From positions 354,024 to 418,023 of the forward strand of contig KL197731.1 in NCBI GenBank assembly GCA_000697665.1: a stretch of DNA of 64,000 bases, written 5' to 3'. Of this stretch, positions 1 through 64,000 are shown piece after piece. Every line of letters begins with the position of its first letter. Position 1 is the first letter of the stretch. The notes under the pieces were generated by a model. It was given only the letters and a program-made list of their open reading frames with translations, had not been told where the DNA came from and did not search any database. Both the position numbers and the translations under genes were made by a program. Source of the DNA: Jaapia argillacea MUCL 33604. Its lineage: Eukaryota > Basidiomycota > Agaricomycetes > Jaapiales > Jaapiaceae.

Positions 1-508
1 ACTGGAGGGTGAGGGAGGATTGGGTGAATCTGGAAGCGGCACTGTGAATCCGGTTTCAGGTGCGCACATGGTCTGGAGGCCCGTCTCACGGCTGTTACCG
101 ATCTAATCACATACCCGGGATTGGACTGGGCGGGTAGTTGCGTAATGGTTCCCACGCCCGTGGTGGTCGATTGTGGCGGGAACAACTTGAAGTTGACCTT
201 GCTCATCGTCGACGTCTCATCGTGCTCGCCAACAAGGGTTGCTGTTTCACTACCTTGAACTTTGCATAAAATTCCACCACTGACTCCTCGAGTACCTTAT
301 CTCAATTAACTTAAGAGCTGATCATGGAACCCCATCAACACTGCCGTTACCGTTCTTTCAGCTCTTCGTGGGTGAGGAACCCCGACCTCAAAAGGCCCCA
401 TACTTTTGAACTGGAGTTATCTACCCATCTGTTGCTCTAGCGACGGGTGGTTAGAACAGCCCGCTCTGCCAGGCCGCTGTGTTTTCCCCTCACAACTAGA
501 CCGACTGT
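1..508. other. upstream region of paralogue A, no gene seen
   Basis: I see no convincing reading frame, RNA gene or repeat here. It probably holds the promoter and 5' leader of the gene starting at 509 and possibly the tail of a gene outside the window. Confidence 0.4.
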
Positions 509-2144
509 ATGCATACCCTCCTTTCACTCGCACTAGTACTCTCTGCCGCGGGGTTTAGTACCGCCTTGGTCTGGCCGTACGTTGCTTGACTGTACTAGTA
601 GAACCGCAACATCTCATGCTTTTCTCAGATCCTCTTTGTCCCAATGCGTTCCCGTCACTATCGCGTTGAATGGCAGTGAACGTGAGTGGCGGTCTTTCCT
701 GGAGAGCGAATGGGCTGACACAGCTCGTTTCCGAAGCCGGAGGCCCTATGACCGATTTCGTGAGTTTTCAACCCTCGTCACACGCGCCCTTCATCGTCGA
801 CTGATATATTTCCCCCCTAGTAGTACGTCAACAATACCTGCCCCGTAGCGCCAGATTTCGCTGACCTATATTCGAAGCCTCTACTGGTGGCAACTCAACG
901 ACAGCGCTAACCGCTATGGTGGACTCTCCAGTGCCTTTACCAATTCCTTCACTTGGCCCGTAAACATCCCCTCAGGTGAGTCCGATGAAATCCAACATCT
1001 TCTAACCTAACGAATCGTGTAGGCCAAAATTACGTCGTGGAATTCGGAGTAGGCAACACCTCCGCACCCCAATTGACCAGTGGGCCTATTGCCGTCGGCC
1101 CAGGATGTGAGTTGTCTCAGAACTCGAGTTTCCGTTACCCTGACGTTCTCCATATACAGATAACAATTGTACTTTGTGGCCTTCGACGAGCGGCTCACCC
1201 CTGAAGCCTACAGGCACACCGTCGTCTCCATCGCCCACAACACCCTCCCGCGCTCGATCTCACATCGACGCAATAATAGGAGGAGTGGTTGGTGGTGTTG
1301 CCTTCATAATCTTGGCAGTTGCTTTTATGGGCTATATGCGAACTCGTCATCGCAAACACTTGGATAAAGTTACCCGCGATACTCAAGGTAAACCCTCGCT
1401 CGACGATGTGAGCGATTACCCCACCCTCCGACCTGTAGGAAGGGAGATGGAAGAAACCGCCACTGGTGATCGTCTCCATATTTCCATCCCGCGTGGAACG
1501 TCCGTGCGAAACGTGAATCCAACAACGGGGAGGAAGTGGGCAAAGTCGATGTTGAACCTTACTTCTCGAGGAACTTTGTGGACGAATTCTGCTAGGAGCA
1601 ATTCAGGAGTGTATGCGGAGATTGCTGAGGAACAGGTGTCTACGGTTGCTTCTGATCGTGCCACTTGGGCAGGGTCTTCATTACCTTCTGATAATCCTGT
1701 GGTAAACGGGGCTACGCACGATGTATTAGGGTCTTCAGGTGAGATGGCGGAGAGGAACCTCACGGGAGAGGCGAATGTCATCTGTGAAGAGCCGAGGTCT
1801 CCGCGAACGAACATCGTAAGTCTTAACTATCCATCAACCAGTGAAAACTGACCAAACAAACCATTTAGGGCGAAACCATCCCCCAGCGAGGCACCCCCCT
1901 CACCTCTCATACCCCAGATAACAGGAAACCCGCCCGAAGACCTGTAACACAAGTTCCTCAATCCCCACCACAATCTGATCAGCCTGAACCACCAGCTGCG
2001 GGTGAATCACGCGAGACGGAGGCGGAGCTTCGGAGACAGCTGGTAGCTATGCAGGCGCAGATTGAGAGGTTGATTGAGATGCAGGGGTCTAGGACGCAGG
2101 TGGAGGAGCTTGGGGAGGAACCTCCCCCTTCTTATGATGGGTAG
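509..2144 (+). CDS. single-pass membrane protein, receptor-like family with C-terminal PPSY (paralogue A)
   Basis: Proposed exons: 509-576, 629-681, 743-759, 821-822, 878-975, 1023-1106, 1160-1815, 1869-2144. The start gives a signal peptide (MHTLLSLALVLSAAGFSTA). The ectodomain has a CVPVTIALNG segment and a WPVNIPSGQNYVVEFGVGN stretch that recalls the Kre9/Knh1-like fold of fungal surface proteins. A Pro/Ser/Thr-rich stalk follows, then one transmembrane helix (AIIGGVVGGVAFIILAVAF), a basic stop-transfer, a long cytoplasmic tail, a short helical MQAQIERLIEMQ segment and the end EEPPPSYDG. It resembles the three tandem copies at 11.5-19.1 kb in plan and C-terminus but is much more diverged. 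Exons 3-5 are uncertain: one intron 760-846 with an exon from 847 would also keep the frame. Function unknown; a cell-surface sensor or adaptor is an inference. Confidence 0.65.
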
Positions 2145-2545
2145 TGGAGGGTTAGGGATGTTTTGGGGAGGAGGTGAATGTATTCGTGATGTAATTTGGG
2201 TGTTGTTTTGTTTATTGTGATGTGGCGGGATTTGGACGTTGCTTCATTTGGACTCTCGTCTACAGCTTGAATTATCGTTTGAAAGCGTCTGTACTTCTTA
2301 GAAGGAGGCCCTGATAATGTTGCTTACGAAGCACGATTTGCAAACGATGTCAGCCAGCGCTCGACAATCGTTACAATTGCTCGCTCTTGCGACATCCGAC
2401 GACAGAAACACGGGCATATCGTAGGATGCGTTTGTCATCCCTTGTCAGCGACGGGCGTCCCACTATCTCAAGGCACGCCCTGGTACGGTCATCGGCAGCA
2501 GCATGACTGAGATACTTGCCTCGGTTCCCATCCCCACTTCAAGGG

Positions 2546-2552
2546 TATAAAA
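2546..2552 (+). promoter_or_regulatory. TATA box of the Old Yellow Enzyme gene
   Basis: TATAAAA lies 85 bp before the ATG at 2631, a normal spacing for a TATA promoter with a short leader. The leader between them is C-rich. Confidence 0.6.
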
Positions 2553-2630
2553 TCCCCCACTGTTTGCCGGTCATTTCACCTCCTCCATCTCACACACTCA
2601 CAAGGCCCCATTCGTCAACTCCACTACATC

Positions 2631-3950
2631 ATGTCCAGCACCTCCGCCCTCTTCAAGCCCATCCGACTTGGCAACCTCAGCCTGTCCCACCGAGTCGTCC
2701 TAGCACCTCTCACCCGTCTCCGAGCTACCTCAGCTCACGTCCCCACCGACCTCCAAACAGAGTATTACAAGCAACGCGCCAGTACACCCGGAACGCTACT
2801 CATCACCGAAGCTACTTTTATAGCTGCTAAAGCTGGTGGTCTTCCCAACGTACCAGGGATTTGGAATGATGAACAAGTCGTTGGTTGGAAAAAGGTGAGT
2901 TGATTAGATATTTTGGTAATACGTATGGGGTTCGTGTTCTGATGATAATTGAAGGTGACCGATGCAGTCCACTCCCAAGGGTCCTTCATTTTCTTGCAAC
3001 TCTGGGCTCTCGGTCGAGCCGCAAACCCTGCAGTCCTAACCGCCGAAGACCCCTCCTTCCCCTACGTCTCCTCCTCCCCTCGAGCACTCTCAGACAAACC
3101 CTACCCTCCCCGCGCACTAACTCTCGACGAAATCCAAGAATACATCCAATTATATGCTACAGCGGCTGGGAATGCTGTCAAGGCTGGGTTTGATGGTGTT
3201 GAGATTCATGGAGCGAATGGGTATCTTATAGATCAATTTTTGCAGGATGTGGTTAATGAGAGGACTGATAGGTATGGTGGGAGTATTGAGAATCGGGCTA
3301 GGTTTGGGTTGGAGGTCGTTGAGGCTGTTACTAAGGTTGTCGGAGCTCAGAGGACAGCTATTCGATTGAGCCCTTGGGAAGTTTATCAACGTATGTTGAT
3401 CATCCTTTCTTCTGTGCATCCACATTACTGATAGTTGGTTTTGGGTTTTATGTAGAAATGAGAATGGAGGACCCCATTCCGACCTTCTCGTATTTCGTCA
3501 CGAGACTTCGAGATTTATACCCCGAACTGGCTTACATCCATGTTACGGAACCTCGCGTTGGAGCAGGAGAAGATCGGGAAGCCCAAGCTGGAGAATCGAA
3601 CGATTTCATTCGAGATATCTGGTCTCCACGACCGTTGATTACCGCTGGTGGATATACCAGAGACCTTGCGATTGAGGTGGCGGACAAGACTGGGAACCTC
3701 GTTGCTTTTGGACGACGGTTCATCTCTAATGTACGTGTTTTCCACTCTAATTATTTGCAGACGTTTTGGAGCTGAGATTGGTGGGGTTTTTTTGTAGCCT
3801 GATTTGCCGCAGAGATTGCAGAATGGTGTGGCGTTGACCGCGTATAATCGCAAGACGTTTTACTCTCCCGGGGTGGAGGGGTATACCGACTATCCTTTTG
3901 CATCTCAGAGTGGAACGCGTGGGCTTGAGGAAGTTAGGGCGCAGTTGTAG
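2631..3950 (+). CDS. Old Yellow Enzyme-type NADH:flavin oxidoreductase
   Basis: Exons 2631-2894, 2955-3390, 3456-3730 and 3798-3950 give a protein of about 375 residues, the usual length for this family. It would be a cytosolic FMN-containing TIM barrel that reduces activated C=C bonds (enones, nitro compounds) with NAD(P)H. Visible hallmarks are LFKPIRLGNLSLSHRVVLAP at the N-terminus, QLWALGRAANP, the substrate/FMN motif IHGANGYLIDQFLQD, the following NERTDRYGGSIENRARF, and ITAGGYTRDLA with VAFGRRFISN near the C-terminal phosphate-binding region. All introns have GT-AG ends and the frame is intact. The physiological substrate cannot be read from the sequence. The neighbouring permease is transcribed in the same direction but 1 kb away, so there is no evidence of a metabolic cluster. 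Confidence 0.93.
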
Positions 3951-4938
3951 GTTGCGAATCGTTGATGGATTCTGGGGATGTGGACTTGTTTCGTTCAATT
4001 GGGGCAGTTATTTGCGAGCTGGGTTGATGTTCTTGCATAGCTGGGCACTATGTATGCAGGTATATGTACGCGAAGTAGATATGATTGTAGATTTAGTCCA
4101 AGAGTTGGATATGGCCCCGTAATTTGATTAGAGTTCGAATATCCATTCGCTTCGGTTGATCGACAAATCGTCTTCTCCGAACCTTTTCTTCTTCCCATTT
4201 CATAGTACTAGAGTCCTCGAGACACTCCGCTGTTTGCAGTGACGTGCCGCCTGGGGAATTTGTCCACCACAGCCTGAAGCATGCAATCCATCGAACTACG
4301 AAGCTCGTCTGCGCTGTGCCTTGGCAAGCTCGAGCAAGTTCGTCAAGGATATGGTCTCATAAAAACTCTCCCCAAAGTCATTGGCCGTGGGGAAAATGCA
4401 GCGACCACCTGGTATCTCGGGACAGTAATATGTTGCGGAGTCCGTCACAGCCGTCACTGGCGTGTGTATGCTCACTCTGCGGCAGCACGACCTGTCGACG
4501 TAGGCCACAGGCAAAGACATTTTTGCCGAAGAACCCGCTGGAAGCCTGGCTTCTTCAGTATCATCACCTATTCGCGGTTACTTCTGACATGCATTCCTTC
4601 ATCATCACTTGGCTTGAAGGTCCATAAAGACATCCCGTGCGCCAGCCGTCTCTGCTATCAAGTTCCCGAGGTGCACGATGGCAAAGGTGTATCCCAGTCC
4701 TTCGCATGCTCTCGTGACCACGCTCCCCACACGCGTGCCTATCTGAGCGCTTGGAGTTCCACTATGATACTGGCCGGTTGACAAGATTAGATAGCTAAAG
4801 AACCGCTCACGTTACTTCTCTGTTCTGAGAATTCTCCTCGGTCCGTCTCCTTCCACCTCCTTATCATCCCCTCCCTCCTCTCCTCACCCAACCATTCAAG
4901 GTTCTGTGGTGAACTCACGTCTAACCTCCTCACTCACC
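3951..4938. other. intergenic region without supported gene
   Basis: Open frames of 127 and 166 codons overlap here in different frames. Neither has a recognisable motif, intron pattern or conserved context. The last part is the pyrimidine-rich leader of the permease gene. Confidence 0.45.
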
Positions 4939-7382
4939 ATGGCCGAAAAATCAGCCATCGAAACCACCTCACATGTCACCAGAGCTTCCACACGCCCCGG
5001 TCACGCCAATTCCATCTCCCAATCTCTCGAGAAAGGTGAAGGCGACGCACCAATAGACGCCTCAGATGCCCGCTTGCACGCTCTAGGTTATGCCTCAGAA
5101 TTCCGACGTGAAATGTCCTTGTTTGGTGTCCTCGGTATCAGTTTTTGTGCCATTGGGATCTTGACAGGGATGAGTAGTGCTTTTCAAACGGGGTTGTTTA
5201 GTGGTGGTCCCTTAGGACTGTTTTGGGGGTGGAATGTACGTCGATTTTTGGTTCTTGGGTACAGAGCTCATGGTGGCATGGCCACAAACAACCGTAGATT
5301 TGCAGCTTATTCATGCTCTTGATTGCGCTGTGTCTCGCGGAGATATGTAGTTCCTAGTAAGCCTATTTTCCCCCCAATTTTCTACGTCTCACTGATGGCA
5401 TACCCTGCTATCGCCTTTTCGACTTGTTGGTGACATATGACCAGTCCAACGATGGGGGGCTTGTACTTTTGGGTATGCAAGATGAAACCTGATATGCCCG
5501 TTCTCGGATGTGTGTCCCACCTCTATGATTCTTATTCTCGTCTTAACACTCGTCTGGCACCTTAGTTTGTACAGGTTGGATATACACGATTGCAATGGTC
5601 TTCACCGGGACTTCAGGGAATCTGAGGTAAAATCTCTTCCATACCTTCATTCAAATTTACATTGAATGATATGTTCGTCCCAGTGTAGCCCTCTATATAT
5701 CCTGTCTAATCTCAATCGGTACTTCTCGAATCCTGACTCGACTAGAGATTGTGGGTATTGCATGGGCTGTGAACATTACCTGCGGTGTTGTTAACAGTAT
5801 CGGTGAGTCTTCACTTTTTTGTATTCTACTATGGTTTTTTCGCTGGACGATCAAATCCAACACCGTGACTTGGCTTGATGAGTGAGCCGAAATCTCGGTT
5901 CCCCCATATTCCTTCATCCAATCTTCCCTCGCAAAGTCATATCTAGCCCCCTCTTTGCCTCTCTTGGCCGTTGCTCCAAACAGCCTAACCTTTCACCTAG
6001 GAACGAAAACGATAAGCAGAATAAGCACGTTCAACCTCTGGTTGACGTTTTGCGGTACTTTTATCTTGGTGATTACATTGTTTGTGAAGGCGGAACACAA
6101 AGTGAGTAGGTCTTTTGGTGTGCGGACTTCAAGTTGTTGACTGTTGATTTGTTGTCATGACAGAATTCTGCCGCATTTGTCTTCACGGACCTCGAAAAGT
6201 GTGTTCGGCCCTGCTTCCAGTACTTACCCAGCGATGTTGCTTATTTCCTTCCTTGCAGCTTCACTGGATGGGAATCCAAAGGTTTCGTCGTCCTCCTTGG
6301 TTTCCTCCAGGTATTTTCCTTGTTGCTGCACTTTCACTCCTGGTCAGATACTCTACCTCACCAATCACATACAGGCAGTTTACACCCTCGAAGGTTGTGA
6401 AACGGCGGCCCAGGTGGCCGAAGAAGCCCACAACGCATCCCTCCTCTCCCCCATCGCAATCGTCTTCTCAATCGTTGGTTCCTACCTAATAGGCCTCCTC
6501 TACCTCCTCTCGCTCCTCTTCGCACTCCCCTCCCCTTCTTCCCTCCTCACCACCACCCTCCCCCTCCCTATCGCCCAACTGTACTTGGATGTAACCGGTA
6601 TCAACTTAAGTTTGTTGTGTCTGAGTATAGTTTGTGTAACACAGTTTTGTGCGGCGATGACGGCGTGGACTGCTAGTAGTAGGTTGTTGTGGGCGTTGGC
6701 TAGAGATGGGGCTGCTCCAGGGGGAAGGGAGCTTTGGGGGAGGAGAAATAGGTGGGGATCGCCGTATGTGGGGGTTTGGGCGAGTGTGGCTCTGGGGTGT
6801 GCGATTAGTGCTGCTTATGTTGGGAGTGCTGTTGCGGTGCGTTTTACTCTCTTGTTGGGTGTCCCGTAGGATGATGAACACTGATTGGTTTGGTGGATAG
6901 TTTAATGCGATATTATCGAGTTCGGCGGTTGCGGTTATGTTGAGTTATATGCAGCCGATCTTGATTAGAGTCTTTTGGCCTGATTCGTGAGTTTTCGTCT
7001 TGTTGGGTTTTGTCGTTGCTAATATTTGTTGTTTACGATGATAGGCTACCGGAGAGGGGACCCTTCAGTTTAGGGAAGTGGTCTTGGCCGATTAATCTCG
7101 CTGCTTTCCTTGTACGTCCCCCAGCCGTCGCTCCTATGCTCTCTCCGACCCTTCTCACATTTATGAACATAGTTTTGCGCATTCATCTGCGTCTTGTTTG
7201 TTCTACCTACTGCCTACCCCGTTACAGCCATCAACATGAACTACGCTGTCCTAGCGATCGGTGCTGTCATTTTGTTTGTTGGGATTGGTTGGGTCTCGTG
7301 GGGTGTTAGGAGGTTTAAGGGAGTTGTGAGTACGCTGGATGTGAGCTGGGAAGGGGAGGAAGAGGAGAGGAAGAGCGAGTAG
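4939..7382 (+). CDS. APC-superfamily amino-acid/choline/GABA-type permease
   Basis: The ATG at 4939 has a good context (CACCATGG). About twelve exons separated by short introns can be followed. The cytosolic N-terminus is hydrophilic, then ALGYASEFRREMSLFGVLG leads into the first helix, the typical entry of fungal Hnm1/Uga4-like permeases (amino acid-choline transporter family). Later landmarks are PTMGGLYFW, GWIYTIAMVFTGTSGNLS, FTGWESKGFVVLLGF, QFCAAMTAWTASSRLLWALA with ARDGAAPG after it, and a last helix near VLAIGAVILFVGIGWVSWGV. The tail is short and acidic (EGEEEERKSE). Around 12 membrane segments are expected. The likely role is proton-coupled uptake of GABA, choline or an amino acid at the plasma membrane; substrate cannot be decided. 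Individual exon borders between 5.3 and 6.4 kb are less certain than the overall call. Confidence 0.85.
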
Positions 7383-8472
7383 AGTCGGTTTAGGTACGAT
7401 GTCTCCTATCTTTGCCTTTAAATTTATCTGTGTATTCACGATTTCCTGTCGCAGTTAAGAGGGCTCTGTTACGGAACCGATCGCAGGAGATAGTTCATCC
7501 TTGTGCCTCAGGCTTGCTATGTCGGGTTAGGATACTCTCATGCGGCTATGTTAGGACGGTTCAAGTACACCACTCTGGGGCTATAAAAATGGAAGACAAG
7601 CACCGAACCGATCGCCAGGCTGATTGGCATGCACATATATTGGTTCCTGGCACGGTTCTCTCGCTGGTCTCCAGACACATCGAGATCGTGATAAAAGCAG
7701 TGGTTCTTATTTTTGTACCAGCTATCGTACGGTCAGTACACAGCCGTTCCAGAGCGCAACGAGACCTTAAGTTGGTGGAGAGCACAAGGCGTTGCCCGTA
7801 CCGCGCCGGACCCGTTGCAAGCCTGTGTGGCTGACGTCGGAATCGGAGATTGTGTGAATTCGAAAACCAATTGGATGCGAAACCAAATCAAGCCTGCTCC
7901 CGTGCCCCCACCCAACACCCTCGCCCAACACTTTTACCTGTCTATTTCTCTTTCTTCTCCTATTACTGCTTCTTGCTTTCGTGGGCTGTGAATATTGTCA
8001 GGATATCGCATAGCTGTACGTGTGACTCCCCGTTCTTACCCGACAATTCTGACTGGCATGTTGAATGATGATGGCGGGCGGTGAAATAGTGATCAACTAG
8101 TGAGAGCCCCAACACCAACTCGCCTCACCTCATTGTGCCGATTGGAAGACTCAGTATCGCTACCGTATTTCCCTCGTTTGTGGATAAATTGCGGGTAAGT
8201 GTTACGTTTAGATTGGACGAATGGACGTCGGGAAGGGAAGATTATGAATTCTCTTCTTTATTGTAGATTATCTCAAGGTCCTCGTTGCAAACGCTCTTCC
8301 ATCGTCGCTTAGACCCATCATCATCATCGCCCCCAGGTCAGTCCTCGTCGCTCTGAAAACTCTTCTGTTTCTTGCCTTTGTTCCCTGCTTTTTTATTGTG
8401 GCTCTCTGTGCTTAAACAACAGTCAACTCATTCATGATCCCGCTCTTTCTCTTTACGCAGGTGACGTTAACA
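7383..8472. other. intergenic region and probable 5' leader of the FHA/RING gene
   Basis: No supported coding region. A GTAAGT...TTGTAG segment at about 8193-8266 and a pyrimidine tract ending in CAG at 8460, just before the next gene, could be leader introns. Short open frames here have no family features. Confidence 0.35.
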
Positions 8473-10591
8473 ATGGACCCATTCACCCCACACGTCTCAA
8501 ACGAATCACCTCAAGCGAGACATCACATCTTAGGTTCCTTCCTTCGCGGTCGACCTCGAGGCACGTCATCATCTAACCTCCATCTTCAACCTCCCAACCA
8601 ACAACCTCACTCTCCTCGTGAAGATCAACCCCAGTCACCCGTGCCCTCTCCGCCTTCCCCCGGGCCTGGGCATAGAAGAAGTCCGGCAGCTGTTGCAGCT
8701 GGCGGTATACAAGCTTCGGTGTCGCAGAACAGTGGTCAGGTCCAACAGGGACAAACTCAGGCGCAACCACAGGCGCAGTCATCAGGAGGTGCAGCTGCGG
8801 GGCTGGCCCAAATGCTGAGACGAAGACGGTCAGCAGGTGCCCTACCGACGAGCGGTGCCGCTCAAGCTGCATCAGCCACTTCACCCAACCCTAACGGCGC
8901 CACACCCGCTTCTGTCCCAGCCTCAAGCGCCATCCCTCGCTCCAACCTCACACCACCACAAACCGGCACCGCCCAAGGCCATCGCATCCGTTTGGTCCCT
9001 CAAGTAGACACCACCCGCCGTTCCCTCCGATTCGATCCCATATCGCGCGACCTCAAACCTGGTGACTCACCCCTCCGTATCGGACGTTTCACCGATCGTC
9101 TGGGCTTGGGTATCGAAGCTGCCAACGCACTCGGTTCCAACAAATTGGCGTTCAAGAGTAAGGTCGTTTCGAGGAGTCATGCGGAGATTTGGGTTGAGGG
9201 TGGGGGGCGCTGGTGGATTAAGGATACGAAAAGTTCCAGTGGAACTTTTTTGAATCATGTTCGGTTGAGTCCGGCTGGGACGGAGAGTCGGGCGCATGAG
9301 ATTAGGGATGGGGATGTTGTACAGTTGGGTGTAGATTATCAGGGCGGCGCGGAGGATATTTATAAGTGTGTGAAGATGAGGTTGGAGTTGGGGAGGGAGT
9401 GGCAGGCAGGGGCTAATGTTTTCAAGTGAGTGGCGGGTTTCTTGGGTTTTCTTTTGAGTTCTCCTCTCTCTCGGGTCACTGATGGGAGCGTTTTTAGCAC
9501 GAATGCATTGAAGCAACTCAAGGCGTTGGCAATTCCGTCAGTACCTCAAACGCAAGCGCTACAAACTGCAATTGAGAAGGACAAGAAGATAGTCCAGAAG
9601 TCGGGTATGGCGGATTGCTGTATCTGTAAGCTACCATATTCTCTCTCTCGCATAGTCCACCCTGCTTACTGGCTATATGCTTCGTTTGCTAGGTTTGTTC
9701 GCGGTTACCCTACACCAAGCCCTATTTATCGCGCCTTGCTCGCACTGTTACCACTTCAAATGCATTCGACCCCTCATCGAAGCCAACCACCCGTCCTTCT
9801 CTTGTCCCATCTGCCGAACTTACGCTGATCTCGAGGACGACGTAGAGGTTGAGGTGGAGTACGATGCCCAGAGCGTTTCGGAGGATGCTGATATGGTGGA
9901 GGGTCCCGAGGCAGAGTTACCACCCGTCGCCATTGTCGCCGCCGCTCTGGAGCAGAAAGAGAGGGAGAGGGAACGAGTGAGAGAGGGGAGGGAGAGGGGA
10001 GATAGGGAGATGAATGCTCTGAATGCTGGAGCTGAGACCGAGGTTGAGGCTGAGCCAAGTGGGAGTCGAGGGATTGGGATGGGTATGCCTAGTAGAAGTC
10101 GGAACCCTTTCATGAATGGTGGATTTGGGATGGGGATTGGGAGAAGTGTGACGATGACGAATGGGGAGCCAAGTAATTTGGTGGACCTTACTGGTGGTGA
10201 TCATGAGGCTCTGGGTGCGGAGGCTTTCCATCATTTTAATGGGAGTGAGCCTGCGTTGCCACCTTTGCCTGAGGGTGAGGATGATGGAGAGGGAGATGAT
10301 GTGGATGCGTTGATGGTGGTACATGATGGAGAGAGGGATTTACCAATGTCGGTGTCGAGGGAGAATTCGCCTTCGCCTGATTTTGGGACTGGGGGAAGTG
10401 GGGGTGGGCATGGGGAGGGTAGCGCAGAGGCTATGATGAGGGGAATCAGTTTGGGTGTGAGAGGGAGGGAGGGGAGTGAGGAAGGAAGTGCGGATGGGTT
10501 GATTGTGGGTCCTATAGATGGAGTGGGGAGTGGGTCTGAGCAGGGCGTTGGCGCTGGTGAGGAGGGGAGGAACTCGAAGAGGAAGAGATAG
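8473..10591 (+). CDS. dma1: FHA plus RING-H2 E3 ubiquitin ligase, Dma1/Dma2 type
   Basis: Three exons: 8473 to about 9428, about 9500-9627, and about 9695-10591. A disordered Gln/Ser/Pro-rich N-terminus of about 170 residues is followed by an FHA domain with RIGRFTDR, KSKVVSRSHAEIW and IKDTKSSSGTFLNHVRLSP, the phosphothreonine-binding loops. A RING-H2 finger follows, split by an intron inside its first cysteine cluster: CCIC-LFAV...APCSHCYHFKCIRP...FSCPICR. This order is that of S. pombe Dma1, yeast Dma1/2 and animal CHFR/RNF8, which link phosphoprotein recognition to ubiquitination in mitotic checkpoint, septin and spindle-position control. The tail after the RING is long, acidic and low in complexity and ends in a basic SKRKR. 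All zinc ligands of the C3-H2-C3 pattern are visible, so the ligase should be active. Confidence 0.92.
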
Positions 10592-11260
10592 AGCGAAAAT
10601 AGATGGTTGGTAACGTCTGTCCTTGTGTGTATTGATGTAGCTGCTTATGACGTTCTGACTAGACATTTCCTCCCTGGTTATACTCAACAACGAATGCATC
10701 ATCACGCACCGGCAATCAGGATTATCCCCTCAGAAATATCCTACCCCTCGCATATAGTGTCCCACATTATCTCTCTCGCTCTCCTTTCTCCTAGCAAACC
10801 CTCGATTCTGCAATGATCATGACTCTTTTGGACGCACGACTGTTTTCTTTTTCTCTCCTCCTGTTTCTAGGTGTCTTGAGCCACTTTCACGCCAACTTTA
10901 CCCCTCGTACGTGTCGTACATATACTGGTACGGAGTGTGCATGTGCGTATATGTGCTCTCTTAGCTTACATTGGTTTCTATGATTGTGATATAATTTGTT
11001 GTAATATTCTATTTTATCTCATGGTTGGAAGTCTGCATCGTCTCTACCTCATGCACATCCATCCAACCGCCGTCTTCCTTGGAGACCCATCGTGATCAGT
11101 TGTACTGGAGGTCATATGCTCGTGCGTTAGCAATCTGGAGTGATCATCGCCGTCTTCCGTCCGTCTGTCATATTGACGCAGCCTGTGGCTTCGTCCAGAA
11201 TCGACCTCCACCTTGGCACCCCTCCAAACCCCCTCTCAATCCCGCGACTTTCCTGTTGAG
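10592..11260. other. intergenic spacer
   Basis: No gene supported. The 3' part grades into the promoter region shared by the three tandem membrane-protein genes. Confidence 0.4.
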
Positions 11261-11261
11261 C

Positions 11262-11551
11262 CTCTTCCAAAGCTCCATCGTATATGTTGTTCAAGACATG
11301 GCCACTTACCATCATGCATCGGAATCCCTGTGATCAAGAACGTTGCGTCGTCCGTCCTTCAATGGACTGCAAATCTTGACGCGTACTGTGCTTGGCTCGG
11401 TGTCTATCGACACCTCCCGAATGCCAAGCTTCCAATAGCCTGGCCAGTTCCGTTCCATAGGATGCAATTTGGACGCAATCATAAAATGCGAGGGTACTTC
11501 AGGGTACTAGTTCCCCGTACAAACATTGTGCCTTGACCCGAGACATTATCC
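11262..11551 (+). promoter_or_regulatory. duplicated promoter region of copy E
   Basis: Starting at CCAAAGCTCCATC this stretch is recognisably related to the 300 bp upstream of copies F and G, including the GCTTGGCTC and CTGGCCAG blocks. The TATA-bearing part (CATTTATA in F and G) has diverged here. Confidence 0.55.
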
Positions 11552-13201
11552 ATGATGAGGCGCTCCTCGCTTTTCCTGACCTCTATCCTACCGTTGGCCG
11601 TGTATTGCCAGTCACCGATGGCGGTGAATACCCCGTAGTATGTGCCTTCCCCCGAAACAATCCCACATTTCAAGGTTCAAGCTCACCCTTCCGTCAGCCT
11701 CCCTATCATAGAATGCGAGCCTTTCTTCGTGGCTTGGTCGGGTGGAATTCGTGGGTGTCGTCCGAGTCCTCTTCCTGTGTGACCAGGCATCTCATCCACA
11801 ATTTCGGCATTCAGCACCCTATCTTATAGTAAGCGTTGTATTCCGACTGTTTTGACTATCGGTTGAGCGTAACTGTTTTGCAGACGTACGTCCCTCAAGT
11901 TTGGATTTGGATTCTCGCCGTTCAACTGCTCTCCCGTCGAAGCGTACACCTTACAGATCCTTGTCCCCCTGTCCCTGGTGATTGCATTATCGCTGCAGTT
12001 TTTTCGAATAATACATCTGGGACATGGATGGCCGCAGTGCCTCCAGGTACGATGCTACCCACACAACATATCTCCGATTCCAACGCTCTCACTGACCAGG
12101 TTACCACATTAGGCTATAAGATCGCGTTCTGTGTTCAGGACTCTTCAACTACAAATTACGCGTGTACCGGTATCTTAGTTGTCGACCCAAATTGTGAGTT
12201 GCGCAGCCCATATACCATCCACAATTTTATGACCCTCCACACTCCCAGCATTCGCCACTTGCCTACCTTCTACCATTACTACCGTTCCCATCCCCTCAGC
12301 AACGAATACATCATCTCCGTCCGATAGTGGCAACATACCAGCAACGACTTCTCCCACACACCACTCCTCTTCATCCCATAATAGCAACATCGGTCCTATC
12401 GTTGGTGGTATCATCGGTGGGCTGTTCCTCATCGCTGTACTTGGGATACTCCTCTTCCTCTGGTGGCGTCGCCGAAGTCATAGTCTCATGGAGCAAGTCA
12501 CTGTGTCTGATAGCCACAGGACGGTGTCGCTTGATGACTCTCCTCCGCCGACTTCCGCCCCGATAGCTTCCTCTCCTGCGAGAGGGATGATTGAGATTGA
12601 GAGAGAAGATCCTCTGGTTGCTAGTAGTTATCCTTCTCACCCAATCTCTCGCATGGCGAGTTCCCCTTCATCGAGTGGATTTGATGGACCAGAGTCGTCA
12701 TCGAGTACATCGTACCCAAGTGTGATGCAATCATTCCACATTACCAATCAGGCTGAAGCGACAGGTTCGATGGGCCGAACGGAGAACGTACGCGAACCCA
12801 CATATTTTGACCCTTAATGCACGGCCTGACGTACTGATACTCCCGAGCAGCTTCCCGTCAACACCACTGTCGAATCCGTTGCTAACGCACCACCTCAAGT
12901 TCCCCAACTATCAGTCAAACGACAAGAGCTATCCCGCCAAGTCCTTGAAATGCAAGGCGCAGTCGCTGCTCTCCAACAAGCTCGCGTTAGCACATCTACT
13001 CCTCAACCAGACGACACACCCATGGCCAGCACCTCAGCATCGGTGGTTTCTCCTTCACTTGGTCCATCGGCGGAAGAAAATCTTCGAAGTCAGATTACGG
13101 TTATGCAGGCGCAGATTGAGAGGATGAATATGGAGATGCAGAGGATGAGTTCTAGGCAGCAGGAGATATTGGATGAGCCTCCGCCGTCATATGATGATTA
13201 G
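11552..13201 (+). CDS. single-pass membrane protein, tandem family copy 1 (E)
   Basis: Proposed exons 11552-11634, 11698-11750, 11815-11828, 11884-11885, 11943-12048, 12113-12193, 12300-12787, 12851-13201, about 390 residues. It has a signal peptide (LFLTSILPLAVYCQ), an ectodomain with CEPFFVAWSGGIPPYLI, LTDPCPPVPGDC and TWMAAVP..GYKIAFCVQDSS, a Ser/Thr stalk, and a transmembrane helix IVGGIIGGLFLIAVLGILLF followed by LWWRRRSHSLMEQV. The Ser-rich tail is followed by a coiled coil (VKRQELSRQVLEMQGAVAAL), a second helical MQAQIERMNMEMQRM, and the end LDEPPPSYDD containing PPSY. The family is not one I can name; the W-GG-PPY opening suggests an Ig-like fungal surface domain. PPSY fits WW-domain binding by an Rsp5-type ligase (inference). 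In this copy intron 11886-11942 is 57 bp with no stop in frame, so its retention would also give an open frame. Confidence 0.7.
11884..11885 (+). other. proposed 2-nt micro-exon (copy E)
   Basis: AC lies between a 55-bp intron (11829-11883, GTAAGC...TTGCAG) and a 57-bp intron (11886-11942, GTACGT...GTCGAAG). It restores the frame between the PPYLI exon and the TDPCP exon. The equivalent dinucleotide is present in copies F and G. Confidence 0.45.
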
Positions 13202-13789
13202 GGTGCTGTCAGGCTCTTGGTCTCATCCTTTCGCTTCCATCCTTATCTGTTTTTCAGGGAGCCGATGTTGTAACTTGTCCCTGCAGCCTCTTGCGAGATA
13301 TTTTACTTCAATTGTCGCTCGGAGACGCCACACGGAGCAATGTACGATATTCTCGAGCTGTTCTGGACGATCTGTCATTTAGGACTCTGCAGCGCTCTTC
13401 GTCCACCTACGTCCAGGCTTGTGAAATGTCTGCTTGGCAAACCCAAAGATCCTCTCTGAACCTCCCGCAGGTGTCCTTCTTGCCTGCTTCCAAAGCTCCA
13501 TCGCATGCGTGGTTCGAGCCATAACCACCGAAGTACCTTCCCCGGAGACCCCAATCCTCAAGGAATGTCCCGTCGTTGACTCCTTCAACGGTGTGTAATT
13601 GCATCGACTGTGTTTGGCTCTTTTTCATTGACACCCTAGAGAACGCCAAGCATCACACTAGCCTAGCCAGTTCCGTGCCTCCCCTTCGAACCCTATCCAC
13701 AGGATGCATTTATACCAGAGCGAGCGATCCTCGTCAAGTGCCCCCCTACAAGCACCATCGCTTGACTCTTACTAGTAACACTTTTCACA
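13202..13789 (+). promoter_or_regulatory. spacer and promoter of copy F
   Basis: It holds the 3' end of copy E and the promoter of F. The start (TGCAGCCTCTTGCGAGATAT) matches the sequence into which the 1.4-kb element inserted downstream of F. GCATTTATACCAGAGCGAGC with its TATA at about 13709 is nearly identical to that of G and lies about 80 bp before the ATG. Confidence 0.6.
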
Positions 13790-15379
13790 ATGAGATGCTC
13801 GGCGCTTTTCCTTGCCTCATTGCTGCCTTTGGCGGTGTATTGCCAGTTACAGTTGCAGATGAACCCCTCGTATGTGCCTTCCATTGAATTTCGAGGTTCA
13901 AGCTCACCGTTGTGCTAGTCCTTATATCGCAGAATGTCAACCTGTCTTGGTCTCTTGGGTGGGTGGAATTCGTAAGTGTCGCCCTCTTCCTGTCTGTCCA
14001 AATCTCTGATCCTCAAATTCGGCATCCAGCCCCCTATACCGTAGTGCGTGTTCTATCCCAAATTTTCTGGGCATCAGCTGAACGTAATTGTTTCCTAGTC
14101 GTATGTCCCTCGATTTTGGATCTGAATCCTCACGGCTCAACAACACTCCTGTCATAGTGTATGGGTCGTAGATCCTTGTCCTAGTAGTTGCTCTATTGCC
14201 GTGGGTTCTTCGAGCAATACATCTTGGACATGGATAGCCTTAGCTTCTTCGGGTAAGATGCTATCCGCATTACCTTTCTCCTTCTCCTTGACCGACTCTC
14301 TACATTAGGCACTAAGATCCAGTTCTGCGTTTCGGACTCTTCAAATCCCTTCACGTGTAATGATGCTGTCATTGTCCAAACGAGTGGTGAGTTCCATAAA
14401 CACACATGCCTTGCGTAATATGTGACCTTCCCAGCAAACACCGCCTGCTTATCTTATGCCTCCACTACTGTTCCCTTCCCCTCATCATCTCCGTCTGATA
14501 GTGCCGACATACCAACACCGACTTCTCCCACACACCACTCCTCTTCAACCCATCATAGCAGTATCGGTCCTATCGTTGGCGGTATCGTTGGTGGTCTGGT
14601 CCTCACCGTTATCCTCGGAATCCTCTTCTTCCTCTGGTGGCGTCGCCGAAGTCATAGTCTCATGGAGCAAGTCACCATATCCGACAGTCACAGGACTGTG
14701 TCGCTTGATGACTCTCCTTCGCCGAGTTCCGCTGCAATAGTTTCCTCTGCCTTCAGAGGGATGATCGAGATCGAAAGGGAAGATCCTCCGGTTGGCAGTC
14801 GTTATCCTTCTCATCCCATCTCTCGGATAGCGAGTTCCCCTTCATCGAGTGGATTTGATGGACCAGAGTCGTCATCGAGTACATCGTACCCAAGTGCGAT
14901 GCAATCATTCCACATTACCAATCAGGGTGAAGCGATAGGCTCGATGAGCCGAACGGAGAATGTACGCGAACCCACATATTTTGACCCTATCCACGGTCTG
15001 AAGTCCTGATACTCTCGAGCAGCTTCCCGTCAACACCACTGTCGAACCCGTTGCTAACGCACCACCTCCAGTTTCCCAGCTATATGTCAAACGACAAGAA
15101 CTATCACGCCAAGTCCTCGAAATGCAAGGTGCAGTCGCTGCTCTCCACCAAGCTCACGCTAGCACATCTACTCCTCAACCAGACAATGCGCCCGTGGCTA
15201 GCGCCTCAGGCACGGCGGTTTCTCCTGCATTTGCTCCTGGGACAGAAGAAAGTCTTCGAAATCAGATTACGGTTATACAGGCGCAGGTTGAGAGGATGAA
15301 CATGGAGATGCAGAGCCTGAGGATGAGCTCTAGGCAGCAGGAGATGTTGGATGAGCCTCCGCCGTCGTATGATGGTTAG
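13790..15379 (+). CDS. single-pass membrane protein, tandem family copy 2 (F)
   Basis: Proposed exons 13790-13869, 13919-13971, 14030-14043, 14099-14100, 14158-14252, 14309-14386, 14435-14961, 15023-15379. The signal peptide is MRCSALFLASLLPLAVYCQ. Ectodomain landmarks are CQPVLVSWVGGIPPYTV, WVVDPCPSSCSIAV, SWTWIALASSGTKIQFC and VSDSSNPFTC. The helix IVGGIVGGLVLTVILGILFF is followed by LWWRRRSHSLMEQV. The tail carries SSSGFDGPESSSSTSYPS, a coiled coil and the end EPPPSYDG. It is the closest relative of E: about 95 bp encoding the tail is almost identical. Here the intron after the micro-exon contains a stop in frame, so both flanking introns must be removed. The apparent tail VREPTYFDPIHGLKS read past 14961 is intronic: splicing to 15023 restores the coiled coil and PPSY end shared by all copies. 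Confidence 0.7.
14099..14100 (+). other. proposed 2-nt micro-exon (copy F)
   Basis: TC is flanked by introns 14044-14098 (GTGCGT...TCCTAG) and 14101-14157 (GTATGT...TCATAG). Skipping it, or reading through either intron, brings stop codons into frame before the conserved DPCP segment. Confidence 0.55.
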
Positions 15380-15478
15380 GGCGTTGTCCGAGTCGGACTC
15401 TTCGTCCTATCTTTTTGCTGGCCTCTTTTTTTGGGAAACAAATGAGGTTGTAACCTGTCCTTGCAGCCTCCTGCGAGA

Positions 15479-15486
15479 TATGTACG
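15479..15486 (+). repeat. target-site duplication, left copy
   Basis: TATGTACG directly precedes the element and is repeated exactly at its right end (16918-16925). Confidence 0.75.
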
Positions 15487-16917
15487 AGGACCCCCGACTA
15501 TCCCTCCAAATGCCTGGTACCGGATCCCCCTAGCACGTCCGGACATGAAAGTGGGTGACGGTGTCCGGACGTAGGATAGGCATCAAGGGGATGGTGGACT
15601 TTGTCCGGATCCATACCAGGCATACCAAAAATTCTAAAAAATTCGCCTACGGCGAGTCTGTACTTCTATTTCCTCTCCTCCATCGTCGTTCGGCGCCTTA
15701 CAACGGACGAAATATATTTCTAGTCCTCTTCATCCATCTCACCATCGGTCCTTCCCCCATCCTTTTCGTCGGTGCAGCGTGAGAGCCTTCCATACGTCTT
15801 GCTTCAAAAATAAGGCCGACGAACTTGATTGCCCACAAAGAGATGCGTAATTGAAGTACTGAGTGAAGAAAAGGACTGGACAAGTTTGCATGCTTGAATC
15901 ACCAAGTAGGCAGTGACAGTTATGTTGACGAGTCGGACAACCAACTGTGCTTGCCAAGCTTCACACCCGTTCTTGATAGACGCCGAGAACTATGTTTGGC
16001 CAAGAGAGATGGTTAGTTCATACCCCGTTAGCGAGTCAAGGATACAAACCCGAATCATGAGTTTCTCGTCGATAAAAACAAAGCCGCACCCATGACCCGA
16101 CCAATCCTCATTGGCGAAGTTCAAAGATGCAAAAGAGTAGAGATTCGCGCCTGATTTAATTCTCAGAATCGAGCATCCTCAAAGCAGTCTTTCTCGGGGC
16201 CAAAAGCTAGGACAATTCTGAGTAAGCAGCTAGAAGAGGTGCAACCGAACACACCTTTTTGGTTTGCACGGTCGCGACTTCAGTGGCGTTCAAGGCATTA
16301 CCAGCCGGAATGGCATCGTGTTGACCATCTCTGCACCAGTTCCAACACCTGGTAGGCGTCCTGAGCCCGAAACGCCGTGACCATAGCCGTTCCGTTGGTT
16401 GGCCCATCTCGGATCCGGGCATCATGTTGCAGGGGGAGAGGGCCTGGTGGTGCTGTTGCGGGATTGTGGTTGCATCTTTACGTTACTGAACGAGCTCGGC
16501 TGGGATTTCCAACGCATTATTGGTCGCTAGGAAAGCCTGAAAGATGGGGTGATATTCGGCCCAGGACAGAGGAGACATGACTGATGTTGGGAAGCTATTG
16601 TGTGTTGGTGAACACCGAAATCGACAGGTTCGCATTGGGTATGCGCAAAAAGGTATCCGAGCGATGTTCGTCTGCATAAAGCAACACAATTCAGTGTTAC
16701 GACAACGGCTTACAGCCACATTGATGAGATCGACGAGACCCCCCGTCCGGATAGCACCAGGCCCCAAGACCGGTGGGACCTGCCATGTCCGTCACAACCC
16801 CAGGCGTTGGGGGCCGATTTCCCCTATTGGCGTCCGTACACGACCAGGCCTCCCTCTCCGGGGGTCGGTTTGGTGTCCGGACCGATACCAGGCATTTGGA
16901 GGGATTGTCGGGGTCCT
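15487..16917. mobile_element. non-autonomous inverted-repeat DNA transposon, 1,431 bp
   Basis: The ends are inverted repeats of about 40 bp: the left begins AGGACCCCCGACTATCCC and continues with TCCAAATGCCTGGTA; the right end, read on the other strand, begins AGGACCCCGACAATCCC with the same continuation. Exact 8-bp duplications (TATGTACG) flank it. GTCCGGAC motifs recur inside the ends. No open frame resembles a transposase, so it would depend on a helper elsewhere. An 8-bp duplication is typical of hAT elements but the terminal bases are not, so the superfamily is open. It interrupts the spacer between F and G, and the sequence on either side resumes homology with the E-F spacer, so insertion came after the duplication. 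Confidence 0.8.
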
Positions 16918-16925
16918 TATGTACG
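16918..16925 (+). repeat. target-site duplication, right copy
   Basis: Exact repeat of TATGTACG found at 15479-15486. Confidence 0.75.
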
Positions 16926-17406
16926 TTACATCAGAACCACATTGCCCCGCTGACTTCATGTGGAGTAGACGATATCCTCGTGTCCCGCTCTGGACTATCT
17001 GTCATTTATGATTTATAGGGAATCTGCAGCTTCGTCCAGGCTTGTGAAATGTCTGCTTGGCGAACCGAGTGTTCCTGACTCAACCTTCCTGCAGTCTTCC
17101 TTCCTCCAAAGCTCCATCATATGCGTCGTTCGAGCCATAACCACCGACGTACCCCAAACATCCCAGCCTCAAGGAATGTTGCGCCATTGATGCCTTCAAC
17201 GGATTGCCATTGCCTTGACTGTGCTTGGCTCTTGTCCATCGACACCTCTAGAGGACGCCAAGCTTCACACTAGCCTGGCCAGCTCCGTGCCTCCCCTACG
17301 CACCGTATCCACAGGATGCATTTATACGAGAGCGAGCGGACCTAGTCAAGTGTCTCCCTACAAACACCATCGCTTGACTCTTACTGGTACTGCAACACCT
17401 GAAACG
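16926..17406 (+). promoter_or_regulatory. promoter region of copy G
   Basis: Shares blocks with the F promoter: GTCCAGGCTTGTGAAATGTC, CCAAAGCTCCATC, GTTCGAGCCATAACCACCGA, the CTGGCCAG region and CACAGGATGCATTTATA. The TATA at about 17321 is 85 bp from the ATG. F and G are therefore probably co-regulated. Confidence 0.6.
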
Positions 17407-19061
17407 ATGAGATGCTTGACGCTTTTCCTTGCCTCGTTGCTACCTTTGGTAGTATATTGTCAGTCGCCATTAGTGGTGGACACACCGTATGTTCCTTTAC
17501 TAAAGAATTCACACCGTTTTCCATGTCTGAGCCGACTTTCTCCGACAGTGTCTCCATAACACAATGCCAACCCGTCTTGATCACCTGGTCGGGTGGTATT
17601 TGCAAGTAGTATTCTGGTCCTGAAAATTCAGCCTTCTGACTGTTCACGTCGATATATAGCTCCTTATGTCGCAGTAAGTATTGTCTTGAATTCCTTTGGC
17701 ATTCGTTGAAAGTAACGCCCTCATAGTCGTACGTGTTCCTTGAAATTCGATTTGAATCGCCACCATTGAACTAGATAACTTTCGAAGGGTATGGGTTACA
17801 GATCCTTGCCCCACTGGTAGTTGCGCCATTGCTGTGACCTCGACAACTACCACCTCTTGGACATGGATGGCTGTGGCCTACTCAGGTTTGGCACTCTTCA
17901 TATATGATCTCGCCCCTTCCGAATGTTTGACAATATCAACACCGTAGGCGGGAAGATTCAGTTCTGTGTTTCAGATTCCTCTACGACAAATCCTTTAACA
18001 TGCAGCAGTATTTTATCCGTCTATCCCAGTGGTACGCCCTACGTTGCTCTGCCTCTGTCCAGTTATCATATCCATCCCCGTTTAACATCCTCTCAGCAAA
18101 CACTACTTGTCTATCTTCTAACATCACGAGCGTCCCCGTCCCCTTACCAACTATAATACCAAATCCCACCACGACTTCCGATACTGGTGACGCCCCATCA
18201 TCCACCTCCACCACACATCACTCCTCTTCATCTAATCACACCAGCATCGGTCCGATCATTGGTGGTATCGTTGGTGGTCTCGTCTTCATCGCCGTCCTTG
18301 GAATCCTCTTCTTCCTCTGGTGGCGTCGCCGAAGTCATAGTCTCATGGAAAAAGTCACCGTATCCGATAGTCACAGGACGATGTCGCTTGATGACTCCCC
18401 CCGGCACAGTTTCACTCCGATAGCGTCCCCTGCTGCGGGAGTGATGTCTGAGATCGAAAGGGAAGATCCTCTGGTTGGTAGTAGCTACCCTTCTCACCCA
18501 AGCTCTCACATGGCGGTCTCCCCTTCGTCGAGTGGATTTGACCGACAAGAGTCGTCATCAAGTACTTCGCACCCAAGTGTGATGCAACCATTCCACATTA
18601 GCAATCAGGGTGAAGCGACAGGTTCAATGGGTCGAACGAATAACGTACGTGAACCCACGTATTTTGACCCTTAGTGCGCAACCTGATCAGCCGACACTCT
18701 CTAACAGAATCCCCACATTACCGCTATCGAATCGATGACCTCTGCATCTCCTCAAGTTTCCCAACTATCCGAGAAACGACAAGAGCTATCTCGTCAAGTC
18801 CTCGAAATGCAAGGCGTAGTCGCTGCTCTCCAACACGCTCACGCCGGCACATCTACACCTCCATCAGACAATACGCCAGTGGCTAGCACGTCAGGATCGG
18901 CGGCCACTCCTTCAGCCGCTCCCGCGACGGAGGAAAGTGGTCTAAGATCTCAGATTACGGTTATGCAGGCACAGATTGAGAGGATGAACATGGAGATGCA
19001 GAGGATGAGTTCGAGGCAGCAGGAGATGTTGGATGAGCCTCCGCCGTCGTATAATGATTAG
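17407..19061 (+). CDS. single-pass membrane protein, tandem family copy 3 (G)
   Basis: Proposed exons 17407-17486, 17549-17601, 17660-17673, 17727-17728, 17788-17885, 17948-18031, 18097-18644, 18708-19061. The signal peptide is MRCLTLFLASLLPLVVYCQ. Ectodomain landmarks are CQPVLITWSGGISPYVA, WVTDPCPTGSCAIAV, SWTWMAVAYSG, KIQFCVSDSSTTNPLTC. The helix IIGGIVGGLVFIAVLGILFF is followed by LWWRRRSHSLMEKV, then the Ser-rich tail, the coiled coil LSEKRQELSRQVLEMQGVVA and the end LDEPPPSYND. The second intron (17602-17659) appears to use a GC donor, GCAAGT. The 2-nt exon at 17727-17728 is needed to keep frame. Function unknown; plasma-membrane location with the PPSY tail in the cytoplasm is inferred from topology. 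Confidence 0.7.
17602..17659 (+). other. probable GC-AG intron in copy G
   Basis: The aligned exons of E and F end ...GGAATTC|GT; in G the same place reads GGTATTT|GCAAGT and the acceptor is TATATAG. GCAAGT is the standard strong form of the rare GC donor. Confidence 0.6.
17727..17728 (+). other. proposed 2-nt micro-exon (copy G)
   Basis: TC between introns 17674-17726 (GTAAGT...CTCATAG) and 17729-17787 (GTACGT...TTCGAAG). It is required to join the SPYVA exon to the WVTDPCP exon in frame; the second intron contains a stop in frame. Confidence 0.55.
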
Positions 19062-19299
19062 GGCGCCATCTTCGTCTTCATGTCATCTTTTACCTTGTAT
19101 ACCAGACAACTTGCTCCTGCAACGCCCCTGCCGCTACTACTCTACATATCTGAACGAGACCATGTAGCTGCCTGATTCCAATGTCGTGGGCTAGTGTTCG
19201 AGCGCCCTCGCTCAAGAATTGCTTGATGGGGTTCAGTTCCACGCGAAGAGTTAGTTTACGGCACGTGACCGCGACGCGTCAGAGACGATAGGGGCTTGA

Positions 19300-20400
19300 A
19301 GTTGTTGGGTTGCGTCACCGCCAACCAGCGACTTTCATGTGAAACTCATCCCTTGCAGTATAAGAACCTGAGTCCCTGGATTGCATTCCATTATCCCTCT
19401 TTTCTTCCCGCCTCATCCTCTCTGAGTTCACATTTGTTTTTGCGTTGTTCAGACGCAATGGGATCTAAGCACGAAACCGCCCGGATTCGCGGACACCGTC
19501 ATCTTACGAGGTGGCGGCTTGGACGAAGCGATACGGATACTCGGCGTAATGGGCGATCCCACAAGGAGACAGTGATGGCTCCCATTCCTAGTTTGATATC
19601 TCCCTTCTGTGTTCACAGCCGTCTTCGTGTTGTTCAGACGCGACGGGAACTAAACACGAAACCGCCCGGACTCACAGACACCATCATCTTATGAGGTGGT
19701 GGCTTGGACGAAGTGATACGGATACTCGGCGTAGTGGGCGACCCTGCACAGACGGCCATGGCTCTCCTTCCCAGTTTGATCTGGTGGCTTTCTCCCGCTT
19801 CTTTCCTCTGGGTTCACAGTTGTCTGCGTGCTCCTCAGGCGCGACGGGATCAAAACACGAAACCGCCCGGATTCACAGACACCGTCATTTTACGAGGTCG
19901 CGGCTTGGAGGAAGTGATACGGATACTCGGTGTAGTGGGCGACCTTGCGAGCAGACAGCGATGGTTCCCATTCCTGATCGCGTTTTGGTCTCTGTCTATT
20001 TCGCTGGCTTCATGGATCCCCTCTCCGGTTTGCTCTGGTCGTATCTCTTTTGTCTAGATTGCTGGTTTTCTCCCTTTGATATGTGCGACGTTCACACCCA
20101 AAGCTACCCCAATTTGTAGGACACACTATCGTACGAAGTGATGTGGGTCTCGGGGCTGCCTGTTGACGGTGCGATCGTCGGTGGTGAGTCCATCCCTTCC
20201 TGGAGCCGAGATATGATTTTCTCATACCGAGTCCCTTGATCGAATAGGACTGCGAGGTCTTGTTCGGTCGGTGAGTTTATTCATCCTATAGGGTTTTCTC
20301 CCTTATTAACTTGGGCTCGCCCCACTATATATATACAGTATCTTGGGCTTCGTCGCCCTGCCTGGCGGTGAGTAAATGCTTTTCGTGACGATGGCCTGCC
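19300..20400 (+). repeat. tandem-repeat locus R1, possible undescribed gene
   Basis: A TATA box (CAGTATAAGAAC, about 19357) is followed by three direct repeats of 185-200 bp, each centred on CACGAAACCGCCCGG (about 19473, 19658, 19857) and running into a GATACGGATACTCGG block. In one frame the units read KPPGFADTVILRGGGLDEAI then RILGV.GD, and the third continues RQRWFPFLI. The locus ends with blocks punctuated by GGTGAGT. A second locus, R2 (22.3-23.5 kb), has the same promoter-like start, a related repeat unit and the same ending. The protein reading is broken between units, so this is either a multi-exon gene with repeated exons, a non-coding unit or a decayed repeat. I do not recognise it. 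Confidence 0.5.
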
Positions 20401-20426
20401 AGGGGAGTCCGACGTCAGAAGGAAAT

Positions 20427-20495
20427 ATGGAGATGCAGAGAGTGACTTCGAGGCGGCATGGGATTTTGGATGAGCCTCCGCCGTTGTATAATGAC
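20427..20495 (+). pseudogene. relic of a fifth membrane-protein copy (C-terminal end only)
   Basis: The translation reads MEMQRVTSRRHGILDEPPP then LYND, plainly the last 23 residues of the E/F/G family (MEMQRMSSRQQEMLDEPPP then SYND). The final stop is gone and PPSY has become PPLY, which still fits PPxY. No upstream part of the gene is present; locus R1 lies where it would have been. Confidence 0.75.
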
Positions 20496-20621
20496 AGGGA
20501 GATTGTGCTTTAGTCGAAGGGAATACATACACCATTTGTACACCTTGTTGAAACCTACTGTACATTCCGGGATATGTGGGTATTGAAAGAAGGAACTCAA
20601 CAATCCTTATCTCACACTCAG

Positions 20622-21977
20622 TCAAAGACACCACCGCCGTCTACGTTGATCTGTAGCCCATGAAGAGACGCAACGTCAACAACGATTCAAAGGAGCAAAT
20701 GGGGTAGGCTACTCACACTCTGTCCTGTGACGAACTTTGCACCGCGTGAAACCAGGTATGATACGAGGTTGGCCACGTCTTGAGGTGTGCCGAGTGTACC
20801 AGTCGACGTCGTTTGCTTGAGCTGATGAGTTTGTCGAACCGGGAGGTAACGAGGTGTATATGCAACGTGTAGTTATTGAACTCACTGATTCACTCCAAGA
20901 CCCTTTAGGCGCACCGGACTTGTTTGTAAAGTACTCGTCGAATTGGGCAACTTTTCACAACGATATTATCAGAATATCGAATGTCGAGAATTTGGATGAG
21001 AGGAACTTACGGAAGTCTGTATCGATGGGTCCTGGAGCGTAGGCATTGACCGTTATACCGTACTTTCCCCACTCAAGGGCTTATGAGGTAGTTGAGAACG
21101 TGAGACCGTTTGGTTGCATCTCCGGAACGAGGAAACAGAAACAGAACACGAGGAGAAGTAAACTTACCTGCACTCTGAGTTAATCCGCGAATCGCAAACT
21201 TGGATGTGCAATAAGCAGCAACCTCCGGCATGCCTGTAGTTTGGGGGTAAACAAGTGTGGATGATTCAGGTCGAGCCGTACCATACCTTTCTTGCCAGCA
21301 ATTGAGCAGGCTCCTAAAGTGTATGTCATTCAACCGTCAGCCATTTGTAGTTATGCGTTCGTTGGGGCGGGGGACAGGGTGGACGTACCGAGAATTCTAC
21401 CACCCCGACCTTGCTTGATCATCTGCTCGGCTGCATACTTATAGCATAGAAATGTTCCTCGGACGTTCACTGCCATCATTTTGTCCCATTCTGGAGTCGT
21501 CACTGAAGCAGAATTAGATGTGGATGATAAAGGAGGGTGGATTACACACCTTCTTCGAGGGGTTTGAGAAGTGATATCCCTGCATTCGCTACCATCTGCA
21601 GAAGTGATCGTGAATAACGTCCAGTCCGATCTTCCAGAAGAGTCGAAGACAAGTATTCACCACATCGACTCCACCCAGTTCGGCTACAACCTTGTCGATC
21701 AAACCTTTAACTTCGTCTTCTACACTGACATCCGCCGTAATCGCGAGCAACCTTCCCACCCTTTTACCTCCTTGACCACGTCCATCCTCCTGATCATCTT
21801 GGGTGTCGTAGATTTGAGATGTAACAGAGTTTAACTTCCCTTCCTTCGCTTTGAGATCACTCAAAACGACATCAAAACCTTCAGAGTAAAGCTCGAGGGC
21901 GATCGCCAGACCGATGCCTTGGGCAGCGCCTGTGACAATCGCGACGCGGGTGATTCGAGCAACAGAGGCAGAGTTCA
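20622..21977 (-). CDS. short-chain dehydrogenase/reductase, acetoin/diacetyl reductase-like
   Basis: The minus-strand ATG at 21977 starts MNSASVARITRVAIVTGAAQ; the first glycine-rich motif is TGAAQGIGLAIA. Spliced segments continue with DVSVEDEVKGLIDKVVAELG, VANAGISLLKPLEE (NAG motif), the active-site YCTSK within PEVAAYCTSKFAIRGLTQSA, then GTLGTPQDVANLVSYLVS and a C-terminal VDGGGVFD. That is a classical SDR of normal length, about 270 residues, in seven or so exons. The closest resemblance I can see is to diacetyl/acetoin reductases and related polyol dehydrogenases, which use NAD(P)H in the cytosol; the true substrate is open. It lies between two related repeat loci (R1, R2), both on the opposite strand. 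Catalytic Tyr and Lys are present. Confidence 0.85.
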
Positions 21978-22309
21978 TAGCGGTGAGTGGTAAAATTGGT
22001 CCTGACAAGATATTGCGTGTCTCAGCCAGAATCTTGAAGTAGCCTCAAGGGGATCAACTCCACACCGGCGGCTTCTTTGGGCTCGCCGCAATCCAGGATA
22101 ATAATTTGCTCCATTCAACATTTTGGACGCTCCAGATAAAGACCCGATGGGGAGAATCATAGAAACTGAATCATGGATGTATACAAGTTTACGAGATGGG
22201 TTGCAAAAGGGCGGTGGGACTCAGACGGTGGAGAAAACTCGAGGGAACTAAGGTTTACTGGAATAGTCTGTCATGTGACTTCGACGCGCAAACAAATGTA
22301 TACAACGCG

Positions 22310-23520
22310 TCTTTCACTCAGGGGTTTCGTTGAATCTGCCAGCCGCCGACTTTCATGTGATACTGAATCCTGGCAGTATAAGAACTTGGGAATGTCAACC
22401 TCATGGCAGTATCTCTCCTTTCCTCTTCCCTTAAGGCCAACCGCCAGCTTGTGCCATTTAAAGTTGTCTCTGCGTTCAATCTTGGACGCGGCGGGGGCAT
22501 ACCTGAAGCCGCCCGGAGTTGCGGACCCGCCATGCCTGAGGTGGCGGAGGATGAAGTGATGCGGATATTCGGTCTACTGGACGACCTCGTAACTGGACAA
22601 CCATGGCTACCCTTGCTGGTTTTTTCGATAGCTATTCTTTGCTATGTTTATCTTCGGTGAGTCCATATTTGTCTCCGTGTCCTTTGGATGCGGCGGGGGC
22701 ATACCTGAAGCCGCCCAGAGTTGCGGACCTGCCATGCCTGAGGTGGCAGAGGATGAAGTGATGCGGATATTCGGTCTACTGGACGACCCCGTAACCAGAC
22801 AGCCATGGCTCCCCTTGTTAGTCTCATTGATTATTACTTTCTTTCTTATGTTCTCTGGCGAGTCTAGAGTTGTCTCCGTGTCCTTCAAGTGGATGCGGCG
22901 GGGGCATACCTGAAGCCGCCCACAGTGCAGACCTGTCACCCTCGTTGACGGAGGATGAAGTGCTGTGGATATTCGGTCTACTGGACGGCCCTGTAATCAG
23001 ACAACCATAGCTTCCTGTCTTGGCTTTTCCGATTGCTGCGTCCTTCTCCGGTGAGATCATCATTGTCTCCGTGTCCTCTGGACGCGGCGGGAGCATACCT
23101 GAAGCCGCCCAGAGTTGCGGACCCTTCATGCCTGAGGTGGCGGAGGATGAAGTGATGCGGATATTCGGTCTACTGGACGATCCCGTAACCAGACAAAGAT
23201 GGTCCACTACTATTTGCTTTCTTCTCCGCCCTGATTCCACCTCCTTCCGCGTACATCAGAGCTCGCTCTCCCCCACCATCAGTGATTGGGAAGTTTCGTG
23301 GTGAGTCTGTGCGACTTCCTCGACGAGTTGTGAATTACTTATACCGATTTCTTCGCTGAACAAAATCGTGGATTTTGTTCAGTCGGTGAGTTGACCAGTC
23401 CTCCCGAATTTCGTATCTTGCTAACTCGGGACTTCCACCCTATATATGTTGCAGGCTGTCGAGTCTACTATGTCCTTTCGACGGTGAGTAGAAACTCGCG
23501 TTTAGCCTGCATTCGACACT
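22310..23520 (+). repeat. tandem-repeat locus R2, related to R1
   Basis: A start like that of R1 (CGACTTTCATGTGATACTGA, then CAGTATAAGAAC at about 22374) is followed by four direct repeats of roughly 190 bp beginning near 22490, 22690, 22890 and 23080. Three units share an open frame reading PEVAEDEVMRIFGLLDD then PVTRQPWLPLLV, followed by a hydrophobic run; the third is more diverged. DEV.RI.G...D...RQ.W.P.L is also the pattern of the R1 repeat. The end (23300-23500) repeats the GGTGAGT-punctuated blocks and TATATATGTTGCAG seen at the end of R1. No known family recognised; coding status unproven. Confidence 0.5.
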
Positions 23521-24198
23521 AATACCGTTTCTACGAGGGCCTGATTTCGTTAATCAATCATGTCGGCAGCTCTTGCCAGTAGTCAGCTATTGTCGCGATG
23601 TTGGTTGATCGATTTGCTTGTACACACACTCCAAGTTTGTCGTCTGAGTAGCCTTGATGTCCTGTTACCCCCATCTGCCTGCGTTGTTGTCAAGAATGCA
23701 GCAGAAAGCTTGGCAGTAAATAGTCCCATTCAACATATTCGGAGCGTCGTTCCGACTGCTGCAAATCTTCGCCGCTCTGTAGTGTGAAACAGCTTCTGGA
23801 GTTTTCAATTTCAAGCCAAGGTTACAAATCGAGAAACGAGACAGAAGTCTCAGTCATAATACATCGAGGCGCCTGCATGAACTAGAGTACGACATTCACC
23901 GAGCTCTACACGGCTGAGGCAACATTGTCATGGGGAAGTTGATCAATGAGGTGGATCAAAGTTTCAAACCATCGCGGAAGGCGTGGTTATACCCTTTGCA
24001 CTGAAGAGTCAAGACTGCAACGCTGAATGGGAGCCACGGTCAACAATGATGACGAGCGCAGCAATTAGATGGATGAAAACACACCAACTCCCCAGCTTCG
24101 AAGGCGGCAATGACACCGTCCGAAGTCGCGTACGTCGTACTTGCTTCGCCAGTAGCTGGATACAGGATTTCCTTGGCGAGCGTCATTTTCCACTAAGA
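23521..24198. other. intergenic region
   Basis: No gene supported. Short open frames occur on the plus strand without motifs. Confidence 0.35.
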
Positions 24199-25611
24199 TC
24201 ATGCCATCAGCGCTGTTGGACCAGGAGACTGTAGGTAGTTACTTGCCTCCGTACTCAAGGATGTAAACTCCCAAGGGGTCAAATCATCCACTTGATGAAT
24301 CTCGTGATAGCCGATGTACAGAGAACTCTTGGCGCCCTGAGAGTTTACGCCCTTTGCCATCACCTCGTGGATGGCTGGGGCAGCAAAGAAATTCAAGTAA
24401 GTGGAGAGCAACGTGCCGGACTGCCCTGGTCTCGTGGGAGTGACTGAATTGAACACCGAGTCGAGGAAAAGGATGCCGCGCTCATTGGTGGTTGTGGCTA
24501 GGTCTGGATGGGGTTGGGGTAGATTGACGGGCCCAACTCTCTTAGTGCCGACAGCTCGATTCGTGGCAACGTCGGGGAAATCGTAGTCGAGGTCTTTGGG
24601 GTTGATGTCTCCGTGGATGGCGAATGGAATCAAACCTTGCCCTTTCTTGTCAAGTTTCTGAGCAACAGGATCCTGGAGAAGCTGGGTTCCACGTCAGAAT
24701 GAATCACTACATAGCGAGAAAAAGCGAACGGACCCTCCTCCGAGCAGCCTTACGCTGTGACTTAGTTGCTGGCGGTGGCGGCGGTACGTACGGAACGGCA
24801 ATGCGATTAAATATGACCTTCTTGGATAATCGCACATTGCCCGAGGTTGGGAGAGACGAACGTCGGCGGCGTTTTGCAGGAACGTGTAGAGACTGATCGA
24901 GGGAACCTGAGGGAAGGAGGGGCTCATCTTCAACCTTCACGGGGTGGGAGGGGTTTGCCGTGGTGGCACCGCGAAGAAGTCGTGGCCAATACAGCGCTAT
25001 TGAATGGAGACATCCCGCCCGTGTTCGAGTGAGGTTTCGAAGATCGAGGTTGGACCAAGGTCCCGATGTCAGCAGGTTCCACTTTCGGCTTCCGATCGAC
25101 AGTGAAGGGAGTAGCATTTGTCAACGCAGCTAGAATCCTAGTGATGTTGTCATGTTGTAGTGCAGATCCAACAGGAGTTTGACTGTTTGTTCCGATTGGC
25201 GCCAAGCAAGTACCAGAAGTAAGCGAGTGCTGTTGTAGTATAGTAGTATGTGGACGACTAGGTGAGAAGCGCGTAGCAGTGGGTTGAGAATGTTCCGGGT
25301 CCAAGGAGGGAACGGCGGGATACGCAAAAGTTGAGTATATGCCTGTCGCGGTTCGAGAACCTGAGGCCTGGGGAATGTTGGGGTTAGTCGCGAAGTGAAC
25401 AAAGCCCTAATAAACTCACGGAGGTATTCGAGGAAGATGATGGAGCATTGAACGCATTCATGCTGTTCCCGTTTATACTTTGCACGAGGTGCTGTTGATG
25501 CACGTCGTATTGAAAGAGCCATGTTTGAAGATCGGAGAGCCGGATGATAGACTGGTGAGAACTTTGGATAATAGTGATTAATTCCGAGGCGGGTATTCCC
25601 AAGGAAGACAT
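24199..25611 (-). CDS. hypothetical, probably nuclear protein
   Basis: The ATG at 25611 begins MSSLGIPASELITIIQSSHQ, a plausible N-terminal helix. An intron removes the DNA near 25425-25375, and a Ser/Thr/Pro-rich segment follows (LDPEHSQPTATRFSPSRPHT). A strongly basic stretch PAKRRRRSSLPTS and later KSQRKAARRR look like nuclear localisation signals. An intron at about 24725-24675 (GTCCGT...CCCAG) joins in frame to LLQDPVAQKLDKKGQG, after which IPFAIHGDINPKDLDYDFPD leads to the end PGPTALMA. One splice between the two middle segments near 24.95-25.1 kb is not resolved. No known domain is recognised. It may be a fungal-specific regulator, which is a guess from composition only. Confidence 0.55.
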
Positions 25612-25799
25612 GGTGTGCAACTACACGGTTTGAAGGGGAGATGCGGCCAACAAGATGGGAGAAAGCAGATGACTTCTTCTCGTCGACCTTCATCGACTCG
25701 TTCGATGCACGGAGTTTGAAACCGTGAGGATTTTCGCTTCCGCTTCATTCTCCGCTAAATATCCCTCTGCAAGGACATCGCATCGTGCAAGTACTTAAG

Positions 25800-27095
25800 T
25801 ACGTTAGCGGCCTAGTCCTGCCCTTCGAGATAGCTTTGCCAGGGCGAGAGTACGTACGGGAGGATCATAGGAATGACCAGAAGTGAGGAGTAACGGGTAC
25901 TCGTCACTTCTGGTCGTCCTTTTGGTCAGAAAATGGAAACGAGGTCGGCGGAGCGCGAGTTCTTGCACTTTGCCAACACAGTTTGAGTGCCAAAAACAAT
26001 TGATGTTGATAAATCGACCAACACAGCTGATCAAACAGGTTTCTTTGATCCAGCTTTTTGGTGAACGACGAAAGTCTCTGTATGCCGCTTGGGCATTGAG
26101 CATTTCGTGATGACTTACTGTTAGCATCGGACTCACCAACATGGGATCCAGAATCATCTCGTGTAGCGGAACCGCCTATGCCTCCCATGTGGTACGGAGG
26201 GCCATGGCGGAGGTGCTGACCAAAGCTACGAGGATGAGTTACGGCATTGCTTCCACAGGAAAACTCGAGTTAGGTTATGCTTTTTCCGGGGGTGAGAACG
26301 CATGAGCTGGATGCTGTTGTAGCCCTCCCAGAAATATAAACTGCGACGGTTGGGTCTTCGGACCGCTCTCTGCGGTTCCGTCAAAGAAGACGATTTGCGG
26401 ACATGCATGAGAGGGGACGGACTCGAAGGGGTTGAACGACAATAGGCCAGCCAACCAGAGTAATGTACCTTGCAAATGGGAATTGTTCTGCAATCGACTA
26501 GGTTCTTCGGTGGCAAGGAGCATAAGGGATGAGAGAACGCCGGAACGAGGACCGAATTTCGTCTTCGTCACGGTCAAGAGGTAGAGGATAGTTCAATAAC
26601 GACCTCACATGGTCGTATGTGCTGAAATTTCATCAGAAGTGACCGAGGATGATCATAGCCCGCGACGATAAGACGGCAGGCGTTGTACGAGTGACAGACA
26701 ACGAGTTTGACTGGATTGTCTCGACGTTAGAAACGAACCCGATGCTCAAGGAGATTAAACTAAATCAACGGAACGGAAACCCACCTCAATTCTAAGCCTA
26801 ACTGAGATGGAAGTGTGACCGGCGTACGATCGCAGCGGTTCAACGTTCAGCGACGATAAGTAGGCCGGTACTACTATCACACGCGTAGTTCTTATCGGTG
26901 GTTCAATGTTTTGCGTCTGGCTCCTCCTGTATCTCACTTATGGGGATTATTCCGACGAGAACCTGTGTAATAATATGTGCTCTATATGCCATAAAATCCG
27001 TGTAATATAATTTGTGGTAGGGAGCCCGTCGGCAGTGATTTACTGAGCTCGGCAGGATTCTAGTTACACCATCCACAGTTCTTAGCACCATGTCA
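25800..27095 (-). CDS. uncertain gene, minus strand
   Basis: Several minus-strand segments have protein-like composition with possible short introns between them, for example TTRVIVVPAYLSSLNVEPLR, VCHSYNACRLIVAGYDHPRS and LLATEEPSRLQNNSHLQGTL with WLAGLLSFNPF. They cannot be joined into a single convincing frame by eye and no family is recognised. It could be a real but diverged gene or a degraded one. Confidence 0.25.
25875..25915. repeat. perfect 12-bp inverted repeat forming a hairpin
   Basis: GACCAGAAGTGA (25875-25886) pairs exactly with TCACTTCTGGTC (25904-25915). The loop itself contains GAGTA and TACTC that can extend the pairing. Confidence 0.75.
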
Positions 27096-27579
27096 CATCT
27101 ATGTCACGATTTTTGGTCTCAAGTTGGCTGAATAAGGCAGGCGGTGGACCTCAAATGGCGTATGGGAAAGGGAGCGGGCACCCAATTTGTCACGGGTCGT
27201 GACTGAGGTGGAGAAGATCGACCGTCAATTCGTGCACTGAGCAGCGTCCGCTGGGATTGCCCCCAATCGCAGGGTGTTAACATGTATATAACTACCCAAT
27301 AGCATGATTTCCTATATTTCGGGGTAATCAGATCAGTGCAGGCCTCAGGATCTTCGAATTACATGATTTTTGCAATGGGTATATGCAAATCTCATCGCCT
27401 CCTGAGCCCCAACATTAGTCGATTTTTTTGTTCTAACTTGGCAGAACCCTCAAGATTTACCTCAAGTTGTGGTGTGTCAAATCATAGAATTTTAGAGCAA
27501 GTGTGGAAGGCTATAGAAGTGATTTTGAGGATCGCTAAGATTGATAGATGGTGCTAAGAACTACGCGCGTGATAGTACG
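26868..27579. repeat. inverted-repeat pair, 0.7 kb apart
   Basis: A segment at 26868-26894 (CACACGCGTAGTTCTTAT core) recurs inverted at about 27553-27579. In addition AGTTCTTAGCACCAT at 27077-27091 is perfectly inverted at 27548-27562. No matching target duplications were found at the ends, so a small foldback element is only one explanation. Confidence 0.45.
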
Positions 27580-28483
27580 GACACAGCAGTGTTGCAACGA
27601 GGATTGCGCAATGCAGCGATCCGCTAGCTTCTTGTTGTGTAGAATGCCCAGGAGGACAACAAGTTACGGAATCCTGATTAGGTTTTGATATGGCGATGAA
27701 TGTTCTGATTGGAGACCAGCGACGAGGGTCAGAATATCCTCATAACGGTCAAGACCATCTCTGCGTAGATGAGCTGGTCTCCATATCCCGAGGGTACACA
27801 ACCTCTACATTCCAAAAGAATTGTAACGCACCTTCCCGATGTTTCACTTTCCACCTCAAGGAGAGTCGATACGCCCGACCGTCGCAATTTCGTAGCTTAA
27901 CTGTGGAGTGAAGTTCAGGATGAACTTGCGACCTGAGCGCTTGGTGCAATGACGACAAGTTCTCCGTTGTTTTCGAAAAAGAAGAGGAATTCCAAGCCTC
28001 AAGGTGATGTCGCTATGAAAATACCCTGAGTCAGGAACAGGGTGACTTCTGGGTGGAGACCTAGCCAGCGGCCTTGGTGCGGCACCCAACTATGATGGGT
28101 CAACGTGCTCATCGGCAGCGGAGGTGTATTTCTGTCGCCAAATTCTGGTCCAGGGCTTGGAGATTGGGGCAACATTGTCGGCAAACATTTATGATTTTAT
28201 TACGTCAAAAGCAACAACCGTCTTGTTCCTGTCATCTGTCATGTTTTGCATGTTTCATTCCAGCTTAAATTACGGGTTGCCTCGTGTTGCCAGGTTTCCT
28301 CCCTCTCTTCCTCGTCGCTGTATCCAAGCCCCGATTCTGTAATATCTTTGCTTCTCTCTTCTTGTATTCCGGCTGCTGTACTCTCGTTGTCAATACCTGT
28401 CTTCTGCTTTTTGTGCAATCTGTGTCAATATACCAACCAACGACAACGGGGTACCACCACTCTAGAACGAAACGTCTGGCAAG
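27580..28483. other. intergenic region and leader of the large disordered-protein gene
   Basis: No gene supported. The part from about 28.25 kb is pyrimidine-rich and probably holds the leader of the gene starting at 28484. Confidence 0.4.
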
Positions 28484-31400
28484 ATGATGAAAAAGATTCG
28501 TCGGAAGAGCTCGAATACTGATGTCAAGAAACGTCAAGCTACGTCTACTAATTTGCCTCCACCACCTCCCCCTCCTGTGCCTTCGCCTCCGCAAATTCAA
28601 GCGTTACCATCTGTCCCACCTCTTTACGCGCGATTTGCGAGAAAGGACGAGGGAGATGGAGAGAGAAAAGGTTCAAGATTCGTCGTGGGTGCACCTATGG
28701 CATTAGGCCGACCCTCGGCAAATGAATTGGATACCAATGGGGAGTTTATGAGAAGTCGTGCTTCGGTCAGGTCCAATGGGACGGATGAGGCTAGAGGGAG
28801 GTTGAATGGTACCGGGAACCCTGCGACGAACATGAGGTTGCAGAACGGGGCCAAGGCGAGTGATATGAGTCTTAGAACCATGAATACAGTTGATGGTGCG
28901 TTTTACTACAAAATGGACCCCGAGTTGTGCTGATTTACTTGTTGCCCATCTCGTGAACTTGTTGTCATGACTTCGTCTCTCTCATGGTGACCGCAGCTCG
29001 TAGAGACAAGCCTCTCCCACCACCAATCCCATCGCGATCGCGTTCACCTTCCCCTCAATCGCGTTCCATACCTCCTCAACCTACGCCTTCCCAACCAATT
29101 CCCCCTCCAACCCCCCGCAAAACCTATCCTTCACCAGCAATGTCCTCCCCCGTATCACCCCAACCTTCCCGTGCCCAGATGCGATCGAACTATATAGTCG
29201 ACGCAGCTTCCACATCCCAATCCTTTTCCTCCCCGTCCCCTACTTCGAGAGCGCAAACACGTTCACGTCCACGCGATGTCCAAACCTCCCCGTCTATTCC
29301 TAATGTACAAACTACAACTAGTCCTGCTGGTGCTGGTGCCGCAACCTCGAACCGGAGTTCCAGACTCCCAACACCTCCTTCACCCACACTTCCTAATATT
29401 CCCCCTTACTCATCATCCGGGATACCCAGGTCGTCGTTATCGTCTTCTTCACCACCGAAACCTCTCATTACGACCGTCTTTTCGACGTCTCCCTCAAAGT
29501 CGGCTTACCCTGCTTCTCCGCTACCACCTGCGAAATCATCGTCAGCGTTTCCGCCTCATAGATCGGTATCTTCTCCCCCAAAGTCGGGTCATACCCAGAT
29601 CCAGGCTTATACGAATGGAAACGGACAGAATGGGAATGGGTGGAAGGATGATGGACCGCATGGGCTGAAACATAAACAACGACAACAGTTCTATGAGGAT
29701 CAGAGTGTAAATGGGTATGAGAACCATCCCACGGGACGCAATCATGCTGTGCGTCGTCTTTATACCCTTAATACTCGTATGCTTTACTGATTTCTCTACT
29801 TGTAGGATGTCACCAATGCAACATCCCTGCACCAACCCTCAATACCTTCCTTCGTATCGAAACAGATACCTCCAGAACCCGAAATACCACCTCCCCCTCC
29901 GCCCCCTTCTTCACAACAGCCCGTCTCCGTGTCGCCTGTGGAACATCATAATTTTGCCGAATATGCATACGTCCTCGACTTGCCCGAATTCCCAAGTGAT
30001 TCATTACCTTCCCCGCCGGCCAACGGAGACGGTCAAAGTTCTTCAGAGAACGGTGGAGCAAACAAAGGCAAAGAAAAAGAGAAATTCTCTGATAACGAAG
30101 TCACATCTCTTCGATCGAGCCATCGCCCTCCCTCTCACACCAAGTCAGCTTCAAAATCTCGCATCCCAAAATCTGGTCTTAGCTCCAGTCGACCTGTACC
30201 CTTGTTCACTTCCTCTACCACCACCCCTCCTCGATCTTCATCCGAAAGTGAAAGGAGACTCAAAGACAAGGATGGCGGGTCGTTATTCCATTTCGACGAC
30301 TTCCAGTTGAACCTTGGTTCGACTGCTAGCGTGAACGGGAACGGCCATCCTCGTAGTAATGCCGATCCCCCTCGTAAATCGGGGAAGAGTCGGTATTTGA
30401 CGGAGGCTGATAGTGCTGCTGCTAGGGAGAGGGTGAAGGAACAGCAGAGGATCGAGAGAATGAACGCTGATGCAGCAGCAGCGGCTCTCTCTCCCGCCAC
30501 GCCACCAACATCGAGCGACCACCAAACGAACGGAAATGCGAATTACTCATCGTCACGTCCTGGAAGTTCCTCTCATCGGACGAATGGAAATGATTTGGCG
30601 CCACCATCATCAAATGAAGGAAATTTGTTGTCTTCGGGAATTTCATATTCGGATGTTGAGTTGTCGCAGAGGGTTGGTGGTCCTGGGGAAGATGGGGTGG
30701 CGTATGGTCGACGATCGGCCCCTCCCGAACGCAACGATCCCGATGCGCATACATCCAGTCCCAGTCCTGGGCCAAGTCCTCAACAACCCCAATTCGATCA
30801 GCGGTCACCACCGACGAGATCGAAGAGCAAAGCCGACATAAGTGTTCGTAGGTTACCTCAGCCTCCTCAACAGCTCCTCCCACCTGCAGAGATTGTCAGC
30901 CCGACCCGACATGTCAGTGGCCGTAAACTGCCTCGTCTCCCTTCAAAGTCTAGTACGCCTACCAGACAAGGATCTGATGGCCCCAAACGTCGAGGATCCA
31001 GTGACATACAGGACGAAGTAACCCAGAAGCAGTCACAAGGACCTGTTCGAGGGAAGCCTTTAATTTTTGCTGCTCGAGTCGCGGTCCCAGATTCGGGTGA
31101 AGTTCCGGACGCTGTTGGAGAGGAATGGGGTCATGCAGAAGAATCGTTTGAGAAGAGTACTGCTGAGGGGAGGGTTGAGAGGGAGGTAGCGAATGGTTAT
31201 GGTCATGAGGAGATGGATCGGAATGAGTCTGATGAATTGGATGGGAGGGGTGAGGGGAAGGTTTCGTATGGGTATGGGTATCCTTCGCCTCCGATGGAAT
31301 CTAGTCCGATACCCAGAGAAGAGGGCGCAATCGAGAGGTCGAGGTCGAATTTAGGTGTGAATGGGAGTGGAGAAGGGTTCGGTCCCGAGTCCGTCGCAGC

Positions 31401-34252
31401 GAGCCCTATGAGGGAGTTGCCATCGCCAGAGGATAGTGAAGAGAGTCGCGAGCATCCCTTCCCTAGCACACCAGATGAGGGAGGCAACCACCCTGATTTT
31501 TCGTCCTCCTTCCACGACTACGGAGAATCTCCTCCGCATAACGGTGTGGATCCCAGTAGCGGGCCCAAGAAATACAGCCTTCCTCTCACTGGTAATAACC
31601 GCGACGTACCCGATGGGCCCCATGGAACCGCTCATTACCCCACGGTTCCCCATCCTACTGGCTCTGTGAGGAAGCTGCACAAATCAATGCCCAGTCGCGG
31701 GTCAGACGCGTCAACCACTCCTCCACCATTCCTTTCATCGCCGCCCACTGAAGGACATCACGAGGCTGCTCATCCTCAGGCTGAACCTCAACCTCCTGTA
31801 CCAGCCCCTCGACAACGCCGTAAATCACTGGTGGAAACGATCTCGGCCGTGCTCTCCCCGCGGAAACACAAGCTACATAAATCCCAGCGTTCCGCTCAAC
31901 AAGCTCAACTGCAAGCCCAAATTGATGATGCTCAAGCTCACAGTCGAACTATGTCTTCATCAACGAAGAAAATGTCAACTGACGAGGATCGCCCAAGAAC
32001 ACCGCTTTCACGACCACCTTCAACCCAAAAGCCTGAGGTGAATATGGCAGACTGGGTTTATCCAAACAGGAAGCCCGAAGAGCAACCAACGATGTACTAT
32101 GATTCGGGACCTCCTGCCGTAAGACATGTCTCGCGACCTCCATCCATCCAACAGCGTGACCCAGAGGACGAAGAGTATCTGACGAATGCGGCGGGACCCG
32201 AACCTATGGAAGACGAACCTTCTCATGCCAACTTTGCGGGAGCAATGGGAGATGAGGGCACAGAGGCCATGGCGGCTACCGAAGAGCATGGACATGCCGC
32301 TGAGGATGAGCACCTCGCAGACGAGCTGGATGAGGACGACGACCAAGCGGACGACCGCGAAGACGAGAGACCTAAAACGCCTCTCCGATCGCAACCACCC
32401 TCCCCCCCAACATCGCCCGAGGAATATGCGCATGCTAGGCATCACCGTCGTGGTCGCAAACTGAGCAAGGCGCTTTCTTCGGCTGTCTCAGAGGCAATTT
32501 ACTCTATGCCTCAAGACGACGCACTGTTCGCCCCTGCAAGGGTGCCTTACACCCCTCCCAACACTCCGGAGCCTCCCGCTTATTACCCTTTGACAAGCCA
32601 CATCGCCGAACCTACCTTGTTTGGTGAGCTTTTGGCTCATCTTGGGTTCTATGACTGGTGCATCTTGGCGGGTGTGAGTAAGGAAATCAGAGGGATGATT
32701 TATCAGGAGAAGGCATTGAGGGAGGAAGTCCTGGAGAGATATCTGAATACTGTAGGGTATTGGAGGTGGAGTTGGGAGGAAAATGAGCCTCTCGAGCTCA
32801 GTATCCAAGTACGTGTCTTTTGTGGAGTTTCCGCTACCACTTCTAATTCCTGTCACAGGACCTCCATTTCTATATGCAAGGCGTCTCGATGCCAACTCAT
32901 CAATACAGTCATATGGCGGTCATGTTTATGAACTCCCCCCAGTCGTATCCTGACGTTATTCCAACCCTTACTGCATGTACTCGGGCCTACACCCGCGTCG
33001 TGCTCCGCCTGCGAGCTCAGGCTGAAGCTGAAGAGAGAAGTTTCCGAGTGATGGCTGCTACGTCCTCAGTCTCAGTCAACAAACCAAACTCAAGCAATGG
33101 TGCAGTCCCTTCGTCATTCAAACTGCATCCTCGAAGCGTCTCACAGCCCCGAGGGGCGATGTTCTCTCGACCGCCGAGTCGAGCAGCCTCTCCATCTTCC
33201 TCCGCTGGTCATGGCATTCCATCTAATAATCTCAGTCCTCGTGGACCTCCTCGTTCCCGTACTTCATCCAACCCATCAGCTCCCAACCCTTCCGAGTCGC
33301 TTACTTGGAATTTCCCAACCTTCAGGTCCCCACTATTCCGACCTCGACGAGCCCCGTTGCTTCAAGTGTTCGTGCCGAGTCCAGAAGGGGAGTGGCTCAG
33401 TGATGCAAGTGTGTTGCGGTGCGAGGCCGAGTTGAAGAATGCCGGAGTTCTGAAGCTTCTTCGGAGGGGAGACGTTATATGGGATACTGCTGTCGGTGAC
33501 GAAGGGAATGTCGGGAGAATGGTTTGGGATGGCAGTTACTTGATCGTGAGTTCCTACCGAAAACTATTCATCTCAAGGCTACTTAACCTGTTGGTGTAGG
33601 ACCTTGACTACACGTACTCCAGAACGGGTGAAATCCCACAATATCTACACTCACTTGCATTCCCTCCTTCATATTTCCATCGTGTCATTCGAACTCCTGC
33701 CAACCCCATTTGCTATGTGAATATCGCGCCATGGTCGGAAGAAGTCGCCTCGAACCTACAGTTACTGCAGGATCGGGTCAGAGCTGAAACGTTAGTTCTT
33801 TATTGCTTTCTGTCATAATCAATCCTGATCTATATCGTACGCGAATTAGACCTCAAGGCGGCCATCACACAGTCGTCCGCTGGGTACATCGGTCCAGTTT
33901 CGTGATTCGCCCACCCTCCTCGTCATCACCCACATCACCCCGGATACCCATCCCTGGCACGAGCTTGGTTATCGATCCAGGTTGGTATGGTACTGTTGTG
34001 ATTGAAGCAGAAGGAACAAATGAAGGTTTGGCGGATCTACAAAATCGATGCAAAGGTGCTTTCCCCCCGAGAGCAGGCAGTCAGAAACGGGAGGGAAGTC
34101 GAGTTTTCAAAATTCTACGGGAGAAGAGGTGAGATCGTTTCTCTGTGATGTTCTCCCGTCAACACTCACTGACACCGGCATATGCTATTTTCATCAGCCG
34201 TCCTGCAGAGATTTGGTTACGAACAGTGGGAGAACGAGAGCGATTAATGTAA
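28484..34252 (+). CDS. very large disordered Pro/Ser-rich protein with a conserved globular C-terminal part
   Basis: The ATG at 28484 starts MMKKIRRKSSNTDVKKRQAT. About eight exons; the largest, roughly 29807-32811, is open for a thousand codons. Residues to about 1,350 are low in complexity: poly-Pro (LPPPPPPPVPSPP), many SPS/PPxP stretches that could bind SH3 or WW domains, and basic patches such as SPRKHKLHKS. A folded region then begins: LFGELLAHLGFYDWCILAGV with SKEIRGMIYQEKALREEVLE resembles an F-box-like helical pair; QDLHFYMQGVSMPTHQYSHM and ACTRAYTRVVLRLRAQAEAE follow. The end contains LQVFVPSPEGEWLSDASVLR, GDVIWDTAVGDEGNVGRMVW and RPAEIWLRTVGERERLM. I cannot assign a family; a scaffold linked to polarity or the cell cortex would be a guess. 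The frame is continuous across all junctions checked. Confidence 0.75.
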
Positions 34253-34537
34253 GATTTCTTGGCTGGACTTTGCTGTGGAGCGAGATGCGATACCTGCCCT
34301 TAAATTATCGTTTATGGACACTATTCGTTTGGGATCTGTTGTAGAACTTTGCAGACGCTTTATCACAATGTTTTCGTGTATATACACTGTGCTGCTTGCC
34401 TAGATACGTTTGTAGTCGGTGCAGATAATCTAAACTTGTTCGTGTGTACTCTCCCACAGGCGACCTTCTCTCCATCTGAGACGTGCTCTTCCTCAGGCTG
34501 AACCGCTTCTACACTTTCATTCAAGTTGGCAGCAACG

Positions 34538-35666
34538 ATGGCGACTTTCTCGCGTTCGGCTTTCAACACATCTGTGTACCACCTCTCTCGCCCAACCTAT
34601 CCACGCCAACTCTATGAATTCATCTTCAAGCATCATGGCCAAGCGAAGAATGCCAGATGGGATACCGCGGTAGATCTTGGGTGCGGGACAGGTTGGCATC
34701 TATCTAATTCATGAATATTCGAACATGGTGGTGAACGAAACCCTTTCACCCCCAGGTCAAGCAACCACGGAGCTGAGTCCGTTCAAACACATCATCGGCG
34801 TGGATCCAAGCGCCAAGATGCTTGACGAGGCCCGTGAGGCAACCAAACAACTCGGGCTATCAAACGAGTTCAAATATATCCAGTCTTCGGCTGAGGACCT
34901 CTCGTTTCTTGAGGACGGGAGTGTGGATCTCATCGTGACAGGTTCGCATTCTTTCAAACCTCGTCCGAACAAGCCCTCACGACGTGGAACTGAATAGCTC
35001 AAGCTGGACATTGGTTCGATTGGGGGAAACTTTGGCCTGAAGCAGCTCGGGTTCTTCGTCCAGGAGGGAGTGTTATGTTCTGGGTGTGTTTCCGTGCTGT
35101 CTCCCTGGCGTGATCCACTGCTCATCTTCTCCTCAGAACTACTCCGAATTTCGACTGACCTCATATCCATCCTTGACGCCACTCATCACTGCATATGCAC
35201 AAGGAACGGATTTGAAGTCCTCTCTTGGTCCGTATTGGCAACAACCCGGCCGCTCGATTTTAGCAAACCACCTTTTGGATATTCCCAAGGCGACCGACGT
35301 GGTCCCCGACAAGTTTACTGACTGGCAGCACATTTTCTTCACCGGTGGGCCCTTTCCCCTCTGGTACCTTCCAATGGGACTCAGTTTGACTCAGGTTCAC
35401 ATTACCCGGACTTGCCCAATCCCCTACCTGTCATCATGCGCAAGAAGATGACATGGAATGATCTGCTAACTTATCTTCGTTCATGGAGCTCACTTCACAC
35501 CTTCCACGAGAAGTACCCCGAGGATTTGAAGCGAGAAGATGGCGATATTGCTGTCAGATTTTGGAAATCGCTGCAGGAGGGTGCTCGTGGGGAGAGCAGA
35601 GGGATCGAGGAGGATCAAATTGAGCTTGAATGGCCTTTGGCATTGATTATGGTTCGAAGGTCTTGA
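34538..35666 (+). CDS. SAM-dependent methyltransferase, trans-aconitate/Crg1-like
   Basis: The ATG at 34538 gives MATFSRSAFNTSVYHLSRPT, where YHLSRPTYP is the usual opening of the small-molecule methyltransferases related to yeast Tmt1/Crg1. Motif I is DLGCGTGQ, split by the first intron; IGVDPSAKMLDEAR carries the acidic ribose-binding residue; QSSAEDLSFLEDGSVDLI is the next strand region. After two further introns come TAYAQGTDLKSSLGPYWQQP, DKFTDWQHIFFT and a C-terminal segment ending WPLALIMVRRS. About 300 residues, normal for the group. Expected to be cytosolic and to methylate a carboxylate or similar small molecule; the acceptor is unknown. It is convergent with the membrane-protein gene that follows. 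Confidence 0.88.
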
Positions 35667-36048
35667 CCGTTCCTCGGGCAATTTGCTGTTTCTCGCCCTC
35701 TGAGGACGTTTTGAATCTCCTAAGGATCTGCCTGATGCATTGCACATAGGGGCCAATCAAATAGACTTATGATTACAGGTGTTCTTGTGCAGTTCTGTAA
35801 GCCACAGGGTAGGTCAGGAGGGTTGTCAAGGCCAGACGGCCTATCCAAATCCGCGATTGAAGGTTTGGCTATTAGTCCCGCCATTGGATTAGCGGTCTTT
35901 AAGTTTAATTGGAGGTTCGTCTGTTCTCGTCAGACCACATTACAGACGGCGAGAGGCAAGACTAGCTATAGCGGAACTGAGGCATAACGGTACTGCTTGC
36001 TGTCATGATAGTCGGAGAAGTGCTGGAACCATGGGCTCTGACCAGTCG
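35667..36048. other. convergent intergenic region
   Basis: Contains the 3' flanks of the methyltransferase and of the minus-strand membrane-protein gene. Nothing else seen. Confidence 0.5.
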
Positions 36049-36901
36049 TCACACCTTGCTGCCCTTCTCTGCCACGCTATTATCACCAACAGTCCCAGAC
36101 CTTGACCTGGATTCGGGTTCAATCGAGGTTCGGTTGGCTCTCGTCCACGCCAGGTAAGAGAGGACGGTGGCAATCAAAGCCAATAGGAAAGCAACCCAAG
36201 GCAAGATTGCAATATTACGAACTGAGACGAAGTCCAACTTGGTCAGGATGACACTTTGCAACGAGACAGGCCTGCACTCACGATATTTGAGCTCATGATA
36301 CACTCTAGTTACGCCTAGGGACTTCTCCACGCTTTGGATGATACTATCTGGCAATTGAATTTTCCCAATGAACGCCGTGACTTTCGCCTCACGCTTTGCG
36401 ACGAATATAGAGACAGGAATCTCAGTGGCGAGGATGAAGATGGTTAGGAAGGCCAGGATACGAGACTGAAGGGGAAGAGTGCGGGTGGATATTGGGGGAT
36501 TGACGTTGGAGGAGAGCAAACGAGGAGCAAGCAAGGTGAATGCAAAGAAGAAGGAGAATAGTCCAAGAAGACCGCAAGCAGCAGTCATGACACCTATCGA
36601 AGAGGAAAACCATGTCAGCAGAATCAAACAAATACGGTGAGGTGCAAGTACCTCCAGCACTCAGGATATCTTCCGTGTCGATGTGAACAACTGTTCCCTT
36701 CGGTACGCTCCTCCTGACCAACGCCTTCTGTTGGTTCGACCTATGGCACACGACCATGAGCCAGAAGTATTAGATGGCGAAAAGTGAAGCGACGAACTGT
36801 ACAATGGCATCAATCCCCAACGCAAAGGATACGACGCCGAAGACGCAGGCGAGCAGGAGAACAACCAGTCGCGGCAATCTGAGGGGAGTGGCAGCAGACA
36901 T
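36049..36901 (-). CDS. four-helix membrane protein of unknown function
   Basis: Minus-strand ATG at 36901: MSAATPLRLPRLVVLLLACV begins a first transmembrane helix. Two introns follow. Joining them yields a polar loop SVPKGTVVHIDTEDILSAG, then the helices TAACGLLGLFSFFFAFTLLA, ILAFLTIFILATEIPVSIFV and, near the end, AILPWVAFLLALIATVLSYL. The segment between the third and fourth helices (about 60 residues, with two Cys-containing turns) would be extracytoplasmic if the N-terminus is inside. The Ser/Arg-rich tail ends NSVAEKGSKV. Comparable small tetraspan proteins are common in Agaricomycetes, but I cannot name this one. Confidence 0.72.
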
Positions 36902-37406
36902 GTTTGACCTTACAAATGCTACGAGGGCCCCTTGATATAAGGTCGCAGGAAGAGCGGAGGAAGGAACAGCTCCCGAGGACGAGGGGGGCTAGGCAGGGAG
37001 GGGGGCTAACGGGAATTTGAACACAGCATGGCGAGCAACTTATACGGGCTCCTGGACGGTTCTTGCTGGGACCCGCCCTTCTGGCTTGGCTACATTGCAA
37101 GCATCGAAGATCAGCAACACAAGATCCCGTCCATAAAAGGCAGTTGCTGTAGTTCATTTCCCCGCTTCTCCGGCTCAGCACTTTACCGAGCACGAGCCCC
37201 ATGGCGCCCCACATACACATGAGCTTGCCCAAATACTACCGTCTGAGACAGGGAAGGGGTCGAGCAGCTCAGCGGCGGTTAAGCGTAACCGAACCCGTCG
37301 TCATATGGGAAATAGAAGCCGCTTTGCAATCGTAAGGTAGTAGATATTCAGAATGTTGAACATGACATGACGAACATACGAAAGCGAACAAAAGCCATAC
37401 ACCTGT
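36902..37406. other. intergenic region between two minus-strand genes
   Basis: Holds the promoter of the four-helix gene and the 3' flank of the F-box/WD40 gene. No extra gene seen. Confidence 0.5.
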
Positions 37407-40400
37407 TTACTCCTCATCTCCCTCTGTTGATCCCTCTAAATCGGATTCTAGCAACTCCGGTGGACTTTCCTTCCGGTACTGATAACCGACAAAATTCATG
37501 ACACTGCATATCGATCACGATCAGAATGCGGAAAGTAATTTTCGCGACCACATGGACTCACTAAATGGTTCCGTCCGCGCAACCAACCACGACTTCTTCG
37601 TGACTGAGCTGCATCGACATTGGGTTCTTGTCCGGCGACGATAGGCCCACAAACTTGAGTGGTAGATCTCCCAAAAGCCCCTTGATCTCCGGCGCGCCAG
37701 GTCCAGCATGGTGCTCAGAAAGCGCTGCCCATATACCAGATACTGATCGGATGTCCGTATCATAGTCCACCGTTGGTGAAGCAGTCAAGTGGTGCTGCTC
37801 CTCTTCAACATTCTCTTCTTCATCGACCCCAGAAGAAGATCTGATAGGTGCCTCCTTATCTCGATGCGTCGACATGAGAATCTAAAGAAGCAGAACGTCA
37901 ATGGTCTACTCGAATGCATGTGAAAACCATGGCAACTCACGCGACGATCAGCACCCGCTCTCGAACTGAACCTCGTTGCAGTCACAACCCTTCTCTTACG
38001 AGGATCAACTGCGCCAACGGCAACATCAGGTGTCTCCACCACTGCAACTAGTTTTGGTGGTGCAGTCAAGATCGCCGCACGGCCGAACCTTATTGGAGTA
38101 CTCGAACGGGGAGAGGCGCCCGAGGCTGAAGGTGATAGAGTGTTCGTGCTTATGGAAAGTCGACCCTTCGGCCCCGTAGAAGACGCTGGGGACCCCTTCC
38201 TCTGTGGTGTGGTAAGGGAAGAAGTGGATCGAGCGAGGGAAGAAGCCGTCCGAGAACGAGGAGCAGGTGACTTGAATCCGGATGGAGATGGGGATCCGGG
38301 TGTTCCTGGTGTACCGGGAGACAATAAACTCGGCGCTGACGTAGGGACGGCGCCGTTAGCAGTTATCGCGATTGGTTGATCATCTTCGGTCCATTGCAAA
38401 TGCAAAATAACAGACTTCGTCGCGCACTGGATAGGCACTGGAATGTCAGAGAAATAGGTCGTGTGGCACAACAAAAGCTCACCGTCATCTGAGTACCCTT
38501 GGCTGCGAACCATCTATCAAGAATGTCAGAGGGTTGAGACTTAAAGCGAAGCTGGGCTCAAACGTACTGTAGCATGTTATCTGGAGCCTTGCCAACATGC
38601 AATAACTTGGCCGTCAACGTCAAGTCGTTCCCACCCAAATCAGACAGTTTGAACTGTGAGATCATTTCTCGACGTCCTGTTCCACACCCAAGTCAGCCCT
38701 TGTCCAATGTCATCGACACCCAAACACTGACTTATTGAGAAAACGCGAACAATCCCATCGATCGTCACACTGACAACTCTTTCTCCTTCCTCAGTACCTT
38801 CCTGACCAATGAGCTGCACGCCAATATTGACCGTCGTCTGTTGACCAAAGCGAACAATCTTCGTCCCAGCCCTCCAGTTCCAACATACGAGAGCTTTGTC
38901 AGCTCCGGCTGAGACAAGGTTGTGAGATGTTAGTGCCACAGCTCGGATACCATTCAGATGTCCTGCGAGTTGTTGCAGAGGTGTGAAGGTCAGGGAAGAG
39001 AAGAGGTGCACGCGACTGTCAGTATGTCGTGTAGCTGTCAGTACGATAGCCGAACCAGAAAGAAGCAGCCAACGCACCCGACGTCGTGGAAACCGACGAC
39101 AAAGACCTCTGGAACAATGTACATCAGCTTCCGCAGCCTCCGGAATGAGAAGCAATAATCACCCACCCTCTTCAGCGAGGAAGTCAACACAACTGACTGG
39201 CTTTTTGACTTGAAGACACTTCTTCATCTCACCAGTGTCAACATCCCAGAACCGAATAGTTTCATCATAAGATCCACTGATCAGTCGCTTCCCTGCAAAC
39301 CTGTCTCAATCAACCGAGAACGAAAAGGAGAAGGCATGACGAACCGCGTAAGAGAAGGGTAGTACAATAATTAGTATGGCCATTTAAGAACCTGATAGAT
39401 TGCGGTAATGCGTTGCGGAAATTAGATTCTCTATGGTGTAACGAGCGGTATAAAGGTTCCCTGAACGAAAGAATCAACCAAACGTTTAATATACGCATTG
39501 ACGAAGGAAATATTGGACACTGACCATCCTTGAGGATTTGGGGGAGGTCTAACAGGCATGGGATCCGTAGCAGTGATTCTAAGGCAATGATATTTCCACA
39601 AAGCAGGTAAATGAACCATCTCTTGCCATTTCTTGGAGACCTAGCAGAAACGAATCGACGTCAAGGCGAGGGCCGACTGAGCTGACTGGAAGACGTTACC
39701 GGCTCCACTGCAACCAGTTCCCTAACGGACAGTAGTCTAAGGATCTTGAAGGCGAGCTCGGGAGCTAAGTTGCCCACGACGTCAAATGTAGACTTGGCGT
39801 ATTTCTCGAGGAGGAGGATTTGGAGGCGAATATCTCCTGGCATACAAGCTGCAAGAGAGAATATCAGTATGGTTTTCTTCAGTTGTCGGAGAGGATCGAT
39901 CGGCGACGTACAATCCAAAATGATGCTAATTCTGAGAGAAAAAAGGTTAGAAAATGATATTCAATCATGATAGTCCCACAACGACTCACAATCTCATCCT
40001 CTCATCCCTCGTTAACCCTCTAATCGCCTTCCTCACCTCAATCTCATTAAACTCACCCCTCCCATCCCCCTTCAAAGCCCTCAATAAATCCACATCCCCA
40101 CTATCATCCTCCTCCATCCCTCCTCTATATCCACTCCAATACCCACCCTTACCCTTCTGTTTCTTCCCACCACAAACACACCACTCATCTTCCCCTCCCG
40201 CCGTCAACGCCAAACGGCCTCCGGTCCCACCAAGACCATTCTGCGCGTCATCGTGTGCTTGTTGACGAAGGATGCGCACTTCGGCTTGGAGAGCGTGTAG
40301 CTGGGCTGCTGCTGCTGCTTGGGCACGTTCGAGTAGACGTTTGTAGTGGAGAATCTTGCGGGTGTGGAGGTTCATGACGGAGTTGAGGGCGCCTTGAACC

Positions 40401-41546
40401 TACAAGGCAGAAGTCAGTATCCATCCAAGAACGGTAAGAAGAAAATCAACTCACATCCTCGTCAACTTGCCCGTCATTGATATCCGTCAGTAACTCCATC
40501 GACATATCATCTCCATCCCATACTGAGAACGGCCCCTCCACACTTCCATCGTCATCCCCGGCACTCAATAACAACTTTAACGAAGGTGAAGTGCCTCCCC
40601 CAAGTCGCTTTTGGATCGAAGCTGGTGTTTCAGTCTCACTTTCCGACCAAAGCGCTCCCGAACTTTGGGTTAAAGAAGACATTCCAGAGCCATTCCTAGT
40701 TGAAGGTTGGCGAGCTCCTCCGGAAGGTTTCGAGGGAGGGGTAGCTTTAGGCGAGGGACGATTCTTAGTGGGTGTGCCTTTGGGTGTGCTCGTGGTGGGA
40801 GGTGGAAGAGGTTTGGATTTTGATTTTGGGCTGGGCGTCGTGAGACTGATAGATGGAGAGGATGTGGAAAGATGAAGGGACGAGGAAGAGGGCGAACGCT
40901 TGAGTAGCTTGGGTTGCTGGGGCGTCGTCATGGACGTCACCCTCGATCGAGCTTGAGGCGGACTAGCCCAACCATTCTTATCATCTAGTGTCGACGGAGA
41001 TTGTGAGACAGGACCCTCTGAGAGATGCAGTGAAGTGGTCTTTGTTCGACGAGAGTTGGCGATGGACCCAGGACCCTTCGATGGCGTGGCGGAGGTGGTC
41101 GAAAACGCCGTAGGAGGGGCACTACCTTGACGCACGGGTGGGAAACGCGCCAGAGGCGAGGATGTACTAGGTGAATCAGCCATGTCGTCAAGGCGAACTA
41201 CTCCCTGAACAGGAGCAGAACTCCGACGACCAGAGGCAGACAAAGATGGGATGGAGCTAGATAACCGCTTGATGGCTCCCGACACGGGGGGTGGGTTGTA
41301 TGGTATGGGAGTTGCATTGGGAGAACGAGCTCGAGGATTCGAATGGGATGTAGAGAGTGAACCACTGGCGGACTTGAGATTTTGGCCTGTAACCGTCGTG
41401 CTACCACTGGTCGTACTCAAATCACTGGCAATAGAGGACGCCCGTGGTTTTCTGATGTTCGAGGACGATACTAGGGTCCCAGACTGAGAGGTAGTACGCG
41501 AAACACGCGTCGATGTCTCTGACGGCGCGCGACTTCTGGGCGGCAT
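37407..41546 (-). CDS. F-box/WD40-repeat protein, probable SCF substrate receptor
   Basis: Minus-strand ATG at 41546 ([20 protein letters not shown]). A disordered Ser/Pro/Thr-rich region of about 370 residues is followed by a coiled coil ([20 protein letters not shown] then [11 protein letters not shown]). Past it comes an F-box, [20 protein letters not shown] followed by [12 protein letters not shown] and LWKYHC. The WD40 part starts at [20 protein letters not shown] and continues with [30 protein letters not shown] and [13 protein letters not shown] second disordered insert ([14 protein letters not shown], many SP sites) and an acidic stretch precede the last blade ([15 protein letters not shown]) and the acidic end STEGDEE. 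This architecture is that of Skp1-binding SCF receptors such as Met30, Cdc4 and Pof1 in their broad class; the orthologue is not decided. Many SP/TP sites suggest control by phosphorylation. Confidence 0.85.
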
Positions 41547-42379
41547 GCTTGTTGGACAAAGGAATCCAAGTCGAGAAATCCGTTAACTAGGATTGCATAC
41601 ACCATATTCAGCGTCCTCAAAATGTGTTCTTGAGTGGTTGACATACCTGTACCCAGTGGAGCAAAGCTCAGTGCTGTCAGCCCGAACTGTTCGGTTGCTT
41701 GTATCCAATCCTAGCAACCTATGATCAACCAGCGCACTCAGTCGATGCTACGCAAAGCCTTCCAAGGGTGTGTGTGTGTGTGTAGAGGCGATTGTTGCGT
41801 GTTTTAATATCGGGGCAACGTCCAGTCAGAATGAATAATTGCAAGTCAAGAGGCGAAATATTGGTTCAGATGATCGTTGAGATCGCGTAAAGTTGTCGTT
41901 TGCAAATAACTGCTCCTTCTTCGGGACCAAATGTTGTCCGACCTCATTTGCCTTTCCACATCGTCAAGCCAAGCAGTCTTGTCGTCTTGTCGCTTCGTTT
42001 TTCTGCAATTAAATTCTTCAAAGCAATAGGACCGAGTCTCACTTTACTTTCGTGGGACCTTGGCCAGAGAGGCATCATATTCTACCCGATTTTCCCTTTT
42101 TTCAATCTTCCGCCCACAAGCAAATGGCTGGTCACTCCGAGAAGTGGAATCGACGTTCAAGACTTGTGGTCCGACTACTTCTTGACCACGAAGTGCTGTA
42201 TCGTCTCCTTTCCCGTTCGGAAATCCAGCTACAGGAAGTGAAGCCTCGACTCGACTCTCTGGTATCGTTGGCACTCTGATTGACATGTCACTGCTTCTGT
42301 TTCTCCCAGCCCGGAAATTCTGCCATACATTTTCGTGGACTGTACAGAGTCTCCACGTCTTTACATCGCCTTTGATGCC
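41547..42379. other. divergent intergenic region with a (GT)n run
   Basis: It separates the F-box/WD40 gene from the first kinase. A short GT dinucleotide repeat occurs at about 41768-41783. No gene supported. Confidence 0.45.
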
Positions 42380-42586
42380 TCATGGTTCCGGGTAAACTCG
42401 AACCCATATCATAGTTCATCATATGATTGACGCTGGTCATCGATCCTGTGCTCAGCGCTTCGCTCTGCATTGGATCTCTCAGCGTCTAATTCCGAGCATC
42501 GCCATGCGTGATTGTAGGTCCATATATATCCCCTCTCCAGTCCAGAGGTGCTCGAAATCGTCCTCCCCCTTCCCACTTGAACCAGC
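42380..42586 (+). promoter_or_regulatory. promoter of kinase 1, duplicated in kinase 2
   Basis: From CATGGTTCCGGGTAA onward the sequence matches that before kinase 2 (from about 45260): ATTGACGCTGG, TAATTCCGAGCA, GCCATGCG and a TATA box, ATATATATCCCC, about 50 bp before the ATG. The two genes were duplicated with their promoters. Confidence 0.65.
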
Positions 42587-43513
42587 ATGTCGATATCTGC
42601 CTCCCTTCCTCCCCCCAAGGATGATGAAGCTAAGCCGCTGCAGGTTTGTGGAACACTGTACTACTTGACTGAACGCTACCATTGACAACTACATTACTTC
42701 CCATTACGATAGAATCCCAACCTGAGGATTACAGTGACGGGGACGAACGTATACCGCAATGGAGGGGCTTCAGACATCTGGGAGGGCCGATTGATTGACG
42801 GTAGCCAGGATGAAAAAGGAGTTCATGTAAGACCAATTAGCTGCTAGACGCCCGAACGTTGGCGTAATCTTAGGGATTAGGTTGTCATCAAAGCCCTTCG
42901 AAGCCTGGTGGGAGATCCCGTGGGGTTGGAAGTCACCAAACGTGTATGTCAATAACTTTCATTCATTGAGAAGGTAGGCTGATAGTTACCTCCGCCAGCG
43001 AATCAACCGCGAGACTCGCGTTTGGTGTAAGCTCGACCACCCAAACATCCTCTCCTTCTGTGGTGTATTTTTTTGCCACGAGAAATTTGGTCCCGAAGTA
43101 CCGTTATTGGTGGCTCCATTCTGCTCTCAAGGATCGGTTCCTGAATATTTAAGGAACGGCGATCGTTCCTATGCAGAGAAATTACGAATAGTGAGAGTTT
43201 TCCCGAGTTGTTTTTACAATGTCGACTGATACATCTCTGAATCAGATTATAGCAACGGCTGACGGGATTGAATATCTTCACTCCCGAAAACCGCCTGTCA
43301 TACATGGAGACATTAAACCGGTGAGTCTTTCCACGGTTATATCGTGTCGACCAAGTCGTTGACTCAGCATCGCACAGTCGAACATCCTGATCGACGATAA
43401 TGGACAACCGAAAGTCTGTGATTTCGGTGTCTCCAGACTCGTCGACTCCAAGGGCTTCACGACCAAACAAAGTTTGACTGTGAGATACTCTGCGCCTGAA
43501 ATCTTTGCGGTAC

Positions 43514-43544
<31 letters not shown>

Positions 43545-43990
43545 ACCGCTCCCAGCTGATGATCCCCGACCGTCTCCGACCCCTTTTACCTTGAAGAGCG
43601 ATGTGTACAGCTTTGGGATAACAGCTGTCGAGGTGAGTCGATCACACCTTCGTGGACAGGGACGTTGGGATCGATGTGTTTGTTCCCCGTCCCTGCAACT
43701 ATGTCACTTTGCGAAACTGTTTCCTCTCAGAGCTGACTCTATTCATCTCGCATCAGATTATTAGCGAGAAAATCCCCTTTTATCACATTCACAATGACAC
43801 CAGCCTCCCCGTCAAGATAGTAAAAGGGAAATGCTTAGAAAAAAACAGATACCCTTCAGCTCCTGATGATGTCTGGGCAGTTGCGAGCAGGTGTTGGGCT
43901 CTGAAACCCGAGAACAGACCGGATATACATGAGGTTGGACAAGATATTCGTGTTGTGCTCAATAATTTTCTTCAATCTGCAGTTGGCTAG
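42587..43990 (+). CDS. TKL-like protein kinase, tandem copy 1
   Basis: Exons 42587-42643, 42713-42827, 42881-42943, 42999-43190, 43246-43320, 43378-43632, 43757-43990; about 330 residues, essentially a lone kinase domain. Glycine loop GTNVYRNGGASDIWEG; ATP-binding Lys in VVIKALRSL; C-helix region NRETRVWCKLDHPNILSFCG; hinge LLVAPFCSQGSV; catalytic loop IHGDIKPSNILID (split by an intron after KP); CDFGVSRLVD; VRYSAPEIF; subdomain IX SDVYSFGITAVE; C-lobe RCWALKPENRPDI. All catalytic residues are present, so it should be active. An unusual insert after the APE region, DNDDDDDDDEPLPADDP, comes from a GAC microsatellite. Such stand-alone tyrosine-kinase-like domains are expanded in Agaricomycetes; targets unknown. 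Confidence 0.9.
43518..43544 (+). repeat. GAC trinucleotide repeat coding for poly-Asp
   Basis: About eight GAC units lie inside the kinase 1 activation-segment insert. Kinase 2 lacks most of them, so the tract is length-variable. Confidence 0.8.
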
Positions 43991-45250
43991 CCACGGGATC
44001 CTTCCATTCTATAACACGAAGACGACGTAGAGAATCCACGTGTGGCATACATAGAACTACCAGTAGTTGAGCCTGAGCCCCTGGAGTGCGTGACTGAGGA
44101 GACTACACTCCGAACTGGAAGTTCAACGAAACCCCAGTCTAGATTCGATAGTTGAAGACACTTGTAGGATATCTAGACTAGTCGACTGAAGGCGTCTTCG
44201 AAAGTCGTTAGCTGTTGCAGTGCCCTTGCTTCCAGCTGCATGCAGCGACACGCGGAAACAAAAGTCGATGCAGTTGTTGACGCGTGACGTGTTGCGGTCA
44301 CATGCTGCGAACTTTATCATTTACCCCCGGTGGGCAAACAGTGAGCAGACTCGGAATTTCAAGTTAAGCCACCACGAAACTCTTTCAATCCTTGAGCTTG
44401 CGATTGGCTTGTACTTATCTTGCGTTGACTCTTCTCGATAGCCATATCTCCACATTGATTTGGATGGATAATTGCGGTGCCAAAATGCCTCCAATCCCCC
44501 ACCACTGGCATCCGGCTCGTTAAACCGCTTAGAGCGCTTGACTCCCTCCGTAATTCTTCGACCGCGCTTACGAGCTCCTGAAGCACTCATCCTCGTTTTG
44601 ATCGGAGTGATCTACATCGGAGTGATCTGGATGTTCTCGCAACAATTCAACGTCGCAGCGCTTACTGAACTTTTCTTGCTGGCGCTTTGTCCTGCGTGGG
44701 TGTCCACTGCAAGGATCGAGTCTGAAACACCGAGCCACTGGAACGATTGAAACTTACCACGCCTTCTGTATGCTCGGTCTATCGTCCGTGAGTCACTTCA
44801 TATTGTCTACCCGTTCCTCAGTAAATATTCACAAAGCTCGGCGTCGCGACTCGTTTCGCCTCGAATCCTCTAAAGTAGGCCTGTGACCTCCTTATCATCT
44901 CACGTTGAGTCCGATAAGGCTATGTTGACTGAGGATGGGAGTTTTTCCCTTCTTGTCGGCCGCGAGTATTCGATGCTGTAACTTCTCGTTCGATCACTCC
45001 TCCCGTTCGAGCGCCCAGCTACTTCACTTACACTTGTAGCTGCCCCTTCGCTTGCCTCGACTGGCTGTCACAGGTATGTCCGGCAGTCCGTTTGACCTAT
45101 TTTCTCCCTTTCTTTCTCCCTGCCTGAATAATCTGTCCCACCTCTTTTCGCGGGTTGTAACACTGGGCTCAAGACTGTTCTACTATGTCCAAGGCTCTCC
45201 AAGTTTCTGTCGCCACCATCTTCCTTTCCTTGCCTGCATCAACATCGTCG
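43991..45250. other. spacer between the kinase genes
   Basis: About 1.2 kb not shared with the upstream side of kinase 1. Open frames of 75-92 codons overlap on both strands at 44.3-44.75 kb; one has a hydrophobic run (LILVLIGVIYIGVIWMF). None has a supporting start, splice pattern or relative. Confidence 0.4.
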
Positions 45251-45461
45251 TGGATAGCTCATGGTTCCGGGTAAGCTCCAGGAGTCTATATCATAGTTTC
45301 CATCGCATTGACGCTGGCCATCGATCCCATTATAGGCGCTGCATCCTGGATTGGTTCCCTCAGAACCTAATTCCGAGCACTGCCATGCGACATTGTAGGT
45401 CCTCATATATCCCCTTTCTAGAGGTTCTCGCAAACGCACTTCCCCTTCACCTTAAACCATC

Positions 45462-46808
45462 ATGTCTGCATCTGCCTCCCTCCCTCCCCTCAAGGAGGAT
45501 GAAGCTAAACCGCTGCAGGTTCGTGGCTACTGCTACTTACTGGACCAATGTCATTGACAGCCACAACATGGCCAACTCTCATAGGATCCCAATCTGAGGA
45601 TTGTGGTAATGGGAACAAGAGTATACCGAAATGGAGGTGCCTCAGACATATGGCAAGGGTGTTTGATAGACCGCCGCCAGGAAGACAAAGGAGTGCATGT
45701 AAGACCAGTTACCTGCTCGACCTTCGAACATTGACCTAGGGTAGGCTCAGGTTGTGATCAAAGCCCTTCGAAACCTAGTGGCAGATACCGTTAAGTTGGA
45801 GGCCACCAAGCGTGTATGTCTATAAGTGACATCTATCGAGCAGGTGGGCTGACTTCGACCTCCACCAGCGAATCAACCGCGAAACTCGCGTTTGGCACCG
45901 GCTCAATCATCCAAACATCCTCTCGTTCTCCGGTGTATTCAACCACCAGCAGTTTGGACCGGAAGTGCCTCTATTGGTGGCACCTTTCTGCCCGCAAGGA
46001 TCGGTTACCGAGTATTTACGAAGCGGCAGTCGCTCGTATGCAGAGAAGATAGACATTGTAAGCGCCGCCCTTCGCTGATTTGCCATGTATATTGATCTAC
46101 TGCATCAACTAATAAGATCATGGCAACGGCTGCCGGTATTGAATATCTTCACTCCCAAAGGCCCCCTGTTATACATGGAGACATCAAGCCGGTGAGTCTC
46201 TCCACGAGTATATCGTGCTGGCTAAGCCGTTCGCTCCCCATAACAGTCTAACATCCTTATCGACGAGGATTCACGGCCGAAAGTCTGTGATTTCGGCGTT
46301 TCCAGACTCGTAGACTCCAAGGGCTTCACCACCAATCACCTCAGTTTGACTGCGAGATATTCCGCGCCTGAGTTTTTCACGGCAGACGACGATGAGCCAC
46401 CGCTTCCACCTGATGATCCCCGCGTGTCTCCAACCCTGTTCACTGCGAAGAGCGATGTGTACAGCTTTGGGATGACAGCTGTTGAGGTGAGTCGATTCCA
46501 CCATCGTTCGGATCGATACGTTTGTTTGCCGTCTCTGCAACTCCGTTCCTCTGTGAAGTTCTTTCCTTTCAGAGCTAAATCGATTCATTTTCTACTAGAT
46601 TATCAGCGAGAAAATCCCCTTTTACCACGTTCTCCCGGAGACCCGCCTACCCATAATCATAGCAGGCGGGAAAGGTTTAAAGAAGGACATGTACCCATCG
46701 GTTCCTGATGATATCTGGGCGGTTGCGAAGAGCTGTTGGGCGCCAGAGCTCGCCAGCAGACCGGTTATGCGCGAGGTCGCACCAGCTATCGGTCAATGCT
46801 CCAAATAG
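45462..46808 (+). CDS. TKL-like protein kinase, tandem copy 2
   Basis: Same exon plan as kinase 1. MSASASLPPLKEDEAKPLQ matches the other N-terminus. Glycine loop GTRVYRNGGASDIWQG; Lys in VVIKALRNLV; NRETRVWHRLNHPNILSFSG; LLVAPFCPQGSVTEYLR; ATAAGIEYLHSQRPPV; IHGDIKPSNILIDED; CDFGVSRLVDSKGF; ARYSAPEFF; SDVYSFGMTAVE. The C-lobe has SCWAPELASRPVMREV in place of a canonical W....RP turn, and the protein ends QCSK, about 12 residues before the end of kinase 1. Catalytic residues are intact. The poly-Asp run is reduced to DDDEPPLPPDDP. Divergence is concentrated in surface loops and the C-terminus, which suggests the two copies may differ in partner choice. Confidence 0.9.
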
Positions 46809-47125
46809 CGTTCATCATTTGCACTTGGCCATCCACGGGTTGGTTTCATTTTCCGGTACCTATTTATGTACATCTTCTTGGTACAAGCGGTCACAGGAAA
46901 GGAGTCGATCCATGTGTGTAAGCTATGTTTTCAAAGTCGCTACACGAGATATTATTTGACTGCTATGTCCGCAACTTGAAGTTGATCACAAATATCGCAA
47001 CGTCCGCTCCTTGCGTACAACCACCAGATCAGCAACGATGGCTCAGCCTTGTATGATGAATTCACTGGGATTGGTATGGAATCAGCGTGTCTAACCTTGC
47101 GAGCCATGACGCAACGCGGGGTAGT
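46809..47125. other. convergent intergenic region
   Basis: 3' flanks of kinase 2 and of the minus-strand SDR. Nothing else recognised. Confidence 0.5.
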
Positions 47126-48345
47126 TCAACCAACCTCAGGTTGGAGAGATGTCGCACGAGTGACATCTTGCCACTGATCCAAGACTTTCAGAACTTTTCC
47201 GCACTTCGTCCTGATGTCTCTCTCGGCGTCCTCTCCAAGTACTAGGTAAAGAGGCCACTCCCTCCCTTGCGCGACTCCCTCGCCTCTAACGACATCAACA
47301 ACCATCTCCATAGCCTTGTCAGGATCACCTGGCTGTCTTCCCGGCGTCAGATACCATTTCGTTTCGCATTCCGAGCGGTAAGCGTCTAAGGAAGGTTGCC
47401 GGTGGGCATTGTGATGGAACCAGAGTTGGTTGTAAATGTTTTCCGTGCGAAATGCTCCAGGTTCGACGATGAGGACTTGAACCGAGAACGGGGCAAGCTC
47501 ATGGGAGAGGGTTTCACCCATTGCTAAATTGAGGAAATGACATTGAGGCAACTAGCATCGATAACCGCATGGTCGTGGAAGACATACCATGAACCGCTGC
47601 TTTGGAGGACGCGTATAGGCCTACATTATTCCCGTTCAGGGAAAGATCTGGTGAAAGCTCTCATCCCGGGAGTTCTTTATTACTCACCAAGGCCCTGCAA
47701 GATCCTCACATTAGTTAAGAAATAGCAAATCACGACTTGACCTCACCGAAACTTCTGGCTTCCAAGCTGACCTGCTACCAATAATGACAACTGTCCCTGA
47801 CCGGCGATCTCTCATGTGCGGAAGGATTGCACTGTTCACTTTGGCGACTCCAAAGACATTGGTCTCGTACTGGGCGATCAAGCCCTCCGCACTGCCAGAG
47901 TCAGCTATCCATGGCGTAGGAAAAGTAAGACTGATGCTAACTCACCCACTCTCCTCCACCAGGGATGGTATTCCGATCCCTGCATTATTCACTACAACAT
48001 CAACCTGTCCCCAGATGGCTATTGCTTCGTCGACCCTCGCTTTGATGGTTTCGAAATTGTCTGTAACGTCCAACTGCAGGAACCTGAGTCGAGAAGGATC
48101 GGAGGAAAGAGTCCGGAGATTTTCGAGCTTTTCTACCGATCGAGCTGTGGCGATAACGCTGTCTCCTCGGTTCAAACAAGACGCAACCAGTCGACGTCCG
48201 AACCCAGATGAAGTTCCTTGTGGGCCACCAAGTCAGAAGCTGTGGAAGTGGGTACAGATCGCTGTCTCATTGCCCAGCAGAACCCACCTGTGATGAGCCA
48301 GACCAAGTGACGAGTATTCACCTGTGTAACTGAGTTATCACCCAT
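47126..48345 (-). CDS. short-chain dehydrogenase/reductase, AYR1-like class
   Basis: Minus-strand ATG at 48345 gives MGDNSVTQVNTRHLVWLIT; an intron then splits the cofactor motif, which resumes as GTSSGFGRRLVASCLNRGD. Next come VIATARSVEKLENL, LDVTDNFETIKARVDEAIA, the VDVVVNNAGIGIPSLVEESG segment, NVFGVAKVNSAILPHMRDRR, and the catalytic YASSKAAVHA. The C-terminal half (MGETLSHELAPFSVQVLIVE then PGAFRT) is typical of SDRs acting on retinoid, acyl-DHAP or similar lipophilic substrates, such as Ayr1-like enzymes. It ends with a family-typical substrate domain and TRATSLQPEVG. About 300 residues; catalytic Tyr and Lys are present. The substrate is not predictable. It is not closely related to the other SDR in the window (20.6-22.0 kb). 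Confidence 0.87.
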
Positions 48346-48622
48346 GGTATGGATGTGCAGGACGTTGAAACGATGGATTTGGCTTTATATTGGAAAAGTG
48401 GATGACTCTCGGAGAACAAAGATCATCTGGGGACCGTCGAAGATGTCTTATAAATCTCTAAGCTATGTCATCAAGTTCGGATAATTTGAAACGATCGGCA
48501 TGGTGGAAGATCGCGAAATGGTTCCTCGTCCTCCCCTCTCTCGACCCCATAAGCACTACCCTTCGAGCCAGAAAAATAGGCAGGTGGTAAGGAGTGAAAC
48601 GGATAGCAGCAGGATGGCCCGA

Positions 48623-57802
<9,180 letters not shown>

Positions 57803-57999
57803 TGTCACTTTGGAGGTAGCTTATTCGGTGAAGGACATCCTGGTTAGATACGTTAACGTCAACTGCTTGCAGGTTGAGTAGAGCCAGGCTGTGTTGGTCA
57901 CGTGACTAAGGCGCGTCTGTTGCTCGAGCGCTCAACGTTCATTGTTCAGATCAGTTCTCCTGTCTTTGCCTCCTTCAAACTCCAGCAGATCGTCCAACA

Positions 58000-58794
58000 A
58001 TGATATCCCTTGTCGTCTTCACCATCCTATTATTATTCCTCTCTCCTAATCGTATCCCATCCGTCCATGCCTCCCTTTACCCAACTCGTCCAACATCAAC
58101 AACATCCTACACAGCCGGTCACAATGCCTCGATAGCCTGGACAGACTCTTCCTCCCCTCCCCACCTATCCGAAATCAACGGAACCATGAAAATCGAGTTA
58201 TACGCTGGCGATAACGTGTTTCTGAGCGTCCTCAAGGATGGGCTGGACCCTCTCGAAATGGGTTGTGAGGTTTATATCCCCGGCAAGCTCGGAACTGGGT
58301 ATAGCAACTAGTAAGTACTCCTGAGTAGAAGAGGTTATACGAGGACTGATTGTTTGGGTCTTAGTACTATGAGGTTCATCACGACCCAGCCACCACAAAC
58401 CATCTACACATCCTATTTCACCATCGCCAACGCCTCGACTCCGAACCGCACCACCGCAGCAACATCCACAATCCAAACTCAGACAGCCATGCAACCCTTG
58501 GTTCTAACGATCACCATCCCTCCCTCGAACCCATCAACCTTCGTAGACCCAGCAACATACATCGACGCCGCTTCTCCATCCCAGTCTATCCCCGATTCTT
58601 TATCCCAACAAAGCGTTACGACTTTCTACCCACCAGCATACACAACCTACCCAGGCTCGAACAACCAAATCACCTCCTCCGCTTTCAGCTCAAATGGAAA
58701 GTTGGGTCCGAGAGGTTGGGATTTCGAAAAACTCAAGTTCAGAGTTGTCTTTATTCTTTGGCCTGCTTTGATCGGCATCACTATGGCTTTGTAA
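58000..58794 (+). CDS. secreted, probably GPI-anchored Kre9/Knh1-like surface protein
   Basis: Exons 58000 to about 58312 and about 58365-58794, giving about 245 residues. A signal peptide (MISLVVFTILLLFLSPNR) is followed by YPTRPTSTTSYTAGHNASIA with W next, then KIELYAGDNVFLSVLKDGLD and LGTGYSNYYTMRFITTQP: the order of a Kre9/Knh1-type N-terminal domain (Ser/Thr-rich GPI-anchored family). A Ser/Thr/Pro-rich stalk with N-glycosylation sites (NAST, NRTT) and a hydrophobic C-terminus VVFILWPALIGITMAL are consistent with GPI attachment. It starts about 200 bp from the divergent BEACH gene, so the two may share a promoter. Role at the cell wall is inferred from the family, which acts in beta-1,6-glucan assembly or surface architecture. 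Confidence 0.82.
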
Positions 58795-59416
58795 CTGCAT
58801 CGTACGACCCCAAATTATGGAACCAAGAGTTCACCTAGCGCTGGCGTTCAAGTCAAGACTCAAGATCCCGTATGGCGCTGGCGCTCACGACCCCTCACTC
58901 AGAATCGGACTTCGCACTCGGCCTCGGACCTCGTTTTGTATAAGCACCGCATTTGTATCACCGCAGCTGGATCTTCACCCACTGGCACCTACCCAACATG
59001 TTCGCCCAAACGTCTGTATCGCCACATTTGTACCAACTCCACATCATACGTATTCTGTATTCTGTATCAATAGCACATCTCTACTTTGCACTATCACCAT
59101 TTAAATTTCCGCATCGTGGACCATGTCAACACATTGACTCCGATCCACACGCATATAGTCACCTTTGGATCGCCAGATATCATGCACATATCACCTCCCC
59201 ATCGCCCGTACACATACAGTATAGTCTTCATGTGACAAAGCAGAGTTACCTGCGGTTTGCAAAGCCCAAGTACTTGAGAGTCCCTCGATTTGTCTTGCGG
59301 GGGGGTCTAACCATGACTGCAAGTTTTTCACTGCTGGCGAGTCTCACCCATCGTTCAACAGCAGGACTCCATACGGTAAGGCGACCATAAACCAAATACA
59401 TGTCATTGTCAATCAA
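58795..59416. other. convergent intergenic region
   Basis: 3' flank of the surface-protein gene and of the next minus-strand gene. Open frames here lack support. Confidence 0.5.
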
Positions 59417-62400
59417 TCAGTCCAAACCATTCAATTGCCCCACGTCTTCATCCCAATGCTTATCCAAAAAATGTTCACGCAGTTCCTGCCCAAACCAAAA
59501 ACAATGATGAGTACGCCAAGCTATGACAGGGGGAGAGAAACATGGAATACCAACAACTTACCTGGGGCGATTTCAACAACGCAGTGCAGCTTTTCGAAGC
59601 TCCATCCACAGTCCATTTATGCATATAAACCTTCTCGTATCCATTCTCCTCAGCCGATCCACCAACCTTGTCCCGCACGGTGATGGAGTACGTATGACCC
59701 AAGTCACGGTCTTGAGAATCGCCTACGTCTTGGGATTTCAGGGATGGAAGGTGTTGAAACGAAGTCGAATTATGGGCATCCTGCCGAGACCCACTAGGAC
59801 ATTGCGAATAATTTATGCCGTCCTCTTACACCGCTCCATCATGCAAGGCTCTCGTGCTCAGAAACTCTTCCTCAACTTCAACCTCACCCTCCACATCTTC
59901 CTCCCCATACTCCCAATCGCCACTCCCATTCCCATCCCCACCTTCATCCCGACTCCGATCACCACTCCCGCTTTTGCTTTCACTGGCACTAGGACTCGCT
60001 TCCGCAAACTCACTCCCATCATCAGGAACAGAATCGCCATCTCCCTCACTGTCACTATCCATCCCCTCGCCTTGAAGGATGGCTGCAACATCTAGCACGA
60101 CGTCACCCTCCCCATCACGGTCTTCCTCCTTATCCGGATCCTCCTCCACAACTTTCACCTTCCCCTTCGCCAACCTTCTCCACCTCTCACCCTCCAACCT
60201 CTACTCTTCAACCGACCCCGCAATCTCCTCCAACTCCTTAACGATCACCTCCAACCTCTCAACCTCTATCCTCATCTCCTCCCACTCCCCAGCCGTCCGA
60301 GCGACATCCTCCAATACCAACCTCCGCTCCATATCACTCAAAAGTCGAATCGAATCCTCACCCTTCTTCACCTCCTCTTCGGGTTTGGTGGTGCGGGCTT
60401 GGTAAGTCGACCGAATCATCACTAAACCATCGGTCACCTGCGACTCGGCAATCTGCACCCTCTTCAAGAAATCGGCGTTCTCGGTTTGGGTGCTAGAAAC
60501 GAAAGAAGTTGCGAGGGCATACTGATCCCTGAACATCTCCTTATCCCCCTCAGCTTCTTCCTTACCCCGAACCAACCTCCCCCTCTCCTCCTCCCACATC
60601 CTCTCCTTCTCATCCAACAACCTCTCACGTTCTGGAAGAGCACCCATCTTGAACGTATATACTCATCCTCATAAGACTTCACCCTCTCATTCCATTCCTT
60701 CTCCTATTCAGCTATCATCGTTTGCTTCTTTGCTTCCCATTCTTCTAACTTTCTCATCTCCATCGCGTGGTCGACTGCCATCCCTCCCCGATTCGCATCA
60801 ATCTCGACACGCGAAACTTGCAACACACCCTGCAGCCTCGCGATCTCCTCGGACTTTGTGTGCAACAGGAAGAGCGGAGAAGAGTTGAGCGCGAACATCC
60901 TCTTCAGAAGTATCCTAGAAGTAGTTGGCACCCAGGCAAATAAATGATGGTGAGCGGTCGAATTGTATAAACGGAGCATAGATACAAAAAAATCCCCAAG
61001 ACACTACTGACGAATCAACGCCAAAAAGAAAAGCGGCGCAACAACCCCGATAGAAAAGATCCGCCCGAACGCACCTGGTCAGCAGTCTGACCCTCGAGTA
61101 GTCGTGATTGACTCTTGGTATCAGGACCGGAAGCAGTGGGCGGTAATTCCAAATTCTCCTCATCCCCATTCACCGCGACAACTTCCTGAGCGGGAATAGA
61201 ATTCACTCCTGGGTCAACGTTCTCATCCACAGCACTTTGCCCATGAAGATCGCCGCCGCTACCCAGCTGGACACCATTACTCTGACCCTCTCCAGGTGGG
61301 ACACTAAGATCCGTTCCCTGACTCTCCACCTGACCGACCCTCCCGTCAGGATCCCGAAAGACATTGACGTCTTGCTATTGTTGTTCTTGAGAAACGACAA
61401 CAACGCTATCAGGGTCTCGATCCGCAACAGCTCCACTCGAATAATCCACATGAGCATCTTCCATTTCTCGAAGGATGTCATCGCTATCTCTTCTCTCTTC
61501 TGCTTCTATCTCGGCACACAGTTCTTGAGAATGGGAGTGCGAGTGAGTGAAAGATGAGACTTGGTCCGAGATTCGAACCGAGTGTCAAAGGGTTTGGCTA
61601 TGAAATGGACTATTTCGTTCAGATTGAGTGCTGATAATCTCGCTCAACGCTCTCCTGGCGCCCCTTCCAACGATCGTCGTTTCGTAACAGCATTCGCAGC
61701 CATCTCTTCACCTCGAGTCCTGACCTCCCTCTCAAATTCGATATCACTTTTTCGCCCTTTCAACGGTGAACTGAATTGCTCGATGGAGCTCATGGGAGGC
61801 TCGACATCTTCTTCCCCCTCAACTTCATCGCGTCGTCGACGAATGATCGGTCGGAAGACTGAGGGGCTCATGGGTGGAACACTCTTCAAAGGTTTACTTC
61901 GACTGTGATTCAGATTCGCTTCTTTACGACGCGGCTCAAACCGAGGCGGTGGAGGTTGTCGAGCCTTCATCTTTGCTACCATCGAATTGGTGCGCGCCAT
62001 AAGTCTCCCATTCGACGGGGGAGTCTCGGGAGGGGGGGTTTGAATATATGCGAAAATTGGGGGACGTGGATTTGAGAACAAGAGTTTGAGGGTGTGGACT
62101 GAGTCGCGGGGACCACAGCAAAGGAATCGCGGGGGAGCAGTCTCGTATGGCGAACGAAGGGCGTTGGAGGCGGGATGATGGATCGTATTGCCCGTCTCCG
62201 GGAGGGTTGGATTTCAAGTTGAGACTCTAGAGGTTGGTTCTCATCGTGGTCGTCTTCCTGGTCCTGATCCACTTCCTCCCGGCCTTCCTCTCATTCTCAT
62301 AAGCTTTCTCGCCATCGAATAAACGCTCCTCGTGCTCGTGCTCGTGCTCCTGGTCATCATCCCCGTCACCATCAACGTTAAACTCAACAACCATCCCATC

Positions 62401-63915
62401 CTCGACATCTCCTTTGACTTGCTGGAACTCCAACTCCTCATCATCACCTAACCTCGCACCCACCTCGAGCTCCTCTTCAACTTCCTCCCTCTCATCATCT
62501 TCATCATCCATAACCTCATCTTCCGGTTCTCCTTGACCTTCATCTCCACGATGCTCGTCTGCTTTTCCTTCTTGACACCCCTCTATCACTTCCGCTTGGT
62601 CCTCCTCTGCATCGGACACAGCTGGGGATATAAGAGGGGGACGAATAAGATCCTGAGTCGTCTCCTCCTCCTGGCTCAAGAAATCCTTTTGCGACTCCGA
62701 AATCGCATCCCGGGGTATCGATTTCCCTTTCCTCTTTCCCTTCACTACCGTAATGGCAGGTACGACAGCCAACGAAGAAGTGGGCGCAAATCGACTTTTC
62801 AAATCCCTGCCGCTATCCTTCTTGACCAGACGACCCACAGTGACATCAGAGGGTCTCGTCCTAATGATCCAGAAACTCGGCGCTTGGCGCTCGTGTCTCC
62901 CCTTCGTTTCGTGGTTGCATAAAGGAGTTCCCTCGCGCTATCCTCGGACGACGAATCACTAGCATCGTCTGAAATTCCTTTTCGCCGTCTCGCCGCATCC
63001 TTGTCCTTTCGTTGGGATTTAGATGAGGAAACGCTGATGGGAGGTCGTGGCGCGGGAGTCTGGGGTGGTAAGGTGGCTTCCTTGGTGGAGGGGACGTTAG
63101 TGCGCGATCCACTGGGTTTGGACGACTTGGTTGTTCGTTGAGGTGGACCGACTTCAGTGATCGGTACAACAGATTGTTCTGCAGAATCTTCATCGGCGGG
63201 GGGTCTCGCCTTCTCTTTACCCTTCGAGGAGGGTCCGGGTTTCTCCTTCTCCTTTACCGGCGACAAAGTAGACCTCCCACCCCTCCTCGACCTTTTCACC
63301 ATTATCTCCTCAACCTCATCATCATCATCTCCCTTATCCATCTCCTCATCCCTAACCGGCTTCTTGCCGAGCTTCTTCTTGGTCACGACCTGATAACTCG
63401 GATCTTGAACGAATTCCATCTCCGGAGTTTGGGGATCATAACCCTCGTCAGGTGGAGGGAGCGCGATATCTGGAGGATGAGCAATCTCAACTTTGACCTC
63501 CCTCTTCTTCCTCGCTCTAGGTTTCTCCGTCCAGACTTCATCATGTGCCTCATTAACACCAAGCGCTTCTTCCTCGACTTCTTGTTGAGTTTTGGGTTTG
63601 GTAGCTTGGGAGATGGAGGTGGAGGTGGTGGCAACGCGAGGACGTTTTTTGGTGTTGTTTGGATTGGTGGTTGATGTGGATGCGATGGGTTTGTACGGGT
63701 TGTGTCGGGTGGGTGATAGGTTTGGGGAGAGTGTGGGTGCGGCGGCTCGAGCACGGGATTGTGCGAGTGGAGATTGTTGCTGTGCCTGCGGAACGGCGGG
63801 ATGTGTTTGATTGACGTGATTTGGTGGTCGCTGCGGGGATTGAACAATCAGTTTCAGATGGGTGGTAAACGGTGTGACGAGAGTCAACGAAATCCATAAA
63901 CTTGGGCTGATGCAT
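59417..63915 (-). CDS. large acidic and coiled-coil protein of unknown function, 5' end uncertain
   Basis: Stop at 59417-59419. A possible start at 63915 (MHQPKFMDFVDSRHT) joins across a 40-bp intron to RPPNHVNQTHPAVPQAQQQS, but the gene could begin outside the window. In order: a Pro/Ser-rich basic region with bipartite-like signals (TKKRPRVATT, KKREVKVEIAHPP), lysine-rich KEKEKPGPSSKGKEKAR, long acidic stretches (EDDEREEVEEELEVGARLGD), PPPRFEPRRKEANLNHSRSK, a coiled coil (MWEEERGRLVRGKEEAEGDK; RIEVERLEVIVKELEEI-type heptads), a second acidic block (DPDKEEDRDGEGDVVLD), and a more ordered end: GHTYSITVRDKVGGSAEENG, MHKWTVDGASKSCTALLKSP and LREHFLDKHWDEDVGQLNGL. Composition suggests a nuclear or chromatin protein (inference). 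Several junctions, including two TAG codons in the coiled-coil frame, are unresolved. Confidence 0.5.
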
Positions 63916-64000
63916 AGCCAGTCATTCCCAATGATGTGGCCCCAGCATATGGACCGAGGTCGTGGCCTCAACACGATTATAAAATGCCAGAGCACTTGGT
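63916..64000. other. window edge
   Basis: Too short to interpret; either the promoter of the preceding minus-strand gene or an intron of it. Confidence 0.3.

Follow-up and report, generated by a model that had tools for sequence, protein, structure and literature searches.

The window, a stretch of 64,000 nt from the basidiomycete Jaapia argillacea MUCL 33604, harbors four intact paralogues of a secreted or transmembrane type, here called A, E, F and G, whose gene models were built by hand from homology between the copies. All four lie on the forward strand: A at 509..2144 (417 aa), E at 11552..13201 (392 aa), F at 13790..15379 (401 aa) and G at 17407..19061 (410 aa). Each gene comprises eight exons without an internal stop, the phases of all seven introns agree, and exon 2 measures 53 nt in every copy. 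The encoded proteins consist of a small ectodomain, a single transmembrane segment, which in F begins IGPIVGGIVGGL, then basic residues and a tail with PPPSY and two further residues at its end; in our judgement, the N-terminal start of each protein resembles a signal peptide. Protein identity to F amounts to 72% for E, 68% for G and 27% for A. The Pfam transmembrane-segment model PF21314 matched all four members (F with 27.2 bits, the cut-off being 27.1), the other Pfam matches were weak, and no Rfam match reached the gathering score. The last introns of E, F and G (12788-12850, 14962-15022 and 18645-18707) lead into a stop when read through (TAA, TGA and TAG, respectively), so that the last exon, of about 118 residues, escapes plain ORF calls.

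Searches of the organism's own genome (43.7 Mb, 95 contigs) with protein and DNA pieces, whose counts are lower bounds, revealed at least A, E, F, G and a truncated sister of A; the remaining matches covered the transmembrane or tail stretch only. The sorting of the latter took in L007-L013, L015, L041 and L042, which by eye were assigned to other families, and left out L043 and L044. The truncated sister of A lies at 1041 to about 2030 of locus L039 (contig 23, about 345640-346630), 7-8 kb upstream of the window, and is devoid of ectodomain exons. It is followed at L039 3396-4346 by a copy of the gene found at 8416-9429 of the window, and a segment of several kb has therefore probably been duplicated in tandem. 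Within the window, positions 20424-20494 hold a last-exon fragment of the family, 87% identical to G and probably the remnant of a further copy. Between F and G, at about 15486-16918, an element with inverted ends (GAGGACCCCCGACTATCCCTCCAAATGCCTGGTA...) and ATGTAC adjoining both of them looks like the insertion of a DNA transposon. Two direct-repeat arrays with units of about 190-200 bp are located at 19420-19975 and 22437-23229.

In all four gene models, exon 4 consists of two nucleotides flanked by GT-AG introns of 53-61 nt. In copy F, exon 3 (14030..14043, 14 nt, PPYTV) is followed by intron 3 (14044..14098, 55 nt, GTGCGT...TAG), the dinucleotide TC at 14099..14100, intron 4 (14101..14157, 57 nt, GTATGT...TAG) and exon 5 (14158..14252, VWVVDPCP...); the dinucleotide leads from phase 0 to phase 2 and completes a Ser codon. 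Copy G has exon 3 at 17660..17673 (14 nt, SPYVA), intron 3 at 17674..17726 (53 nt), TC at 17727..17728, again completing a Ser codon, intron 4 at 17729..17787 (59 nt, GTACGT...CGAAG) and exon 5 from 17788. The corresponding features of E are exon 3 at 11815..11828 (14 nt, PPYLI), intron 3 at 11829..11883 (55 nt), AC at 11884..11885, which completes a Thr codon, and intron 4 at 11886..11942 (57 nt). In A they are exon 3 at 743..759 (17 nt; an alternative of 23 nt from 737 has equal phase and a slightly higher score), intron 3 at 760..820 (61 nt), TA at 821..822, completing a Tyr codon, and intron 4 at 823..877 (55 nt, GTACGT...CGAAG). The predicted spliced junctions including the dinucleotide read PPYTVSVWVVDP in F, SPYVASVWVTDP in G and PPYLITVHLTDP in E. 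In the neighboring exon-2 border of G, intron 2 (17602..17659) is of the GC-AG type with the donor GCAAGT, as opposed to the GT donors of E (GTGGGT) and F (GTAAGT).

This arrangement, its frame and phase and the residue pattern are directly established. The dinucleotide falls well within the size limit for micro-exons (<=15 nt), complete canonical sites stand on both sides of it, and its position, length and phase are conserved in the four of four copies having ectodomain exons, with varying letters (TA, AC, TC, TC). The low identity of A to F (27%) shows that the arrangement goes far back in the family. Among the close duplicates E, F and G, introns 3 and 4 (58-74% identity) resemble one another about as much as exons 3 and 5 do (57-73%); these three copies are therefore not independent witnesses and count as about one lineage. 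At least two well-separated lineages, A on the one side and E, F and G on the other, thus appear to carry the 2-nt exon, and the comparison between them is the meaningful one for its conservation. As introns and exons are about equally similar, DNA similarity as such is of little informative value, and frame and synonymous bias carry the argument.

Splice sites were scored on the basis of 20 introns of A, E, F and G outside the test set. The donors of intron 4 are strong in four of four copies (GTACGT three times, GTATGT once). For the intron-4 acceptors of A, E and G, all of them AAG, the scores of 0.7-1.4 fall at the low extreme of the 20 control introns, whose minimum is 0.8. Of the eight introns flanking the dinucleotide, three contain a strict YTRAY branch motif, compared with 14 of the 20 control introns. 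Intron 4 of A, E and G (823-877, 11886-11942, 17729-17787) ends in TCGAAG, though the intron body of A differs.

Skipping exon 4 alone leads to a stop in all four copies, as does retention of intron 4 in A, F and G, the frame staying open in E. Intron retention was enumerated and rejected as an explanation. Both effects, as well as the weak intron-4 acceptors, would suit a real but regulated micro-exon, the skipping or retention of which breaks the frame and turns the protein off. Such regulation would be a refinement compatible with a genuine coding exon, and we regard it as unlikely; the 1-nt exon of Arabidopsis has been called constitutive (PMC4674806).

To compare all ways of joining exon 2 to exon 5, chains with at most three GT/GC-AG introns, each 40-140 nt long, were enumerated. 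The numbers of chains tried, open, and keeping three conserved peptide blocks were 646, 117 and 8 for A, 1120, 151 and 8 for E, 670, 95 and 3 for F, and 290, 24 and 1 for G. The single block-keeping chain of G uses the dinucleotide, and the block-keeping chain with the highest summed score contains it in A, E, F and G, summed scores favouring chains with more introns. The preliminary description, which had reported the TC exon of F and G between canonical introns of 53-59 bp and its counterparts in the two paralogues, was exact in its coordinates, and its reading of a 2-nt exon at one place and phase in four copies is supported. Its statement that other splicings of F and G reach stops holds for the block-keeping chains of G, and was too strict for F, in which two further chains of the 670 are open through a GC donor at 14046; the frame-keeping alternatives that it had assigned to E and A were recovered as open chains. 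Chains with higher sums than the gene model exist in A, F and G, and all of them still contain the dinucleotide. Acceptors internal to exon 5 (F 14188; G 17821; A 905 and 932) raise the sums but lose conserved residues; a further variant starts exon 3 of A six bases earlier, and one chain of G additionally shifts the end of exon 2.

An uninterrupted length marker is provided by a related protein family. The pattern GGxPPY gave 38 matches in the own genome, against 25 for the reversed control, and among the 36 matches examined nine represent one family (L057, L075 and L082-L088 on contigs 3, 18, 45 and 56; seven of the nine in tandem on contigs 45 and 56). At all nine loci found, the frame runs on without a break across the sites at which introns 2 to 4 lie in E, F and G. 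The relatives read GGTPPYGVTVA, GGKPPYNISLA, GGTPPYSVTIA, GGLPPYTVSIV, GGSPPYSLSFV, GGIPPYEVTVA and near-copies of these, following the motif GGxPPYx[VIL][ST] with S or T three residues after the Tyr in nine of nine. With the dinucleotide included, E reads PPYLITV, F PPYTVSV and G SPYVASV, which places S or T at the same site. E and F match the motif, while in G the first P is replaced by S and the aliphatic residue by A. Seven of the nine loci were aligned. Against a profile of the relatives, no other reading tried scored as high as that with the dinucleotide in F (17.3) and E (16.1); for G it reached 6.5, versus 7.0 and 6.6 for versions with a retained intron, so that the profile does not tell these readings apart. 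A profile-profile comparison assigned 93.4% probability to a match of 22 columns whose end lies directly behind the motif, both profiles being small. Copy A matched neither profile nor motif, and the support for its dinucleotide therefore comes from gene structure only.

The enumeration also defines what would be needed if there were no micro-exon and each copy restored the frame in its own way. In F, both block-keeping chains without the dinucleotide need the GC donor GCGTGT at 14046; one such route, with an exon 3 of 16 nt and a single intron of 112 nt, is open and keeps the motif length (PPYTVVV), although the score of this donor, 3.3, is below the 7.5 of the GT donor lying two bases upstream. 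A retained intron 4 adds 19 codons to the open frame of E, and in A an acceptor at 848 yields an open chain with nine extra residues. Judged per intron, these routes compete in part: the model with the dinucleotide trails in A (11.7 or 12.2, versus 14.7 without), ties in E (12.3 each), leads in F (12.7 versus 10.7) and leads slightly in G (9.7 versus 9.3 for a chain losing exon 3). By summed score, which favours more introns, the best routes including the dinucleotide exceed the best ones lacking it by 7 to 16. Against separate routes stand, furthermore, the lack of any block-keeping one in G, the fact that none of the open alternatives of F, E and A is common to another copy, and the size of the inserts, that of E lying inside a motif which is unbroken in the relatives. 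We therefore consider this explanation distinctly improbable.

The frame itself is under selection, as in exons 2-5 of F and G pN is 0.21 and pS 0.61 (corrected ratio 0.19); the F-G ratio of the transmembrane part and tail is 0.34. For exons 2-5, the ratio is 0.36 between E and G and 0.70 between E and F, and comparisons with A are largely saturated (G-A 0.52). The E-F value, the truncated sister of A and the turnover of tandem copies at this locus are what one might expect of pseudogenes or poorly spliced relics in which the dinucleotide is functionless, but four genes that stay open across eight exons and 392-417 aa, together with the low F-G ratios, make such decay very unlikely. Least credible of all is a stwintron or ratchet site, at which introns would be excised in nested fashion or stepwise without any residual nucleotide: adjacent short introns removed consecutively are typical of fungal stwintrons (PMC9024468), but each donor and each acceptor is already complete, the enumeration, at the thresholds applied, gave no nested or zero-length-exon solution with an open frame in A, E or G, and of the ten open solutions of F the eight listed all depend on the weak GC donor, at the cost of conserved residues. 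Accordingly, an intron splitting a splice element of another was rejected for A, E and G, and recursive splicing for the AG-NN-GT present in four of four copies, no zero-length solution occurring among those listed.

Shuffles of the interval from exon 3 to exon 5 (dinucleotide-preserving, both introns >=45 nt, 4000 per copy) give an estimate of how easily such a structure arises. A 2-nt exon whose sites equalled or exceeded the observed ones in strength arose in 0, 1, 0 and 0 of 4000 shuffles for A, E, F and G, respectively, and any AG-NN-GT in 231, 246, 94 and 198. Any frame-restoring exon of 2-20 nt, counted at a donor score >=2.5 and an acceptor score >=0.5, was found in 142, 131, 37 and 90 of 4000. 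A 2-nt exon with sites of the observed strength is more than chance. No common RNA fold was seen in the exon 3-5 stretch (z 1.5, -0.4, -1.5 and 1.2).

Hence, the dinucleotide is very probably a genuine coding micro-exon, the fourth of eight, whose flanking introns would be excised in turn by intron definition. We infer that the copies are transcribed, that the dinucleotide is included and in which order the introns leave. Short introns favour pairing across the intron, and both short flanking introns would be recognised in this way. The footprint of U1 spans -3 to +6. At a 2-nt exon, the U1 site reaches back into the G of the upstream AG, so that the exon cannot hold the 3′ splice-site complex and U1 together; introns 3 and 4 would consequently not be recognised simultaneously and would leave one after the other, each excision joining the dinucleotide to a neighboring exon of normal kind. 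Our guess is that intron 3 is removed first, as it has the better acceptor in three copies (A, E and G, F being the exception), and as joining to exon 3 gives A or C at -3 of the intron-4 donor, which is closer to the usual donor consensus. Together with the first base of exon 5, the dinucleotide would encode the Ser or Thr of [PS]PYx[VIA][ST]V in E, F and G and a Tyr in A, and selection may keep the length of the exon at 2 (modulo 3) rather than its sequence.

This mechanism can be extended to an old exon that is free of sequence information, fixed at two nucleotides and preserved across gene duplications down to 27% protein identity, its letters unconstrained and its splicing strictly sequential and intron-defined, perhaps acting as a checkpoint at which a failed step gives a frameshifted and discarded message. 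We hold this extension to be rather doubtful. If true, the paralogues would form a natural series in which the fungal spliceosome needs no exonic information to keep an exon.

Ultra-small exons as such are a known, if rare, kind, and with 2 nt neither a size record nor a new category is at hand. The view of the preliminary description that successive exons of 14 and 2 nt are at the lower limit of the spliceosome does not stand up to 1-nt exons with transcript evidence (PMC4674806, PMC12940212). What the present genes add is a 2-nt exon with fixed length and phase and variable letters in deeply diverged paralogues of a fungal membrane-protein family. Among the matches listed in the literature on micro-exons in fungi, basidiomycetes and Agaricomycetes and on stwintrons, no title or opening of an abstract reported a 1- or 2-nt exon in this family, and in the passages checked a Cryptococcus study names micro-exons only as a mapping setting (PMC3990503). 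If borne out by reads, the genes would contribute a fungal 2-nt exon from outside the P450s and a natural test of the role of exon sequence in the inclusion of ultra-small exons in intron-defined genomes.

Several systems lend themselves to comparison. The stwintrons of Hypoxylaceae likewise involve two neighboring fungal introns excised consecutively, as is proposed here, but they leave no exon in between, whereas in the present genes two complete introns flank two coding nucleotides (PMC9024468). In Arabidopsis APC11, a single-nucleotide exon was experimentally proven with transcript evidence, and Guo and Liu proposed intron definition and stepwise removal for it; when its A was changed to TT, the resulting exon of 2 nt was correctly spliced in Arabidopsis, though not in rice (PMC4674806). 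Both exons are too small for exon definition, yet APC11 is a proven plant case within an interval of 422 nt (PMC4674806). A close fungal parallel is Fusarium CYP621A, in which a single-nucleotide exon was confirmed by SRA reads and whose authors cite exons of 2-5 nt in Arabidopsis, Drosophila and human (PMC12940212). There, as in A, E, F and G, an ultra-small exon joins out-of-phase exons inside a conserved motif, and an intronless relative serves as length marker (PMC12940212). The differences are that CYP621A has 1 nt with an identical candidate, AGGGT, in the genes listed, all ascomycete P450 orthologues (PMC12940212), and that the present exon, deduced from genomic DNA, comprises 2 nt whose letters vary between paralogues of a membrane family. 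Finally, the 1-nt micro-exons of plant APC11 and VPS55 are conserved across land plants, as established by RNA-seq and RT-PCR, and share with our genes the conserved splice sites, the intronless relatives and having been missed by annotation (PMC8831610). Because standard aligners and gene finders tend to miss such exons (PMC8831610; PMC12940212), annotation pipelines may truncate or frameshift members of the A/E/F/G family as well.
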